Below are positions 1 through 64,000 of a stretch of DNA of 64,000 bases, one piece after another. Below the pieces are notes generated by a model. That model worked only from the letters and a program-made list of their open reading frames with translations, searched no databases and was not told where the DNA came from. The DNA is taken from assembly GCF_024204685.1 (NCBI RefSeq), contig NZ_CP100350.1, positions 434,001 to 498,000 of the forward strand, given 5' to 3'. The translations under genes and the position numbers were made by a program. The first letter of the stretch is position 1; each line of letters opens with the position of its first letter. The DNA is from Gilvimarinus sp. DA14. Its GTDB lineage: Bacteria; Pseudomonadota; Gammaproteobacteria; Pseudomonadales; Cellvibrionaceae.

Positions 1-2
1 GT

Positions 3-779
3 GTGTTTGAAACTATTTCCGTGAATCGTGGTGCGCTACCTTTACTGGCCTATCATTTACAGCGTCTGCAGCGCTCCGCTGCCGAGCTGGCCATCGATTT
101 ATCCGATGCAGCTTTAGCTCGCGCAATCGAGCCAATATTTGCGCAGCTTAACTCTGTTAGTTTTGGTGTGATAAAGATCATTTTAACTCGAGGTGATGGC
201 GGCAGGGGGTATGACCCGGCGGGCGCCGAGCGAAGTCGACTGATCTGTTTTTATTTCCCGGCCGATGCGGCAATAGCAAATGAAAAAGAGCCCTGCACTG
301 TGCGTTTGTGTAAGCAAAGACTCGGGCGCAACCCGACGCTGGCAGGGCACAAACACTTGAGCCGTATCGAGCAGGTAATAGCACGCGCCGAATGGAGTGA
401 CTCGGCCATTGCAGAGGGTATCTTGTGTGATTCAGAGGGCGAGGTCATTGAGGCTACCTCGCATAACCTGTTTATATGGCAAGATGATACTTGGCTGACG
501 CCCTCGTTGGATCAGTGTGGTGTAAAGGGGGTCATGCGACAATTGCTATGCGAGAGTATCATTCCCGCGACGGGCGCTAAAGTGCGCGAGGACTCGCTAC
601 GGCTTGAAGATATAAAAGCCGCCGAAGAGCTCTTTATTTGCAACAGCGTTAAAGGCGTTAGGCCTGTCGGCGAAATCGTGGATGACGAAGGAAATCTTTG
701 GTTTAGACTGCCGAGCAGTGATCGTGCTCAGCAGCTGCAGGCTGCGGTGAACATGTATTTCGAAAAGGCTGTAAATTAA
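3..779 (+). CDS. pabC: 4-aminodeoxychorismate lyase, 5' end cut by window
   Basis: PLP-dependent lyase that splits aminodeoxychorismate into p-aminobenzoate and pyruvate in folate synthesis. The visible protein starts at FETISV, which in this fold-type IV family normally follows about 20 residues of an xxNG...DRGLxYGDG segment, so the real start lies left of base 1 and the GTG at 3 is not a true start. The expected PLP lysine is K117 in LAGHKHLSRIEQ, and EATSHNLF near residue 150 matches the family's cofactor-binding segment. The stop overlaps the mltG start (TAATG at 777-781), so the two are translationally coupled, as in many gammaproteobacteria. A branched-chain aminotransferase is the main alternative, but the mltG neighbour favours PabC. 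Confidence 0.9.
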   Translation: MFETISVNRGALPLLAYHLQRLQRSAAELAIDLSDAALARAIEPIFAQLNSVSFGVIKIILTRGDGGRGYDPAGAERSRLICFYFPADAAIANEKEPCTVRLCKQRLGRNPTLAGHKHLSRIEQVIARAEWSDSAIAEGILCDSEGEVIEATSHNLFIWQDDTWLTPSLDQCGVKGVMRQLLCESIIPATGAKVREDSLRLEDIKAAEELFICNSVKGVRPVGEIVDDEGNLWFRLPSSDRAQQLQAAVNMYFEKAVN

Positions 780-1825
780 TGGTACAGCTCGCGGTAAGCT
801 TTTTGAAGAAAGTCATACTGTTAGCGCTTCTGGGCGCTCTGGTGGCCGGGCTGGGTGCCTTTCAGTATTTTAAAAAGTGGCTTAATGAGCCTTTGATTGT
901 CGGTGACGATGGCCTGGTTTATGAGCTGCCCGCTGGCGGCAACCTCAGTCAGGTGACAGCTGATTTGGCGGCCCTTGAAGTGCTTGAGCATCCGCAGGTG
1001 CTGGTATTATATGCTCGCCTCAGTGGGCAGGCTGCAGTCCGGGCCGGTGATTATCGTTTTGAGCCAGGTATAACGCCTGCCGACTTGGTCAAGGTGTTGC
1101 ACACAGGTAATGTCATTGAGTACGCCGTGGCTATTATTGAGGGGTGGACCTATGCGGACGCTGTCGCAGCCTTGGCGCGCGCCCCCAGGATTACCTCTGT
1201 ATTGCAGGGCAAGACAATGGAGGAGCAATTGGCTCTGTTGGACCTGCCTGTTGATCACCCGGAGGGATGGTTTTTTCCGGACACTTATCATTACGACGGC
1301 GGTACCACCGACGTTGAAATTTTGCAGCGCGCTTATCGCAAAATGGCGGCTACTTTGGATGAGTTATGGCAGGGACGCGATTTAGGTTTGCCCTACGAGA
1401 CCCCCTATGAAGCGCTAATTATGGCCTCTATTGTTGAGCGTGAAACGGGCGCTGCATGGGAGCGGCAGAAAATAGCCGGGGTTTTCGTGCGTCGCCTGCA
1501 GCAGAATATGCGTTTGCAGACTGACCCGACTGTGATCTACGGTATGGGCGAGAGTTACCAAGGCAAAATCGGCCGCGCCGATTTGCGCCGCCCAACCCCG
1601 TACAATACCTATACCCGCCATGGCTTGCCGCCTACTCCCATCGCACTTCCCGGCGAGGGCGCTTTACATGCCAGCATGCATCCCGAAGCTGGTGACGAGC
1701 TGTATTTTGTCGCCAAGGGCGATGGCACCCATGTTTTCTCCGCCACTTTGGAAGAACACAACAAGGCGGTGCGTGATTACCAGCTGCAAAGACGCAGCGA
1801 CTACCGCTCCACAATAGGCCCTTGA
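779..1825 (+). CDS. mltG: Endolytic murein transglycosylase MltG (YceG-like)
   Basis: Inner-membrane lytic transglycosylase that cuts nascent peptidoglycan glycan strands and is thought to terminate their elongation. One N-terminal membrane helix (about residues 9-29) is followed by a periplasmic YceG domain. The expected catalytic glutamate is E220 in SIVERETG, and the EGWFFPDTY signature lies near 162-170. Length (348 residues) is normal. The start overlaps the pabC stop. Unusually, the next gene is glnS; tmk and holB, which usually follow mltG in this lineage, are not here. Confidence 0.94.
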   Translation: MVQLAVSFLKKVILLALLGALVAGLGAFQYFKKWLNEPLIVGDDGLVYELPAGGNLSQVTADLAALEVLEHPQVLVLYARLSGQAAVRAGDYRFEPGITPADLVKVLHTGNVIEYAVAIIEGWTYADAVAALARAPRITSVLQGKTMEEQLALLDLPVDHPEGWFFPDTYHYDGGTTDVEILQRAYRKMAATLDELWQGRDLGLPYETPYEALIMASIVERETGAAWERQKIAGVFVRRLQQNMRLQTDPTVIYGMGESYQGKIGRADLRRPTPYNTYTRHGLPPTPIALPGEGALHASMHPEAGDELYFVAKGDGTHVFSATLEEHNKAVRDYQLQRRSDYRSTIGP

Positions 1826-1914
1826 CGCGCTAACGGTAGGAAATACCGGGCGCAGGCTATACAATACCCTGCCTAATTTCGCCTGTTTTTATTCTCGTTT
1901 GGATTCTGAGCTAT

Positions 1915-3615
1915 ATGAGCGACTCCTCCATAGCGGATGCGCCGGCTAATGAAAAGCCCGCCCACTTTCTGCAAAATATTATTAAGCGCGACCTTGCCGA
2001 AGGTAAGGTCACCTCGATTTCCACCCGTTTTCCGCCCGAGCCAAATGGTTATTTACATATCGGACACGCCAAATCCATATGCTTGAATTTTGGCCTGGCG
2101 CGTGAGTTCGGTGGCAAGTGCAATTTGCGGTTTGATGACACCAACCCGGAAAAAGAAAGCGAAGAGTTTGTTGAATCCATCAAACGTGACGTCACTTGGC
2201 TGGGGTTTGAGTGGGCTGGGGATATTCGTTTTACTTCGGATTATTTTGACCAGTTGCACGATTGGGCACTGGAGTTAATCCGAGCCGGCAAAGCGTATGT
2301 TTGCGATTTGAGCCCAGAGCAGGCGCGTGAGTTCCGCGGCACTCTAACGGAGCCTGGTCGTAATAGCCCCAACCGAGATCGCAGCGTTGAGGAAAACCTG
2401 GCTCTGTTTACCAAGATGAAGCAGGGCGAGCTAGAAGAGGGCAGTTGTTCGCTGCGAGCAAAGATTGATATGGCCGCTCCCAATATTAATCTGCGTGATC
2501 CAGTGATCTATCGCATTAAAAAAGTACGTCATCATCACACCGGGGATAAATGGTGCATTTATCCTTCCTATGACTTTGCCCATGGCCAGAGCGACGCGAT
2601 TGAGGGTATTACCCATTCCATTTGTACATTGGAGTTTGAGGATCACCGCCCCTTGTACGAGTGGTTTATCGAAAATTTGTCGGTGCCTGCCTCTCCTAAG
2701 CAGTACGAATTTGCGCGGCTGAACCTGAACTACACCGTCACCAGCAAGCGCAAGTTGCGCCAGCTTGTAGATGAAGGCTTTGTCGATGGCTGGAATGATC
2801 CGCGGATGCCCACCATATCTGGTATGCGACGCCGCGGTTACACACCGGCTGCGCTGCGCAACTTCTGTGAACGTATTGGTGTTACCCGGTCTGACAGTGT
2901 TGTCGACGTAGGAATGCTTGAATACTGTGTGCGCGATGATTTGGATAAAAATGCGCCGCGTGCCATGTGTGTATTGCGTCCATTGAAGTTGACCTTGACC
3001 AATTACCCAGCAGACAAAACCGAGGTGTTCAATGCTCCTGGTCATCCTAATCGTGAAGATCTGGGTGCTCGTGAGCTGCCGTTCTCGGCGACTCTATACA
3101 TAGACGCTGAAGATTTTCGTGAAGAAGCGAATAAAAAGTATAAGCGCCTGGTTATTGGTAAGCGTGTACGTCTGCGCAACGCTTATGTGATTGAAGCGGA
3201 TGAGTGCGTAAAAGATACCGATGGCAATATTATTGAAGTTAAAGCACGGGTTATTGAAAACACTGTAGGCTTGGACCCTGAAGATGGCGTTAAACCCAAA
3301 GGTGTTATTCACTGGGTGTGCGGCAAAAATCACCTGAAATGTGAAGTGCGACTCTACGATCGCCTGTTTAGTGAGGCTAATCCGGGGGCAGGTGGAGAAG
3401 ACTTTTTAAAAGCCATTAATCCGGCGAGCCTTGAGGTTTTGAGCGGCTGCATGGCAGAGCCCTCATTAACGAATGCTGCTGCCGAATATGCCTACCAATT
3501 TGAGCGCGAAGGCTACTTCTGTCTGGATGAAGAATACAGTAAAGACGGCAAGCCGGTTTTTAATCGCACAATTGGCCTGCGTGACAGCTGGGCCAAAATT
3601 TCGCAGCAAAACTGA
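1915..3615 (+). CDS. glnS: Glutamine--tRNA ligase
   Basis: Class I aminoacyl-tRNA synthetase that charges tRNA-Gln with glutamine in the cytoplasm. The HIGH motif is at residues 48-51 ([13 protein letters not shown]), and the KMSKS loop appears as VTSKRK in the catalytic core, close to the VMSKRK form of E. coli GlnS. The C-terminal anticodon-binding beta barrels are present, and the length (566 residues) is standard. It is followed 26 nt later by cysS on the same strand. Presence of GlnS means glutaminyl-tRNA can be made directly in this organism. Confidence 0.97.
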
Positions 3616-3641
3616 AGGGAACGGCAATTTCTGCAAACGCT

Positions 3642-5033
3642 ATGTCATTAAAAATATACAGCACCTTAAGTAGACAGAAAGAAAACTTTACTCCGTTGCA
3701 GGCTGGGAAAATCGGTCTGTACGTGTGTGGTATTACGGTTTACGACTTTTGTCATATCGGCCATGCACGTGTGTTGGTCGCTTTCGATGTTATCACTCGG
3801 TATCTGCGATCGCAGGGCTGGGAGGTAAATTATGTACGCAATATCACCGATATTGACGATAAAATTTTGCGTCGTGCGGAAGAAAATAAAGAACCATACA
3901 CGGACTTAACAAGCCGCTTTATCGAGTTTATGCACGAAGATGAGCGGGCCCTGGGTATATTGCCTCCGGATCAGGAGCCCCGTGCGACTGCACACATTGA
4001 CGATATTGTTGCCTTGATAACTGCCCTAGAAGAAAAAGGTTTTGCCTACCGGGCTGAAAATGGTGATGTTTACTACCGCGTGTCGCGGTTTAATGACTAT
4101 GGCAAGCTCACGAACAAGAAACTGGATGAGTTGCTGGTTGGGGCGCGGGTAGAAGTTGGCAGTGCCAAAGAAGATCCTCGTGATTTTGCCCTCTGGAAGG
4201 CCGCAGCAGAGGGCGAAGTAGGATGGCAGTCCCCGTGGGGTATGGGCCGACCCGGATGGCATATTGAGTGCTCGGCCATGAGCAAGCACTGTCTGGGTAG
4301 CAACTTCGATATCCACGGTGGAGGCCCGGATTTACCCTTTCCTCATCACGAAAACGAGATTGCCCAAAGCGAGGCAGCCAACGGTTGTCAATACGCCAAT
4401 TATTGGATGCATGCCGGTGCGGTACGTCTTGACGGTGAGAAAATGTCGAAATCGTTGGGCAACTTTTTTACCATCCGCGATGTTCTGGCGAAATATCATC
4501 CCGAAGTGATTCGTTATCTGTTGATAAGTAGTCACTACCGCAGCCCGATCAACTACTCTGAAGATAATCTGATTGAAGCCAAGGCTGGCTTGGACCGTTT
4601 TTACAGTGCCTTGCGTGGCCACGAAAGTGTCGAGCCTGTGGACTTAAATACTCTGCACGCGGATGGCTATTATCAGCGCTTTATCGAATCGATGAACGAT
4701 GACTTTAATACGCGAGAAGCTCTGGCGGCCATGTTTGATTTGGCTAGAGCGCTGAATGCCGAAAAGGATCAGGCTGAAGCAGAAAACCTTGCTTCGCTAC
4801 TCAAAGCATTGGGTAGTGTTTTGGGGTTGCTGCAATCTAAGCCTGAAGAGTTTTTGCAGCAGGGCAGTGAAGACGCCATGCCCGCCGAGCAAGTAGAGCA
4901 GTTAATTGAGGAGCGCGCCACAGCTAAGAGAGAACGCAATTTTGCTCGTGCCGACGAAATTCGAGATCAGCTGGTAGCCGCTGGTATTGTGCTGGAAGAT
5001 TCGCCGGCAGGAACCAAGTGGCGCCGCGATTGA
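3642..5033 (+). CDS. cysS: Cysteine--tRNA ligase
   Basis: Class I synthetase that charges tRNA-Cys. The sequence shows CGITVYDFCHIGHAR with HIGH at 38-41 and the first zinc cysteine at C29, further zinc ligands in CSAMSKHCLG and the PHHENEIAQSE segment, and the KMSKSLGNFF loop near residue 267. The C-terminal DALR-type anticodon region ends in NFARADEIRDQL. At 463 residues it is full length. It lies directly downstream of glnS, the same pairing known in Pseudomonas; the two are probably co-transcribed. Confidence 0.97.
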   Translation: MSLKIYSTLSRQKENFTPLQAGKIGLYVCGITVYDFCHIGHARVLVAFDVITRYLRSQGWEVNYVRNITDIDDKILRRAEENKEPYTDLTSRFIEFMHEDERALGILPPDQEPRATAHIDDIVALITALEEKGFAYRAENGDVYYRVSRFNDYGKLTNKKLDELLVGARVEVGSAKEDPRDFALWKAAAEGEVGWQSPWGMGRPGWHIECSAMSKHCLGSNFDIHGGGPDLPFPHHENEIAQSEAANGCQYANYWMHAGAVRLDGEKMSKSLGNFFTIRDVLAKYHPEVIRYLLISSHYRSPINYSEDNLIEAKAGLDRFYSALRGHESVEPVDLNTLHADGYYQRFIESMNDDFNTREALAAMFDLARALNAEKDQAEAENLASLLKALGSVLGLLQSKPEEFLQQGSEDAMPAEQVEQLIEERATAKRERNFARADEIRDQLVAAGIVLEDSPAGTKWRRD

Positions 5034-5095
5034 TCTGGATGTTAGCGATAGTGCAGTTCCGGTTCCTGCGGGCGAGCAAAGGGAGTCGATCGACT

Positions 5096-5449
5096 ATGAA
5101 GCGAAAAACACTCCAACTGCTAACATTATTGGCGCTTGGGTTTGGCTCTATGCTCGCCAGTGCTGAAGATATTCTGTGGGTGGATGTTCGTACTCCTGCA
5201 GAGTATTCTTCTGCTCATCTTGACGGTGCGCTGAATATTCCACACGATCGAATTGAAGCGGGTATCGCTGAGTTGGAAATCGCGAAAGATCAGCGCATTG
5301 TGCTCTATTGTCGTAGCGGTAGGCGTGCGGACATAGCTATGGATGCCCTGCAAGCATTGGGTTATACCGAGGTAGAGAATGCGGTTAACTTACAGGGGGC
5401 TAAAGCTCTGCGTGACCAAAGCTCAGCCTCTTCAGAGAGTCAGTACTGA
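5096..5449 (+). CDS. Periplasmic single-domain rhodanese (PspE-like)
   Basis: Small sulfurtransferase-fold protein of 117 residues. The start was set at the ATG at 5096 because GGGAG at 5081-5085 is well spaced before it and the protein then begins with a clean signal peptide (MKRKTLQLL...ASAED). The open frame continues upstream into the cysS 3' end, but that N-terminus looks like read-through. The rhodanese core has VDVRTPAEY, and the active cysteine is C72 in YCRSGRR. Export plus one domain resembles E. coli PspE, a thiosulfate sulfurtransferase. The physiological donor and acceptor cannot be told from sequence. It is coupled to the next small gene by a TGATG overlap. Confidence 0.85.
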   Translation: MKRKTLQLLTLLALGFGSMLASAEDILWVDVRTPAEYSSAHLDGALNIPHDRIEAGIAELEIAKDQRIVLYCRSGRRADIAMDALQALGYTEVENAVNLQGAKALRDQSSASSESQY

Positions 5450-5658
5450 TGTTGTTTAAAAGCTTGGGGCGCTATCGGCGCTTAGCTGCCACGTGTTTTC
5501 TCTCGTGTCTGTGTTTTATTGGTTTGGCCGTTTATGGTTGGGGCGTAACCTGGGGGGAAGTATTCAGTTACGCTTTTGCCGCTATAGTCCTGCTGGTTGC
5601 CACTATGGCCTTGGCGGCTTTGACCGGCTGGGTGCTGCATAAGCTGCGCAGGCGTTAG
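5449..5658 (+). CDS. Small two-helix inner membrane protein
   Basis: A 69-residue protein with two predicted membrane helices (about 11-31 and 38-61) and basic residues at both ends, including LHKLRRR at the C-terminus, which suggests both ends face the cytoplasm. I do not recognise the family. Its ATG overlaps the rhodanese stop (TGATG at 5447-5451), a strong sign that it is translated and linked to that gene. It could anchor or assist the exported rhodanese, but this is only context. Confidence 0.65.
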   Translation: MLFKSLGRYRRLAATCFLSCLCFIGLAVYGWGVTWGEVFSYAFAAIVLLVATMALAALTGWVLHKLRRR

Positions 5659-5692
5659 TGTTGTGCTATTGCCTGCCAAGCTTTTCGGTGTT

Positions 5693-6970
5693 TTACGTTA
5701 GGCTCTCGTCCATTTTCACTTTAAACCAGGTCACCATTTTGTCCGATATCTCTTCGGTTTCAAATATGTACTGATCGAGTGAAAAGCTGATGTTGGCATC
5801 TGGGATGCGCTCTAGGTACTCCATTGCCAGACCGTTTAGGGTTTTGGGTCCGTCAATCGGTAGCGACCACTCTAGCGCGCGATTGATGTCGCGAATAAAA
5901 GTCCCACCGTGAATTCGATACCAGTCATCTGCCTCGGGAATAATATCCTGCTCGGTATCCTCTGCGATGTTGGTGGTAAACTCGCCTACTATCTCTTCCA
6001 GTAAATCCTCCATGGTCACAATTCCTTGCACTTCGCCATACTCATTCACCACCATGGCAATACGGCTTTTTTGTGTCTGGAAGTTCATAAGCTGAGTGTG
6101 CAGAGGGGTAGACTCGGGCACGAAGTAGGGCTCGTCGGCGTAGCTGACGATCAAATCGCTGGTTACATCGGTGTCGGCGCCGTTTAAAAAGCGGGCCACA
6201 TTGCGCAAGTGTAAGATGCCTGCGACGTTATTAAGGTCAGCGGTGTAAACCGGGAGCCGGGTGTACTCGGAATTGCGAATTTTGTTGAGAAGCGTATCGA
6301 CATTGTCCTCTAAATCTAAGCCTTCCACTTCGTTGCGCGGAATCATGATGTCTTCCACAGTGGATTTTTCCAAATCCAGAATGTTCAGCAGCATGCCCTG
6401 ATGTTGATCGGGGATGAGCTCGCCGGCCTCGTCAACCACCGTGCGCAGCTCATCCGGATCTAGATGTTCGATGTGTGAGTGTTTTTTCTCCAGTCCAAAC
6501 AACTTGGTTACCGAATTGGATATACCGTTTACCAGCAGTACCGCCGGATGCAAAATGTACGATAGAGGCTTTAATACTAAGCTGGCGAAAAATGAGATGC
6601 GCTCTGGGTAAAGTGTGGCCAGAGTTTTTGGCGCTACTTCGGCGAAAACCAGCATAAACAGTGTGAGTACCAGCCCGCCGATGGCTGGACCAGAATCCTC
6701 GCCTAGCAGCTTGACCCCAATCATTGCAGCGACGATGGCGGCGAAGTTATTGGCCAGATTGTTGCCGATCAGAATCAGGCCTATCAAGCGATCGGGGCGA
6801 GCCAGCAGTTGCTCGACGCGAATCGCTCCGCGGTCACCTTTTTTGCTCAGGTGCTTAAGGCGGTAGCGATTGATAGACATCATCGCCGTCTCTGAGCTAG
6901 AAAAGAAGGCCGAAATCACTAGCAGTGCGGCCAGAACGCTAAACAGCAGTTCTAAAGAGACTTCATTCAA
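5693..6970 (-). CDS. CNNM/CorB-type membrane protein with paired CBS domains
   Basis: Member of the DUF21-CBS-CorC_HlyC family (CorB/YfjD type), implicated in Mg2+ or Co2+ efflux. An N-terminal DUF21 region with several membrane helices spans about residues 1-190, a CBS pair spans about 205-325 (ending VNEYGEVQGIVTMEDLLEEIVGE), and a C-terminal CorC_HlyC domain follows from about 340. Length is 425 residues. It lies downstream of the YpjD-like gene on the minus strand; the same two genes often sit divergent to ffh in gammaproteobacteria. The ion substrate is inferred from the family only. Confidence 0.88.
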   Translation of the reverse strand: MNEVSLELLFSVLAALLVISAFFSSSETAMMSINRYRLKHLSKKGDRGAIRVEQLLARPDRLIGLILIGNNLANNFAAIVAAMIGVKLLGEDSGPAIGGLVLTLFMLVFAEVAPKTLATLYPERISFFASLVLKPLSYILHPAVLLVNGISNSVTKLFGLEKKHSHIEHLDPDELRTVVDEAGELIPDQHQGMLLNILDLEKSTVEDIMIPRNEVEGLDLEDNVDTLLNKIRNSEYTRLPVYTADLNNVAGILHLRNVARFLNGADTDVTSDLIVSYADEPYFVPESTPLHTQLMNFQTQKSRIAMVVNEYGEVQGIVTMEDLLEEIVGEFTTNIAEDTEQDIIPEADDWYRIHGGTFIRDINRALEWSLPIDGPKTLNGLAMEYLERIPDANISFSLDQYIFETEEISDKMVTWFKVKMDESLT

Positions 6971-7051
6971 GGGTACTTATTGCCTGTATTGCTTGCCGGC
7001 CGGCTATCTTGAAGCAGTTTGGCGTATTGCGCAATACACCATTGCCGTGAC

Positions 7052-7894
7052 TTAATTAAGGATAAATTCCAGCACTAATTTACTGCCGAAATACGCCAGC
7101 ATTAGCATTGCAAAGCCCACCAGGGTCCAGCGAATCGCGGTGTACCCTCGCCAACCCAGCTTATAGCGCCCCCACAGCAGGGTGCTGTAAATAAGCCAGG
7201 CTATTATCGTAAATACGGTTTTGTGCACCGCGTGTTGCGCAAAAATATCGTCGAGGAAAATAATGCCAGATACGATGGAGGCGCTGAGCAATATTTGACC
7301 GGCCCACAATATCTCAAACAGCAGAGACTCCATGGTTTGCAGAGGCGGCATAAGCTGCGGTGGTGGCAGCGTGCGCTTATGCTTGAGACGGTAATTTTGA
7401 AGTGCTAGGAACAGCGCCTGCAAGGTGGCGATGGTCAAGACGCTGTAGGCAAGCACCGAGAGCAGTACATGGCTAGCAAGCCCCATAGTGACGGGTAGCA
7501 CGGTGCGCTGACCTTTAAACAGGAGGGCTGCAGTGATGGCTAGTGCCGTTAGAGGGAACAAGAGCAGAAAAAGGTTCTGTACCGGGCGGCGCAGGGCGCT
7601 GAAAAGCACAATGAAATTGACGCAACAAAACACCAGCGATAAAACCCCAAACAACTGCAATGCCAAGCCGTCGGGCGTCATGATCAAGCGGTAGCAGCCG
7701 GCCATATGCAGAGTTAAAGCGATTGCGGTAAGTGCAAATAAGAATGGCTTTCGCGGAGCGGAAAGCTGCTTAACGCTGTATGCCAAGTAGAGCCAGGCGA
7801 CAAGGTAACCGCCAATAGCCAGTATGTTCGTCAGGTGTGGGGACATCAGTTCGATCATTCCACGCAAGTATCCATAAGCCGCAAAGTGTCGCAT
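7052..7894 (-). CDS. ypjD: YpjD-like CcsA-type cytochrome c assembly membrane protein
   Basis: Polytopic inner membrane protein with about eight hydrophobic helices, matching the CcsA/CcmC-like haem-handling family that includes E. coli YpjD. The segment GLASHVLLSVLAYSVLTIA carries the histidine-containing helix typical of this group. Its true biochemical role is not established. The start is uncertain: M1 (7894), M13 (7858) and M17 (7846) are all possible, none has a strong ribosome site, and M17 gives the usual N-terminus just before the first helix. It is divergent from ffh. Confidence 0.85.
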   Translation of the reverse strand: MRHFAAYGYLRGMIELMSPHLTNILAIGGYLVAWLYLAYSVKQLSAPRKPFLFALTAIALTLHMAGCYRLIMTPDGLALQLFGVLSLVFCCVNFIVLFSALRRPVQNLFLLLFPLTALAITAALLFKGQRTVLPVTMGLASHVLLSVLAYSVLTIATLQALFLALQNYRLKHKRTLPPPQLMPPLQTMESLLFEILWAGQILLSASIVSGIIFLDDIFAQHAVHKTVFTIIAWLIYSTLLWGRYKLGWRGYTAIRWTLVGFAMLMLAYFGSKLVLEFILN

Positions 7895-7973
7895 AGGACG
7901 TCCGACATGAGAAGGCTGGAAATGAGAATTAGTCTTGGCCTAGCTTCAATAGTATTGGACGCGGGTTAGACGT

Positions 7974-7979
7974 TATAAT
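7974..7979 (+). promoter_or_regulatory. -10 element upstream of ffh
   Basis: A perfect TATAAT lies 80 nt before the chosen ffh start. No convincing -35 at 16-18 nt was seen; TTGGAC at 7955-7960 is only 13 nt away. If this is the -10, the ATG at 7978 falls inside the promoter and cannot be the start codon, which supports starting ffh at 8059. Confidence 0.5.
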
Positions 7980-8058
7980 GCCCCTTTACAATGGCTGTGG
8001 TCGCGGCAGTGCCAGCGGCTGGTCAAAATGTGGCCTAACTGGAAAGCGATATTCAACT

Positions 8059-9438
8059 ATGTTCGATAACTTACAAGACCGTCTTGCGGGTACATTTAAG
8101 AAGATTACCGGCAAGGCGAGATTAACCGACGACAATATCCAGGCGACCTTGCGCGAAGTGCGTAAAGCCCTGTTAGAGGCCGATGTTGCACTGCCGGTGG
8201 TCAAAGACTTTGTCGGCAGGGTGAGGTCCCGCGCGTTGGGCACCCAGGTAGGCAAGGCGCTCAACCCGGGGCAGCAATTTCTCAAAATTGTTGAATCTGA
8301 ACTGATTGCCGTGATGGGCGAGGCCAATGAGTCACTCAATCTGGCCACTCGCCCGCCAGCGGTTATTTTGATGGCCGGTCTGCAGGGGGCGGGTAAAACC
8401 ACCTCGGTCGCGAAGCTGGCCAAGTTTCTGACTGAGCGCGAAAAAAAGAAAGTATTGGTGGTCAGTGCTGACGTATATCGCCCAGCGGCAATCGCCCAGC
8501 TGCAGACGCTGGCCCAGGAAGTAGGGGTCGAGTGTTTTCCGTCCAGCGAAACAGATAAGCCTGAGGCCATTGCAACGGCGGCCATTGATCATGCTAAACG
8601 GCAATTCTTTGATGTATTGATTGTCGATACCGCTGGGCGTTTGCACATTGATGCAGCGCTCATGGATGAAATTCGCTTGCTGCACGAGGTCACTGACCCG
8701 GTTGAAACCCTGTTTGTCATTGACGCTATGATCGGCCAGGATGCGGTTAACACGGCGCAGGCGTTTAACGACGCTCTGCCTCTGACAGGGGTGATTTTAA
8801 CCAAGGCTGATGGCGACGCACGCGGCGGTGCGGCACTGTCGGTGCGTCAGGTAACAGGCAAACCGATTAAATTCCTGGGTATGGGCGAAAAGGTCGATGC
8901 ACTCGAGCCTTTCCACCCCGATCGTATTGCCTCGCGGATTCTCGGTATGGGCGATGTCATGTCGCTTATCGAAGAAGCCGAGCGCAAAATTGACAAGGAT
9001 AAAGCCGAAAAGTTGGTAAAAAAAGTGCAAAAGGGCAAGCGCTTTGACCTGGAAGATCTGCGCGACCAACTGCAACAAATGCAGGACATGGGCGGGCTGA
9101 CCGGCCTTATGGACAAATTGCCCGGTATGGGCAATATGGGCCAGATGATGCAGCAAGCCGATATGGGGAAACAGTTTAAGGTTATGGAAGCGCTTATCGG
9201 CTCGATGACGCCTTGGGAAAGACGTAATCCCGATGGTCTGACGAGCTCGCGTAAGCGACGTATTACTCAGGGCTCGGGTACCAACATTCAAGATCTCAAC
9301 CGTTTGTTGAAACAGCATAAGCAAATGGCGAAGATGATGAAAAAGATGAAAGGTGGCGGCATGTCGAAAATGATGCGCGGCCTGGGTGGAATGATGCCTG
9401 GAGGCGGTGGTGGCCTGCCGCCCGGTATGGGGCGCTGA
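8059..9438 (+). CDS. ffh: Signal recognition particle GTPase Ffh (SRP54)
   Basis: Protein subunit of the bacterial SRP. It binds 4.5S RNA and signal sequences and delivers ribosomes to FtsY. The start at 8059 (MFDNLQDRLAG) matches the family N-terminus and avoids an upstream ATG that falls inside a TATAAT box. The NG domain has GLQGAGKTT (P-loop), DTAGR and TKADGDARGG. The M domain from about residue 300 is methionine- and glycine-rich and ends in a Gly/Pro/Met tail. Length (459 residues) is standard. It is followed by a strong terminator and then an unrelated lipoprotein gene rather than rpsP. Confidence 0.97.
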   Translation: MFDNLQDRLAGTFKKITGKARLTDDNIQATLREVRKALLEADVALPVVKDFVGRVRSRALGTQVGKALNPGQQFLKIVESELIAVMGEANESLNLATRPPAVILMAGLQGAGKTTSVAKLAKFLTEREKKKVLVVSADVYRPAAIAQLQTLAQEVGVECFPSSETDKPEAIATAAIDHAKRQFFDVLIVDTAGRLHIDAALMDEIRLLHEVTDPVETLFVIDAMIGQDAVNTAQAFNDALPLTGVILTKADGDARGGAALSVRQVTGKPIKFLGMGEKVDALEPFHPDRIASRILGMGDVMSLIEEAERKIDKDKAEKLVKKVQKGKRFDLEDLRDQLQQMQDMGGLTGLMDKLPGMGNMGQMMQQADMGKQFKVMEALIGSMTPWERRNPDGLTSSRKRRITQGSGTNIQDLNRLLKQHKQMAKMMKKMKGGGMSKMMRGLGGMMPGGGGGLPPGMGR

Positions 9439-9452
9439 TGCTGTGTTTACAC

Positions 9453-9480
9453 AACACCGGGCTTTAGCCCGGTGTTTTTA
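9453..9480 (+). terminator. Rho-independent terminator after ffh
   Basis: Ten-base-pair stem AACACCGGGC / GCCCGGTGTT with a TTTA loop, followed by a short T-run, starting 14 nt after the ffh stop. Confidence 0.85.
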
Positions 9481-9561
9481 TATGGGCGTGTAATTTTTCT
9501 GAAAACTGGCTAAGATCAAAAGGTTGCGGCACCTATCGGTATTTTCAAGGAGGCAAGGGAA

Positions 9562-9999
9562 ATGGTTGATGTGAAAACTTGGTTGGGGATGGCAGCGGCC
9601 ATGGTAGTAACAGCTTGTACCCACCAACCGGCCTCTCAGGCTGACCCAGAGCTGTTGGGCTCCCTGATGCAAAACTCTTGGCGAATCGAGTCAATTGCGG
9701 CCGGTGGCGTGATCGATTACAGCCCAGCGCAACTCACCTTCGCCGCAGATGGTACCTTTTCGGGAAATGGCACTTGCAATCGGATTTTCGGTGATTACAA
9801 ACTTGAAGGTGCACTATTATCCATTGCCCAAAACATTGCGGCAACGAGAATGGCGTGCCCCGAGGCGTTGATGAATCAAGAACAAAAATTACTGCAGGTT
9901 TTACCTGGTACGCATAAAGTAGTGTTAGACAATGCTATTTTAACGCTGACTAACAGTGCCGGGAAGGAAGTGATTAAAGCTGCCGCGACAGCACCATAA
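9562..9999 (+). CDS. META-domain lipoprotein (HslJ-like)
   Basis: A 145-residue exported lipoprotein. The N-terminal signal ends in a lipobox VVTAC, with C19 as the expected lipidated cysteine. The rest is one META domain with the typical GNGTCNRIFGDYKLEG and ATRMACP segments, the latter carrying the conserved cysteine. HslJ in E. coli is linked to heat induction and novobiocin resistance; the molecular function of META domains is unclear. A strong AAGGAGG at 9546-9552 fixes the ATG. It stands alone between the ffh terminator and maeA. Confidence 0.85.
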   Translation: MVDVKTWLGMAAAMVVTACTHQPASQADPELLGSLMQNSWRIESIAAGGVIDYSPAQLTFAADGTFSGNGTCNRIFGDYKLEGALLSIAQNIAATRMACPEALMNQEQKLLQVLPGTHKVVLDNAILTLTNSAGKEVIKAAATAP

Positions 10000-10053
10000 T
10001 ATTTAGCTGGCTGTTTGAGTCAGAGTACGCCGTGAATAGCTCAAGGGGATAGC

Positions 10054-11739
10054 GTGAACACCAGACCGATATACATACCTTTTGCCGGGCCCGCTCTATT
10101 GGAAGCTCCGCTTTTGAATAAAGGCAGCGCGTTTAGCCGTCAGGAGCGACAGCAATTTAATTTAGAAGGCCTGCTACCTTACAACATTGAAACCATTGAG
10201 GAGCAAAAAGCCCGCGCTTACGAACAGCTCTGCTCGTTTGCTTCTGACATCGATAAACACATATTTTTGCGTAATATCCAAGACACTAACGAGACCCTGT
10301 ATTTTCGTCTAATTACGGAGCATTTGCAGGAAGTCATGCCGTTAATATATACCCCGACAGTGGGTAAAGCCTGCGAGCTTTTTTCTAAAATTTATCGGCG
10401 TAAGCGTGGCTTGTTTGTCTCCTATCCCGACCGCGATAGGTTGGATGATATCTTGCAAAACGCCACCAAGCACAACGTCAAGGTTATTGTGGTTACCGAC
10501 GGTGAGAGGATTCTTGGGTTGGGCGATCAAGGTATAGGCGGTATGGGTATACCTATCGGCAAGCTTGCGCTCTATACCGCATGTGGCGGTATTAGTCCGG
10601 CTTATACTCTGCCCGTCGTGCTGGATGTCGGGTGTAACAACCGCGCTTTGGTGAGTGATCCCATGTACATGGGGTGGAGACACGAGCGTATCAGCGACGC
10701 CGAGTACTACGATTTTGTCGATCAGTTCATCCAAGCTGTCAAAGTACGCTGGCCGAATGCGCTATTACAGTTTGAAGATTTTGCCCAAAATCACGCAACG
10801 CCGCTTCTACATAAGTACCGTGATGAGCTTTGCTGTTTTAATGATGACGTGCAGGGTACGGCGTCTGTGACAGTGGGAACTTTGCTGGCTGCTTGTCACG
10901 CTAAAAACGAGAAGTTGTCAGAGCAAACCATTGTTTTTGCTGGCGCCGGTTCTGCCGGTTGTGGCATTGCCGCGCAAATTGTCGATGAAATGTGTGCAGA
11001 AGGGCTAACTCGGGAACAAGCGCTAAATCGAGTTTTTCTTCTGAACAGGGATGGTTTGTTAACCAATAGCTCTTCGGGCTTGCTGGAATTCCAAAAAGAG
11101 TTCTGCAAGGCCGATGGCTTAACGGCCGATTGGTTGCTGGATAAGCCTGGCAGGCTCGGTCTGGCGGATGTTATTCGCAATGTTCAGCCCAGTGTGTTGG
11201 TTGGTGTTTCTGGCCAGCCCGGCCTGTTCAATAAAAACATTGTCGAGTCAATGCAGGCTCACTGCGAGCGGCCGATTATTTTGCCATTGTCAAACCCAAC
11301 CAGCCGAGTTGAAGGCTTGCCTGTGGATATTCTTCGCTGGACCTCAGGCCTGGCAATTGTGGCGACCGGAAGTCCTTTTGAACCCGTGGATATAGGTGGC
11401 GTAAAGTACGAGATCGCGCAGTGTAATAACAGTTATATCTTTCCCGGTGTAGGGCTCGGAGTGATCAGCGCCAAAGCCAGTAAAGTAACCGACACCATGA
11501 TGCTTGCGGCCGCTCGAGCACTTGCCTCTTTGTCACCTTTGGCGACCACCGGCGAGGGATCGTTGCTGCCAAATTTGGCCAATATTCGCGAAGTGAGCAA
11601 GGCAATTGCAGTGGCCGTTTATAAGCAGGCAGTGGCGGATGGTGTCGCTGTACCAGTGCCCGAAGAATTAATCGGCGAGCGAGTGGAGAAAAACTTTTGG
11701 TATCCGCGTTATCGCACTTATCGTCGTACGTCCTTCTGA
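10054..11739 (+). CDS. maeA: NAD-dependent malic enzyme (MaeA/SfcA type)
   Basis: Oxidatively decarboxylates malate to pyruvate and CO2, reducing NAD. The 561-residue sequence matches the large E. coli MaeA-type enzyme from its N-terminus ([19 protein letters not shown]) on. [10 protein letters not shown] carries the catalytic tyrosine region, FEDFAQNHA and FNDDVQGTA carry the metal-binding acids, and [10 protein letters not shown] is the dinucleotide-binding loop. It starts with GTG after AAGGGGA. The next gene, a regulator, begins only 10 nt downstream and fadBA follow, so malate-to-pyruvate flux may be co-regulated with beta-oxidation. Confidence 0.95.
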
Positions 11740-11749
11740 GGTAAATCGT

Positions 11750-12313
11750 TTGGATACTTCTGAGACTGCAAAAGCATTAGGGGTGCGCTTAAAGGCTGTT
11801 CGCGAGGCTAACGGTTTATCCCAGCGCGAGTTGGCAAAAAGGGCGGGGGTTACCAACAGCAGTATTTCTATGATTGAGCAAGGGCAGGTCAGTCCCAGTG
11901 TGCAATCGCTGGAAAAAGTGCTTGCCGGTCTGCCTATGTCCCTGTCGTATTTTTTTTCCTGTGGGGTTGAAAATAACAGTGACAGTTTTTTCTTTCGCGA
12001 GCAGATGTCGAAGCACGACAAGCCTTACGGTTTTATGCAGCTCGTGGCGGAAAAGTTAACCCAGAGGCGCGTCACTTTAAAGCGATTTGTGTTCGAGCCG
12101 GGAAAAGATACTGGCGATTCACCTCTGACCAGTTTCTTTGATCAAGCCGGCTGTGTTTTTCAGGGTGAAATTATAATGTCTGCCGGCCAGCAAGTTCGAA
12201 CTCTTGTGCCCGGTGATTGCTTTTATTTAAGGGCTTATACGCCTTTTCGCGCCCGTAATTCGTCCGCTACTGAAACAGCTGAAATAATGGTGTCTTCCGC
12301 CGCGGGAGAATAG
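11750..12313 (+). CDS. XRE-family transcriptional regulator with C-terminal cupin
   Basis: A 187-residue DNA-binding regulator. Residues about 8-65 form an XRE helix-turn-helix (LKAVREANGLSQRELAKRAG, then SSISMIEQGQVSPS). Residues about 105-183 form a small-molecule-binding cupin. The layout resembles PuuR and other metabolite-responsive repressors; the ligand is unknown. It starts at TTG with GAGG just upstream. It sits 10 nt after maeA and 26 nt before fadB, so it is probably part of the same transcription unit, and malic enzyme and/or fadBA are its most likely targets. Confidence 0.88.
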   Translation: MDTSETAKALGVRLKAVREANGLSQRELAKRAGVTNSSISMIEQGQVSPSVQSLEKVLAGLPMSLSYFFSCGVENNSDSFFFREQMSKHDKPYGFMQLVAEKLTQRRVTLKRFVFEPGKDTGDSPLTSFFDQAGCVFQGEIIMSAGQQVRTLVPGDCFYLRAYTPFRARNSSATETAEIMVSSAAGE

Positions 12314-12339
12314 CAAACTTAACCGTAAACGGTGGCAAT

Positions 12340-15655
<3,316 letters not shown>

Positions 15656-15699
15656 TCTGGTAAACTGCCCCGTTTTGCGGCTGAGAGGGTGGATTGGTC

Positions 15700-17046
15700 T
15701 TGCGGATTCAGTTTACTGAGGATCCCGAAGGATGGTTGCAGCAGGTAAAACGGCAAAGTGCCTACTCCTTGCAAGCAATTCGCTTTCGGCACCATTGTTT
15801 TTATCGGGCCCGTTCTGAGGATGAGTCCGTGTTGGCTCTCGTCTCCAAAGGTGATGCGGGGCTGGAGGCTGCCATGGTGGCGGATACGGCCCATGCTCGT
15901 CAGCTGATTGAAAGCGCGGGCGGCAATGTGACCATCCAAACCCTTGCCGCAGAGCTGAACACGCCTGTGTTGTCAGTGGAAACCGCTGTGCCTCTGCTGC
16001 CTACTCACATTGCCAAACCCTGGGGCCAGGAAATTTGGTATACGGGAATGGAAGTACGCGGTGTATCTCACGTCGGTGATGAACTGCACTCTGTTCCCTT
16101 ACCTTGGTTGCTGTCGCTGATGCCAGAGGCCTTTTGTAACGGCAAGCCTGAACAGCTCACGCTATTAAAAATCCTGGATCCACTGCCCGATGAGGTCTAC
16201 GGGGATCTGTATTTTGAAATGCATGAGCGCAAACAGGAAGTCTATGTAGTCACCCATGTGAATAAGCAGGCCTGGCCGGATGGTCGCGGGGGAATTCGTT
16301 TCGGGTTTAATCAAAGAGTCCGCGCAAAATACGCTAGTGATGACGAGTTTAAAGCCGCTTATCTGGAGACGGTTAAGCGATACGAATCGGTCCGCCGTCG
16401 CATAGATGAGTGCTTGGACGGTATCAGGTTGCAGCAGGGCGTTGGGCTGAATGACCCGGTAGAGCCTGCGAGAATAGATGCCTGGCTCGCACAAGTGCCT
16501 GACTTACTAGTGGTTCAAGAGGCAGAGCTTCGAGCGCAAATGGATAGCTTTAGCAATCTAATGCCGCTGCAGGTTGGTGATGTGGTCCGTGTGCCTTGCA
16601 TGACTCCGCACTCTCTCTTACACGGGGTACGCACGGTAGAGTTCCAGACGCCTGTCTATGAGCGCAAAATTCTCTCTTTTGCACAGAAGGTTCTCACTCA
16701 GCAATGGTGGGATACTGAGGAGGCTTTGCAGGGGGCGAATCTGGATGTTGAAGCCGCGCAGTTGTCGGCTGCCGTGGAAGTGGTGCCCGGCTTAACTCAG
16801 CAAGAGATAGTCGACTTCGATGACTTCAGGGTGTGGCGCCTGCGCGCCCGGGCGAGTGTCGAGCTGTCACTGGCTGGAGCGCAGAGTTACCAATTGTTAA
16901 TGGCGGTAAGCGGCAAGGTGAGGGTTGCACAGCAGGATCTGGCTTGTGAACAGGCCGCGCTTTTGCCCGCAAATGGTGCATCTGGCTGCTGCCTGTTTAT
17001 GGAGTCTGGTGCCGTGGCACTGTTAGCGGCACCAATTAAAGGGTAA
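15700..17046 (+). CDS. ManA-like (type I phosphomannose isomerase fold) cupin protein, function unknown
   Basis: About 448 residues. KPWGQEIWYTG, LLKILDPLPDEVYGDLYFEMHERKQE and the pair GDVVRVPCMTPHSL ... EFQTPVYERKILSF fall in the order and spacing seen in class I mannose-6-phosphate isomerases, so I read it as a divergent RmlC-type cupin of that superfamily. The classical zinc-ligand set (QxHP, then E, H) is not clearly preserved, so isomerase activity is doubtful. Start: TTG at 15700 is 10 nt from GAGAGGG at 15683-15689; a second TTG at 15694 is also possible. It follows fadA without a terminator, suggesting a link to lipid or acyl metabolism. The function is unassigned. Confidence 0.6.
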   Translation: MRIQFTEDPEGWLQQVKRQSAYSLQAIRFRHHCFYRARSEDESVLALVSKGDAGLEAAMVADTAHARQLIESAGGNVTIQTLAAELNTPVLSVETAVPLLPTHIAKPWGQEIWYTGMEVRGVSHVGDELHSVPLPWLLSLMPEAFCNGKPEQLTLLKILDPLPDEVYGDLYFEMHERKQEVYVVTHVNKQAWPDGRGGIRFGFNQRVRAKYASDDEFKAAYLETVKRYESVRRRIDECLDGIRLQQGVGLNDPVEPARIDAWLAQVPDLLVVQEAELRAQMDSFSNLMPLQVGDVVRVPCMTPHSLLHGVRTVEFQTPVYERKILSFAQKVLTQQWWDTEEALQGANLDVEAAQLSAAVEVVPGLTQQEIVDFDDFRVWRLRARASVELSLAGAQSYQLLMAVSGKVRVAQQDLACEQAALLPANGASGCCLFMESGAVALLAAPIKG

Positions 17047-17209
17047 TTGCGGTGCTTAGTGTTATTTAATTGACGCGCTTATTGAACCTCTTGCCGGTCT
17101 ATGGCAAAATTGCCACCCTTCTCGTAACCGGCAGCTCGATTTTTTGAAAAAACTTATAAAAATCAGAGTGTTAGGGTTATTGATTTGATTTTGCCTGTGT
17201 CTGGGCAAC

Positions 17210-17294
<85 letters not shown>

Positions 17295-17367
17295 TTTAAT
17301 GTAGACGTGTCAGACAAAGTCTGGCACCAAACGATGTCTAAGCATCGAAGTTATGCACGAGGATACT

Positions 17368-18681
17368 ATGCAGGTTTCAATCGAAACGACTTCTGGTCTA
17401 GAGCGTCGCCTGACTATCGGCGTACCCGCTGATACCGTAGAAGGCGAAATTGAAAAGCGACTGAAAGAGGCCGCTAAAAACATTCGCATTAACGGTTTCC
17501 GCAAGGGTAAAGTGCCCTTGAAAATCGTCAAGCAGCGCTATGGTGCTGGTGTGCGCCAGGAAGTTGTTGGAGAGGTGATCAGCCGCTCTTTCTACGAAGC
17601 TGCACAGCAAGAAGACGTTAAGCCCGCCGGCCAGCCAAACATTCAGCCCAAACAGATGAAAGAGGGCGAAGATCTGGAGTTCGTGGCGACTTTTGAGGTG
17701 TATCCCGAAGTTAAGTTGGGCGATGTGAGTGGATTTAAGGTAACTCGTTACACCGCTGATATTACCGATGAAGACATCGATAAGATGATCGAAACCCTGC
17801 GCAAGCATCAGGCAACCTGGAAAGAGGTTGATCGTGCGGCGGCCGAAGGTGATCAGGTGAATATTGACTTCACCGGCACTAAAGACGGCGAAGAGTTTCA
17901 GGGTGGTAAAGCACAGGGTCACAACCTGGTGCTGGGCTCTAACTCGATGATCCCGGGCTTTGAAGACGGCATTGTCGGCATGAAAGCAGGCGAAGAAAAG
18001 ACCATTAAAGTGACCTTCCCTGAAGACTATCAGGCAGAAGAGCTGAAAGGCGCAGAGGCGGAATTTGCCATTAAGGTTAACACTGTTTCTGAGCAAGAGT
18101 TGCCCGAGCTGAAAAAGCCGTTTTTCCAAAAGTTTGGCCTGGAAAAGGGGGGTATTAAGACCTTCCAGAAAGAAGTGAAAACCAACATGGAGCGCGAACT
18201 GAAAAATGCGCTCAAGGCCAAGGTTAAGTCACAGGTTATGGATCAGCTGCTTGAGGCCAATGAGGTTGAGCTGCCCAAGGCTTTGGTGGCTAATGAGATT
18301 CAGGTGTTGCGCAATCAGATGATGCAGCGCTTCGGTCAGCAGCCTAAGGGTTTCGACGCCAAGTCAATGTTACCGGATAGCATGTTTGAAGAAGACGCTA
18401 AGCGTCGTGTAGCGCTTGGGTTGATTGTGGGTGAGGTTGTAAAGACTGCCAAGATCAAGCCAGAGGCCAAAGCTGTGCGTAAGATGGTTGAAGAGATCGC
18501 CAGCACTTACGAAGACCCACAAGAGGTGATCGACTACTACTACGGTCAGCGCGAGTTGCTCGCCGGTATCGAGTCAGCAGTATTGGAAGATCAGGTGGTT
18601 GAGCACATCGTAGAGCAGGCAGAAGTAACTGAAGAGTCAGCAACTTACGATGAAATCATGCAGCCAAATGCTGAAAAATAA
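17368..18681 (+). CDS. tig: Trigger factor
   Basis: Ribosome-bound chaperone and peptidyl-prolyl isomerase that receives nascent chains. The start at 17368 (MQVSIETTSGLERRL) is the canonical N-terminus and follows GAGG at 17358-17361; the ATG at 17353 adds only five atypical residues. The ribosome-binding signature GFRKGKVP lies near 43, the FKBP-type domain spans about 150-240 (DFTGTKDGEEFQGG, MIPGFEDGIVGMKAGEEK), and a long helical C-terminal arm follows. Length 437. It is first in the tig-clpP-clpX-lon block. Confidence 0.97.
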   Translation: MQVSIETTSGLERRLTIGVPADTVEGEIEKRLKEAAKNIRINGFRKGKVPLKIVKQRYGAGVRQEVVGEVISRSFYEAAQQEDVKPAGQPNIQPKQMKEGEDLEFVATFEVYPEVKLGDVSGFKVTRYTADITDEDIDKMIETLRKHQATWKEVDRAAAEGDQVNIDFTGTKDGEEFQGGKAQGHNLVLGSNSMIPGFEDGIVGMKAGEEKTIKVTFPEDYQAEELKGAEAEFAIKVNTVSEQELPELKKPFFQKFGLEKGGIKTFQKEVKTNMERELKNALKAKVKSQVMDQLLEANEVELPKALVANEIQVLRNQMMQRFGQQPKGFDAKSMLPDSMFEEDAKRRVALGLIVGEVVKTAKIKPEAKAVRKMVEEIASTYEDPQEVIDYYYGQRELLAGIESAVLEDQVVEHIVEQAEVTEESATYDEIMQPNAEK

Positions 18682-18699
18682 CGCTTATTGAGCAAAAAA

Positions 18700-18723
18700 A
18701 CCGCGAAACGCCTGTTTCGCGGT
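18700..18723 (+). terminator. Strong hairpin between tig and clpP (possible terminator or attenuator)
   Basis: Perfect 10-bp stem ACCGCGAAAC / GTTTCGCGGT with a GCCT loop, preceded by a run of seven A and followed by a C/T-rich stretch rather than a T-run. On the plus strand it is a weak candidate terminator; it could reduce tig read-through into clpP. Confidence 0.45.
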
Positions 18724-18849
18724 CTCCCCCTCCAGCTTTTCTCTTTCTTTACTGGCAAAGCGCCGCGTCACAGGTTAAGCTCCCAGCTATTGGGTTTGCT
18801 TTATCGCAAATCGTCATTTTGGAATGTACGACAGAAGGGTGTTTCATTG

Positions 18850-19488
18850 ATGTCTTATGAGCTAAACGACAGCCGAACGCAAGAAGTCACCGCCAGCGGT
18901 CTGGTGCCTATCGTAGTCGAACAGACTGCAAGGGGTGAGCGTTCTTACGACATTTACTCTCGACTGCTAAAAGAGCGGGTTATCTTTTTGACTGGTCAGG
19001 TCGAAGATCATATGGCGAATTTAGTGGTCGCACAGCTGCTGTTCTTAGAGGCAGAAAATCCCGACAAGGACATTCACCTGTACATTAATTCACCCGGCGG
19101 CTCGGTTACCGCGGGTATGTCAATTTACGATACCATGCAGTTTATCAAGCCGGATGTGAGTACTATGTGTATGGGGCAGGCTTGCTCTATGGGAGCTTTC
19201 TTGTTGGCCGCCGGCGCCGAAGGCAAGCGCTATGCGCTGCCCAATTCACGGGTGATGATCCATCAGCCCAGTGGCGGGGCCCAGGGCCAGGCATCTGATA
19301 TCAATATCCACGCTCAGGAGATACTGAAAATCCGTCGTCGTCTGAATGAGCTGTTGGCAAAGCATACCGGGCAGTCTTTAGAGCAAGTAGAGCTGGATAC
19401 TGAGCGAGATAAGTTTATGTCCTCTGACGAGTCAAAGGAATATGGCATTATTGACTCTGTTGTGGACAGCCGGGTTCAGGCAAAATAG
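18850..19488 (+). CDS. clpP: ATP-dependent Clp protease proteolytic subunit
   Basis: Serine protease that forms the 14-mer chamber used by ClpX and ClpA. The start at 18850 (MSYELNDS) was chosen because it gives the family N-terminus and normal length (212 residues); the open frame upstream runs through the intergenic hairpin and is not coding. The catalytic triad is visible as S113 (GQACSMGAF), H138 (VMIHQP) and D187 (DTERDKF). It lies between tig and clpX, the conserved order. Confidence 0.97.
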
Positions 19489-19540
19489 GCTGTTTAGATT
19501 AGAGACGCGAGGGCTAGCTGTGCCTTATTGGGGCGCCGGG

Positions 19541-19569
19541 CTTGAAAATTGGGATTAAAGGGCGCATCT
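19541..19569 (+). promoter_or_regulatory. Candidate sigma-32 (heat-shock) promoter of clpX
   Basis: CTTGAAA at 19541-19547, 14 nt, then GCGCATCT at 19562-19569. The first half is a perfect match to the RpoH -35 form CTTGAAA; the second matches CCCCATnT at five of the seven specified bases. It ends 35 nt before the clpX start. Confidence 0.55.
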
Positions 19570-19603
19570 TTTAATCCGTGGCAGAAATATTGGGAGTGGT
19601 TTA

Positions 19604-20905
19604 ATGACCGATCACACCGGAGAAAACGGCGACAAAAACGGCAAGTTGTTGTACTGCTCGTTTTGCGGTAAGAGCCAGCATGAGGTTCGCAAATTAATTG
19701 CGGGCCCCTCGGTGTTTATTTGCGATGAATGTGTCGATCTTTGTAATGACATTATTCGCGAAGAGATTCAGGAGAGTGCTACTGAGGGGCAGTCGGAAAA
19801 ACTGCCCAAGCCCAGTGAGATATCCGCAATTCTTGATCAATATGTTATCGGCCAGCAGCGAGCCAAAAAAGTGCTTGCAGTGGCTGTATATAATCACTAC
19901 AAGCGCCTGCGTGTAGGCAGTAAGGGTAAAGACAAAGATGCGGTAGAGTTAGGCAAAAGTAATATCCTTCTAGTCGGGCCGACTGGTAGTGGTAAGACTT
20001 TGCTGGCTGAAACCCTGGCGCGTCTGTTGAATGTGCCTTTCACCATTGCCGACGCTACCACGCTGACTGAAGCCGGTTATGTGGGTGAGGACGTTGAAAA
20101 CATCATCCAAAAGCTGCTGCAAAAATGCGACTACGACGTTGAAAAGGCGCAGCAAGGCATTGTGTATATTGATGAAATCGACAAGATTTCCCGTAAGTCT
20201 GACAATCCTTCTATCACTCGCGACGTGTCTGGTGAAGGGGTTCAGCAGGCGCTTTTGAAGCTTATTGAGGGAACGGTTGCTTCAGTCCCTCCGCAGGGTG
20301 GACGTAAGCACCCACAACAGGAGTTTTTGCAGGTTGATACTGGCAATATCTTGTTTATTTGTGGTGGTGCTTTTGCAGGCTTGGACAAAGTGATTCGAGA
20401 TCGTTCTGAGCGCGGAGGCATTGGTTTTGGCGCCGAAGTGAAAAGTAAGAATGATGACAAGAGTTTTGGCGACACCCTGCACGAGCTTGAGCCGGAAGAC
20501 TTGGTTCGTTACGGTTTGATTCCAGAGTTTGTAGGGCGCCTGCCGGTAATCGCCACCCTGGACGAGCTGGATCGTGAGGCTTTGGTGGAGATTCTTGCAG
20601 AGCCTAAGAACGCGCTCACCAAGCAGTATCAGCGCTTGTTTGACATGGAAGGCGTGGAGTTGGATTTCCGTCGCGACGCTCTGGAAGCGGTAGCACAGAA
20701 AGCTATGGATCGTAAAACCGGTGCACGGGGTCTGCGCTCGATAATGGAGTCGGTACTGCTTGATACGATGTACCGTATCCCTTCTGAAGAGCATGTGAAA
20801 AAGGTAGTGGTAGACGAAACGGTTATTAAAGGTGAGTCGGACCCTATTCTTGTGTATGAAAATGCAGAGCCAGCTCAAAGCCGTGCGGCTTCAAAAGATG
20901 ACTGA
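19604..20905 (+). CDS. clpX: ClpXP protease ATP-binding subunit ClpX
   Basis: AAA+ unfoldase that feeds tagged proteins to ClpP. The N-terminal zinc-binding domain has two CxxC pairs (CSFCGKS and CDECVDLC, residues about 13-41). The Walker A motif is [12 protein letters not shown], Walker B is VYIDEIDKI, and the pore-loop motif GYVGEDV is present. Length 433. It lies downstream of clpP with its own candidate heat-shock promoter, and is followed by a terminator. Confidence 0.97.
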
Positions 20906-20925
20906 CGGCGATCGTGTTCTCGTTT

Positions 20926-20953
20926 AAAAAAGGGTGCCTCTGGCACCCTTTTT
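20926..20953 (+). terminator. Rho-independent terminator after clpX
   Basis: Stem AGGGTGCC (20931-20938) / GGCACCCT (20942-20949), TCT loop, flanked by an A-run and a T-run, so it may work in both directions. Confidence 0.9.
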
Positions 20954-20975
20954 GCGTTTTAAAGTCGGTGTCGAA

Positions 20976-21003
20976 CTTGTAATACGACATATCTGCCCCA
21001 ACA
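20976..21003 (+). promoter_or_regulatory. Candidate sigma-32 (heat-shock) promoter of lon
   Basis: CTTGTA at 20976-20981, a 14-nt spacer, then CCCCAACA at 20996-21003, close to the RpoH consensus CTTGAA-N12-15-CCCCATnT. It sits just after the clpX terminator and 41 nt before the lon start, the right place for a dedicated lon promoter. Confidence 0.6.
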
Positions 21004-21044
21004 ACCAGGGTAGATCCTAAAGTTATTCGCTAAGGGGGTCAGAA

Positions 21045-23459
21045 ATGTATCAGAGCGAGCAAGGTGATATGAATACAGATTTACCCTTACTGCCATTGCG
21101 AGACGTGGTGGTGTATCCGCACATGGTCATCCCACTATTTGTGGGCCGTGAAAAATCTATTGAAGCACTGGAAAGTGCTATGCGAGCGGATAAGCAGATT
21201 GTCTTGGTGGCACAGAAAAACGCTTCAGATGATGATCCTGCCCCTGACGCCCTGTACAAAGTCGGGACTCTCGCAACTATCTTACAGTTGCTCAAGCTTC
21301 CCGATGGGACCGTCAAAGTTTTGGTCGAGGGGGGGCAGCGAGTCTCCATTGACTCTGCCGATGAGCAAGATGGTCACTACAGAGTTTCGGTTACTGTTCA
21401 CCCCGATGAGCGCTTAGAGACAGATGAGTCGCAAGAGTTGATCAAGACCGCGAAAGAGCACTTTGAGCAATATGTTAGCCTCTCGCGAAAAGTGGCTTCT
21501 GAAGTGATGAACTCCCTCAGCGGGATAGATGATCCTGGCCGATTTGCCGATACCATCGCAGCGCATATGGCCCTAGAGCTTGAGCAAAAACAGGTAGTGC
21601 TTGAAATAACCAATGTGCGAGAGCGCATAGCAAGCTTGCTTGAACTCATGGATGGACAAATTGACTTGTTGCAGGTCGAGAAAAAAATTCGTGGCCGAGT
21701 TAAAAAGCAAATGGAGAAGAGCCAGCGGGAATACTATTTGAATGAGCAAATGAAGGCTATTCAAAAAGAGCTGGGTGATATGGGCGAAGAGGCCAACGAG
21801 GTCGATGAGCTGGAGCAGAAAATCGCCGACAGCGGCATGCCCGAAGAAGCCAGCGAAAAAACCCGTGCCGAGCTCGCCAAGCTTAAAATGATGTCGCCAA
21901 TGTCTGCGGAAGCTTCGGTGTTGCGCGCTTACATCGACTGGATGATAAAAGTACCCTGGAAAAAACGCAGCAAGGTGCGTCACGACCTTGATCGAGCGGA
22001 AGCGGTGTTGGAGCGCGATCATTATGGGTTAGAAGAGGTTAAAGAGCGCATTCTTGAGTACTTGGCCGTGCAAAAGCGGGTAAAGAAAATTAAAGGCCCT
22101 ATCCTGTGCTTAGTAGGTCCTCCAGGTGTCGGTAAGACTTCTTTGGGTGAGTCTATAGCGCGGGCTACCAACCGTAAATTTGTCCGTATGGCCCTGGGCG
22201 GGGTTCGAGATGAGGCCGAGATCCGTGGCCACAGGCGTACGTATATTGGTTCATTACCAGGTAAGTTAGTGCAAAAAATGGCCAAAGCGGGTGTCAAGAA
22301 TCCCCTGTTTCTGCTGGATGAAATTGACAAAATGGGTATGGACAATCGGGGCGATCCGGCTTCTGCTCTGTTAGAGGTGTTGGACCCTGAGCAAAACAAT
22401 CACTTCAACGATCACTACCTGGAGGTCGATTACGATTTATCCGATGTAATGTTCGTCTGTACGTCAAACAGTATGAATATTCCGGGCCCCTTGCTTGATC
22501 GTATGGAAGTGATTCGCATCCCCGGTTATACCGAGGATGAAAAAGTTAATATTGCGCGTAAATACCTTATTCCTAAGCAGCTTAGGGCTAATGGTCTCAA
22601 AGAAGGTGAAATGATCCTCGAAGATGAAGCGATTCGTGATGTGATCCGTTTTTATACTCGTGAGGCTGGTGTGCGTGGACTCGATCGCGAAATTGCCAAG
22701 CTGGCGCGTAAAGTAGTGACGCGCCACGTAAAAGACAAAAGCCAGAGCAGTGATCACATTGGTCCGGTCGAGCTTGAAGGCCTGCTGGGCGTGCGTAAAT
22801 TCGATTATGGCCGCGCCGAAAACGATGACCAGGTAGGGCAGGTTACCGGTTTGGCATGGACCCAGGTCGGCGGCGAATTGCTCACTATTGAGTCGTCAGC
22901 AGTTAAGGGCAAAGGACGGATCGTAAAAACGGGTTCGCTCGGTGATGTCATGCAGGAGTCTATTCAGGCGGCTCTAACCGTTGTGCGTTCGCGTGCTCAG
23001 GTTCTCGGCATCGCGCCTGACTACCATGAAAAGATGGACGTACACATTCACGTTCCTGAGGGTGCCACCCCGAAAGATGGTCCCAGTGCCGGTATTGCAA
23101 TGTGCACTGCGTTGGTTTCTGTTTTGACTGGTATCCCCGTTAGGGCGCAGGTTGCGATGACTGGAGAAATTACTCTGCGTGGCGAGGTGTTGAGAATCGG
23201 CGGGCTAAAAGAAAAATTACTGGCAGCTCACCGCGGCGGCATTAAAACGGTATTGATTCCCGCCGACAACGAACGCGATTTAAAAGAGATACCAGATAAT
23301 ATTAAGGCGGATCTCGAGATTCGACCGGTTAAATGGATTGACGACGTACTGCAAGTTGCGTTGCAACATACTCCTAAGCCTTTGTCCGATGAGGAGTATC
23401 AGGCTTTGGAGAAGGCGGCGGAAACCAATGCGGCAGGGGCCAGAATAAACACTCATTGA
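21045..23459 (+). CDS. lon: Lon ATP-dependent protease
   Basis: Homo-oligomeric AAA+ protease for misfolded and regulatory proteins. The N-terminal substrate-binding domain begins at LPLLPLRDVVVYPHMVIPLF, the Walker A is GPPGVGKTSLGESIA, and the C-terminal Ser-Lys protease domain shows the catalytic serine in PKDGPSAGIAM and the lysine in GLKEKLLAAHRGG. Length 804. AAGGGGG at 21032-21038 supports the ATG at 21045; M9 (21069) is an alternative. A candidate sigma-32 promoter precedes it and a terminator follows. Confidence 0.97.
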   Translation: MYQSEQGDMNTDLPLLPLRDVVVYPHMVIPLFVGREKSIEALESAMRADKQIVLVAQKNASDDDPAPDALYKVGTLATILQLLKLPDGTVKVLVEGGQRVSIDSADEQDGHYRVSVTVHPDERLETDESQELIKTAKEHFEQYVSLSRKVASEVMNSLSGIDDPGRFADTIAAHMALELEQKQVVLEITNVRERIASLLELMDGQIDLLQVEKKIRGRVKKQMEKSQREYYLNEQMKAIQKELGDMGEEANEVDELEQKIADSGMPEEASEKTRAELAKLKMMSPMSAEASVLRAYIDWMIKVPWKKRSKVRHDLDRAEAVLERDHYGLEEVKERILEYLAVQKRVKKIKGPILCLVGPPGVGKTSLGESIARATNRKFVRMALGGVRDEAEIRGHRRTYIGSLPGKLVQKMAKAGVKNPLFLLDEIDKMGMDNRGDPASALLEVLDPEQNNHFNDHYLEVDYDLSDVMFVCTSNSMNIPGPLLDRMEVIRIPGYTEDEKVNIARKYLIPKQLRANGLKEGEMILEDEAIRDVIRFYTREAGVRGLDREIAKLARKVVTRHVKDKSQSSDHIGPVELEGLLGVRKFDYGRAENDDQVGQVTGLAWTQVGGELLTIESSAVKGKGRIVKTGSLGDVMQESIQAALTVVRSRAQVLGIAPDYHEKMDVHIHVPEGATPKDGPSAGIAMCTALVSVLTGIPVRAQVAMTGEITLRGEVLRIGGLKEKLLAAHRGGIKTVLIPADNERDLKEIPDNIKADLEIRPVKWIDDVLQVALQHTPKPLSDEEYQALEKAAETNAAGARINTH

Positions 23460-23512
23460 GTGCTGATTGATTGTTACTTTGCGTAACCAAGGATGATCGC
23501 GGAAACATTTGT

Positions 23513-23537
23513 AAGCCCCGTATGACGGGGCTTTTGT
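23513..23537 (+). terminator. Rho-independent terminator after lon
   Basis: Stem AAGCCCCGT / ACGGGGCTT with an ATG loop, followed by TTG and T-rich sequence, about 54 nt after the lon stop. Confidence 0.85.
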
Positions 23538-23587
23538 TTAAAACACGACCAATTTTGCAATTGCTTTCCGAATTCGCAAGCGCGGCC

Positions 23588-23616
23588 TTGACCCGCACTC
23601 TAGCAGTTGGTATAAA
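23588..23616 (+). promoter_or_regulatory. Sigma-70-type promoter of hupB
   Basis: TTGACC (23588-23593), exactly 17 nt, then TATAAA (23611-23616). It matches the consensus in five of six bases at each box. Predicted transcription start is near 23623, leaving a 5' leader of about 115 nt before hupB. Confidence 0.75.
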
Positions 23617-23737
23617 TCGCAATTCAATAGTGAGTGGTGGTGCTGAGCCGCACTGGGTTAGCCTGATGTCGCCAAATCAAAAAAACACTGCACAACTATA
23701 AACACGTGTTCTGGAAAATCTACTTAAGGGGTTAAAC

Positions 23738-24010
23738 GTGAACAAAACTGAGCTGATCGAAGCCATTGCCGCATCTGCGGATATTTCCAAAGCTGCTGCT
23801 GGCCGTGCATTGGACGCCGTTGTCGACGGTATCACAGATTCATTGAAGAAGGGTGACCAAGTTGTGCTGGTTGGTTTTGGTACCTTTTCTGTTAAAGAGC
23901 GTGCCGCTCGCACTGGCCGCAACCCGCAAACCGGTGCTGAAATTCAAATCGCCGCTGCTAAGGTTCCCAGCTTTAAAGCCGGTAAAGCTCTAAAAGACGC
24001 CGTAAATTAA
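23738..24010 (+). CDS. hupB: DNA-binding protein HU-beta
   Basis: Small nucleoid protein of 90 residues. [27 protein letters not shown] (helical body) and the DNA-binding arm with [14 protein letters not shown] are typical of HU. The IHF-specific arm variants are absent. It starts at GTG with AAGGGG upstream. Its position between lon and ppiD is conserved in Pseudomonas and relatives. It has its own promoter and terminator, consistent with strong independent expression. Confidence 0.96.
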
Positions 24011-24062
24011 TCGGCTTCGATCGAGATAAACATCGGTAATTAAGATTGTCGCTATCGATGAG

Positions 24063-24091
24063 AAAAGGCGCATCCCGGATGCGCCTTTTTT
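24063..24091 (+). terminator. Rho-independent terminator after hupB
   Basis: Stem GGCGCAT (24067-24073) / ATGCGCC (24079-24085), extended by flanking A/T pairs, followed by six T. Confidence 0.9.
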
Positions 24092-24147
24092 ATGTTTAAC
24101 AAGTAAATAGTGTCAAACACAGGCACACACGGGTCTGGGAGCAGAAT

Positions 24148-26013
24148 ATGTTACAAACCATGCGAGACAACTCTAAGGGTGTCGTTGCGGGTATACTGGT
24201 AGGCCTGCTGGTCATTATTTTTGCGTTGTCAGGTGCAGAGGCCTTATTCAGCAGTCGCAACAATACGCAGATAGCACTGACAGTAAATGGTCAGGAAATA
24301 TCTGAAACGGAAGTATTGCGTGCGGTGGAACAGCAAAAAACTCAGTTGCGAAATCGTTTTGGCGATTCTGTCCCCGAGAGCTTTCTCAGTAACGAAAACT
24401 TACGTCAGCCAGCTATCGATCGCTTGGTCGATAGAACTTTGCTTACCCAGGCAGCACGCGAAGCCAATATGGCGATTTCCCGTCAGCGTATTGACGATGT
24501 GATTGTATCTATTCCCGCTTTTCAGAATAGTGCTGGTCAGTTCGATCCGGACGTCTTCACCATGGCGTTGCGTCGCCTCGCCTACACCCCAGCGAATTAC
24601 CGTAATGAACTATCGCGTGATTTAATGGTAAGTCAGCTGGCAAACGGTATTACTAATTCTGGTTTTGCAACTGAAGCAGAAGTCGATTATTTGGCCGAAT
24701 TGAATAATCAGACCCGAGACTTTGCCTACGTCAGTTTAAGTATTGATGATCTATTGGATCAGGTTGAGGTGTCCGACGCTGAAATCGCAGCATATTATGA
24801 AGCTAACCCCGAACCATTCACGGAGCCAGAAAAGCTCGTTGTTGAGTTTATCGATTTGAGTGTTGATCGCTTAATGGCAGCTGAAACCCTCTCAGATGAA
24901 GAAGTTAGACAGTACTTTGAGGAAAATGTGGACGACTTTACTCCTGTGGTAGAGCGCCATGTTGCGCATATTTTGCTCGAAGAGGCTGAGGGTGGTGAAG
25001 TGGCTGAAGTGCAAGCGGCGCTGGAGGCCGGCGAGGACTTTGCGGAGTTGGCGCAACAATACTCAGACGATCTTGGCTCTAAAGACCTTGGTGGCGACCT
25101 CGGAGTCACCACCGGCGATGCATTTCCGGAAGAGTTTGAAGAGGCGCTGGCCCAGTTGAGCGTCGGTGAGGTTTCGGATCCTGTAACTACCGAGGCGGGC
25201 ACCCACTTTATCAAGCTGTTGGACAAGTCAGGTGGTGAGGCGCCTGATTTCGACGCCGAGCGCGACGCAATCGCCGCGCAAATAAAGCGCGCGCGCGCCG
25301 AGGGGCGTTTTGTTGAGCTGCTCGACAGCCTAGAAGACTTGTCCTATAACGCTGAATCTTTGGAGAATGTAGCTGACACCTTAGGTTTAGAGGCCCAGCG
25401 TAGCGATCCATTTTCTCGCGACGGTGGCTCAGGTATTGCGGCCTATGATTCTGTGGTGAAAGCCGCCTTTGGGGAAGAAGTGCTGGAATTTGGCAATTCT
25501 AGTGAGCTGCTTGAGTTGGCCTCTGATCGAGTTGTTGTAGTCAAGCTTCTTGAGCGTGAGTCTAGCTACGTTAAACCTTTAGATGAAGTGCGCGGCAATA
25601 TTACAGCTATTCTGTCGGAGCAAAAGGCTGCGGACATTCTTAGAGAGCGTGGCGAGAGTATTGTCGAGCGTGTTGCCAGTGGTGAAGACTTCGCTACCTT
25701 GGCCGCCGATGAGGGGATGGAGTTGGTACAAGTAACCGATATATCCCGAGCCGATACCGAGCAGCCTCGAAGTGTGGTTGAGTTTGCTTTCTCTCTGCCT
25801 CGCCCAGTAAATGGGCCGGTTGTGGAAGGCTCGGTCAGCAATGGTGAATATAATGTGGTGCAGCTGAAGGAGGTTGCAACGCCAGAAGCCGATGAAATGC
25901 CACAAGAGCAGCGCGAGGCTATGCTACAAGGCGTAGCGGGGCTCTATAGCTCTGCAGACTTTGAGTCGTTTAGCCGTTATTTACGTGAATCAGCTGAGAT
26001 AGTGGTTGAGTGA
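24148..26013 (+). CDS. ppiD: Peptidyl-prolyl isomerase/periplasmic chaperone PpiD
   Basis: Inner-membrane-anchored periplasmic chaperone near the Sec translocon. The N-terminus (MLQTMRDNSKGVVAGILVGLLVIIFALSG split across the first 30 residues) is the typical PpiD anchor. A SurA_N-like region spans about 35-200, and a parvulin domain is found near 265-360 (HVAHILLE, FAELAQQYSDD, LGGDLGVTTGDAFPEEFEEAL, THFIKLLD). Length 621. It ends the tig-to-ppiD block and is followed by a terminator. Confidence 0.95.
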   Translation: MLQTMRDNSKGVVAGILVGLLVIIFALSGAEALFSSRNNTQIALTVNGQEISETEVLRAVEQQKTQLRNRFGDSVPESFLSNENLRQPAIDRLVDRTLLTQAAREANMAISRQRIDDVIVSIPAFQNSAGQFDPDVFTMALRRLAYTPANYRNELSRDLMVSQLANGITNSGFATEAEVDYLAELNNQTRDFAYVSLSIDDLLDQVEVSDAEIAAYYEANPEPFTEPEKLVVEFIDLSVDRLMAAETLSDEEVRQYFEENVDDFTPVVERHVAHILLEEAEGGEVAEVQAALEAGEDFAELAQQYSDDLGSKDLGGDLGVTTGDAFPEEFEEALAQLSVGEVSDPVTTEAGTHFIKLLDKSGGEAPDFDAERDAIAAQIKRARAEGRFVELLDSLEDLSYNAESLENVADTLGLEAQRSDPFSRDGGSGIAAYDSVVKAAFGEEVLEFGNSSELLELASDRVVVVKLLERESSYVKPLDEVRGNITAILSEQKAADILRERGESIVERVASGEDFATLAADEGMELVQVTDISRADTEQPRSVVEFAFSLPRPVNGPVVEGSVSNGEYNVVQLKEVATPEADEMPQEQREAMLQGVAGLYSSADFESFSRYLRESAEIVVE

Positions 26014-26038
26014 TTTAGTTTGATTTGTTGATTGATTT

Positions 26039-26075
26039 AAAAAGGCGTGCTCCATGTGGGCGCGCCTTTTCTTTT
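26039..26075 (+). terminator. Rho-independent terminator after ppiD (convergent region)
   Basis: Stem GGCGTGC (26044-26050) / GCGCGCC (26060-26066) with one G-T pair, flanked by A-run and T-run. It lies between the convergent ppiD and diguanylate cyclase genes, so it probably serves both. Confidence 0.85.
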
Positions 26076-26090
26076 TCTGGCCTAGTCCTT

Positions 26091-27065
26091 TCAAGTCCTC
26101 TCCTGATAACCCGCCAGGCTGCTTTGGTTGCGGCCTTTTTCTTTGCTCTGATAAAGCGCTTGATCGGCTCTTTCGATCCATTCGTTGGTGTCTTTTATCT
26201 CTGTTGTGAGTTCACAAATACCGAGACTGATAGTGACGTGAATATCTTCCTCTAAGTTTAGGCGCTGCGAAACAACACGGTTGCGTAGCCGTTCGGCAAA
26301 TTCGAGTCCGCCGCTGGCGTCTGTCGCTGTAAGGACAGTGCAAAACTCCTCTCCGCCGTAGCGTCCAGCAATATCCGTTTCTCGCATTTCATCCCTTAGG
26401 CATTGGCTGATCATGCGGATCACCTCGTCGCCGGTGCTGTGTCCATAAGTGTCATTCACCTTCTTGAAGTGATCAATATCAAACATAATCAGGGTGCAGG
26501 GTATCTGGTAGCGGTCAAAACGTTTAAATTCCTGATCCAGGCAGTGCTCCCAGTGGCCGCGGTTGTAGAGCTGGGTCAGGTGGTCGATGCGGCTTAGCCC
26601 TTGCAGGTGATGGTTCGTTTCTGTTTGTGCGATCTTGCTTATGGCGCTGTCGGTTACGTCATAAAGGATGAGGCAGATGTGAGAGACTTCAGCGTGAGTA
26701 TCGAGCAGTGGAATAATTGTGCTGTTTTGATACATAAACTCGGCAACGCCGGTTATGGGGCGGTAGTGTGGAAAGTGGAACAGGTAAGGCCGCTGCTCCC
26801 AGGTGGTAAAGGTGGCGCTTTGCAGGACAAAGGCAGGTTCTGCTTTGCGGCAAAACCACTCCCTCGGCAAGCTGGGAAATATCTCGAACAGTGATCGACC
26901 TAAAACGTGTTCTGGTGCGCTGCCGCTGTGGTTTTGCATAAACTGGTTCCACAGGCATACCTGGTAGTCCCGGTCCAACACCACTAGGCCCACATCGATA
27001 TTTTGCAAGATATCCATGAGCCAATGAATATCTTTTAGGACGTGACTTATGTCTTCGTTTGCCAT
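26091..27065 (-). CDS. PAS-GGDEF diguanylate cyclase
   Basis: A cytoplasmic 324-residue enzyme predicted to make c-di-GMP from GTP. Residues about 10-140 form a PAS-type sensor (VGLVVLDRDYQVCLWNQFMQ), and residues about 155-320 form the GGDEF domain. The active-site loop is GGEEF at 237-241. An inhibitory I-site RETD at 228-231 sits exactly five residues before it, so product feedback is expected. The gene begins 29 nt after the CheC-like gene stop on the same strand, suggesting an operon in which the phosphatase-like protein modulates this cyclase or its pathway. Confidence 0.92.
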   Translation of the reverse strand: MANEDISHVLKDIHWLMDILQNIDVGLVVLDRDYQVCLWNQFMQNHSGSAPEHVLGRSLFEIFPSLPREWFCRKAEPAFVLQSATFTTWEQRPYLFHFPHYRPITGVAEFMYQNSTIIPLLDTHAEVSHICLILYDVTDSAISKIAQTETNHHLQGLSRIDHLTQLYNRGHWEHCLDQEFKRFDRYQIPCTLIMFDIDHFKKVNDTYGHSTGDEVIRMISQCLRDEMRETDIAGRYGGEEFCTVLTATDASGGLEFAERLRNRVVSQRLNLEEDIHVTISLGICELTTEIKDTNEWIERADQALYQSKEKGRNQSSLAGYQERT

Positions 27066-27094
27066 CTGTACCGTTCAATTAATGCCGTCTGGTG

Positions 27095-27709
27095 TTATTC
27101 CAGCAAGTAGTCGAGCTTTTCCAATAAGCCGTCAATACAGTTCTCACTGATTACCAGTAGCAGATCACAATTTACCCTATGATGCTCGATAGAGTAGTTG
27201 ATTTCTATCACCAAGGCCTCGGACCAGCGCACTTTGCGCTTTTGTAGGTTGCTGGTGGGGTCTGAGCTGCCACCGAGTAGGGTGGGGGGGCCTAGGCTGA
27301 ACTGAGTGTCTAGCTGCCTAGCAAGGCTGTGCAAGCAGGCCCCGCCGAGGACATTGGTCGTGTCCATGAGCAGCTCATTTTGAATGTCTCGGTTATGCTG
27401 GTAGCGCAGTAATTCGGCCAGATCTTGGTAGTTGGTGCCGTTAAAGATAAGTAACGCTTCGCCGGCGATCCCGCCGCCAATAAACCCTTGGCAGACACCA
27501 GTTAGGCTGTTTGTGCTGTCGTCATCTGACTGCAGGCTTTGCAGGGTCATGGCGATATCACTGGGGGTCAGAATACCAACTGTGGGGATAGACAGAACGA
27601 CAAAAACGTCTAGTAAGCGTGCCAGCCGATCCGCAGATTGTCCCATGGCGACGTTTGCGATTTCCTGCAGGCAGTCCCGTTGATCTTCGCTAAGAAGCTT
27701 GGTTGTCAT
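27095..27709 (-). CDS. CheC-like phosphatase
   Basis: A 204-residue protein with the CheC/CheX/FliY repeat. The consensus [D/S]-x3-E-x2-N-x22-P is met exactly by D12, E16, N19 and P42. A second copy fits E112, D116, N119 and P142, with Asp replacing the usual Glu and Glu in the D/S position, so one site looks intact and the other altered. CheC proteins dephosphorylate CheY-type receivers. No chemotaxis genes lie nearby; the only partner is the downstream diguanylate cyclase, which hints at control of a c-di-GMP response regulator pathway. Confidence 0.85.
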   Translation of the reverse strand: MTTKLLSEDQRDCLQEIANVAMGQSADRLARLLDVFVVLSIPTVGILTPSDIAMTLQSLQSDDDSTNSLTGVCQGFIGGGIAGEALLIFNGTNYQDLAELLRYQHNRDIQNELLMDTTNVLGGACLHSLARQLDTQFSLGPPTLLGGSSDPTSNLQKRKVRWSEALVIEINYSIEHHRVNCDLLLVISENCIDGLLEKLDYLLE

Positions 27710-27924
27710 TGCGCAACCTGGCGTTCGAGAAACGATAAGGTTAAAAAGTGATCAAATCTGGTGATTATCACTTAAATTTTCTTAATACTAGCATTTTAGC
27801 GCTGTGTTGTCCGCGCCTGTGTCTGTAAGCTCCAACTTTGTATTATTTGTCTTAGCAGATTGTACACAGGGGCACTAGTTTCCGTACAATTTGTCCAACG
27901 GGTTCAATATCGCGAGAAGACAAC

Positions 27925-29742
27925 ATGAACAGACTCAAATACACGCTTGTAGCAATTCTGTGTTTGCTTGGCACGATGGTTGACGCGGGAGAAGGCTCCG
28001 GTGTGGCCGTGGTCAAGTCCCATGCCTTTGCCGAGCGTGGCGATCCTAAGTACCCAGCTGACTTTGAGCACTTTGATTATGTAAATCCCGACGCCCCCAA
28101 AGGCGGTGAGCTGGTGCTTGCCACCGTTGGCACCTACGATAGCTTTAATCGCTACGCCTCGCGTGGGGACAGTGAGGTCAATAGCGAAGCATTTTATGAT
28201 TCGCTGATGACAAGTAGCGACGATGAAATTGGGGTCTATTACCCGCTGATCGCCAGCAGTATTGAATACCCGGAGGACTATACGTGGGTGACATTTTATC
28301 TTAATCCTAACGCTCGTCATCAAGATGGTAAAAAGATAACCTCAGCCGATGTGGTGTTTACTTTCCATAAGTTTATGGAGGAGGGGGTTGCTTTTGTTAA
28401 ACAACGCTATGCGGATGTTAGTAACGTTGAGGCAGTGGACGAACTGACGGTTAAATTTACTTTTGCCGCTTCGAACAAGGAGCTGGTGTCGAGCATGGCT
28501 TCGCTGCCGATTCTACCTAAGCATTACTGGGAGTCGCGGGATTTCTCTGAGCCTCTGAAAGAGCCCCCACTTGGCAGCGGCGCTTATCGAGTTGTGGATT
28601 ACAAGCTGGGACAGTCCGCGACCTATGAGCGTATTAAAGATTATTGGGCGCAGGATCTGCCAAGTCGGAAAGGGCTGCTTAATTTCGATAGCATTCGCTA
28701 TGATTATTATCGCGACGACACGGTTAGTCTTGAGGCTTTTAAAGCCGGTGAGTTCGATTTTAGACGGGAAAATATAGCCAAGCAGTGGGCGGAAGGTTAT
28801 CAGGTTCCTGCCGTTACGCAGGGGAAAATAGTCAAGGAGGAACTTGCTCACTCAATTCCGCAACCAATGCAGGCGTTTGTATTTAATACACAATTTACAT
28901 TATTTCAAGATCGTCGGGTGCGCCGCGCGCTCAATTTAATGTTGGATTTCGAGTGGCTGAATAAAAATCTGTTTTACTCATCTTACACCCGAAATGAAAG
29001 TTACTTTGAAAATACCCCCTATAAAGCCGGAGGTGAACCGGGTCCGGCCGAGCTTGAAATATTGAAGCCTTTTCGCGACCAGCTGCCTGAAGAAGTTTTT
29101 GGGCCGGTATGGAGGCCACAAAAAACCGACGGTTCCGGCAGAAATCGAGAGCAAATGCGTGAGGCCCTGGCACTGCTCAAGCAGGCGGGTTGGACGCTAA
29201 AAGACAAAAAGCTGGTTAATGACAAGGGGGAGGAGTTTGCGTTTGAAATTCTTCTTTATAGCCCTTCTATGGAAAGGGTGACATTACCGTTTATTCGCAG
29301 TTTGGAGCGAATTGGCATCCGCGCCGATATTCGTATGGTCGATTCTACGCAGTATTTAAATCGTTTGCGCTCTCGTGATTTTCAAATGACGCCGCAGGGC
29401 TACAGCGCGATGGCTTACCCGATGCCGGCAATGGAGCTCGCCTGGCATTCGGATTATATGGATTCTACATACAACCAGGCTGGTGTTAGCAATCCTGTAA
29501 TTGATGCCTTGATTGAGCAGATCCGTATCAGTCAGGAAGATGATGAAAAGCTTTTAGCACTGGGTAAGGCTTTTGATCGGGTGGCTTTGTGGAACTTTTA
29601 TGTGATTCCCCAATGGCATTCGGAGTCATTTCGTATTGCTTACTGGAACAAGTTTTCTCGCCCCGATAAGCGACCAAAGTATGCTATTGGGTTAGATTCT
29701 TGGTGGTACGACAGCGTTAAAGCGAAATCCTTGGCGCAGTGA
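27925..29742 (+). CDS. yejA: Periplasmic oligopeptide-binding protein YejA-like
   Basis: Family 5 extracellular solute-binding protein of 605 residues with an N-terminal signal peptide (ends near TMVDAGEG). The segments GDPKYPADFEHFDYVNPDAPKGG and LGSGAYRV are typical of YejA, the binding component of the Yej importer that takes up microcin C and related peptides. It is first in yejA-B-E-F, which supports the subfamily call over generic DppA/OppA. A possible promoter is TTGTAC (27860-27865) and TACAAT (27885-27890), but the 19-nt spacing is long. Confidence 0.92.
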   Translation: MNRLKYTLVAILCLLGTMVDAGEGSGVAVVKSHAFAERGDPKYPADFEHFDYVNPDAPKGGELVLATVGTYDSFNRYASRGDSEVNSEAFYDSLMTSSDDEIGVYYPLIASSIEYPEDYTWVTFYLNPNARHQDGKKITSADVVFTFHKFMEEGVAFVKQRYADVSNVEAVDELTVKFTFAASNKELVSSMASLPILPKHYWESRDFSEPLKEPPLGSGAYRVVDYKLGQSATYERIKDYWAQDLPSRKGLLNFDSIRYDYYRDDTVSLEAFKAGEFDFRRENIAKQWAEGYQVPAVTQGKIVKEELAHSIPQPMQAFVFNTQFTLFQDRRVRRALNLMLDFEWLNKNLFYSSYTRNESYFENTPYKAGGEPGPAELEILKPFRDQLPEEVFGPVWRPQKTDGSGRNREQMREALALLKQAGWTLKDKKLVNDKGEEFAFEILLYSPSMERVTLPFIRSLERIGIRADIRMVDSTQYLNRLRSRDFQMTPQGYSAMAYPMPAMELAWHSDYMDSTYNQAGVSNPVIDALIEQIRISQEDDEKLLALGKAFDRVALWNFYVIPQWHSESFRIAYWNKFSRPDKRPKYAIGLDSWWYDSVKAKSLAQ

Positions 29743-29761
29743 TTAAGGTGGTATTCTAAAG

Positions 29762-30853
29762 TTGGCGGCATACGTACTAAGACGGTTGCTGTTGATAATT
29801 CCCACATTGCTGGCAATTATCACGCTCAACTTTTTTATTGTTCAGGCAACGCCTGGTGGTCCAGTAGACCAGGCCGTCGCCAAAATGATGGGTATGGGCG
29901 GCAGCTCTATTCAGCGGGTGACCGGTGGTAGCTCTGATCAGCCCACTGGAGGTTTAAGCGCTGAAGGAGAGTCCTCGCAGTCGCGTGGTGCAAGGGGACT
30001 GGACCCAGAGGTCATCGCAGAAATAGAGCGCCAGTTCGGTTTTGATAAGCCGGTCATTGAGCGCTATTTCACTATGTTGTGGGATTATGTGCGTTTCGAC
30101 TTCGGCGACAGCTTGTTCAAAGCCAGCTCGGTGACTGAGCTGATTGTGGACCGGTTGCCCGTCTCGATATCTTTGGGGTTATGGAGTACTTTAATCATTT
30201 ATTTGGTCTCTATACCACTGGGTATTCGCAAGGCAATTCGCCATCACAGTAGTTTTGATGTCTGGACAAGTTGGGTCATAGTAATCGGCAATGCTGTCCC
30301 CGGCTTTTTGTTTGCCATTTTACTGATTATCGTCTTCGCTGGCGGCTCTTATCTTGACTGGTTCCCCTTGCGCGGCTTGGTGTCCGATAATTATTCCTCT
30401 CTCAGTTGGTATGAAAAAGTACTCGACTATTTTTGGCATTTGACATTGCCCATTCTCGCTATGGTGATAGGCGGATTTGCCACTCTCACCATGCTGACTA
30501 AAAATTCTTTTCTCGATGAAATTAATAAACAGTATGTCGTTACAGCCCGGGCAAAGGGGGCTACGGAGCGTCGAGTTTTATACAAACATGTGTTTCGCAA
30601 CGCCATGCTCATTATTATTGCCGGCTTTCCGGCGACATTTATCAGTATGTTTTTTACTGGTTCGCTCTTGATTGAGGTGATTTTTTCCCTGGAAGGGTTG
30701 GGTTTGCTGGGGTTTGAGGCAACCCTGCAGCGGGACTATCCAGTTATGTTTGGCACTTTATATATGTTCGGTCTGCTCGGGTTATTAATCGGTATTGTGA
30801 GCGACTTGGCCTATACCTGGGTCGATCCCAGGATTGATTTTGAGAGCCGGTAA
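29762..30853 (+). CDS. yejB: Peptide ABC transporter permease YejB-like
   Basis: Inner-membrane permease (363 residues) of the Yej importer. The first helix ([23 protein letters not shown]) is followed by the Gly/Ser-rich periplasmic loop characteristic of YejB (about 40-80), then the binding-protein-dependent transport domain with the EAA-loop region [21 protein letters not shown]. It starts at TTG; AAGGTGG at 29745-29751 gives good spacing. It ends in a TAATG overlap with yejE. Confidence 0.93.
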
Positions 30854-31875
30854 TGAAGTTGAGCCCTTTGAATCAGGAGCGTTGGCATCGTTTTAAGAAA
30901 AACCGTCGCGGTTTTTTTAGCCTGTGGCTGTTTTTGTTTTTATTCGTATTAACGCTGTTTGCAGAGTTAATCGCCAACAGTGTGCCACTTCTGGTGAAGT
31001 ACGAAAACGATTGGTATTTTCCAGTAGTTAACCAGTATTCTGAGCTGACATTTGGTGGCGACTTTGATGTTGCAGCAGATTACAGAGACCCCTATATCGC
31101 CGAATTGATTAATGAATCCGGTTGGATGGTCTGGCCACCAATTAAGTTTGATTATAAAACCATTAACTATGATCTACCTTCACCGGCCCCTAGTCCGCCA
31201 TCGTCAGAAAATTGGCTGGGAACTGACGATCAGGGGCGGGATATTTTAGCAAGACTGATTTACGGTTTCCGCATTTCAGTGATTTTTGGCTTAATGCTGA
31301 CTTTGGCTACGACGGTAATCGGCGTGGCTGCAGGTGCGGTGCAGGGGTTCTATGGTGGTAAGGTGGATCTTATTGGGCAGCGGTTGCTTGAGGTGTGGTC
31401 TAGTATGCCCACTTTGTTCGTGCTTATTATTATCGCCAGCTTAGTTCCGCCCAGTTTCTGGATTTTGTTGCTTATTTTACTCTTGTTCGGTTGGATGGCC
31501 CTGGTTGGTGTTGTCCGGGCGGAATTTTTACGTGCCCGGAATCTTGATTATGTGCTCGCTGCGAAATCCATGGGCGTCTCCGATTTCACGTTGATGTTTC
31601 GACATCTATTGCCCAACGCAATGGTTGCCACAGTTACTTTTATACCTTTCTTGCTGGTTGGCGGTGTGACTAGTCTTACGGCGCTGGATTTTCTCGGGTT
31701 TGGCTTGCCTCCCGGGTCTGCTTCCTTGGGCGAGATGGTAAGTCAGGGTAAGAATAACCTGCACGCGCCCTGGATAGGGATTTCGGTTTTTGTGGTGTTG
31801 GCCCTATTGTTAACCCTTTTGGTATTTGTGGGGGAGGGGGTGCGCGATGCGGTGGACCCAAATAAGACGCGATGA
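30853..31875 (+). CDS. yejE: Peptide ABC transporter permease YejE-like
   Basis: Second permease (340 residues). The N-terminus NQERWHRFKKNRRGFFSLWLF matches the OppC_N type, with a large periplasmic loop (about 45-115) and the transport domain starting near GTDDQGRDILARLIYGFRIS. The EAA-loop segment is AKSMGVSDFTLMFRHLLPNA. The start overlaps the yejB stop, and the stop overlaps the yejF start by 4 nt (ATGA), showing tight translational coupling. Confidence 0.93.
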   Translation: MKLSPLNQERWHRFKKNRRGFFSLWLFLFLFVLTLFAELIANSVPLLVKYENDWYFPVVNQYSELTFGGDFDVAADYRDPYIAELINESGWMVWPPIKFDYKTINYDLPSPAPSPPSSENWLGTDDQGRDILARLIYGFRISVIFGLMLTLATTVIGVAAGAVQGFYGGKVDLIGQRLLEVWSSMPTLFVLIIIASLVPPSFWILLLILLLFGWMALVGVVRAEFLRARNLDYVLAAKSMGVSDFTLMFRHLLPNAMVATVTFIPFLLVGGVTSLTALDFLGFGLPPGSASLGEMVSQGKNNLHAPWIGISVFVVLALLLTLLVFVGEGVRDAVDPNKTR

Positions 31876-33497
31876 CAGCCATGACTGACAAGCCACTTTT
31901 GCAGATAAGGGATCTGAGCGTTGCTTTTACACAGGAAAATTGCGAACGCACGGTTGTGAACGGCGTAAATCTTGAGCTCTATGCTGGGGAGATTTTAGCG
32001 CTGGTCGGGGAAAGTGGCTCGGGAAAATCTGTCACGGCGCAATCTATCCTAAAGCTACTACCTGCCTATGGAGCTGTGTATCAGCGTGGAGAGGTGTTGT
32101 TTGACGGCAATGATTTGCTGCAGCTAAGCGAATCCGCGCTGGGTCAGTATCGTGGCAACCGGATAGGTATGATTTTTCAAGAGCCAATGACGTCCCTGAA
32201 CCCGCTGCACAGCATTGAAAAACAGCTCGCGGAAGTTTTGTGGTTGCACAAGGGTATTTCGCGTTCCGACGCTCGAAGTCAGGTTTTGCAATGGTTGGAA
32301 AAAGTGGGCATTCGCGATGCTGAACGTCGATTGTCTGCTTTACCTCACGAGCTTAGTGGTGGCGAGCGTCAGCGAGTTATGATTGCGATGGCGTTAATAA
32401 ATGAGCCTGAAGTTTTGATCGCTGATGAGCCGACTACAGCTCTGGATGTCACGGTACAGGCGCAGATTCTCAGCTTATTGCAGTCGCTGCAGCAAGAATT
32501 AAATATGGCTGTATTGTTTATTACTCATGATCTTCATGTGGTGCGCGCTCTCGCCGATAGAGTCGCCATAATGTGTCAGGGGCAGCTGTTAGAGAGTGGC
32601 ACCATTGGTCAGGTGTTTGCCGCCCCAAAACACGAATACACTCGTGTACTCCTGGCTTCCGAGCCGGGAGATCCTCCGGCGCCTATAGCCAAACACGCCC
32701 CTCAAATACTGAAGGTAGATAACCTGAAAACCTGGTTCCCTATTTATAAAGGTGTGTTCAAGCGGGTCGCAGATCATGTTAAAGCGGTAGATGATATCTC
32801 ATTTGTCTTGCGTGAGGGTGAGACGCTGGGTGTCGTGGGGGAAAGTGGCTCAGGGAAAACCACTTTGGGTCGTTCTTTGCTGCGTTTGATTCAAAGCGAT
32901 GGGCGGGTTGAATACGGAACGGAGCAGCGGCGCCCCTTGCTGCAACTAAGCAAAAAAGAATTGAAACCCTTGCGCCGGGAGATTCAGGTTATTTTTCAAG
33001 ATCCGTTCTCCAGCTTAAGTCCGCGTATGACGGTTGCAGACATTGTTGCTGAGGGCCTAAGGGTGCATGAGCCTAAGCTCGCGAAGGAGGCCCTAGAGGA
33101 ACGGGTAATAACAGCTTTACAGCAAGTGCAGTTAGACCCTGCTGTCAGATATCGCTACCCCAATGAATTTTCCGGTGGCCAGCGCCAGCGTATTGCGATT
33201 GCCCGAGCGTTGATTTTACAGCCGCGTCTGATAGTGCTGGATGAGCCCACCTCGGCATTGGATCGAGCGGTGCAAAAAGAAGTTATTACTCTACTGCAGA
33301 GGCTGCAACTAGAGTTTAAAATGGCATTTATTTTTATCAGTCACGACCTGGACGTTGTGCGCGCAATGAGTCACAACATTCTGGTAATGAAAGCTGGGCG
33401 AGCCGTGGAAACGGGACCCGCACAGGAGCTTTTTAATAACCCTAGTCACCCCTATACAAAAACGTTGTTGCAAGCTGTAAAGAGCCCAATGGGTTAA
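31872..33497 (+). CDS. yejF: Peptide ABC transporter, fused double ATPase YejF-like
   Basis: Cytoplasmic energy-coupling subunit with two complete ABC domains in one 541-residue chain. Domain 1 has GESGSGKSVTAQS, LSGGERQRVMIAMAL and DEPTTALD; domain 2 has GESGSGKTTLGRS, FSGGQRQRIAIARAL and DEPTSALD. The fused arrangement is typical of YejF/GsiA/DdpD-F-type importers. M4 (31881) is an alternative start. The 3' end overlaps the convergent mltD gene by 4 nt, with no terminator between them. Confidence 0.94.
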   Translation: MTAMTDKPLLQIRDLSVAFTQENCERTVVNGVNLELYAGEILALVGESGSGKSVTAQSILKLLPAYGAVYQRGEVLFDGNDLLQLSESALGQYRGNRIGMIFQEPMTSLNPLHSIEKQLAEVLWLHKGISRSDARSQVLQWLEKVGIRDAERRLSALPHELSGGERQRVMIAMALINEPEVLIADEPTTALDVTVQAQILSLLQSLQQELNMAVLFITHDLHVVRALADRVAIMCQGQLLESGTIGQVFAAPKHEYTRVLLASEPGDPPAPIAKHAPQILKVDNLKTWFPIYKGVFKRVADHVKAVDDISFVLREGETLGVVGESGSGKTTLGRSLLRLIQSDGRVEYGTEQRRPLLQLSKKELKPLRREIQVIFQDPFSSLSPRMTVADIVAEGLRVHEPKLAKEALEERVITALQQVQLDPAVRYRYPNEFSGGQRQRIAIARALILQPRLIVLDEPTSALDRAVQKEVITLLQRLQLEFKMAFIFISHDLDVVRAMSHNILVMKAGRAVETGPAQELFNNPSHPYTKTLLQAVKSPMG

Positions 33498-35080
33498 CGG
33501 CTGCCGGTTACGTCTACGTAAAGAGTCAGTTGTTGTCCGGGGTGGATGTAGTTTTTGATGGCTACATTGTTCCAACGGCTGATGTCTTGGATGCTCACGT
33601 TAAATTTACGTGCAATGGTATCGAGTGAGTCACCACTTCTGACTTTGTAGGTCAGCCTGCGGGTGATTCCTTCACCCCCATTTGTGCTCGAGGTTTTACT
33701 CCATACGACCAATTTTTGCCCTGGCCGTAAGGTGTCTCGGGACGACATTCCGTTCCATTTAGCCAAAGCGTTTACGCTTACTTTATGTTGGTTGGCAATC
33801 CGCCAAAAACTGTCACCTTTCTTGACGACATAGTTAACCTTGGTGCTTCCCTTGCCGCCTTTTGAGTTGCTCTGGCTGGAGGCGCGTCTTTGATTGCTGC
33901 TGAATGCGTAATGCTCGCTTTGTTCTGAAGCGCTGGGGATTAACAGTGTCGCCCCTGCGCGAATACGAGAGGATGTTAAATTGTTTGCCGTGCGCAAAGC
34001 TTCGGGGCTGGTGTTAAAGCGCTTGGCAATTTTGATCAGTGAGTCGCCGCGCTTAATGGTGTACCTCTGCCAGCTGATACGCTGCTCCACTGGAATTGTC
34101 GCTAATGCGGCGGAAAATCCCTCCGCTTGACTGGCGGGGATTAACAGCCGGTGCGGACCTTCCGGATCGGTGGCCCAGCGGTTGTAGCCTGGATTTAGTA
34201 AATAGAGCTCATCCATGGAAATTTCGGCAAGCTCTGAAGCGCGAGCCAAATCGATTTGCGAGTCGATATCGACGGCGACAAAATAGGGGGCATTGACGAT
34301 TTCTGGTAGCTCAATATCGTATTTTTCAGGGTTGGCAATAATTTTGGACAGGGCCAAAAGCTGCGGAACATAGGCGCGGGTTTCACGCGGTAAGCTCAAT
34401 GACCAAAAGTCCGTTGGTTTACCTGCTTTGGCATTGCGGTTGATTGAGCGCTGGAGTCGGCCCTGCCCGGTATTGTACGCCGCAAGCGCATGTAGCCAGT
34501 TGTCATCGAACATCTGATGAAGCCGCTCCAGGTAGGCCAGAGCGGCGTCTGTCGAGTCGATAATGTCGCGCCGGCCGTCATACCACCAGTTTTGCTTCAG
34601 ACCGTATTCGCGCCCGGTGCCGGACATGAATTGCCACATGCCCGATGCCGTAGCGTAGGAGTAGGCGAAGGGGTCAAAAGCGCTTTCCACTACGGGCATT
34701 AAAGCAATTTCCAGGGGCAGTCCCTGTGCTTCGACACGCTCCACAATGTGGTAAAGGTAGCGCTGACCCCGGGTGAAAACACGCTCGATGTATTCCGGGT
34801 GGCTTGCGTACCAGCTCACATATTCGTCAAGTTGTTCCTGGGAATAGGGGCCCAAAGCAAAGCCATCGCGGATTCGTACCCATAAGTCCTTCTCTACTTG
34901 CGGTTTGGGCTTGGCGATACTTGCCGGTGGCGGGCTGGGTAGTGCCTGTGCAGCGGGAGCGGGGGCAACGTCGTTGGACTTGTTTTGCTGGGACGGAAGT
35001 AAACCGCAGGAGGCGAGAAAAATACTTACTGTGACGATGATTATTCTGATTAAACTCATGCGGCGCTGTAATCTTTTCAT
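33494..35080 (-). CDS. mltD: Membrane-bound lytic murein transglycosylase D with three LysM repeats
   Basis: Outer-membrane lipoprotein that cleaves peptidoglycan. The signal ends in the lipobox LASC (C25). The SLT domain spans about 105-230, with the expected catalytic E132 in VVESAFDPFAYS and the downstream GMWQFMSGTGREYGL signature. Three LysM peptidoglycan-binding repeats follow (starting YTIKRGDS, YVVKKGDS and YKVRSGDS), one more than the two of E. coli MltD. Length 528. M8 could also be the start. It is next to gloB, the conserved mltD-gloB pair. Confidence 0.95.
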   Translation of the reverse strand: MKRLQRRMSLIRIIIVTVSIFLASCGLLPSQQNKSNDVAPAPAAQALPSPPPASIAKPKPQVEKDLWVRIRDGFALGPYSQEQLDEYVSWYASHPEYIERVFTRGQRYLYHIVERVEAQGLPLEIALMPVVESAFDPFAYSYATASGMWQFMSGTGREYGLKQNWWYDGRRDIIDSTDAALAYLERLHQMFDDNWLHALAAYNTGQGRLQRSINRNAKAGKPTDFWSLSLPRETRAYVPQLLALSKIIANPEKYDIELPEIVNAPYFVAVDIDSQIDLARASELAEISMDELYLLNPGYNRWATDPEGPHRLLIPASQAEGFSAALATIPVEQRISWQRYTIKRGDSLIKIAKRFNTSPEALRTANNLTSSRIRAGATLLIPSASEQSEHYAFSSNQRRASSQSNSKGGKGSTKVNYVVKKGDSFWRIANQHKVSVNALAKWNGMSSRDTLRPGQKLVVWSKTSSTNGGEGITRRLTYKVRSGDSLDTIARKFNVSIQDISRWNNVAIKNYIHPGQQLTLYVDVTGSR

Positions 35081-35122
35081 TTGGGGGAAGACCGGCGATT
35101 CTATGGGTTTCGAGGCGAGGGG

Positions 35123-35905
35123 TCAATTTTTGACAAAGCTGTCCTTCCAGGCCCGAATGGCGGCGAAAACCTCGCTTTCGCTGTTCAGCGAGCGGCCTAG
35201 ATGACGCTCGGCGCTCGCTTTCACTTCGGACTGCGCGGTACGTAAAAAAGGGTTGGTGGCCAGCTCTAATTGCAAGGTGGTGGGGATAGTGGGGAGCTGC
35301 CGGGCTCGCTTAGCCTCTTCGCGCTGTTTCCTGTCTCGCAGCGCCTGATTGCCGGGTTCAACTGTCAGTGCAAAATGAATATTGTCCACCGTGTATTCGT
35401 GGGAGCAGCAGATAAGAGTCTCAGGAGGTAACTCGCTGAGCCGCTTGAGGCTGTTGAGAAACTGATCGGGCGTGCCTTCAAACATGCGGCCGCAGCCTGC
35501 GCCAAAGATGTTGTCGGCACTGAAGAGCCGAGGCGGCTGGCCCGGCAAATAGTAGGCGATGTGTTCCAGAGTGTGCCCAGGGGTAGCGATGACTTGCAGC
35601 TTGAGTTCCCCAAGAACTAAAGTGTCGCCATCTTGAAGTGTATGGGTGACTTGGGGGATTTTCCGGCTGCTCGGTCCGTATACAGGCACGGGCTTGTACT
35701 CTAACAGTGGGTCAATTCCGTCGGTATGGTCCCAGTGGTGATGGGTAATCACAATTCCTGCTAACTCCAGCCCGTGTTCCCTCAGCTGCTGCCTTACTGG
35801 TGCTGCATCGCCGGGGTCGAAAATGTAGGCTTTATTTGAGTCGGGGTCGGGTTGCAGTAACCAAAAATAGTTTGTCTGCAGAGCCGGAAAGCAAAATAGT
35901 CGCAT
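35123..35905 (-). CDS. gloB: Hydroxyacylglutathione hydrolase (glyoxalase II)
   Basis: Metallo-beta-lactamase-fold enzyme that hydrolyses S-lactoylglutathione in methylglyoxal detoxification. The binuclear metal motif THHHWDHTDG lies at 54-63, with further ligands in TPGHTLEHI and FSADNIFGAGCGR. The C-terminal HAGH domain contains NPFLRT. Length 260 is normal. It is divergent from the methyltransferase gene and upstream of mltD on the same strand. Confidence 0.95.
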   Translation of the reverse strand: MRLFCFPALQTNYFWLLQPDPDSNKAYIFDPGDAAPVRQQLREHGLELAGIVITHHHWDHTDGIDPLLEYKPVPVYGPSSRKIPQVTHTLQDGDTLVLGELKLQVIATPGHTLEHIAYYLPGQPPRLFSADNIFGAGCGRMFEGTPDQFLNSLKRLSELPPETLICCSHEYTVDNIHFALTVEPGNQALRDRKQREEAKRARQLPTIPTTLQLELATNPFLRTAQSEVKASAERHLGRSLNSESEVFAAIRAWKDSFVKN

Positions 35906-35986
35906 AACACCTCCTACGAGCTATGAGCAGGGCAAACGCATTGATCTGCGCTCTATGTCGGCTATGGTAACATCGACACCTCAACG

Positions 35987-36766
35987 ATGACTGGGTATTT
36001 CAGCTTGACAAGCAAAGTGTGTGAACCTGACCGGGCGGTTGTGGCGGCGAGCCAGTGGTTCGCGGGCGCTACTGGTCAGGCTATGCTCAAACGCCAGCAA
36101 GCGGATATAGACAAAGCTCTAGCCTGCGTATTTGGCTACCACTTGTGTCAGATTAGCGTGTGCCGGGCACTGAATTTGACCGCCAGTAGCCGTATCCCCC
36201 ATAAGTTTGCGTTAAACCCGCTCGCTGATGGCAGCGGTTGGGAGGGCGCAAGAGGTGATTTGAGTTTGTTGCCCCTGGCCTGTGAATCAGTAGACGCGGT
36301 GGTTTTGCATCACGCATTAGACTACAGTGCCACCCCCCAGCAGCTGCTGGCAGAAGCCGCCAGGGCCACCATTCCCAGAGGTTATATCGTCATTCAAGGA
36401 TTTAACCCCTGGAGTGTACAGGGGGTTTGGCACTGGTCGCGTCGCCATACCAGCGGCCAGCCACTCTGGCAGCATCATCACCTACGGTTGGGGCGTCTGC
36501 TGGACTGGTTTGCGGTACTGGGATTGAGCCCGGTGGCGTTAAGTTACGGGCGTTACTGGCCTGGCGCTGGTCCTTGTGAGGGGCTGGAGAATAGCTGCCA
36601 GCGCCTTAAACTACCATGGGGCAGCTACTACACCGCCTGTGTTCGCAAAGATGTTATGGGCGCTCTGGCCTTAAAGCCTGACTGGTCAACTGTGGAGGTG
36701 CGAGCCTTGGGGCCAGCTCAACGCAAGGCGAGCCGAGAAGGGTGCCGGTCAGAATTGTTTAAGTGA
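35987..36766 (+). CDS. SAM-dependent methyltransferase of the gloB-rnhA neighbourhood
   Basis: A 259-residue class I methyltransferase of the YafS-like type. Instead of the usual glycine-rich motif I it carries VFGYHLCQISV (about 47-57). The acidic region DLSLLPLACESVDAVVLHHALDY and PRGYIVIQGFNPWS match methyltransferase type 11 motifs. The substrate is unknown. Its placement between gloB and rnhA is shared with E. coli and Pseudomonas. Confidence 0.82.
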   Translation: MTGYFSLTSKVCEPDRAVVAASQWFAGATGQAMLKRQQADIDKALACVFGYHLCQISVCRALNLTASSRIPHKFALNPLADGSGWEGARGDLSLLPLACESVDAVVLHHALDYSATPQQLLAEAARATIPRGYIVIQGFNPWSVQGVWHWSRRHTSGQPLWQHHHLRLGRLLDWFAVLGLSPVALSYGRYWPGAGPCEGLENSCQRLKLPWGSYYTACVRKDVMGALALKPDWSTVEVRALGPAQRKASREGCRSELFK

Positions 36767-36817
36767 ATAAGCCAAGCGTTAAAGCACAGAAAAATGAGTT
36801 AAGAGAGCAACCTTCAC

Positions 36818-37258
36818 GTGAAGAAAATCGAGATATATACAGACGGCGCCTGTCGCGGCAATCCCGGGCCCGGGGGGTGGGGAGCACTGCTGCGTTATAA
36901 CGGTAAAGAAAAAGAACTGTACGGCGGCGAAGCCAATACCACTAACAATAGAATGGAACTGATGGCCGCCATTGAGGGGCTGAAGGCTCTGAACGAACCC
37001 TGCGATGTGGTGCTGACCACAGATTCTCAATATGTGCGCAAGGGGATTACCGAATGGCTGGCTGGTTGGAAGCGCAATGGTTGGCGTACCTCGGCAAAGA
37101 AGCCGGTCAAAAATGATGACCTATGGCGTTTGTTGGACGAGCAGTGTCAGCACCATAAAGTGGATTGGCGTTGGGTAAAAGGGCATAGCGGGCACGCCGA
37201 GAACGAGCGCGCCGATCAGCTTGCCAACCGCGGGATAGATTCATTAAAGGCAAAATAG
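36818..37258 (+). CDS. rnhA: Ribonuclease HI
   Basis: Removes RNA from RNA-DNA hybrids. The catalytic acids are D9 ([16 protein letters not shown]), E47 ([10 protein letters not shown]), D69 (TTDSQYV) and an aspartate near 133 (NERADQLA), the complete DEDD set. The basic protrusion ([20 protein letters not shown]) is present. Length 146. It starts at GTG. One nucleotide separates its stop from the dnaQ start, so the two are coupled, as is common in proteobacteria. Confidence 0.97.
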
Positions 37259-37259
37259 C

Positions 37260-37991
37260 ATGAGTGTGAGTGGAAAAGGGCACCGGCAAATAGTGCTGGA
37301 TACAGAAACCACGGGGCTTGACCCAGCTTCGGGACACAAGATTATCGAAATTGGCTGCGTCGAGGTGGTCAATCGCAAGCTTACGGGTAACCACTACCAT
37401 CAGTATATAAATCCGCAGCGCGAGGTAGACGCGGGAGCGATTGAGGTGCACGGGATTACCAACGAAATGTTGGCAGATAAACCGGTATTTTCACAGATTC
37501 GCGACGAATTTCTGGCCTTTATTGAAGGTGGAGAGCTGGTTATTCACAATGCCCCCTTCGATGTCGGTTTTATCGATCATGAGCTTCGCGCACTGAATCC
37601 ATCCCATCAAACCATCGCGCTAACCAACTCGATTGTCGACTCTCTGGTGCTGGCCAGAGGCAAGCATCCGGGACAGAAAAATAATCTCGATGCGCTGTGC
37701 AAGCGATACGGCGTAGATAACTCGCAGCGAGACTTGCACGGCGCCTTGCTTGATGCCGAGATTTTGGCAGATGTTTATCTGCTGATGACAGGCGGACAGA
37801 CAGCTCTATCGTTGGGAAGTAGCGGCAGCAGTAGTGACGAGGGCGGCTCCGGCAGTGGCGAAATTCGTCGCCTCAGCGCGGATAGGACGCCTTTGCCTAT
37901 TATTCAGGCGAGCGGCGAAGAGCTCGAGCGCCACCAAGAAAAACTGGCTGAGATCGACAAGGCCAGTGGAGGCAACTGCCTTTGGCGGTAA
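37260..37991 (+). CDS. dnaQ: DNA polymerase III epsilon subunit (proofreading exonuclease)
   Basis: 3'-5' exonuclease of the replicative polymerase. ExoI is VLDTETTGLDP (D14, E16), ExoII is HNAPFDVGFID, and ExoIII is HGALLDAEILADVYLLM. The C-terminal tail, which binds the polymerase alpha subunit, follows a Gly/Ser-rich linker (about 185-205). Length 243. It is coupled to rnhA. Confidence 0.97.
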   Translation: MSVSGKGHRQIVLDTETTGLDPASGHKIIEIGCVEVVNRKLTGNHYHQYINPQREVDAGAIEVHGITNEMLADKPVFSQIRDEFLAFIEGGELVIHNAPFDVGFIDHELRALNPSHQTIALTNSIVDSLVLARGKHPGQKNNLDALCKRYGVDNSQRDLHGALLDAEILADVYLLMTGGQTALSLGSSGSSSDEGGSGSGEIRRLSADRTPLPIIQASGEELERHQEKLAEIDKASGGNCLWR

Positions 37992-38154
37992 AATGCGACA
38001 TCTTTAATGCTTCCCCATGACGGGCTCTAGCGGTTCGTCAGGTTTTAAGGTAGTTTCTATTATTTACGATTAACCTGTTGCTGCTAAACGCAAAAAGCCC
38101 ACCGTTATAGGTGTTTTTTTAAGCGGCGCCAAGGCAAATTTTAGGACGATAATA

Positions 38155-39870
38155 GTGAACAATGACACCGCAGAGACTTTTAACCCTTCGTCTTTAAAAC
38201 TGGTGCACGATGAGCTGGTCGCGACGATCGAGTCCGCCGCCTCCCGCCTGGAACAGTTTGCCGCCGACTTGGACAATGGCGAATTACTGCAGTTGTGTAT
38301 CGAAGATATCAAACAAATTCGCGGCACTCTAAGCTTGTTGCAATTGCGTGGTGTGGACCTGCTTGCGCAGGAGTTGGTGGAGCATATCACCGACATTCCC
38401 CTGGGCAATGACCCGGCGACGGTGACTAAGCTTGAGCGTCTGACGTCAGTATTTTTTATTCTGCCGCGCTATCTTGAATATTGCAGCCAAGTAAAGCGCA
38501 GTATGGCAGTGTTGTTAATTCCCCATATCAATGAGCTGCGGCGCGCGCGCAAAGCGCCACAGCTGCCGCAAAGTTACTACTACCCGGTAGACGTTACCCA
38601 GTGCCAACGTGCGGCTAAGCCCGAGTTGAATCTGCCAGAAGAATTTCGCCAGGTGGTGCGCCGACTGCGGCACATGTACCAAGTGGCAATGCTCAATGTG
38701 CTACAAGGCAAACAGGCGGCCCCGTCAATGGGTATGATGGCGCGCGCCCTAGAACGCTTGGATAAGGTGTGCGGCAACAATCCGGTGGCCAACCTCTGGT
38801 GGGTTGGGGCGGAGTTTTTGACTCTTTTGAGCAAAGGCTCTCTAGAATTAAGCAACAGCCGAAAAATGCTCTTTGGCGCCATCGATCGCGACATCAAAAG
38901 GCTCCAGTTTGAGGGGGAAGCGGTGCTTAAGCGCGCGCCAAACGAAGCCCTGCTAAAGGAGCTGCTCTATGCCACGGTCCTGGCGCGCGGTGATAGCGAG
39001 CGCAGTGAGGCGATCCGTAAAGCCTTTGCAGCCCCCGAACTCGGCTACAACGAAGTGGAGCTGGCCCGCGAACAGGAGCATTTAAAGGGGCCCAGTGCTA
39101 CCACGGTTACTTCCATGACCGCGGTGCTGCAAGATGAGCTACGCAGTACTAAGAATATTCTCGAACGCGCCGCCCAGGGCGGAGTAGAACTTCTTGTGGA
39201 CAGCCCCGAATTGGTAGAAACCTTAAAAAAGGTCGCCGATATCCTGTCTATTGTTGGGCTAGTGGCGCCGGCGAATTCCCTCAAAGAGGAAATTGTCCGT
39301 ATTAGCCGGTGGCAGGATGGCAGTGCCGAGGCCAGCGCCGATGAGCTGCTGGGAGTCGCCGATACACTGCTCTACATTGAAAGCACAGTGACAGGTCTTT
39401 CAAAAATGAACCTGTCCGAAGAAAAGCTGGCTCGCTTGAATGCACTGTCGCGCGAAGAGGCGCTTTCCAATAGCCAGATCATGGAGGCCGAGGCTCTGGT
39501 GATCGAAGAGGCTGAAGCAGGCCTGGCACTGATCAAACGTGGATTAAACTCCTACGCTGAATCCAACTACGACATCGGTCATATTAAAAATGTCGCTTCT
39601 ACTTTAACCTCGGTGCGCGGCGGTATGCTGGTACTGAACTTACCCCGGGCGGCCAAGGTGGTGGCCGCTAGCGAGCGATTTGTTAATGAGGCCTTGTTGG
39701 GTGGCGAGCCGCTAGCGGCAGTGCAGCATTTGCTTGAAACCTTTGCCGATGCGGTGATCAGTCTCGAGTATTACCTAGATGCGATTAAGTCGGGTAAAGA
39801 TGCCGACACCAGTGTGTTGCAAGTGGCTGAAGAGAGTCTGCAGGCACTTGGTTATCCTGTCGCATCCTAA
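38155..39870 (+). CDS. fimL: FimL-like protein (ChpA N-terminal homologue, type IV pili/c-AMP signalling)
   Basis: A 571-residue, largely helical cytoplasmic protein. Its repeated four-helix bundle texture and length match P. aeruginosa FimL, which resembles the N-terminus of the ChpA histidine kinase but lacks the phosphorylatable histidines and scaffolds twitching motility and cAMP signalling through PilG and FimV. The gene order dnaQ ... fimL-nudC is also the Pseudomonas one, which is the strongest support. It starts at GTG. No HxxKG phosphotransfer motif was noticed. Confidence 0.75.
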   Translation: MNNDTAETFNPSSLKLVHDELVATIESAASRLEQFAADLDNGELLQLCIEDIKQIRGTLSLLQLRGVDLLAQELVEHITDIPLGNDPATVTKLERLTSVFFILPRYLEYCSQVKRSMAVLLIPHINELRRARKAPQLPQSYYYPVDVTQCQRAAKPELNLPEEFRQVVRRLRHMYQVAMLNVLQGKQAAPSMGMMARALERLDKVCGNNPVANLWWVGAEFLTLLSKGSLELSNSRKMLFGAIDRDIKRLQFEGEAVLKRAPNEALLKELLYATVLARGDSERSEAIRKAFAAPELGYNEVELAREQEHLKGPSATTVTSMTAVLQDELRSTKNILERAAQGGVELLVDSPELVETLKKVADILSIVGLVAPANSLKEEIVRISRWQDGSAEASADELLGVADTLLYIESTVTGLSKMNLSEEKLARLNALSREEALSNSQIMEAEALVIEEAEAGLALIKRGLNSYAESNYDIGHIKNVASTLTSVRGGMLVLNLPRAAKVVAASERFVNEALLGGEPLAAVQHLLETFADAVISLEYYLDAIKSGKDADTSVLQVAEESLQALGYPVAS

Positions 39871-39878
39871 ACGTTTTT

Positions 39879-40697
39879 ATGATGCAACAGAGCTTGCCGA
39901 AGTACTGGCTGATTAAAAACGGCGCCATTGGAGTAGACAGAAACGGACAACCTGTACACAGCCTGGCGGGGATCGCAGACGATCTAGTGCGGTTGCCTCT
40001 CACAGTTTGCGATACCGAAGAGTATGCGGTAGTGCTTGAGGAGCACGCGAAAGATGGTGGCATTTTTTGGCGCCCCCTGCGTGACTGTTTGTTGGAATTC
40101 GATGAAGCTGATTCTTTACGCGCCAGTCAGGCAGTGCAGCTGGAATTTTGGTTTAACTCTCATCGTTTTTGCAGTCGCTGCGGTGAATCGCTCGGTTTAC
40201 CGCAGCTCGATGATCTCGAGCGAAGAGAGATGGTGTTGCGCTGCGGGAGCTGCCAAAGTAGCTACTACCCTCGTATTTCTCCCTGCATTATTGTGCTTGT
40301 GACCAACCGGCAAGCTTGCCTATTGGCTAAGCATAAACGCTCAAAAAGTGGTGTTTATACAACCTTGGCTGGTTTTCTGGAAGCGGGGGAAACGCCCGAG
40401 CAGGCGGTGCACCGCGAAGTTTACGAAGAGGTCGGAATTCAGGTGCGTAACTTGACCTACCACAGCAGTCAGAGCTGGCCGTTTCCTGGGCAACTGATGC
40501 TCGGTTACTGGGCCGAGTTCGCCGCTGGAGAACTACGCTTGCAAGAAGATGAAATTGCAGATGCTGGATGGTTTGATGTCGGACAATTACCGGATGTTCC
40601 GCCTAAGGGAACCATCGCCAGACGGTTAATCGATGGGTTTGTCGAGAGCTGTAAGCTCGGCGCATCTAAAAATGAGGGTAAAAGCTGTGATGTATAG
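39879..40697 (+). CDS. nudC: NADH pyrophosphatase / NAD-capped RNA hydrolase
   Basis: Nudix hydrolase that cleaves NAD(H) and removes NAD caps from RNA. A zinc ribbon with CSRCGESLG and CGSCQSSYYPRISPC (about 85-130) precedes the Nudix box GFLEAGETPEQAVHREVYEEVG. The NudC-specific motif SQSWPFPGQLM is present. Length 272. It lies 8 nt after fimL, and its last 8 nt overlap the next gene, so the three are probably one transcript. Confidence 0.95.
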   Translation: MMQQSLPKYWLIKNGAIGVDRNGQPVHSLAGIADDLVRLPLTVCDTEEYAVVLEEHAKDGGIFWRPLRDCLLEFDEADSLRASQAVQLEFWFNSHRFCSRCGESLGLPQLDDLERREMVLRCGSCQSSYYPRISPCIIVLVTNRQACLLAKHKRSKSGVYTTLAGFLEAGETPEQAVHREVYEEVGIQVRNLTYHSSQSWPFPGQLMLGYWAEFAAGELRLQEDEIADAGWFDVGQLPDVPPKGTIARRLIDGFVESCKLGASKNEGKSCDV

Positions 40698-41340
40698 TGC
40701 AATTGCGGCGTTGGCGGCGCTACTGGGGTTGTTGGTGGCCTATTCGGCTGCCAAGCTTTTATGGAAAGACAGTTGGGTACTGGGATGGTTGCGCGGGATG
40801 TTTGGTTTGGCACTATTGGCCTTGGCAGTGGTGTTCGTTTTTATCGCCATGGATATATTCAGTTATCGGCAAATACAATCGGAGCACAATGTCGCCACTC
40901 TCAGCTTTGATAAAAAAGCTGACCAGGTTTTTAACGTGTTAGTGGTCGACGCGCAGGGCGTAGAACACAACTACATCATTAAAGGTGATCAGTGGCAGCT
41001 GGATGCACGAATCATCAAATGGACTGGGGCCTTGGCGAATGTCGGCATTAAACCAGGCTATCGCCTGGATCGATTATCTGGTCGCTACTACTCGTTAGAA
41101 AAAGAGCGTGAAGAGGAACGCACTGTTTACTCGTTCAACGAAAGCCCTGCTGGTATAGACGTGTGGGCCTGGCTGCGCGAAGTGAAAGAGCAACTGCCCA
41201 TTGTTGATGCGGTTTACGGCAGTGCCACTTACTTGCCTATGGCAGATGATGCTGTATTTGAAATAAGCCTGTCGGTTGCCGGGCTGGTGGCGCGCCCACT
41301 CAATGAAGAGGCTCGCGCAGCGGTAGGCGACTGGCAGTAG
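40690..41340 (+). CDS. Conserved two-helix membrane protein between nudC and sohB
   Basis: The start was set at the ATG at 40690 (MYSAIAALAALLGLLVAYSA), because GAGGGT at 40674-40679 is well placed and the upstream frame is nudC sequence. The 216 residues have two membrane helices (about 3-22 and 33-53) and a soluble C-terminal domain of about 160 residues rich in charged residues (YSLEKEREEERTVYSF). Homologues in related species have been labelled cation/multidrug efflux pump, but nothing in it looks like a transporter. Function unknown. Confidence 0.75.
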   Translation: MYSAIAALAALLGLLVAYSAAKLLWKDSWVLGWLRGMFGLALLALAVVFVFIAMDIFSYRQIQSEHNVATLSFDKKADQVFNVLVVDAQGVEHNYIIKGDQWQLDARIIKWTGALANVGIKPGYRLDRLSGRYYSLEKEREEERTVYSFNESPAGIDVWAWLREVKEQLPIVDAVYGSATYLPMADDAVFEISLSVAGLVARPLNEEARAAVGDWQ

Positions 41341-41369
41341 AAAAGTAAAAAAGTAACGGGAGAGATTTT

Positions 41370-42422
41370 TTGGAATTTATCAGTGAATATGGCTTGTTTT
41401 TAGCCAAAGCGGTAACGGTTTTGGTGGTAATCGCTGTGGTGTTGGCATTAATTGCCAACAGTAAACAAAAGAGCGGCTCCAGTGACGGGCATATTGAAGT
41501 CACTAAAATTAACGATAAGTTTGAGCAATATACCGACGCGATCAAATCTGAAGTATTGGATTCGGCGGCGCGAAAGCTCGAACAGAAGCTAAAAAAGAAA
41601 CGTCACAAAGAGCAAAAACGACTTGAGAAAGGTCGCAGCGATTCAGAAAAGACTTCAGCTGAGCGCCGAAAGCGCGTTTATGTGCTGAACTTTGACGGCG
41701 ATATTAAAGCCTCGGCAGGCAACAATCTGCGTGAAGAAATTACCGCCGTGCTGGGCCTGGCAGAGAAAGTCGATGAAGTTGTGGTTCGACTTGAAAGTGG
41801 CGGTGGCATGGTGCACAGCTACGGCTTGGCGGCCAGTCAGTTAATGCGTATTAAAGAGCGTGGTATCCCTCTGACGGTAAGCGTAGATAAAGTAGCCGCG
41901 AGCGGTGGCTATATGATGGCTTGTGTCGCAGATAAAATTATTGCCGCTCCCTTTGCGATACTCGGGTCAATAGGGGTAGTAGCCCAGTTGCCCAACTTTC
42001 ATCGTCTGCTGAAGAAAAACAATATCGATTTTGAAATGTTTACCGCCGGAGAATACAAGCGCACAGTTACGATGTTCGGCGAGAACACCGACAAGGGCCG
42101 GGAGAAATTTACCGACGATATTGAAAAAACCCATGTACTTTTCAAAGAGTTTGTCGCCGAGCACAGGCCGGTGGTTGCCATTGAGCAAGTTGCGACCGGT
42201 GAGGTTTGGTACGGTCGTCGAGCTCTGGATATCCAACTGGTGGATGAGCTAACTACCAGTGACAGCTACCTGCTCAATCAGTATCCGAATGCCGATATTT
42301 TTGAAATTGAATATGCTCACAAAAAGTCTTTGCCCGAAAAGCTCGGCCTGGCCGCAGAGGCGAGCATTGATAAGCTGGCGCTGCGCTGGGTTTCCCGTTT
42401 ACAACCGTCGCGCTGGTTTTAG
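41370..42422 (+). CDS. sohB: Inner membrane protease SohB (S49 family)
   Basis: Signal-peptide-peptidase-like serine protease. An N-terminal membrane helix (about 8-28) is followed by a charged coiled stretch and the S49 core. The serine is in KVAASGGYMMACVAD with IIAAPFAILGSIGVV after it, and the lysine is probably in GEYKRTVT. Length 350. It starts at TTG after GGGAGAG. Confidence 0.93.
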   Translation: MEFISEYGLFLAKAVTVLVVIAVVLALIANSKQKSGSSDGHIEVTKINDKFEQYTDAIKSEVLDSAARKLEQKLKKKRHKEQKRLEKGRSDSEKTSAERRKRVYVLNFDGDIKASAGNNLREEITAVLGLAEKVDEVVVRLESGGGMVHSYGLAASQLMRIKERGIPLTVSVDKVAASGGYMMACVADKIIAAPFAILGSIGVVAQLPNFHRLLKKNNIDFEMFTAGEYKRTVTMFGENTDKGREKFTDDIEKTHVLFKEFVAEHRPVVAIEQVATGEVWYGRRALDIQLVDELTTSDSYLLNQYPNADIFEIEYAHKKSLPEKLGLAAEASIDKLALRWVSRLQPSRWF

Positions 42423-42430
42423 GAGGTTCA

Positions 42431-43426
42431 ATGACTACCTTTCAGGCAGTACGCATCAGGCGAGGCGATCAGGCCGAGTTCAGTTGTTCGCTTGAGAGTA
42501 TCCCCGAGTCGAGCCTAGAAGGCAGTGGTGTGCTTATTGATGTGCATTACTCTGGCCTCAATTATAAAGATGCCTTGAGTGCGGCAGGTAATCCAGGCGT
42601 TAGTCGCAACTTTCCCCATACCCCAGGTATCGATGCTGCTGGTGTAGTGCGGCACGACCCAAGCGGGCGCTTTAGCCCCGGACAGCGGGTATTGGTCAGT
42701 GGTTATGATTTTGGCATGAATACCTCGGGCGGCTTGGCTGAGGTGTGCAGCGCACCCGACAATTGGGTGTGTGAGTGTCCCGAGTCGCTAACGCTATTCG
42801 ATGCCATGCTGTTTGGCACCCCGGGGCTAACGGTGGCGCAGGCGCTGGATAAGCTGCAGCGCCTGACCCCCCATGCTGATGGTGAAAAATTTGTGATTAG
42901 TGGTGCCTCTGGTGCGGTGGGCAGCCTAGCTACTGTTCTGGCTCGGCACGCTGGCTTTGAGGTAGTCGCGTTAACCGGCAAACGCCATTTGTACCCGCTG
43001 TTGCAGCGGCTCGGTGCCAGCGAATGCCTACCAGCTAGTGAGTGGACAGAGGCAAACAGCAAGGCGCTATTAAAGCCTCAGTGGCGCTATGGTTTGGATA
43101 CTTTAGGTGGCGAAGTTCTCCTCAACATGCTTAAAGCCACGGAGCGTGAGGGGGCCATTGCCAGTTGTGGTCTGGCTTTGTCTCCCGAGTTCTCTGCCAG
43201 CGTCTACCCTTTTATTTTACGGGGGGTGTCCATGCTCGGGGTCGACTCGGCCGAACAACCTCTGGCTTATAAGCAAAGCCTGTGGCGCACTTTGGCCGAG
43301 GTACCCCTGACACTAGAACTCAGAGACAGTCTGGCGCGCGAGATTTCTTTGGCTCAAGTCCCTGATTATCTGGCGGCTATGTTGCGGGGTCAGGGCCAGG
43401 GTAGGGTGGTAGTGAAAATACGCTGA
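42431..43426 (+). CDS. YhdH/AcuI-family NADPH-dependent oxidoreductase
   Basis: A 331-residue medium-chain reductase of the YhdH/YhfP type, which includes acrylyl-CoA reductase AcuI. Motifs seen: GLNYKDALSAAG, HTPGIDAAGVV, GTPGLTVAQALD and the nucleotide-binding loop SGASGAVGS. The zinc ligands of classical alcohol dehydrogenases are absent, as expected. A strong AGGAGG at 42421-42426 precedes the ATG. Whether acryloyl-CoA is the substrate cannot be said; no DMSP genes are near. Confidence 0.88.
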   Translation: MTTFQAVRIRRGDQAEFSCSLESIPESSLEGSGVLIDVHYSGLNYKDALSAAGNPGVSRNFPHTPGIDAAGVVRHDPSGRFSPGQRVLVSGYDFGMNTSGGLAEVCSAPDNWVCECPESLTLFDAMLFGTPGLTVAQALDKLQRLTPHADGEKFVISGASGAVGSLATVLARHAGFEVVALTGKRHLYPLLQRLGASECLPASEWTEANSKALLKPQWRYGLDTLGGEVLLNMLKATEREGAIASCGLALSPEFSASVYPFILRGVSMLGVDSAEQPLAYKQSLWRTLAEVPLTLELRDSLAREISLAQVPDYLAAMLRGQGQGRVVVKIR

Positions 43427-43470
43427 TACTGCCAATTCATTTCCCCTATTAACCAAGCGGAGGTTAAAAC

Positions 43471-44115
43471 ATGCTTTTCGGCCAAGATAAATCGCAGATG
43501 CCCACTAAAGAGCAGGCATTGCCGGGGCGCACTGAGCCTCTTGTGGTGGAATCCAGCCATTGGGTCAAGGGTAATTCGATTAAACCGCCGTTTCCCGAAG
43601 ATTGCGCTTGGTTTATTGCGGGCATGGGATGTTTCTGGGGCGCGGAGCGTTGTTTTTGGCAGGAGCCTGGAGTCTATACCACCGCCGTTGGTTATGCCGC
43701 AGGACATACGCCCAACCCCACTTACGAAGAAGTGTGCAGTGGCCTAACCGGCCACAATGAGGTGGTTCTAGTCGTGTATCGGCCTGCTGATGTTTCTTTG
43801 GCTCGGTTGTTACAGCTGTTTTGGCAATCTCACGATCCAACTCAGGGAATGCGACAGGGGAATGACAGAGGCACCCAATACCGTTCTGGATTGTATGTGC
43901 CAGAGGAAGATCAGCGTGCTCAGGCCGAAGCCAGCCGGGCAGTTTACCAAAAGGAGCTCAGTGCTCGCGGGTATGGTGAAATAACCACGGAGATACTGCC
44001 GGCGCCCGAATTTTATTACGCTGAAACTTATCACCAGCAATATTTGGCGAAAAACCCCGGCGGCTATTGCGGTCTGGGTGGTACCGGGGTTAGCTGCCCC
44101 GGATCAGGCTTCTAG
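43471..44115 (+). CDS. msrA: Peptide methionine sulfoxide reductase MsrA
   Basis: Repairs oxidised methionine (S-sulfoxide) in proteins. The catalytic cysteine is C54 in GMGCFWGAE, with [19 protein letters not shown] downstream and C-terminal resolving cysteines C200 and C209 in [12 protein letters not shown]. The length of 214 includes an N-terminal extension like that of E. coli MsrA. It overlaps the convergent thioredoxin-like gene by 12 nt. Confidence 0.95.
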
Positions 44116-44376
44116 CACTTCCGCCACAAATTTCATATAGACGGTATAAACCCGGGCCGGCTTGCCTTCTTCTTCCACGATAAAAAAGGGGGCTCGGTCG
44201 ACTTCATACTGTTGCGCTAACAGCATACCTGGGCTTTGCGGGTCGTCTTCGCGCGCCTCCAGAATCTGATCGATGCGATCTAGCTGGCCCGATTCCTCCA
44301 GCTTATTTTGCACCTCAATGCATTTGCGGCAGGCAGAGCCGCTGCGCAGTATCTTCTTCACCAGGGTAATTTTCAT
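44104..44376 (-). CDS. Thioredoxin/glutaredoxin-fold protein downstream of cysH
   Basis: The start was set at the ATG at 44376 ([19 protein letters not shown]), since the upstream frame is cysH 3' sequence. The 90 residues have a CxxC pair (C16, C19) and a cis-proline-like segment [10 protein letters not shown], so it is a small thioredoxin-fold protein. It starts 26 nt after the cysH stop on the same strand; APS/PAPS reductases need thioredoxin or glutaredoxin for turnover, so a role as electron donor or assembly partner is plausible but not shown. Confidence 0.78.
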
Positions 44377-44402
44377 ACCGGCTCGCCGTTGTGAGTTAAA
44401 TA

Positions 44403-45125
44403 TTATCCAATATTGCTGGCGTGCAAACCGCACTCTTTCTTAGTGGCTTCTTCCCACCACCAGCGTCCTTCGCGTTCGTGCTGCCCGGGGCCTACAGGTT
44501 TAGTGCATGGCTCGCAGCCAATAGAGATAAAACCGCGGTCGTGCAGCGGGTTGTAGGGCACCTCATAGGCGCGAATATAGGCCCAAACTTCCTCTGAGCT
44601 CCAGTTAGCCAGGGGATTAAATTTAGTCAAGCTTTCGCCCTCGCGCGCGAAGGCTTGATCGTCCTGAATCACCGGAATGTCGGAGCGGGTGCCCGGGCTT
44701 TGATCTTTGCGTTGGCCGGTAATCCAGGCGTCGACTTCCAATAGCTTTTTGCGTAAGGGGGCAATTTTACGAATACCGCAGCACTCTTTGTGTGTGTCTT
44801 CATAAAAACTAAACAGGCCTTTCTCGCTGACCAATTTGCGTACTGCGTCGCCGTCGGGAGAGAGAATGTCGATGTTAATACCATAGTGCTTGCGCACCTG
44901 TTCGATAAACTGATAAGTCTCCGCGTGCAGGCGCCCGGTATCGAGGCAGAATACCTGTACATCTGGGCGAATACGGCTGGCCATATCCACCAGCGCGACA
45001 TCTTCAGCACCGCTGAAAGAGATGGCAATATTCTCGTAGTTCTCAAGCGCGTAGCGCATAATGCGGTGCGGGCTTTGAGTCGCTAATTCTCGCTCCAAAT
45101 CTAGGGTAGCAATCGTATCAGTCAT
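44403..45125 (-). CDS. cysH: [4Fe-4S] adenylylsulfate (APS) reductase CysH
   Basis: Assimilatory sulfate reduction: reduces APS (or PAPS) to sulfite. The sequence has [13 protein letters not shown] (PP-loop), the cluster cysteines C115-C116 (KECCGIRK) and C204/C207 (GCEPCTKPV), and the catalytic C232 in KKECGLH. The CC...CxxC set marks the iron-sulfur APS-type enzyme of Pseudomonas and plants rather than the E. coli PAPS enzyme. Length 240. It is divergent from thrH. Confidence 0.95.
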
Positions 45126-45349
45126 TATAAGAGTTCCTGCATCACGGTTATCTGGTCTAGGCCAGGCTCAGATTTTGCGCGAAGCATAGCAAAGCGCGGC
45201 TCATCTGCCCAATAGCTGTGAGGTATTATCATATAACCGGGTTTTATCCCTAGGATCGGGTTCGCCGGCCATGCTCCCGATTGCATTTGCGCGCCGGGCA
45301 GGGTAGATTCGCGGACTTTTATCAAGCTCACAATGAGGGGGAGAAGGCT

Positions 45350-45967
45350 GTGGAACTCGCTTGCTTAGACTTGGAAGGCGTCTTAGTGCCTGAAATTTGG
45401 ATTAAATTCGCTGAAAAAACCGGTATCGAAGAGTTGAAGGCGACCACCCGGGATATCCCTGACTATGACGTGTTAATGCGTCAGCGTCTGAAAATCCTCG
45501 AAGAAAATAACCTCGGGTTGCATGAAATTCAAGAGGTAATCGCAACGCTTGAGCCTTTGGAAGGGGCCGTTGAATTCGTTGATTGGCTGCGCGAACGCTT
45601 TCAGGTGATTATTCTGTCGGATACCTTTTATGAGTTTTCGCAGCCTTTGATGCGCCAGCTCGGTTTTCCCACCCTGTTTTGTCACCGTCTCGAAACAGAT
45701 GTGAATGGTCGGGTCATCAATTATCACCTGCGCCAAAAAGATCCTAAGCGTCAATCGGTACTGGCTCTGAAAACCTTGTACTACCGTATTATTGCCGCCG
45801 GCGACTCCTATAATGACACTACCATGCTGGGCGAAGCGGATGCCGGTATCCTGTTTCACGCGCCGCAGAATGTGATCGATGAGTTCCCTCAGTTTCCCGC
45901 GGCGCATAATTACGAAGAGCTAAAACAAGAGTTTATTAAGGCGAGCAATCGCAAGCTGTCGCTTTAA
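45350..45967 (+). CDS. thrH: Phosphoserine phosphatase / homoserine phosphotransferase ThrH
   Basis: HAD-family enzyme. The GTG at 45350 was chosen as start because the N-terminus VELACLDLEGVLVPEIWIKF then matches P. aeruginosa ThrH (205 residues, same length), and a GGGGGAGAAGG stretch lies just upstream. The HAD nucleophile region is DLEG (D7, E9), with ILSDTFYEF and AAGDSYNDTTML as later motifs. ThrH can move phosphate from phosphoserine to homoserine. The cysH-thrH adjacency is also seen in Pseudomonas. Confidence 0.94.
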   Translation: MELACLDLEGVLVPEIWIKFAEKTGIEELKATTRDIPDYDVLMRQRLKILEENNLGLHEIQEVIATLEPLEGAVEFVDWLRERFQVIILSDTFYEFSQPLMRQLGFPTLFCHRLETDVNGRVINYHLRQKDPKRQSVLALKTLYYRIIAAGDSYNDTTMLGEADAGILFHAPQNVIDEFPQFPAAHNYEELKQEFIKASNRKLSL

Positions 45968-46097
45968 TTCCTGCGGGGCACTCTTCTGTGGGGTGCCCGA
46001 CTTTCCCCGCTAAAACTTAGCGCTTAGCCCCGTCCTGCCTTAGTCTCCGTCTTTCCACAGTAAATTAAGCGGTATATAGTGTTGAAAAAACAGGCAG

Positions 46098-49000
46098 ATG
46101 GAGTTGGCCTTGGACTTACAGTCTCAGCTTACCGATAAGCGGATATCGATACGTGCGATGACAGTCGCTCTGGTGGTGTTCACCATGGCTGTAACAGCCC
46201 TTGTGGCGATTTCATTGCAATACTACTTCTCACGGCAAATGGCGCAGAATGCAGCCATCAAAAGCTATCAGACTTCCGCTCAGAATATCGGCTCTTTCGT
46301 CCAATCAATCGAGTCGCGGGGCATTCAAATTGCCCAGGTGCTCGCTCGTTTTCCCGAATTAGTAAACTCGGTCAACCACAGCACCGCCACCCGGGATGTG
46401 TTTGCCGAGGTGATGAATAATAACCCGGTGTTTTACAGCGTCTATCTCGGGTTTGATAACGGTGATTTCTACGGTCTGGTCAACCTTGAGAGCAGCCCTG
46501 GTATACGCATTCGCTTAAAGGCCGGGCCTGATGACAGATGGGTGGTAAACACGGTAAGAGAGACAGAGAATGGTCGTACCCGCACTCTCTATTTTTACGA
46601 CGAAAACTTCCGTCTACGTGATGTTCACAGCGAGCCGAGCCGTTACGATGTTCGCGAGCGCCCCTGGTATGCAGTAGCGCGGGAGGGCGAGGTTGCCTCT
46701 TCGCCGCCCTACTTATTTCAGTTCAACCAAGTGACAGGCAAAACCTTCTCTATTCGTGTACCCGGCAATAATGTGGTGGTGGCATTGGATGTGACCCTGC
46801 AATCTTTTTCCAACTATTTGCTCGACCACCAAGTGGACGATAAATCAAAAATTTATGTGTTCAATCGGACAGGGCATCTTATCGCTAGCAATCACCTTCC
46901 CGAACCCTCCAAACAACAATTTGTGACTCCGCCGCTAGTATTAAACGATGCCCAGCGCCGTTATGTCCAAAGTCTTGGTACTTTGCGAGTTTCCAACGAT
47001 ACCGACTGGCCACCCCTGGATTATACTGTTGCCGGGCAGCCACAGGGTTATTTGGTGGATTTAATGCATATTCTGGCGGCTAGTCTTGGTTTGGAGATTG
47101 AGCACATAAATGGTTATCGTTGGCCGGAACTCATTGCAAAATTCAATGGCGGTGAGTTAGACCTGTTGCAGTCGGTCATTGCGAGTGAACAGGCCTTAGG
47201 GCGCGGTCCTCTGACACAACCGCTACTGCAATTGCCTTTCAGTATTGCTGTGGCGCGTGGCGCGGCACCGATAAGCAGTTTGCAGGGGCTTAAAGGCAAG
47301 TCGGTGGCTGTTGTCGAGGGTTGGGGGCCGGTAAAAAAATTACAGCGTACCGCTTTCGGCGTAAAGATCGTTGAGGTGGCCACACCTTTGGAGTCGTTGC
47401 AAGTTGTGGCAGATGGTTTTGCTGATGCGGCCATAGATTTTACGGCGGTTTTACAATCGGTCAGCCGGGACTACTTTTTTGACGATGTCGTTGTCGGAGA
47501 CGCTTTTTATCCCGCCCAGGGGATATTACCTGATAATCTGCATTTACAGGTACGGCCCGAGTACGAGGAGTTGATACCACTGCTGAACATGGCGTTGGAC
47601 AACATTGCCCCGCAGGATCGTCAGCTGCTTCATGATAAGTGGCTGGATCCGTCGGTGCGCCCGGGGGTGGGGCATTTAGCGGTGGTGCCTTATCGGGAGT
47701 TCTTAGAAGCGGCGCGCAATGAAAGTTTGCAGGGGCAGTTGCGTCGAGTTCGCTTAGACGGCAAAGATAAGTTTCTCTATGTCGATAATATTCTGCCATT
47801 GGATGAGGTGGGCGGTTATATTGCGGTGCTCACACCTGCCGAGGCGGTGCTCGGTGAAAGTCATCGCCAGCTGCAGTACTCAGTGTTGATCACTGCCGCC
47901 GTGTTGCTATTATTGTTGCCCTTAGCATGGTTTAGTTCGACCCCTCTGGTGCGGCCAATAGAGGCGTTACGCCAGCGTAGCGATCAAGTCAGGCTCAGAC
48001 AATACCAAAATATTGAGCCATTCCCGAGTAAAGTCAAAGAGCTGGACTCGCTATCGGGTTCGATGGTGGAAATGGCGCAATCAATTCGCCAGCATGAGCA
48101 ACAACAGAAAGACCTGTTGGATTCGTTTATCCAGATTATTGCCAACGCAATTGACGAGAAATCGCCGTATACCGGCGAGCACTGTGAGCGTGTTCCCGAA
48201 ATAGGTCTGATGCTGGCGCGAGCCGCCCATGAATCTGAAGACCCGCCATTCGCCGGGTTTCGCTTTAATGATACCCAGTGGCGTGAATTTCGTATTGCTG
48301 CCTGGTTACACGATTGCGGCAAAATTACCACGCCTGAGCATATTGTTGATAAGGGCACCAAGCTAGAAACTATTTACAACCGTATTCATGAAATACGTAT
48401 GCGTTTTGAAGTCCTGTGGCGCGACGCTTATATAGAATTTCTTGAGCAGCGAGAGCAGTACCCTGAGAAAGAGGCCGAGCTTGAGTTGGTGTTGGCAAGA
48501 AAGCAGAAAAAGCTACAGGAAGATTTTTCTTTTGTCGCATCCCTTAATCAGGGCAGTGAATCCACGGCTGAGGGTGTCAGTGAAAAGCTGACCGAATTAA
48601 GCCAGCTTACCTGGCGGCGCTATTTCAATGATCGTTTAGGGCTTTCCCCGGTAGAGGAGGGGCGCTTACAGGGAGATGTTGCGCCATTGCCTGCGGTAGA
48701 GCCCTTGCTGGCAGACAAGCCCGAACATATAATTCAGCGCGAGCGGCGCCCGGATTACCCGGCTCATCTGGGTATTACCATGACCCCGCCCGAGCACCTT
48801 TATAATCGGGGTGAGATCTACAATTTGTCCATTCGTTACGGCACATTGACGGCTGAAGATCGCTTTAAAATTAACGAACATATTATCGCCACGATCAAGA
48901 TGCTTGACGGCTTGCCTTTTCCTCCCGAGTTGGCCAATGTACCGCGCTATGCCTCCACCCACCATGAGTCGATGGATGGCGGTGGGTATCCGCGCGGCCT

Positions 49001-49265
49001 GAGTGCAAAAGATTTATCGATTCCGGATCGAATTTTGGTGGTTGCTGATATTTTTGAGGCGCTCACTGCCGGTGATCGCCCGTATAAAAAAGCCAAAACC
49101 TTGAGCGAGGCGATAGCGATTTTGGCGAAAATGGCTGACAAAGGTCATGTCGATAAAGAGATTTTCCACCTGCTGCTAAAAAGCGGGGCGTATTTGCAGT
49201 ACGCGCAGCAGTTTTTGCTGCAATCGCAGCTCGATAATGTCGATGTTGAGCAGTATCTTTCGTAA
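46098..49265 (+). CDS. Cache-SBP3-HD-GYP transmembrane receptor, predicted c-di-GMP phosphodiesterase
   Basis: A 1055-residue multi-domain sensor. TM1 spans about 21-44; a Cache-like periplasmic region about 45-275 (with RERPWYAVA); a family 3 solute-binding domain about 293-520 (GTLRVSNDTDWPPLDYTVAG, then GELDLLQSV); TM2 about 593-613; a HAMP-like segment about 614-665; and the HD-GYP domain about 672-1030. The HD pair is H738-D739 (LHDCGK) and the GYP half is HHESMDGGGYPRGL (955-968), so the metal ligands look complete. Between residues about 756 and 915 there is a long charged, coiled-coil-prone insertion not found in standard HD-GYP domains. It probably couples a periplasmic ligand to c-di-GMP breakdown; the ligand is unknown. 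Confidence 0.87.
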   Translation: MELALDLQSQLTDKRISIRAMTVALVVFTMAVTALVAISLQYYFSRQMAQNAAIKSYQTSAQNIGSFVQSIESRGIQIAQVLARFPELVNSVNHSTATRDVFAEVMNNNPVFYSVYLGFDNGDFYGLVNLESSPGIRIRLKAGPDDRWVVNTVRETENGRTRTLYFYDENFRLRDVHSEPSRYDVRERPWYAVAREGEVASSPPYLFQFNQVTGKTFSIRVPGNNVVVALDVTLQSFSNYLLDHQVDDKSKIYVFNRTGHLIASNHLPEPSKQQFVTPPLVLNDAQRRYVQSLGTLRVSNDTDWPPLDYTVAGQPQGYLVDLMHILAASLGLEIEHINGYRWPELIAKFNGGELDLLQSVIASEQALGRGPLTQPLLQLPFSIAVARGAAPISSLQGLKGKSVAVVEGWGPVKKLQRTAFGVKIVEVATPLESLQVVADGFADAAIDFTAVLQSVSRDYFFDDVVVGDAFYPAQGILPDNLHLQVRPEYEELIPLLNMALDNIAPQDRQLLHDKWLDPSVRPGVGHLAVVPYREFLEAARNESLQGQLRRVRLDGKDKFLYVDNILPLDEVGGYIAVLTPAEAVLGESHRQLQYSVLITAAVLLLLLPLAWFSSTPLVRPIEALRQRSDQVRLRQYQNIEPFPSKVKELDSLSGSMVEMAQSIRQHEQQQKDLLDSFIQIIANAIDEKSPYTGEHCERVPEIGLMLARAAHESEDPPFAGFRFNDTQWREFRIAAWLHDCGKITTPEHIVDKGTKLETIYNRIHEIRMRFEVLWRDAYIEFLEQREQYPEKEAELELVLARKQKKLQEDFSFVASLNQGSESTAEGVSEKLTELSQLTWRRYFNDRLGLSPVEEGRLQGDVAPLPAVEPLLADKPEHIIQRERRPDYPAHLGITMTPPEHLYNRGEIYNLSIRYGTLTAEDRFKINEHIIATIKMLDGLPFPPELANVPRYASTHHESMDGGGYPRGLSAKDLSIPDRILVVADIFEALTAGDRPYKKAKTLSEAIAILAKMADKGHVDKEIFHLLLKSGAYLQYAQQFLLQSQLDNVDVEQYLS

Positions 49266-49283
49266 GCTACTTAAGGTTTTTCT

Positions 49284-50138
49284 TTGATATCCTATTCCCC
49301 TTTTGCAAATCGCCTTGGGCTTGTGCTGCTGACCATGCTCGCCTTTGCGGGTAACTCTTTGTTGTGCCGATTGGCGCTGGCAACGCAGGCAATCGACGCC
49401 GTCAGCTTTACTCTGGTGCGAATCATTAGCGGCGCGCTCATGCTCTGGTTGCTGGTGAGCTTGCGCCGGCGTCCCTCCAGTCAGGCACCTCCCACGCCAG
49501 CTTCCTGGGCGGCATTATCATTGTTTACTTACGCGCTGCTGTTTTCCCTGGCTTACGTGAGTCTGGGCGCTGCAGAGGGGGCGTTGATTCTATTTGCAGC
49601 TGTTCAGCTAACTTTACTCGGTTACGCGTTGTGGCGCGGGGTTAAAGTGTCTAGCACGGAGTTGCTGGGGGCTTTGTTGGCGTTTGCTGGTCTTGCTGGA
49701 TTGCTGTTGCCGGCGGCAGCGCGTCCATCGGTGCTGGGGTTTGTGTTAATGGCCGGTGCAGGCCTGGCCTGGGGCGTATTTACTTTGCTGGGACGGAGGG
49801 GAGGTCTGGCGCTGCAACTTACCGCACACAGCTTTTTTCGCGCTGCGGTCCTGTGTGTAATTCTACTGCCGTTTGTCTTGCTTGATTCACAGTGGAGCTG
49901 GTACGGTTTTGCACTTGCGGTATTTTCCGGTGCGGGCGCATCGGCGCTTGGTTACGCGCTGTGGTACGCAGTGCTGCCAAGTCTGAGCGTAGCTCAGGCC
50001 GCAGCGGTGCAATTGAGTGTGCCTGTTTGGGCTGCGTTGGGCGGCATTTTGTGGCTTGGAGAGAGCTTGAGCTTGCAGTTTATTATCGCCAGTTTGGTTA
50101 TTTTAGGCGGCATTGCGCTGACCTTGATAAAGCGATAA
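49284..50138 (+). CDS. EamA-family (DMT) transporter
   Basis: A 284-residue polytopic inner membrane protein with about ten hydrophobic helices arranged as two EamA repeats (first from FANRLGLVLLTMLAFAGNSLLCR, second from GFVLMAGAGLAWGVFTLLGRRG). It belongs to the drug/metabolite transporter superfamily; the substrate is not predictable. It starts at TTG, 18 nt after the HD-GYP receptor stop, with TAAGG upstream, so it may be co-transcribed with that receptor. Confidence 0.88.
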   Translation: MISYSPFANRLGLVLLTMLAFAGNSLLCRLALATQAIDAVSFTLVRIISGALMLWLLVSLRRRPSSQAPPTPASWAALSLFTYALLFSLAYVSLGAAEGALILFAAVQLTLLGYALWRGVKVSSTELLGALLAFAGLAGLLLPAAARPSVLGFVLMAGAGLAWGVFTLLGRRGGLALQLTAHSFFRAAVLCVILLPFVLLDSQWSWYGFALAVFSGAGASALGYALWYAVLPSLSVAQAAAVQLSVPVWAALGGILWLGESLSLQFIIASLVILGGIALTLIKR

Positions 50139-50168
50139 AAACTGCTCAAATTTTCCCCTCTAGGTGTG

Positions 50169-50196
50169 TTGACTTGGGTTTACAGGGGTATATACT
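50169..50196 (+). promoter_or_regulatory. Sigma-70-type promoter of the cold-shock gene
   Basis: TTGACT (50169-50174), 16 nt, TATACT (50191-50196). Predicted start near 50203 gives a leader of about 140 nt, similar to the long structured leaders of cspA-type mRNAs. Confidence 0.65.
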
Positions 50197-50345
50197 CAGA
50201 TACGCTTGAAAGTATGTCCTATATTTATGCCCAACCCTAGTAACAGTAGTTTCTACAGTTCTGGTCTTTCAGTCATAAGTAATAGCAACACTTTTAGCAC
50301 CAATCGCCTATTAAGGCTTACTCATTGATTGAAAAGGAATAGACT

Positions 50346-50552
50346 ATGTCTACTGTAACTGGCACTGTTAAGTGGTTTAACGAAGCAAAAGGTTTTGGTT
50401 TTATCGAGCAAGAGTCTGGTCCAGACGTTTTCGCTCATTTCAGCGCTATTGTTGGCTCTGGTTTCAAAACCCTGGCCGAAGGCCAAAAAGTTGAGTTCAC
50501 CGTAACTCAAGGCCAAAAAGGCCCACAGGCCGAGAACATCGTCGTACTGTAA
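50346..50552 (+). CDS. CspA-family cold-shock protein
   Basis: A 68-residue single cold-shock domain that binds single-stranded RNA/DNA. RNP1 is KGFGFIEQ and RNP2 is DVFAHFSAI, with the standard [12 protein letters not shown] opening. It has its own promoter, a long leader and a strong terminator, so it is monocistronic. Whether it is cold-inducible cannot be seen from the coding sequence. Confidence 0.96.
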
Positions 50553-50593
50553 GTATGGCGAGTTCCGCTACCCAGCTTGGGCTGGCTAGCTGT

Positions 50594-50625
50594 AAAAAGG
50601 CGAGGTAAATACCTCGCCTTTTTTA
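50594..50625 (+). terminator. Rho-independent terminator after cold-shock gene
   Basis: Thirteen-base-pair stem AAAAAGGCGAGGT / ACCTCGCCTTTTT with an AAAT loop, running into a T-run. Confidence 0.93.
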
Positions 50626-50683
50626 TTGTTGCATTCACATTTCGTGCTGAAATTTCATCTCTCTAACTCGCTTGGATTATGCT

Positions 50684-51214
50684 ATGGATACGCTGAAACG
50701 AGCTGTTACCACTATTCCTGATTTCCCCCGCATCGGCGTGCAGTTTCGCGATATTACCTCACTGTTGGAAGATCCTCTGGCTTTCGCCCTCGCATGTGAG
50801 CAGTTGGCAGAGCCGTTTGCCGATGCCGCAATCGATAAGGTGGTGGCGATTGAGGCGCGCGGCTTTGCCTTTGGTGGCGCGGTTGCGCTTTCGTTGGGGG
50901 CGGGCATGGTGATGGCCCGTAAGCCCGGTAAGTTGCCTCGCGAGGTGATAAGTCAGACTTATCAACTGGAATATGGTCAGGATTCTTTGAATATTCACGC
51001 CGATGCAGTGCAGCCCGGTGAGAGGGTATTAATTGTCGATGATTTGATTGCCACCGGTGGCACGGTGTTGGCGGCGGCAGATTTACTGGCGCGGCTCGGA
51101 GCAAAAACTGTCGCCGCCGCGTTTGTGATTTCGCTGCCTGGGTTGGGCGGTGTAGCAGAGCTACAGGCTCGGCAGATACAGGTTCATAACCTACTGGAGT
51201 ACGAAGGTGAGTAA
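50684..51214 (+). CDS. apt: Adenine phosphoribosyltransferase
   Basis: Purine salvage enzyme converting adenine and PRPP to AMP. FRDITSLLEDP, the EARGFAFGGAVA segment and the PRPP loop VLIVDDLIATGGT are typical. The ATG at 50684 gives 176 residues; a TTG at 50672 would add four. The final 8 nt overlap the next small lipoprotein gene. Confidence 0.94.
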   Translation: MDTLKRAVTTIPDFPRIGVQFRDITSLLEDPLAFALACEQLAEPFADAAIDKVVAIEARGFAFGGAVALSLGAGMVMARKPGKLPREVISQTYQLEYGQDSLNIHADAVQPGERVLIVDDLIATGGTVLAAADLLARLGAKTVAAAFVISLPGLGGVAELQARQIQVHNLLEYEGE

Positions 51215-51407
51215 ATACGCGACAGTCTTTTTAGTTCTGGCCCTGGCGGCCTGCAGCAATAAAGCGGTGTACGACAATGTGCAGAATGATCAGCGCTGGC
51301 GCTGTGATCAGGAGCCTATCAGTACTCAAGCCGAGTGCCGTGAAAGAGTATCTCGCGATTATGAAGACTACGAGCGCGAGCGCCAGGAGATACTGGAGGC
51401 CGAGTAA
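51207..51407 (+). CDS. Small lipoprotein after apt
   Basis: A 66-residue protein with a short signal ending in lipobox LAAC (C16), followed by a highly charged, probably helical mature part (RVSRDYEDYERERQEILEAE) containing two more cysteines. Family not recognised. It starts at GTG inside the apt 3' end, which suggests translational coupling. Confidence 0.7.
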   Translation: MSKYATVFLVLALAACSNKAVYDNVQNDQRWRCDQEPISTQAECRERVSRDYEDYERERQEILEAE

Positions 51408-51482
51408 CGCTTGGTCAGGCCGCCGCTTTTGCGTATCATACGCGCCCAGATACGATGTGAGTAATCAAGAGGTTGTCAGGCT

Positions 51483-52388
51483 ATGGGAGTCATCCTTACC
51501 TGTATTGCAATATACATTGGCTGCATAGCCTTCGTTCGCACCCGCAACCGGGTGACTTTTCCGCTCAGCCGACAAATGACTGACTTCTCGACCTTTATGG
51601 TGCCCTTCAATTTGCCCGCCTACGGGTTGAGCAAGGTGCCCACCACCCCCAGGGTCTCCAAAGAGCATTTCCCCGAGTTGCAGGTGATTGAAGAGAATTG
51701 GGAAACCATTCGCGACGAAGCCCTGGCTTTGTATCAAGGCGGTAAAATTACCGCAAAAGATGATTTACCTGCCAGTAGCTTTTATAAAGACAACCGCTGG
51801 ACCAGTTTTTACCTCAAGCTCTACGATCACGAGATTCCCTCAGCGCGCGAGCTGGCGCCTAAGACTATGGAGCTGCTGGATCAGGTTCCGTATTTGAATT
51901 TGGCGTTATTTGCGGTGCTGAACCCGGGTAAAAAACTTAACCAACATCACGATCCCTTCGCTTACACGCTGCGCTACTCCCTAGGATTAAGCACGCCCAA
52001 CAGTGAAAAATGCGGCTTGCAGATTGATGACTTTCACTACCCCTGGCGCGATGGCGACTCGATTATTTTCGATGAAACCTACCTGCACAGCGCCTATAAC
52101 GAAACCGACACCCCGCGGGTGATCTTGATGACGGATATCGACCGCCCGCTCAAGCTTGGCTTTGTGCAAAAGGGCTATTGGTATTTTGGCCGCTTCTTTA
52201 ACAGCCTGTTTATGATTGATAACGTGGACTCATCCCATTCGGGTATTGGCAACAAGCTGGGGCAGGGGTTACTGGGCTACCAGAAGTTTCTCAAATCCAT
52301 CAAAAGCAAAAACCGCACGTTTTATTACACCGCCAAATGGGTGGTGATTGGCGGCTTGTTACTATTGATCGGTAGCAGGCTGGTGTAA
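51483..52388 (+). CDS. lpxO: LpxO-like aspartyl/asparaginyl beta-hydroxylase-family protein
   Basis: A 301-residue Fe(II)/2-oxoglutarate dioxygenase with an N-terminal and a C-terminal hydrophobic helix. The iron ligands fit QHHDPFAYTLRYSLGL (first His), with a second His in DETYLHSAYNET, and the 2-oxoglutarate arginine in TPRVILMTD. Size, two membrane anchors and motifs match LpxO, which 2-hydroxylates lipid A acyl chains. Another beta-hydroxylase substrate is possible. The 3' end overlaps the convergent pabB by 27 nt. Confidence 0.83.
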   Translation: MGVILTCIAIYIGCIAFVRTRNRVTFPLSRQMTDFSTFMVPFNLPAYGLSKVPTTPRVSKEHFPELQVIEENWETIRDEALALYQGGKITAKDDLPASSFYKDNRWTSFYLKLYDHEIPSARELAPKTMELLDQVPYLNLALFAVLNPGKKLNQHHDPFAYTLRYSLGLSTPNSEKCGLQIDDFHYPWRDGDSIIFDETYLHSAYNETDTPRVILMTDIDRPLKLGFVQKGYWYFGRFFNSLFMIDNVDSSHSGIGNKLGQGLLGYQKFLKSIKSKNRTFYYTAKWVVIGGLLLLIGSRLV

Positions 52389-53783
52389 AAAGTTCTCTTC
52401 TAGAGTTCGAATCAGCAGCGCCACCTTGGTGATGCTCTCCTGATATTCGGACTCACAGGTGGAATCGGCAACGATTCCGCCACCTCCCCAGCACAGCAGA
52501 CGTCCCTGGTCGCAGCTGATGGTACGAATGGCAATATTGCTGTCCATAGAGCCGCAGGCACTGATGTAGCTGAGGCTGCCGCAGTAGGGGCCGCGCCTGT
52601 GGCTTTCCAGCGTTTCAATAATCTCCATGGCCCGGACCTTGGGCGCGCCTGTAATGGAGCCGCCGGGAAAAGCGGCGCGCAGCAAATCAATGGCTGATTT
52701 TTCCGGCTTCAGTACGCCTGTAATGGTGCTGACCAAATGGTGCACATTGGCAAAGCTTTGCAGCTCAAACAGCTTGGGTACCTCGACCTGGCGGCAGCAG
52801 CGGCTCAAATCGTTGCGCAGCAGGTCCACGATCATCAAGTTCTCTGCCTGATCCTTCTCGCTTTTACTCAGTGTCGCCGCGCTTTGGGCATCCTGGCTGG
52901 GATCAGCGTGGCGTGCGGCTGTGCCTTTGATGGGAGATGTGGTGGCCACGCGGTTTCTGCAGGCGATAAATCGCTCCGGCGAAAGGCTGAGAATGGCGTT
53001 GTCGCCAAGGCCCATAAACCCGGCAAAAGGTGCCGGTGATGTTTGGCGCAGCTTTAAGTAGCCGAGGTATGGGTCGCCGCCGTAGGGGGCACAAAACCGC
53101 TGCGCATAGTTTATTTGGTAGGTGTCACCCTCAAGGATATGCTTCTGAATGATATCGAATTTTTCAATATAATCTTCTTTGTTAATACAGTTCTCAAAAT
53201 TATTGATTTTAAAGGAGTTTCCGCTCTTTTCTAGAATTGACTTTAAGTCAGGTAAAGGCGAAATAAGTGCCATTATCGATGTGGTATCTACCCCCGGCTG
53301 GGCGACAAGGGCGGCTGTTCGACGCTTATGATCAATCACCAGTGCCCACTGATAAATGCCCATATGCATATCGGCAAGCGTAGAATCGGCCTCGGCGATA
53401 CTGGGAATGGCTTCCAACCTGCGGCCTAGGTCATAGCTCAAATATCCCAGCGCGCCACCACAAAAGGGCAGTACTTCACCGTCGTATACTGCCGCCTCGC
53501 AGGGTGCGGGCATGTGGGTGTCGAGCAAAGAAAAGGGGTCTGCTGCACTTAGGTATTCTTCGCTGTGATTGTCGCGCAGCTGTTGACGCACCAGAGTCTG
53601 ATTCCCCCGAGTTATCAGCTCCAGGCTGGGCGCGGCGGCCAGAATATCGTAGCGCCCCTGTTGGGTATATGGGTGGCAACTGTCCAGCCAAATAGGCAGG
53701 GGGTGATAACGCAGGCAGTTGAGATAGGCCGATGAATCGGCAAGATAGGGAATGGGTGTAACTTGGGGCTGGGGCAAACTCAT
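52362..53783 (-). CDS. pabB: Aminodeoxychorismate synthase component I
   Basis: Uses ammonia from PabA to convert chorismate to aminodeoxychorismate, the substrate of PabC (left end of this window). A 473-residue chorismate-binding protein. The diagnostic PIKGT motif (lysine rather than the alanine seen in anthranilate synthase) distinguishes it from TrpE. Also present: ENLMIVDLLRNDLSR, PGGSITGAPK and SYISACGSMDSNIAIRT. No PabA gene is in view. Confidence 0.94.
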   Translation of the reverse strand: MSLPQPQVTPIPYLADSSAYLNCLRYHPLPIWLDSCHPYTQQGRYDILAAAPSLELITRGNQTLVRQQLRDNHSEEYLSAADPFSLLDTHMPAPCEAAVYDGEVLPFCGGALGYLSYDLGRRLEAIPSIAEADSTLADMHMGIYQWALVIDHKRRTAALVAQPGVDTTSIMALISPLPDLKSILEKSGNSFKINNFENCINKEDYIEKFDIIQKHILEGDTYQINYAQRFCAPYGGDPYLGYLKLRQTSPAPFAGFMGLGDNAILSLSPERFIACRNRVATTSPIKGTAARHADPSQDAQSAATLSKSEKDQAENLMIVDLLRNDLSRCCRQVEVPKLFELQSFANVHHLVSTITGVLKPEKSAIDLLRAAFPGGSITGAPKVRAMEIIETLESHRRGPYCGSLSYISACGSMDSNIAIRTISCDQGRLLCWGGGGIVADSTCESEYQESITKVALLIRTLEENFLHQPATDQ

Positions 53784-53860
53784 TGATTTTACGCACTTGA
53801 ACGGGACGGCTGCGCAGTATACCGATAACTCAGGCTCGGAGGTAAACCGCGCAGCCGTGA

Positions 53861-56800
53861 TTACAGCTCGGTAATGTGCTCCCCGCTCACCTCCGTGGCG
53901 TAGCTGGCCAGCACAGTCAGTACCGCATTTTGTAGCACCGCCGGCGATTGCTGAATCAGTAGGTCGAGATAGCGGCCGCTGGGAGGGCTTTGGTTGCTCT
54001 CATCGGCCCACTGGCGCGCCGCCTCTTCCAATAAACGGCTGAACACCAGTGGCTGTTCAAAGTAGGCGCTCGGGTGGCGCTGGCAGTAAAGAGTGAATGC
54101 CTGCAGAGATTCCACCACAGCGCTTTTGTAATAGCTCGGGTGCAGTGGCTGGGTGAGCTGGTCGATCAGTTGGGCAAAGCTTTCTTCTCCCGGGGTCATT
54201 GAGCTGCGCACCAGCTCGCAATCGATTTTACCGTCGCTGCTGCTATCGCCAATCACCAGGGTTTTGGCGCAGGCCAGACTTTGCCAGATAGCACTGAGAA
54301 ATTTATCGTCAAAGCGGGTAATAAACCCACGCGCCAGACGCCACTCAAACCAGTCGGCATCTACGGCGTGAGCGTTAATGGCGTCGCTGCCGCTTAGCAG
54401 CGCGGGCTGTTCGGCGCCATGGGCAAAACTGTGCTCCACGCCCTGAGAGAAGACTTTGCGCTGCGAGTCGAATACGCGGCGCAAGCGCTTGTACAAATAC
54501 ACCGGCGGCTGGCTGGCCAGCCATTCAATCGGCGCCTCACTCCCGCACTTATCAAAGTGGGAGCAGAGCATCATAAAGTTATGCAGCTGGATTGAACGCA
54601 AGCCCTCGAACAGATAGGGCTGAGTACGCAGCAGAGCGCCCACAGCAATAATAACTTCCTGGGCCAGTGAGCGCTCCAGGGGGTCGTTAAAGACGGCGTC
54701 CAGGCCGTCGAGAATCTCCTGGTTACTTAAGCCGGAGTTAATCATTAGTTCGGCCTCGGCGGTTTCGCCCACGGCTATTTTTAAGTGCCGCGCCGCTAAC
54801 AGCGTCAGGCTGTCGGCCAGATCCTGGTGGCCGTGATCAAGATAGGCAAAGCACAGGCGGCACAGGGCCCATCGATTGGTGTGGCGCGCGTACTGATAAA
54901 TATCCTCTAGCACGTCAATGAGCGTCAGGCCGTCGCCCGCATCCTCTGATAATGGTGCTTCGCCTATCAACTCGGCAAAGCCCAGGCGCAATTGTGCGGC
55001 GCGGCTCTCGTCGCAAGCGAGCTGTTGCAATTGGGCAAAGCGGGGTGCGAGTCGGCTGCGCTCAATGCGCAGCGAATCCGATGGTTTGCTTTGCGTACTT
55101 TTCAGCGGCTCTAAATCAAAGTCCGGTAGCGTTAGTTTTGTTACCCGCGAGGCCCGCACCGCTAAGCTCGCCGAAGCATTGCCCACATGCTCGTGGGTAT
55201 TGCGCAATTGCAGGTCTTTCAGGGTTTGAAAGAATACCGCCGCATTGGGAATTTGGCAGATGCTGGCATTCACCTTGAGCGTAAACACGGCCACTTCGGC
55301 GTCGGTCCAGTGTTTGCGAATATGCGATACCTCGGTAATGAGTAGCTCGCTGAGGAACTCGGCATCGTAAAGTCGGTAATCGAAAGCTTCACTTTGCAGC
55401 CAGGATAAACACAGACAGACTTTGCCGTTAATCCGGTAGGTGTGAGAGGTGGCCAGGCTTTGCAGTCGCCGGCGAGGGCGCCCGCTCAAGCCGAGCGATT
55501 CGTTGGCGCCTACACGGGTGAACGCTTCCATTAAATGCGGTGCGCTCAATACGTTAATGGGTTTTATGTCTTCTAAAGATTCGGCAATAACCCCGTTTTG
55601 CGACAAGGTGGTTTTTACGGCTTCGTTCTCTGCTAATACCACCAAGGCCATTTGCGCCTGGGAAAAGCGTGTTGAGCGTCGGCGAATATGCAGCGGATCG
55701 AGATCGGTGGTGGTGATATAACCTTCATCCAACAGGAGCCCTGTGTAATAAAGACTTTGCGCCCAGACTAGGGGAATGTTTTCGTTGGGCTGGCGCGCCT
55801 GAGAGCGGGGGTTTTTCTTTTCCGCCGCGATCGATTCTTGCGGTAAGTAATACAGCTCGGGAATTAGCCCTATGCCATCTTTACGAACCATCAATGATTC
55901 AATTTTGCGCCGGTAATGATTGGCGGTAGTGTCCAGCTCGTCAAACAATGCGTTGAGGTACAAAAAGCAGTAAAACAGTGGCCATTCTGACTCAATGTGT
56001 TCAAAGGTCGCCAGCTCCGAGTGTTCGTAATACAGGCGTGAGCTCTCTTCAATAGCGGTCTGATGGCCGTCCCACAAAAAACGTTTGCAGCCGTAGTTGC
56101 CGCCGAGCTTGGATAAAATCGTATCGCGGGTTTTGGTTAGTAACTCTTGGCGGCCCACGGCAAAAGCCGGAAAGCCAATCACCGAGAGCAGTGCACTGTC
56201 CACTTCTTTGGACAGAGACTCGCGCGGCAGCAGGGCACCCAGAGTGTTCCGTGCCAGGGATACCGCATCGGGGATCACGTGAATGACCGCGCGGCGCGTG
56301 GCGTTGGGACCAAATAAATTAAGGCCGTCGAGCGCCTGCATGGCCGCTTTAGCCATGCCCACAGAGCTTGCGTTAATTTCCGTCAGGCCGTTATTGATTT
56401 TGTTGCCCCGCTCCCAGATACCGAAGTCGGGTGTGCGATAGGCGCTGGAGATGTAATAAACCAGGTTCTGCACAAAGTCCACTTCGCTACCGGTGCACAC
56501 GATGCGCAGCCCCGAGGCGGACATCTGTGCTAGCAGCAAAAGATAAATGGAGGTGGCGTCTATCTGTAAATGGCCCCAGGCGTCGTCGGCCACTACGGGT
56601 AAACCACTGGCAGTTTCGTATTTTGCATGTAGCGAATCGATCGGGTCCAGGGTGTGCTTAAACTTTTCCACCTTGTCGGCCTGGCGCATCATTGACTGCA
56701 GTAGTCCGCGCATTAACTTTATGCAGGCTTGGTTTAATAAATCCTGGCGGTTGCTTTGCCCGGCGCGCCCCATGGCATTTGCCAGCGCCCAAACGCAGAT

Positions 56801-56962
56801 AATGGAGTAGACATTGTCCCGCACCCAGGCGTCGGTGTAATTGCCGTGGGTGGTAATCGCCGTGCTGGCGGGGAGTAAACCGGTAACCGGATGTTGGCGC
56901 TGGAGAATAACCTGTTTGATTTCCTGGTAAATACGCTCCAGTGTATCGTTTTGCCGCTTCAT
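53861..56962 (-). CDS. GH15-fold protein resembling phosphorylase kinase alpha/beta subunits
   Basis: A 1033-residue protein. The N-terminal two-thirds is a glycoside hydrolase family 15 (alpha/alpha)6 barrel. Stretches recall eukaryotic phosphorylase b kinase regulatory subunits nearly word for word: NYTDAWVRDNVYSI (41-54), KLMRGLLQSMMRQADKVE (82-99), DDAWGHLQIDATS (126-138), DFGIWERG (179-186) and NASSVGMAKAA (197-207). The C-terminus (MTPGEESFAQLID near 922, and RTQPYLF earlier) also follows the PhK alpha/beta order, so similarity is full length. E184 is a candidate catalytic or binding residue. A ribosome site GGGAAGG precedes the ATG. No glycogen genes are near. Enzyme versus glucan-binding scaffold cannot be decided here. 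Confidence 0.8.
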   Translation of the reverse strand: MKRQNDTLERIYQEIKQVILQRQHPVTGLLPASTAITTHGNYTDAWVRDNVYSIICVWALANAMGRAGQSNRQDLLNQACIKLMRGLLQSMMRQADKVEKFKHTLDPIDSLHAKYETASGLPVVADDAWGHLQIDATSIYLLLLAQMSASGLRIVCTGSEVDFVQNLVYYISSAYRTPDFGIWERGNKINNGLTEINASSVGMAKAAMQALDGLNLFGPNATRRAVIHVIPDAVSLARNTLGALLPRESLSKEVDSALLSVIGFPAFAVGRQELLTKTRDTILSKLGGNYGCKRFLWDGHQTAIEESSRLYYEHSELATFEHIESEWPLFYCFLYLNALFDELDTTANHYRRKIESLMVRKDGIGLIPELYYLPQESIAAEKKNPRSQARQPNENIPLVWAQSLYYTGLLLDEGYITTTDLDPLHIRRRSTRFSQAQMALVVLAENEAVKTTLSQNGVIAESLEDIKPINVLSAPHLMEAFTRVGANESLGLSGRPRRRLQSLATSHTYRINGKVCLCLSWLQSEAFDYRLYDAEFLSELLITEVSHIRKHWTDAEVAVFTLKVNASICQIPNAAVFFQTLKDLQLRNTHEHVGNASASLAVRASRVTKLTLPDFDLEPLKSTQSKPSDSLRIERSRLAPRFAQLQQLACDESRAAQLRLGFAELIGEAPLSEDAGDGLTLIDVLEDIYQYARHTNRWALCRLCFAYLDHGHQDLADSLTLLAARHLKIAVGETAEAELMINSGLSNQEILDGLDAVFNDPLERSLAQEVIIAVGALLRTQPYLFEGLRSIQLHNFMMLCSHFDKCGSEAPIEWLASQPPVYLYKRLRRVFDSQRKVFSQGVEHSFAHGAEQPALLSGSDAINAHAVDADWFEWRLARGFITRFDDKFLSAIWQSLACAKTLVIGDSSSDGKIDCELVRSSMTPGEESFAQLIDQLTQPLHPSYYKSAVVESLQAFTLYCQRHPSAYFEQPLVFSRLLEEAARQWADESNQSPPSGRYLDLLIQQSPAVLQNAVLTVLASYATEVSGEHITEL

Positions 56963-57053
56963 AAACCTTCCCTATTTACCTCTGAGGGCGTCGGTGCTCA
57001 CCTTTCAGGCCTGACCGCCTGTCGAGTTTCAAGCATCAGCCGTGCCGAGCTTC

Positions 57054-57059
57054 AGTATA
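57054..57059 (-). promoter_or_regulatory. Possible -10 box upstream of the GH15-like gene
   Basis: TATACT on the minus strand, 92 nt before the gene start. No -35 at proper spacing: TTGTCA lies upstream but 22 nt away. Weak support only. Confidence 0.3.
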
Positions 57060-57152
57060 GAAAAAGAATATTGTTCCTGTATGACAAATACGGCCTGAGC
57101 CCTGGCCGGTGCGGAGTCCGTCTTGCCTGACTTTGCCTAGTCTTGGTGCGCG

Positions 57153-57437
57153 CTAGTGATGTCTGCGCGTTTGCAGCGCATCTTGGGCGTTTTTTAAGGC
57201 CTGGCGAAGGCGGGCATTATCCTGCTGCAGGCGGGCAATTTCTTGTTGCGCTTGTTGTAGTTCGCCACTGTTAGAGGTTTCCTGCTCGCGGCGCCAGCGG
57301 TAGATATTGGCTTCGCGAATACCCTGTTGGCGGGCGACTTCGGCCGGTGACATGCCCTCGTCAATCAGAGCCAGGGTATGCGCCTTAAACTCTTTTGAAT
57401 AGCGCTGTCTTGAACGACGCTTGACCACTATACCCAT
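57153..57437 (-). CDS. Orphan IS3/IS911-type transposase OrfA (helix-turn-helix) protein
   Basis: A 94-residue protein. RRSRQRYSKEFKAHTLALIDEGMSPAEVARQQGI followed by IYRWRREQE is the transposase_8 (IS911 OrfA) helix-turn-helix. The C-terminal half is a leucine-zipper-like coiled coil (LQQAQQEIARLQQDNARLRQ). The OrfB integrase that normally follows is missing: the next 190 nt are non-coding and then the GH15-like gene begins. No terminal repeats were found. Either an insertion-sequence remnant or a domesticated DNA-binding protein; the intact frame fits both. Confidence 0.75.
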   Translation of the reverse strand: MGIVVKRRSRQRYSKEFKAHTLALIDEGMSPAEVARQQGIREANIYRWRREQETSNSGELQQAQQEIARLQQDNARLRQALKNAQDALQTRRHH

Positions 57438-57476
57438 TGCTTCTCCTTAAGTTGGGGTGGATGCAGGCTTTCAATA

Positions 57477-57505
57477 TTGTTGCGGATTGTAATGCATGTG
57501 ATAAT
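57477..57505 (+). promoter_or_regulatory. Promoter of the TonB-dependent receptor gene
   Basis: TTGTTG (57477-57482), 17 nt, GATAAT (57500-57505), with a TG two bases upstream of the -10 (extended -10). It lies 38 nt before the start codon and overlaps the Fur-box candidate. Confidence 0.6.
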
Positions 57506-57518
57506 AAATATCATTAAT
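57500..57518 (+). promoter_or_regulatory. Candidate Fur box upstream of the TonB receptor
   Basis: GATAATAAATATCATTAAT matches the 19-bp E. coli Fur consensus at 14 positions and covers the -10 region and start site of the receptor promoter, the expected position for iron-dependent repression. Confidence 0.75.
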
Positions 57519-57542
57519 TGTTGCGAGTCACTTGGGGGAAAC

Positions 57543-59864
57543 ATGCTAGTAAAACACGTCGGTCGCAAAGCGACATTTGGCTTGAGCTGCCTGATTGCAG
57601 CATTAGGTGCGCAGGCACAAAGCGATAATCAGCCGCCCAGAGCGGAAGAGTTGGTGGTTACAGGGCAGAAAATCGAGCGCTCGGTACAAGATACCGCCGC
57701 CAGTGTGGCGGTTCTGACCGAGGAGTTTATGGATGACCAGCAGATCGACAGCTTTTACGGGTTGCTCGATCGGGTGCCCAATGTGCACGGTATTCTGGGC
57801 AGTGGTTTCAGCATTCGCGGTATTGATGCCTTTAACGTGTCCGGCGGCGGTAATAGTTATCTGGCCAGTGTTTACGTTGACGGAGCGCCACTGCCGTATC
57901 GTGCGATCCAAAAAGGCGGCTTTTTAACCTGGGATGTTTCTCAGGTAGAGGTGTTGCGTGGTCCCCAATCGACCCTGCAGGGGCGCAATGCGCTCGCCGG
58001 TGCGGTTATTGTGAACACCCAGGACCCGACCTATGAATGGGAGGGAAAATTGCGTTTGGGGGCGGGCGAATATGGTAAACAGCAACTGGCCTTTGCCGGT
58101 GCCGGCGCCTTAATTGACGATGTGTTGGCATTTCGTATCAGTGCCGAGCAGTATGACTTTGACGGTATTAACGACAATACTACCCGGGGTGATCATCCGG
58201 ACTTTAACAACAACAATACCTACCGGGGTAAGTTGTTGTTCGAGCCAATAGAAGATTTCTCAGCGTTGCTAAGCTTCTCGCGCACTGAGACCGAGTACGG
58301 GGTGCGCTGGACCGAGCCCAACCCAGATGGCAGCGATTTTGACCATCGTATCGTAACCTTTAACGACCCTACCTTCGAGAAGAACGATGCCGACATCACC
58401 ACCTTAAAACTGGATTACAGCTTTAGCGAACAGTTGCAGTTGATGTCGATTACCAGCTACTCGGACTCCAAGTACGGCTATGAGTGGGATGGCGACGCCA
58501 GCTCCGAGCCGCTGTCCATTCTGATTGATGATCGCATTGATGAAACCCTGAGTCAGGAGTTCCGTCTGGTGATGGAGTTTGATCGCTTAAGCGGTGTGGT
58601 GGGTGCCTATTATTCAGACCTGGACGTAGTGGATGAAGCCAGTGGTCAGCGTAGCTTAACGCTGCAGGAAACCGGCCTGCCCACGTTATTGGTCACCCCG
58701 CCAGAATACGGCGGTATTGGTCTGGATCAGGCCACCGCTGATATGGTGCTGTCGCTCTACGCGCCCATCGATCCGGTGCGCCTGGGCACCTACTCAAAGC
58801 TGGAACAGGGGGTGGAAACCCAAGCTGTATTCACCGACTTAACCTTCCGCGTAACCGAAAACTGGGACATCTTTGGTGGGCTGCGCTGGGATAAAGAAGA
58901 GCAGCGCAACGCCAGCGATACTCTGTACACCATCGACAACGAAGACTTACTGCCCAATCCGGCTGACTACGCTGCCAATGCGCAGCTGGCCATGTTGATT
59001 ACCGGTATTAACGCGCAGTTGTATCAAATGGTTGACGATGCTTCTGGAACAGAGCCACCCGCAGATGCCAGCTTCGATGAGTGGTTACCAAAGCTCGGGA
59101 CCACCTATCGTTTTAGCGACGATGTCAGCCTGAGTTTCACCTACCAGGAGGGTTACCGCTCTGGTGGCGTAGGCACCAATGTCGCGCAGGGTTCTATTTT
59201 TACCTACCAGCCGGAGTTTACCGACAACTATGAGCTGGCTTTGCGTACGGCCTGGTTAGACGGTGCCCTGACGGCCAACGCCAACCTGTTTTACATTGAT
59301 TGGCAAGATCAGCAAATAGCGGTGCAGTTGTCAGGCAACGCCTACGACACGGAAACTCAAAACGCCGGCAGCTCTACCGTAGAGGGTTTTGAGCTGGAGC
59401 TTAATTACATCGCGACCGACACGCTGCAGGTGTTTGGTGGCTTGGGTTATTCGCGAACCGAGTTTGACGAATTTACCATTGTGCAGCCTACAGCGACCTA
59501 TGACTTGTCTGGCCGGGCTTTTCCTCGCGCGCCCGAGTGGACCGCAAATATTGGTGCCAGTTATCACTCGCCAAGTGGTCTGTTTGCCAGCATAAATGCC
59601 AATTATGCCGACAGCTCTATCGTTGCAGTTAATCCTTACGCAAATGGTTTAAGCGAGGGTGACGAAGGTTTTGACCCAAAAAATGATCAGCGCACCTTGG
59701 TCAACGCAAAGCTTGGCTACGAGTGGGATCAGCTGGCGGTGTACGCCACTGTCACCAATCTGTTTGATGAAGAGTATGTGGAGTTGGCAAGTGTAAGCCA
59801 GCCGCCCTCGGTTACCCTGGGTGCGCCGCGTCAGTTTGGTGTGACTCTGGATTATCGTTTTTAA
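57543..59864 (+). CDS. TonB-dependent outer membrane receptor, probably iron-complex uptake
   Basis: The start is the ATG at 57543 (signal peptide ending ALGAQAQS), preceded by GGGGGAA; the longer open frame upstream begins in the -35 box. The 773-residue mature-type receptor has a TonB-box-like ELVVTGQ, a plug domain (VLRGPQSTLQGRNALAGAVIVNT), a 22-strand-type barrel and the C-terminal aromatic FGVTLDYRF. The Fur box and the convergent PepSY operon point to ferric-siderophore or haem uptake; the substrate is not predictable. Its texture is like the large iron-complex receptor group common in marine gammaproteobacteria. Confidence 0.9.
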   Translation: MLVKHVGRKATFGLSCLIAALGAQAQSDNQPPRAEELVVTGQKIERSVQDTAASVAVLTEEFMDDQQIDSFYGLLDRVPNVHGILGSGFSIRGIDAFNVSGGGNSYLASVYVDGAPLPYRAIQKGGFLTWDVSQVEVLRGPQSTLQGRNALAGAVIVNTQDPTYEWEGKLRLGAGEYGKQQLAFAGAGALIDDVLAFRISAEQYDFDGINDNTTRGDHPDFNNNNTYRGKLLFEPIEDFSALLSFSRTETEYGVRWTEPNPDGSDFDHRIVTFNDPTFEKNDADITTLKLDYSFSEQLQLMSITSYSDSKYGYEWDGDASSEPLSILIDDRIDETLSQEFRLVMEFDRLSGVVGAYYSDLDVVDEASGQRSLTLQETGLPTLLVTPPEYGGIGLDQATADMVLSLYAPIDPVRLGTYSKLEQGVETQAVFTDLTFRVTENWDIFGGLRWDKEEQRNASDTLYTIDNEDLLPNPADYAANAQLAMLITGINAQLYQMVDDASGTEPPADASFDEWLPKLGTTYRFSDDVSLSFTYQEGYRSGGVGTNVAQGSIFTYQPEFTDNYELALRTAWLDGALTANANLFYIDWQDQQIAVQLSGNAYDTETQNAGSSTVEGFELELNYIATDTLQVFGGLGYSRTEFDEFTIVQPTATYDLSGRAFPRAPEWTANIGASYHSPSGLFASINANYADSSIVAVNPYANGLSEGDEGFDPKNDQRTLVNAKLGYEWDQLAVYATVTNLFDEEYVELASVSQPPSVTLGAPRQFGVTLDYRF

Positions 59865-59883
59865 TTAAGTGGCGGTATTTAAC

Positions 59884-59911
59884 AAAAACGGCGCCTTAGG
59901 GCGCCGTTTTT
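59884..59911 (+). terminator. Bidirectional terminator after the TonB receptor
   Basis: Twelve-base-pair stem AAAAACGGCGCC / GGCGCCGTTTTT with a TTAG loop, between two convergent genes, so it can stop transcription from both sides. Confidence 0.93.
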
Positions 59912-59926
59912 GTGACTGGGGTTGGC

Positions 59927-60181
59927 TCAATGCTCAGAGTTCGTCAGACCTCTGACAATTACATAAGCGCAACCGAAGGCGGACACTGCACCGAGTGCAA
60001 TAAAAATCGCCCGCGCCCAACCAAAGCCTGGTACCAGGGCGCAAATGCTGATTGCCAAGGCAGCTAGGGCAATAAGATTCAAAGCCGGTCGGGGTACCCT
60101 GGCTGGTGCTCGCCCCCGGTGCCAAAGCAATACCACGGCCAAACTCGCTACCAGCGAGACAATAATTAACAGACCACTCAT
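59927..60181 (-). CDS. Small hydrophobic protein of the PepSY iron operon (DUF3325-like)
   Basis: The ATG at 60181 was chosen because it overlaps the PepSY stop (ATGA), and the 84 residues then start in a helix (MSGLLIIVSLVASLAVVLLW); the longer open frame runs through PepSY coding sequence. Three membrane helices are predicted. Size, position after a PepSY gene and Fur context match DUF3325-type proteins, which accompany siderophore receptor loci. No function is established. Confidence 0.7.
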   Translation of the reverse strand: MSGLLIIVSLVASLAVVLLWHRGRAPARVPRPALNLIALAALAISICALVPGFGWARAIFIALGAVSAFGCAYVIVRGLTNSEH

Positions 60182-61827
60182 TGGGCTTCCTCCCATTGAT
60201 AGCGCTCGCCGGCCACGTTTGAGGGGCGGTCGAAACGACCGCTTACGGGACGGCTGGCTGGGAGTTTGCGCGCCGTCCAAAGACACAGCAGCCCGACCGC
60301 CACTAGAGTGATGTCCACGCAGGCTGTGACGGTTTTACCATTCATTAAAGCTAGGGGCAGGGCGTCGCCGGTGACAATGCCGTTAAGTACCGGAATGCCC
60401 AGCGCCAGTAAACCGCAAAGGCCAAATAATTGTTTAATGCTCTTATAAGAGTTGCCGCGCACCAGTGCGTAAAGCAACACCGCAAGCCAACTGGTAAAAA
60501 AGATTACTCCCAGCCAGTAGTTCATATGGGTGGGGGCCACTGAGAGGAGCAATTGGCCATAAAACAGCGCCAGACTTGCTACCACTAACCCCATACACGC
60601 GCCTGCGGTAAAGCGGCTGATACGTTGATAGGCGGCAACCGATAAACTGCCTTCGGGGCCGTAGGCCCGCCTTTCTATCCAAATCATCATGCCGGTTACT
60701 GCTACCAGAGCGGTGCCCACTCCCAGCAGCCCCCAAATAACTTTCACCAACAGGCCGCCGAAGTCACCAAAGTGCAGTGGGTACATCGCGTCCAGCAGTG
60801 TGCCGGTAACGCTTTGATGGCGACCAAAGGTGCTGTACTGGGCTAATGGCTCACCGGTTACCGCGTTTAGCTCGTGGGTAACAAACGCTGATAACGTATT
60901 GCCGCCTGCAGTGCTGATTGCTATCACCGCGCCACTGTCGCCCCAGCCATAAACGGTTGAATCGCGAATGATAAGTTGCGGATGCTGGCGGGAAAATTCT
61001 GTCAGCACCTGGCCCACCTGCGGCTCGGCAGGCAACCCTGTGAGTGCGGGCTGGGTTTCCGGTAAAAAAGTTTCCACCAGCTTTTCTTGATCGCCGGCAA
61101 AGCTGACAAAAGCCGCCGCCGGCACCAACAATACCAGTACTAAACCCAAAAACGCGCCGGTAAAACCGATCACCCCGTGGAACAGCAATCCCCATACGCC
61201 CAGTACTTTATGGGTGTCGGTAAACAGCAGGCGCAAACTGCGAAAGGGGCGAAAACTGAATAAGTCTTTGAGAATTTTGCGGTGAATAAGCACCCCGGTT
61301 ACTACCGAGGCGAACAGGGTCAAGCCGAGTAAGCCAGTTAGCACCAAACCAATGGGATTGCCCAGGTGTAAGTCAGCATGGAAGGTGGTCATAAACCTGG
61401 CCATGTCACCGGGAAACTGGGCAAACCACTCGGCGCTGCTTCCCTCGAAAGTGTCTTCCAGGTCGAGGGTTTGCGGGTGATGACTGAATACCTGTACCCG
61501 ATGTTCATGGCCACCGCTGGGTGTTTCAATTTCTTTTTCAAAGCCAAAGTAAAGTTTGGTGGCGCTGCTGTCGCCGGGCAGGGTGATACGCACATGCTCC
61601 AGGTACGACGGATCTACCTGCTTTACGTGTTGGCGCAGTAAGTAATCGATACTGGTAAAGTCGTGCTCGATGTCGCCGCGTATTTCCGGGTGCGACCAGA
61701 TTTTTAACTCCGGGTGCCCAAACACGGACAATGCCCCGGTAAAAGCAACAATAAACAGCAAAATGCCGGTGACAACGCCCACCCAGCTGTGCACGATATA
61801 GAATTTTTTGGTGGTATCTCTTTGCAT
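60178..61827 (-). CDS. PepSY-associated transmembrane protein, putative ferric-siderophore reductase type
   Basis: A 549-residue inner membrane protein with a PepSY_TM layout. The first helix HSWVGVVTGILLFIVAFTG, a periplasmic domain, GLVLTGLLGLTLFASVVTGVLIH, then HKVLGVWGLLFHGVIGFTGAFLG and further helices near the C-terminus. Conserved histidines in these helices fit haem coordination, as proposed for proteins that reduce siderophore iron. It is the middle gene of a three-gene minus-strand operon (3 nt after the DUF3649-like gene, 4-nt overlap with the next). Confidence 0.85.
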   Translation of the reverse strand: MQRDTTKKFYIVHSWVGVVTGILLFIVAFTGALSVFGHPELKIWSHPEIRGDIEHDFTSIDYLLRQHVKQVDPSYLEHVRITLPGDSSATKLYFGFEKEIETPSGGHEHRVQVFSHHPQTLDLEDTFEGSSAEWFAQFPGDMARFMTTFHADLHLGNPIGLVLTGLLGLTLFASVVTGVLIHRKILKDLFSFRPFRSLRLLFTDTHKVLGVWGLLFHGVIGFTGAFLGLVLVLLVPAAAFVSFAGDQEKLVETFLPETQPALTGLPAEPQVGQVLTEFSRQHPQLIIRDSTVYGWGDSGAVIAISTAGGNTLSAFVTHELNAVTGEPLAQYSTFGRHQSVTGTLLDAMYPLHFGDFGGLLVKVIWGLLGVGTALVAVTGMMIWIERRAYGPEGSLSVAAYQRISRFTAGACMGLVVASLALFYGQLLLSVAPTHMNYWLGVIFFTSWLAVLLYALVRGNSYKSIKQLFGLCGLLALGIPVLNGIVTGDALPLALMNGKTVTACVDITLVAVGLLCLWTARKLPASRPVSGRFDRPSNVAGERYQWEEAQ

Positions 61828-61830
61828 GGT

Positions 61831-62112
61831 TTATCCGGCCAGGTGTTGATAGATAAGCCCGACGTGAACCAAGCTTAATAGAATAAAAAGCAGCCAGGCG
61901 TGCCAGAGCTTTTTCACCATGGCGGCATACAGAAACAGCAGTGTCCAGGTGACCGGGAAGAGCAGAATTGGTACACCGATCCGGTCAATCTCATTCATGG
62001 GCAAATAGATTCCCGCTCCGGCGGTAATCAGTGTGGCGGCAATCAGGGCGCCCAAGAGACAGGCCAGAAGGCGCAGCTTGGGGGAGCTAAAAAGTCGTGC
62101 TGATTTGGGCAT
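61831..62112 (-). CDS. Small membrane protein of the PepSY iron operon (DUF3649-like)
   Basis: A 93-residue protein with three membrane helices (about 12-34, 45-63, 68-90). The pattern LRLLACLLGALIAATLITAGAG ... AAMVKKLWHAWLLF recalls DUF3649 iron-uptake proteins found next to PepSY reductases and TonB receptors. First gene of the operon, behind a promoter with a Fur-box candidate. Confidence 0.7.
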   Translation of the reverse strand: MPKSARLFSSPKLRLLACLLGALIAATLITAGAGIYLPMNEIDRIGVPILLFPVTWTLLFLYAAMVKKLWHAWLLFILLSLVHVGLIYQHLAG

Positions 62113-62136
62113 GGGTTGACCTCTATTTGAGGTCGT

Positions 62137-62165
62137 ATCTTAACCTTGAATGCAGACGATAACAA
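62137..62165 (-). promoter_or_regulatory. Promoter of the PepSY operon
   Basis: On the minus strand TTGTTA (62165-62160), exactly 17 nt, TAAGAT (62142-62137); four of six bases match at each box. It ends 24 nt before the first gene. Confidence 0.55.
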
Positions 62166-62176
62166 TTTTCGTTAGC
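62158..62176 (-). promoter_or_regulatory. Candidate Fur box of the PepSY operon
   Basis: GATAACAATTTTCGTTAGC (plus-strand reading) matches the 19-bp Fur consensus at 13 positions and covers the -35 box of the operon promoter. Confidence 0.55.
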
Positions 62177-62189
62177 GTGCAGTGGGTAG

Positions 62190-62672
62190 TTAATGCAGGG
62201 GGTGTTGTTGGCGCTCATCCAGAGCGAGCATTGTTTGCACCCATTCATCGACAGCGGCCATCGGCGTAAAGGCGACGTCCAGCAGTGGTGTGAGAAGCTT
62301 TTGCGTGTGACGCAATGAGTAGTGAGGTTCGAGTTGGCGTTTAACCAGCTCGACTAATTCAGGGGTATGAATAGGGTAGTCGGACTTGCGACAGGCGTAA
62401 ATGAGTTCGAGCGACAGCTTTAGATAGCGGTCAATATCGCTGTGAGCGACTGTCTCTTGCTGCAGCAGAATTTCGGCGCTTTCAAACGCTGCGCCCAAGT
62501 AGGGAATGGCTTTACGGTACTGCGCCGTGTGCAGCGCCTGGCGGCCTTCACTGTGCAAGCGCTTTACCAGCGCTCGGCAGCGTGCCGGATTCTGCTGCGC
62601 CAGAGTTTTATGCCGAGCGCAGAGAAAAGGTTTTTTGTGGCTATGCGGCGTTGGCACTGGCGTATTCTGCAA
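62190..62672 (-). CDS. Hypothetical protein coupled to flavodoxin
   Basis: A 160-residue helical protein with a His/Lys-rich N-terminus and a tetratricopeptide-like stretch (ALHTAQYRKAIPYLGAAFESAEILL, residues about 46-70). I do not recognise the family. Its start lies 32 nt inside the flavodoxin gene, with no other ATG nearby, so it is very likely translated from the same mRNA and shares iron regulation. A role linked to flavodoxin or low-iron growth is inference from context. Confidence 0.65.
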   Translation of the reverse strand: MQNTPVPTPHSHKKPFLCARHKTLAQQNPARCRALVKRLHSEGRQALHTAQYRKAIPYLGAAFESAEILLQQETVAHSDIDRYLKLSLELIYACRKSDYPIHTPELVELVKRQLEPHYSLRHTQKLLTPLLDVAFTPMAAVDEWVQTMLALDERQQHPLH

Positions 62673-63189
62673 CTATTTGATTTACCCAGGTTTCTACACG
62701 CTCGTCGGTCAATTCAAATTGTTGATCTTCGTCGATGCCCAGGCCGACAAAGTGAGTGCGATCTTGGGTAAGAGCCAAAGACTCGTCAAAGTCATAACCC
62801 TTGGTGGGCCAGTGACCAATCACCTGGGCGCCAGCCTTGAGCACTCGCTCGTTGAGCCAACCCACGGCGTCCAAAAAGTAAAAACCGTACCCGCGCTGAT
62901 CGCCTAAGCCGTATAGAGCAACGGTTTTACCCGCCAGTTTGGTGGCCAGAATCTGCTCTTCAAACTCTTCCCAATCTTCCTGAATGCCGCCGAAATCCCA
63001 GGTGGGAATCCCCATAATAATGAAGTCGAAGCCTTCAATCTCCTCAGGTGAGGTGTCAGTTACGTTGATCATCTCAACGATAACGCCGTGAGCGGCCAGG
63101 GCAGTGGTTATTTTTTCACCGATCTCTTCGGTGTTGCCGGTATCAGTACCAAAAATCAAACCGACATTGGCTTCGGTAATATCAGCCAT
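62641..63189 (-). CDS. fldA: Long-chain flavodoxin
   Basis: A 182-residue FMN electron carrier. The phosphate-binding loop is IFGTDTGNTEEIGEKI (about 12-27), and the FMN-contact segments MGIPTWDFGGIQEDW and YGLGDQRGYGFYF identify it as a long-chain flavodoxin. It replaces ferredoxin under low iron in many bacteria, fitting the Fur-box promoter upstream. Nearest type: E. coli FldA/FldB; which paralogue cannot be told. Confidence 0.92.
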   Translation of the reverse strand: MADITEANVGLIFGTDTGNTEEIGEKITTALAAHGVIVEMINVTDTSPEEIEGFDFIIMGIPTWDFGGIQEDWEEFEEQILATKLAGKTVALYGLGDQRGYGFYFLDAVGWLNERVLKAGAQVIGHWPTKGYDFDESLALTQDRTHFVGLGIDEDQQFELTDERVETWVNQIVAEYASANAA

Positions 63190-63278
63190 ATTGAGCTCCG
63201 TTATTACTGTGGACCATTTACCGTGGACCAGTTGCTGTAAACCTTGCTGCCTAAGAGGGGCTAGCGGGTAAGGCGTGT

Positions 63279-63307
63279 AGAATAATAAAAATGAAAATAA
63301 TTATCAA
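63279..63307 (-). promoter_or_regulatory. Promoter of flavodoxin operon
   Basis: On the minus strand TTGATA (63307-63302), 17 nt, TATTCT (63284-63279); five and four of six consensus bases. It lies about 90 nt upstream of fldA. Confidence 0.6.
63292..63306 (-). promoter_or_regulatory. Fur box upstream of flavodoxin
   Basis: TGAAAATAATTATCA (plus-strand reading) matches the 7-1-7 Fur palindrome TGATAATnATTATCA at 13 of 14 specified positions and overlaps the -35 box and spacer of the fldA promoter. Confidence 0.8.
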
Positions 63308-63507
63308 TGAGATGTGGGGGCTGGTGGTTAGATAGATTTCGCTTTTAATAGTTATCTTAAGCTTCTGAATATAAATAGCTTTTACGTGATTTCTCGTTGC
63401 GTGGGGGGAGTTAAACTTTTGTAAATTATAATTGGGTTTCAAGTTTTATAATCTCCACAGCCCGGCATCCGCTGCGGAGATCGTTGGCAGTGTGCTTTTT
63501 GCCGGGC

Positions 63508-63999
63508 TTAATGGCCCAGCTTAAAGGTCCATACGCCGGTTACCGGCACAACCGATTCAATACTGTTCAGGCCGGCTATGGTTTGCAACTGCTGTATACC
63601 TTCGAGTAAGGCAAAGTCTTTGGCATTTACCAAAACCGGGGCGCGGGTGGCGACCAACAGAGTTTCATCGTCCAGCTTGGTAACGGTTAGGTGTGCGGGC
63701 AGGGCTTTGGTTTGGCCGTGCAGGTTTATCTCGAGCTCTACATCGAGGTTTTGTGGCTTATTGAGTGACAACTCTTGCAGATAGTCGGCGCCAAGCTCCG
63801 CGCTTAAGGTCGCCTGGGGGAATTGCTCGGTAGTGAACAGAATGTCGCGCAGGCGTTGGTCGCGCAACTCAATCAAGGTATTGACGCTGGCAAGGTCAAT
63901 GCTCACTTCAATTTTGCCTTCGTCAGTCACGCTGGCCGAAAAATTTTCGAATTGGTTGGTCTCGGCAATTACATCGTTTTTAACGGTGACAAAATGCAG
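63508..63999 (-). CDS. YceI-family protein, 5' end cut by window
   Basis: The frame stays open to the right edge (residues read LHFVTVKNDVIAETNQF, then ENFSASVTDEGKIEV), so the gene starts beyond the window and the GTG at 63930 is not its start. SIDLASVNTLIELRDQRLRDILF and QFPQATLSAEL are the YceI lipocalin-like signature; such proteins bind polyisoprenoids in a hydrophobic barrel and are usually exported. The N-terminal signal is not visible. Its relation to the adjacent iron cluster is unclear. Confidence 0.85.
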   Translation of the reverse strand: MHFVTVKNDVIAETNQFENFSASVTDEGKIEVSIDLASVNTLIELRDQRLRDILFTTEQFPQATLSAELGADYLQELSLNKPQNLDVELEINLHGQTKALPAHLTVTKLDDETLLVATRAPVLVNAKDFALLEGIQQLQTIAGLNSIESVVPVTGVWTFKLGH

Positions 64000-64000
64000 G

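Follow-up and report, generated by a model that had tools for sequence, protein, structure and literature searches.

What function does a protein related to the alpha and beta regulatory subunits of animal phosphorylase kinase (PhK) have in a bacterium? The question is raised by gene P0001 of Gilvimarinus, which lies in the window, i.e., the whole stretch of 64,000 nucleotides analysed here. Its coordinates were correct in the initial annotation; the strand, absent there, is minus. The features discussed below are:

53861..56962, minus strand: P0001, PhK alpha/beta homologue gene (ORF and translation, Pfam, PDB matches, structure model)
55673..56962, minus strand: GH15-like barrel (D1 of PhK alpha), residues 1-430 (PF00723; edge approximate)
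53993..54535, minus strand: KPBB_C, the PhK alpha/beta C-terminal domain, residues 810-990 (PF19292, E 2.1e-24)
56411..56413, minus strand: codon of E184, equivalent to human PhK alpha Glu185, GH15 catalytic glutamate (alignment)
55856..55858, minus strand: codon of E369, equivalent to human PhK alpha Glu371, second catalytic glutamate (alignment)
52362..53783, minus strand: pabB-like gene (chorismate-binding enzyme; Pfam), directly downstream of P0001 with a gap of 77 bases

The P0001 reading frame starts with ATG and encodes 1033 residues with no internal stop codon. No signal peptide was seen by eye, and the protein was therefore taken as cytosolic. The pabB-like neighbour, also present at 5/5 other Gilvimarinus loci, is probably functionally unrelated to P0001.

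P0001 is homologous to PhK alpha and beta along the whole chain

The PhK alpha segments recognised by the initial annotation were all found in the translation, in the same order: DAWVRDN at residue 44, WGHLQ (of DDAWGHLQ) at 129, IWERG at 182, NASSVGMAKAA at 197, RTQP (of RTQPYLF) at 779 and MTPGE at 922. The Pfam Glyco_hydro_15 match (PF00723) starts at residue 8 with an E-value of 3.9e-70; the GH15 domains were reportedly first described by Pallen in 2003. A single-sequence search of the PDB retrieved human PhK alpha (E 1e-153) and beta (E 2e-122). With a profile of 54 sequences (alignment A1, i.e., the window protein and 53 relatives), human alpha was matched with 1014 bits over residues 6-620, 735-971 and 1039-1172, and human beta with 853 bits over residues 46-920 and 919-1075. 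The C-terminal parts of both subunits are thus covered, human alpha 621-734 and 972-1038 lying outside the aligned stretches. The only other profile match in the PDB was 2db0, a hypothetical protein (E 0.088), which was taken as chance. The structure model of P0001 (mean pLDDT 82.1, pTM 0.84, with low confidence in the catalytic loop 183-190) was aligned by Foldseek to PhK alpha/beta with TM-scores of 0.79-0.87 over 1056-1090 columns. P0001 therefore resembles human PhK alpha/beta (PDB 8jfk, 8jfl, 8z5r) in its whole chain, having the N-terminal GH15-like barrel, KPBB_C and collinear homology. Pfam, the PDB profile and Foldseek fully support the homology claimed at the outset, and neither finding named there as contradicting it was made: similarity limited to the barrel was ruled out, as the resemblance to alpha and beta, both in sequence and in fold, extends through the C-terminal half, and so was an ordinary glucoamylase, as even the profile retrieved no such enzyme from the PDB at E-values up to 1. 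The GH15 glucoamylases of Aspergillus (PDB 1dog, 3eqa) share the barrel fold (Foldseek E 5e-4 and 8e-4; TM-score by target 0.43-0.46 over 508-516 columns) and, through the human alpha alignment, both catalytic glutamates; however, P0001 has about 600 extra residues of PhK type.

The putative catalytic residues are invariant in the aligned bacterial proteins

Glu185 and Glu371 of human PhK alpha are named as catalytic in the passages of PMC10978961 dealing with this site. Both glutamates of a GH15 hydrolase are present in P0001 as E184 and E369 (aligned via human alpha), and both are invariant in the 54 aligned bacterial sequences (54/54), a check proposed in the initial annotation. R48, D49, W129, W183, R185 and W400 are also invariant in 54/54 and kept in human alpha, whereas human beta deviates at R48, W129 and E369, with a lysine at the last position. 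Invariant positions are concentrated in the barrel: 130 were counted in residues 1-430 versus 5 in 680-850 and 8 in 870-1000.

Human alpha carries the same two glutamates, yet according to those passages of PMC10978961 neither the PhK holoenzyme nor the alpha-gamma-delta subcomplex acted as a glucoamylase when given maltose, isomaltose or glycogen. This observation speaks against a hydrolase. It favours a glucan sensor or scaffold devoid of catalysis, whose pocket would bind glycogen ends or free sugars while the C-terminal domains relay binding to glycogen enzymes, e.g., GlgB, GlgX or GlgC. The full alpha/beta architecture, kept beyond the needs of a simple hydrolase, points the same way. However, mere binding would hardly seem to demand that both glutamates be invariant, and we consider such a sensor unlikely, though worth weighing.

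The host genome lacks the classical target of PhK

The complete Gilvimarinus genome contains glgA, glgB and glgC, in a cluster of the order glgA-glgB/glgC-GH57-malQ that does not include P0001. A search for glycogen phosphorylase gave no PF00343 match in this genome, while the control was positive in 12/14; the classical PhK target is therefore absent from the cell. Among the three functions initially offered, regulation of glycogen phosphorylase is thus excluded in the window genome. Could P0001 nevertheless regulate a bacterial protein kinase as a genuine subunit, in the way its animal counterparts do? Pkinase-domain matches number six in the genome, and at 3/87 loci of relatives the homologue has a DUF4032 gene nearby that gives weak kinase-like matches. 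However, besides the missing target, no Pkinase-domain match was found within the 64,000-nucleotide window, the nearest being about 83 kb from P0001, which bears out the earlier remark that no kinase gene is nearby. The two stretches of human alpha outside the bacterial profile argue further against this role, as does the C-terminus of P0001, EHITEL, which differs from the CaaX farnesylation motif described for animal PhK alpha/beta (in part of PMC10978961). A kinase subunit is accordingly very improbable.

Two further GH15 genes are present in the window genome, and the idea that P0001 is the only candidate was given up. By their neighbours, inspected by eye, one lies between genes reading as trehalose genes; the other appears to encode a lipoprotein and belongs to a maltodextrin-like locus. 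Direct hhalign comparisons of P0001 with these two proteins were too weak to confirm the catalytic pair, one being aligned only around the W-E motif and the other not at all. These genes bear on the possibility that P0001 is catalytically active as a GH15-type enzyme but works elsewhere, either on dextrins of starch taken up by the cell, on isomalto-oligosaccharides or on trehalose, or in glucosyl transfer. GH15-type proteins include trehalases, and a trehalase model of NCBIfam matches P0001 weakly (E 0.016; 13.9 bits versus a cut-off of 820). A dextran dextrinase also figures among GH15-type proteins in the relevant part of PMC12446779. However, the trehalose and maltodextrin-like loci each have their own GH15 gene, and the homologues are linked to glycogen genes, with glycogen synthase in 55/56 carrier genomes searched (54/55 minus one duplicate), which makes another substrate improbable.

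Many homologues lie in glycogen or glucokinase gene clusters

Unlike animal PhK alpha/beta genes, those of the bacterial relatives are found in glycogen or glucokinase clusters. Links to glycogen or to glucokinase/Entner-Doudoroff genes were observed at 35/87 loci and in 6/11 lineage groups (a count from which L102 was omitted as a copy of L064; other duplicates may remain). The homologue lies beside glgB-glgX at all 25 Marinomonas/Maribrevibacterium loci, beside glgB-glgX-pgm with glgC and glgA at 2/2 Hahella loci, and beside glgB-glgX-malQ in G285. At one of three Cellvibrio loci (L025), the glgA-glgB/glgC-GH57-malQ cluster of the window genome is found with the PhK-like gene added. Glucokinase is directly downstream in 3/3 Methylococcaceae, and glk-eda occurs with zwf-edd or malQ in 3/3 Gynuella/g252. 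No glycogen or glucose gene was found within up to 10 kb on each side at 52/87 loci, among them 5/5 Gilvimarinus, 25/25 cyanobacterial and 6/6 Colwellia/Catenovulum loci, and glgP was within 10 kb at 0/87. The glgB-glgX clusters would equally fit a regulator; however, glucokinase close by at 6/87 loci suggests that free glucose is produced, which speaks against a sensor.

Carriers often lack glycogen phosphorylase

In the order of the window genome (145 genomes), glgA was found in 10/10 carriers of a PhK-like gene versus 37/135 other genomes, kinship being uncorrected and matches to GT5 of only about 20-30 bits (six genomes) not being counted as glgA. Among the glgA-positive genomes, glgP was present in 3/10 carriers versus 34/37 non-carriers, again uncorrected for kinship and with divergent GT35 matches scored as glgP; the ten carriers represent five genera, and the seven without glgP three. 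The co-occurrence check called for earlier thus showed that glgP is often absent from carriers. All eight glgA-positive, glgP-negative genomes of at least 90% completeness have a GH15 gene (8/8; PhK-like in seven, ordinary in one), compared with 7/37 glgA-positive genomes with glgP, and in 5/7 of these glgP-negative carriers the PhK-like gene is the sole GH15. The association with missing glgP suggests replacement of an enzyme, which speaks against a sensor. Replacement is not general, however, since a full-length glgP was found in 30/55 distinct carrier genomes and only a divergent one in another 8. This set comprises 49 of the 79 named loci and 8 additional genomes, with duplicates counted once (G186 is the genome of L011, G368 that of L028; others may remain).

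P0001 as a candidate intracellular exo-glucosidase

The invariant glutamates, the links to glycogen and glucokinase genes (35/87 loci) and the frequent absence of glgP from carriers make the 'real glucosidase' the best supported of the functions proposed at the outset. We favour, with moderate confidence, the reading that P0001 is an exo-glucosidase of GH15 type that acts inside the cell, releases glucose from glycogen and is able to substitute for phosphorylase. The data themselves establish homology, residue conservation, genomic context and the gene content of carriers; from these we infer catalysis, substrate and localisation, as well as a role for the C-terminal domains. The barrel with its E184 and E369 pair would remove glucose from glycogen ends, or alternatively from the ends of dextrins left by debranching enzyme, GH57 and 4-alpha-glucanotransferase. 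Glucokinase would then return the freed glucose to metabolism, in some relatives by direct entry into the Entner-Doudoroff pathway. The P0001-type enzyme would replace the missing glycogen phosphorylase in Gilvimarinus as well as in several further lineages. GlgP (GT35), for which we propose the same metabolic place, belongs to a family unrelated to P0001 and acts by phosphorolysis, not hydrolysis. Domains D2-D5 may serve assembly or substrate control in the bacterial protein; their animal counterparts hold kinase and complex together. A part in glycogen breakdown is assigned to a GH15 glucoamylase of Sulfolobus in a passage of PMC11046441. If P0001 is a hydrolase, an unrecognised route of glycogen breakdown operates in many bacteria, and it becomes possible to trace where a classical animal signalling enzyme came from.

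Spread and phylogeny of the bacterial relatives

P0001 is not a single odd copy but one of many bacterial relatives. Six peptide patterns retrieved 379 stretches encoding a relative in one collection, and the phyletic mapping suggested at first yielded KPBB_C over the cut-off in 45/194 Cyanobacteriota genomes (including the known carrier used as centre) and in 8/398 genomes of the window's phylum (including the window's own). The GH15/KPBB_C proteins of Cyanobacteriota and Gammaproteobacteria are the same protein as P0001, the 53 aligned being 36-88% identical. In a tree of 42 of the 54 A1 sequences and two human rows, P0001 belongs to a bacterial clade (support 100/99) with Cellvibrionaceae, Marinomonas, Hahella and Colwellia. 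Human alpha and beta lie beyond a 96/99 branch, with cyanobacteria, Methylococcaceae and a Paraglaciecola group; transfer from an animal to Gilvimarinus is therefore not supported. By sequence, the human subunits appear to attach on the cyanobacterial side, but as their two branches are long and meet each other, and the position of the tree's root is unknown, descent may have run either way.

It is conceivable, and we offer it tentatively, that the animal PhK regulatory subunits descend from a bacterial glycogen-hydrolysing alternative to phosphorylase, the silent, though apparently intact, pocket of human alpha being its relic; the regulator of phosphorylase would then have begun as its substitute. 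The 2024 structure paper describes, in the part concerned, an apparently intact alpha site and no activity, and calls for further study (PMC10978961). A stand-alone homologue in phosphorylase-free organisms makes the role of the PhK glucoamylase-like domains testable. Among the literature matches listed, none dealt with what a bacterial homologue of PhK alpha/beta does. The 'glycogen phosphorylase kinase' of a 2019 Synechococcus abstract was set aside, as the text there means glycogen phosphorylase (glgP) and the abstract gives no evidence for the PhK-like family. The bacterial relatives are already covered by a Pfam family.

A bacterial protein homologous to PhK alpha/beta over most of its length

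The homologue of the phosphorylase kinase (PhK) alpha/beta subunits and its neighbours occupy the following positions in the window:

53861-56962, minus strand: PhK alpha/beta homologue gene (1033 residues, ATG start, uninterrupted frame on translation)
52362-53783, same strand: pabB-like gene, following after 77 bases
57477-59864: TonB-dependent receptor gene (Pfam), beyond the start of the homologue gene
60178-61827: PepSY-like membrane gene (named by eye), beyond the start of the homologue gene

On the plus strand within 53861-56962, just two frames reach at least 100 aa (103 and 108 aa). The translated protein contains all the PhK-like segments listed in the initial annotation, in the order given there, and Pfam identified Glyco_hydro_15 (E 3.9e-70) as well as KPBB_C (E 2.1e-24), which represents the C-terminal domain of phosphorylase b kinase. 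As existing Pfam families match it, the kind of protein is, judged by sequence, already known to databases. A single-sequence search of all PDB sequences (E ≤ 0.01) returned no hits except the human PhK subunits alpha (1e-153) and beta (2e-122). A profile built from the protein and 53 relatives scored 1014 bits against alpha and 853 bits against beta, covering most of both lengths; the proposed full-length homology was thus borne out, the match not being confined to the barrel. At E ≤ 1, the only PDB match of this profile beyond PhK alpha/beta was a hypothetical protein (E 0.088). The AlphaFold model (mean pLDDT 82.1, pTM 0.84) superposed on PhK alpha/beta structures with TM-scores of 0.79–0.87 over 1056–1090 columns, the next-best fold matches being two Aspergillus glucoamylase structures (E 5e-4 and 8e-4, 508–516 columns). 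The model loops 183-190, 250-259 and 291-300, which hold some of the most conserved residues including the catalytic E184, have pLDDT below 50; they may become ordered only once a sugar or partner is bound.

Spread of the family and relation to animal PhK

The closest named relative is a Gilvimarinus chinensis protein (88% identical), and the gene is present in five named Gilvimarinus loci. Six peptide patterns searched against a genome contig collection gave 379 stretches encoding a relative, of which 79 loci were kept; these come from Cellvibrionaceae, Hahella, Marinomonas, Colwellia and Catenovulum, Paraglaciecola, Gynuella, Methylococcaceae and many cyanobacteria. KPBB_C scored above cut-off in 8/398 sampled genomes of the phylum and 10/145 of the order (the window's genome counted in both), in 45/194 Cyanobacteriota genomes (counting the known carrier used as centre), and in one of 14 control genomes, Synechococcus elongatus. 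The protein is therefore neither unique nor stray. In one genome, G368, the KPBB_C match was reported with one TAA within.

Human alpha shares up to 54.8% D1-D2 identity with cyanobacterial proteins, 42.3% with the window protein and 42.5% with human beta. In an unrooted tree of 42 bacterial and two human rows, the latter being the only eukaryotic sequences, the clade of the window protein had support of 100/99, and human alpha and beta grouped with cyanobacteria, Methylococcaceae and the Paraglaciecola group (96/99), on long branches and with a weak mutual pairing (45/73). A bacterial source of animal PhK alpha/beta would agree with this tree, which leaves the direction of descent undecided.

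Conservation of the glucoamylase-like pocket

E184 and E369 align with Glu185 and Glu371 of human PhK alpha, the two glutamates that the human muscle PhK structure paper names as catalytic (PMC10978961). Both are invariant in 54/54 aligned bacterial sequences, as are R48, D49, W129, W183, R185 and W400. Human alpha keeps all six of the latter, whereas in human beta these positions read Q, D, Y, W, R and W, the equivalents of E184 and E369 being E and K. Invariant positions number 130 in residues 1-430, five in 680-850 and eight in 870-1000. The invariant pocket shows the barrel to be under selection, which is insufficient alone as proof of catalysis. The chief doubt about an enzymatic role is the silent site of human PhK alpha, and the main rival reading is a glucan sensor.

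Glycogen genes without phosphorylase

The window's genome (one contig, 3.96 Mb, completeness score 100%) encodes glycogen synthase along with branching enzyme and ADP-glucose pyrophosphorylase; the cluster holding these, which starts about 92 kb from the homologue gene, also contains a GH57 enzyme and a 4-alpha-glucanotransferase. A search for GT35 phosphorylase (PF00343) gave no match in this genome and was positive in 12/14 controls. The classical role of PhK, acting on phosphorylase, is therefore excluded there. The remark that no kinase gene lies nearby also holds, the nearest of six Pkinase-domain matches being about 83 kb away. Two other GH15 genes are present, with neighbours named by eye:

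L114:4039-8028 (locus at about 1640 kb of the contig): 598-aa GH15, between and overlapping trehalose-phosphatase-like and trehalose-phosphate synthase-like genes
L115:6453-12600 (locus at about 2880 kb): 798-aa GH15 with a lipoprotein-signal-like start, adjoined by a sugar transporter and two GH13-like genes

The first is possibly a trehalase and the second perhaps part of a locus for external maltodextrins. Each thus has an explanation of its own, yet a role in glycogen breakdown is possible for both.

Among carriers, i.e., genomes with the homologue, glycogen synthase was found in 55 of the 56 searched (54/55 minus one duplicate). Full-length glgP was present in 30 of the 55 distinct carriers, a divergent GT35 match only in eight, and none in 17, which include all six distinct Gilvimarinus genomes searched and eight named Marinomonas. 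In the order sample (145 genomes), glgA was present in 10/10 carriers versus 37/135 others (Fisher 6e-6), and among glgA-positive genomes glgP was present in 3/10 carriers versus 34/37 non-carriers (1.9e-4). Of the glgA-positive genomes with no glgP, eight were at least 90% complete, and all of these had a GH15 (seven the PhK homologue and one, G046, ordinary ones), compared with 7/37 of the genomes with both glgA and glgP (p 3e-5, or 6e-4 when two less complete glgA-positive genomes, 83% and 75%, with neither glgP nor GH15, are kept). Of the seven carriers lacking glgP, five had no GH15 other than the PhK homologue. As kinship was ignored throughout, and the carriers represent five genera and those without glgP three, these p-values are indications rather than proof.

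Most likely, the window protein is a glucosidase: it would be a cytosolic GH15-type exo-glucosidase acting on storage glucan, replacing or accompanying phosphorylase, and the glucose freed would supply glucokinase. Among the functions initially suggested, we favour a real glucosidase; regulation of glycogen phosphorylase is excluded in this genome, which has no GT35 match. Glycogen breakdown by GH15 has a precedent in principle, as a Sulfolobus glucoamylase of this family is assigned such a part (PMC11046441); breakdown by a PhK-type protein would be new. Among the papers listed by a literature search thin on subscription journals, none dealt with what bacterial PhK alpha/beta homologues do.

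Gene neighbourhoods

Tblastn with reference proteins for glycogen and glucose genes was applied to 87 loci, and names of representative neighbours were confirmed by Pfam. Linkage was found in 35/87 loci and 6/11 lineage groups (raw counts).

Linkage of PhK homologue genes to glycogen or glucose genes
Marinomonas/Maribrevibacterium: 25/25; glgB-glgX directly downstream
Hahella: 2/2; glgB, glgX, pgm, glgC, glgA
Cellvibrio: 1/3; in locus L025, glgA-glgB opposite glgC-GH57-malQ, then the homologue gene
Methylococcaceae: 3/3; glucokinase directly downstream
Gynuella/g252: 3/3; glucokinase and KDPG aldolase upstream, plus zwf and edd in two, malQ in the third
Genome G285: linked; glgB-glgX-malQ upstream

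Within the available stretch, no linkage was detected in 5/5 Gilvimarinus (where pabB follows), 10/10 other Cellvibrionaceae-like, 2/3 Cellvibrio, 6/6 Colwellia/Catenovulum, 4/4 Paraglaciecola-like and 25/25 cyanobacterial loci, an absence that says little for some of them because they are short. By tblastn, glgP was found in 0/87 loci, some of them short.

The two Hahella loci, from two species, both contain glgB, glgX, glgC and glgA; a 2015 survey places Hahella chejuensis among organisms without any glg gene (PMC4301808). The pabB-like neighbour is kept in 5/5 other Gilvimarinus loci, a functional link not being evident. It is probable that the TonB-dependent receptor and PepSY-like genes serve uptake of iron or another ligand and bear no relation to the homologue. 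A DUF4032 gene with weak Kdo/APH kinase-like matches (Pfam, L101 copy) occurs within one to three genes of the homologue in 3/87 loci, all Gynuella/g252 (L064:14647-15882, L101:11366-12646 and L103:3527-4807).
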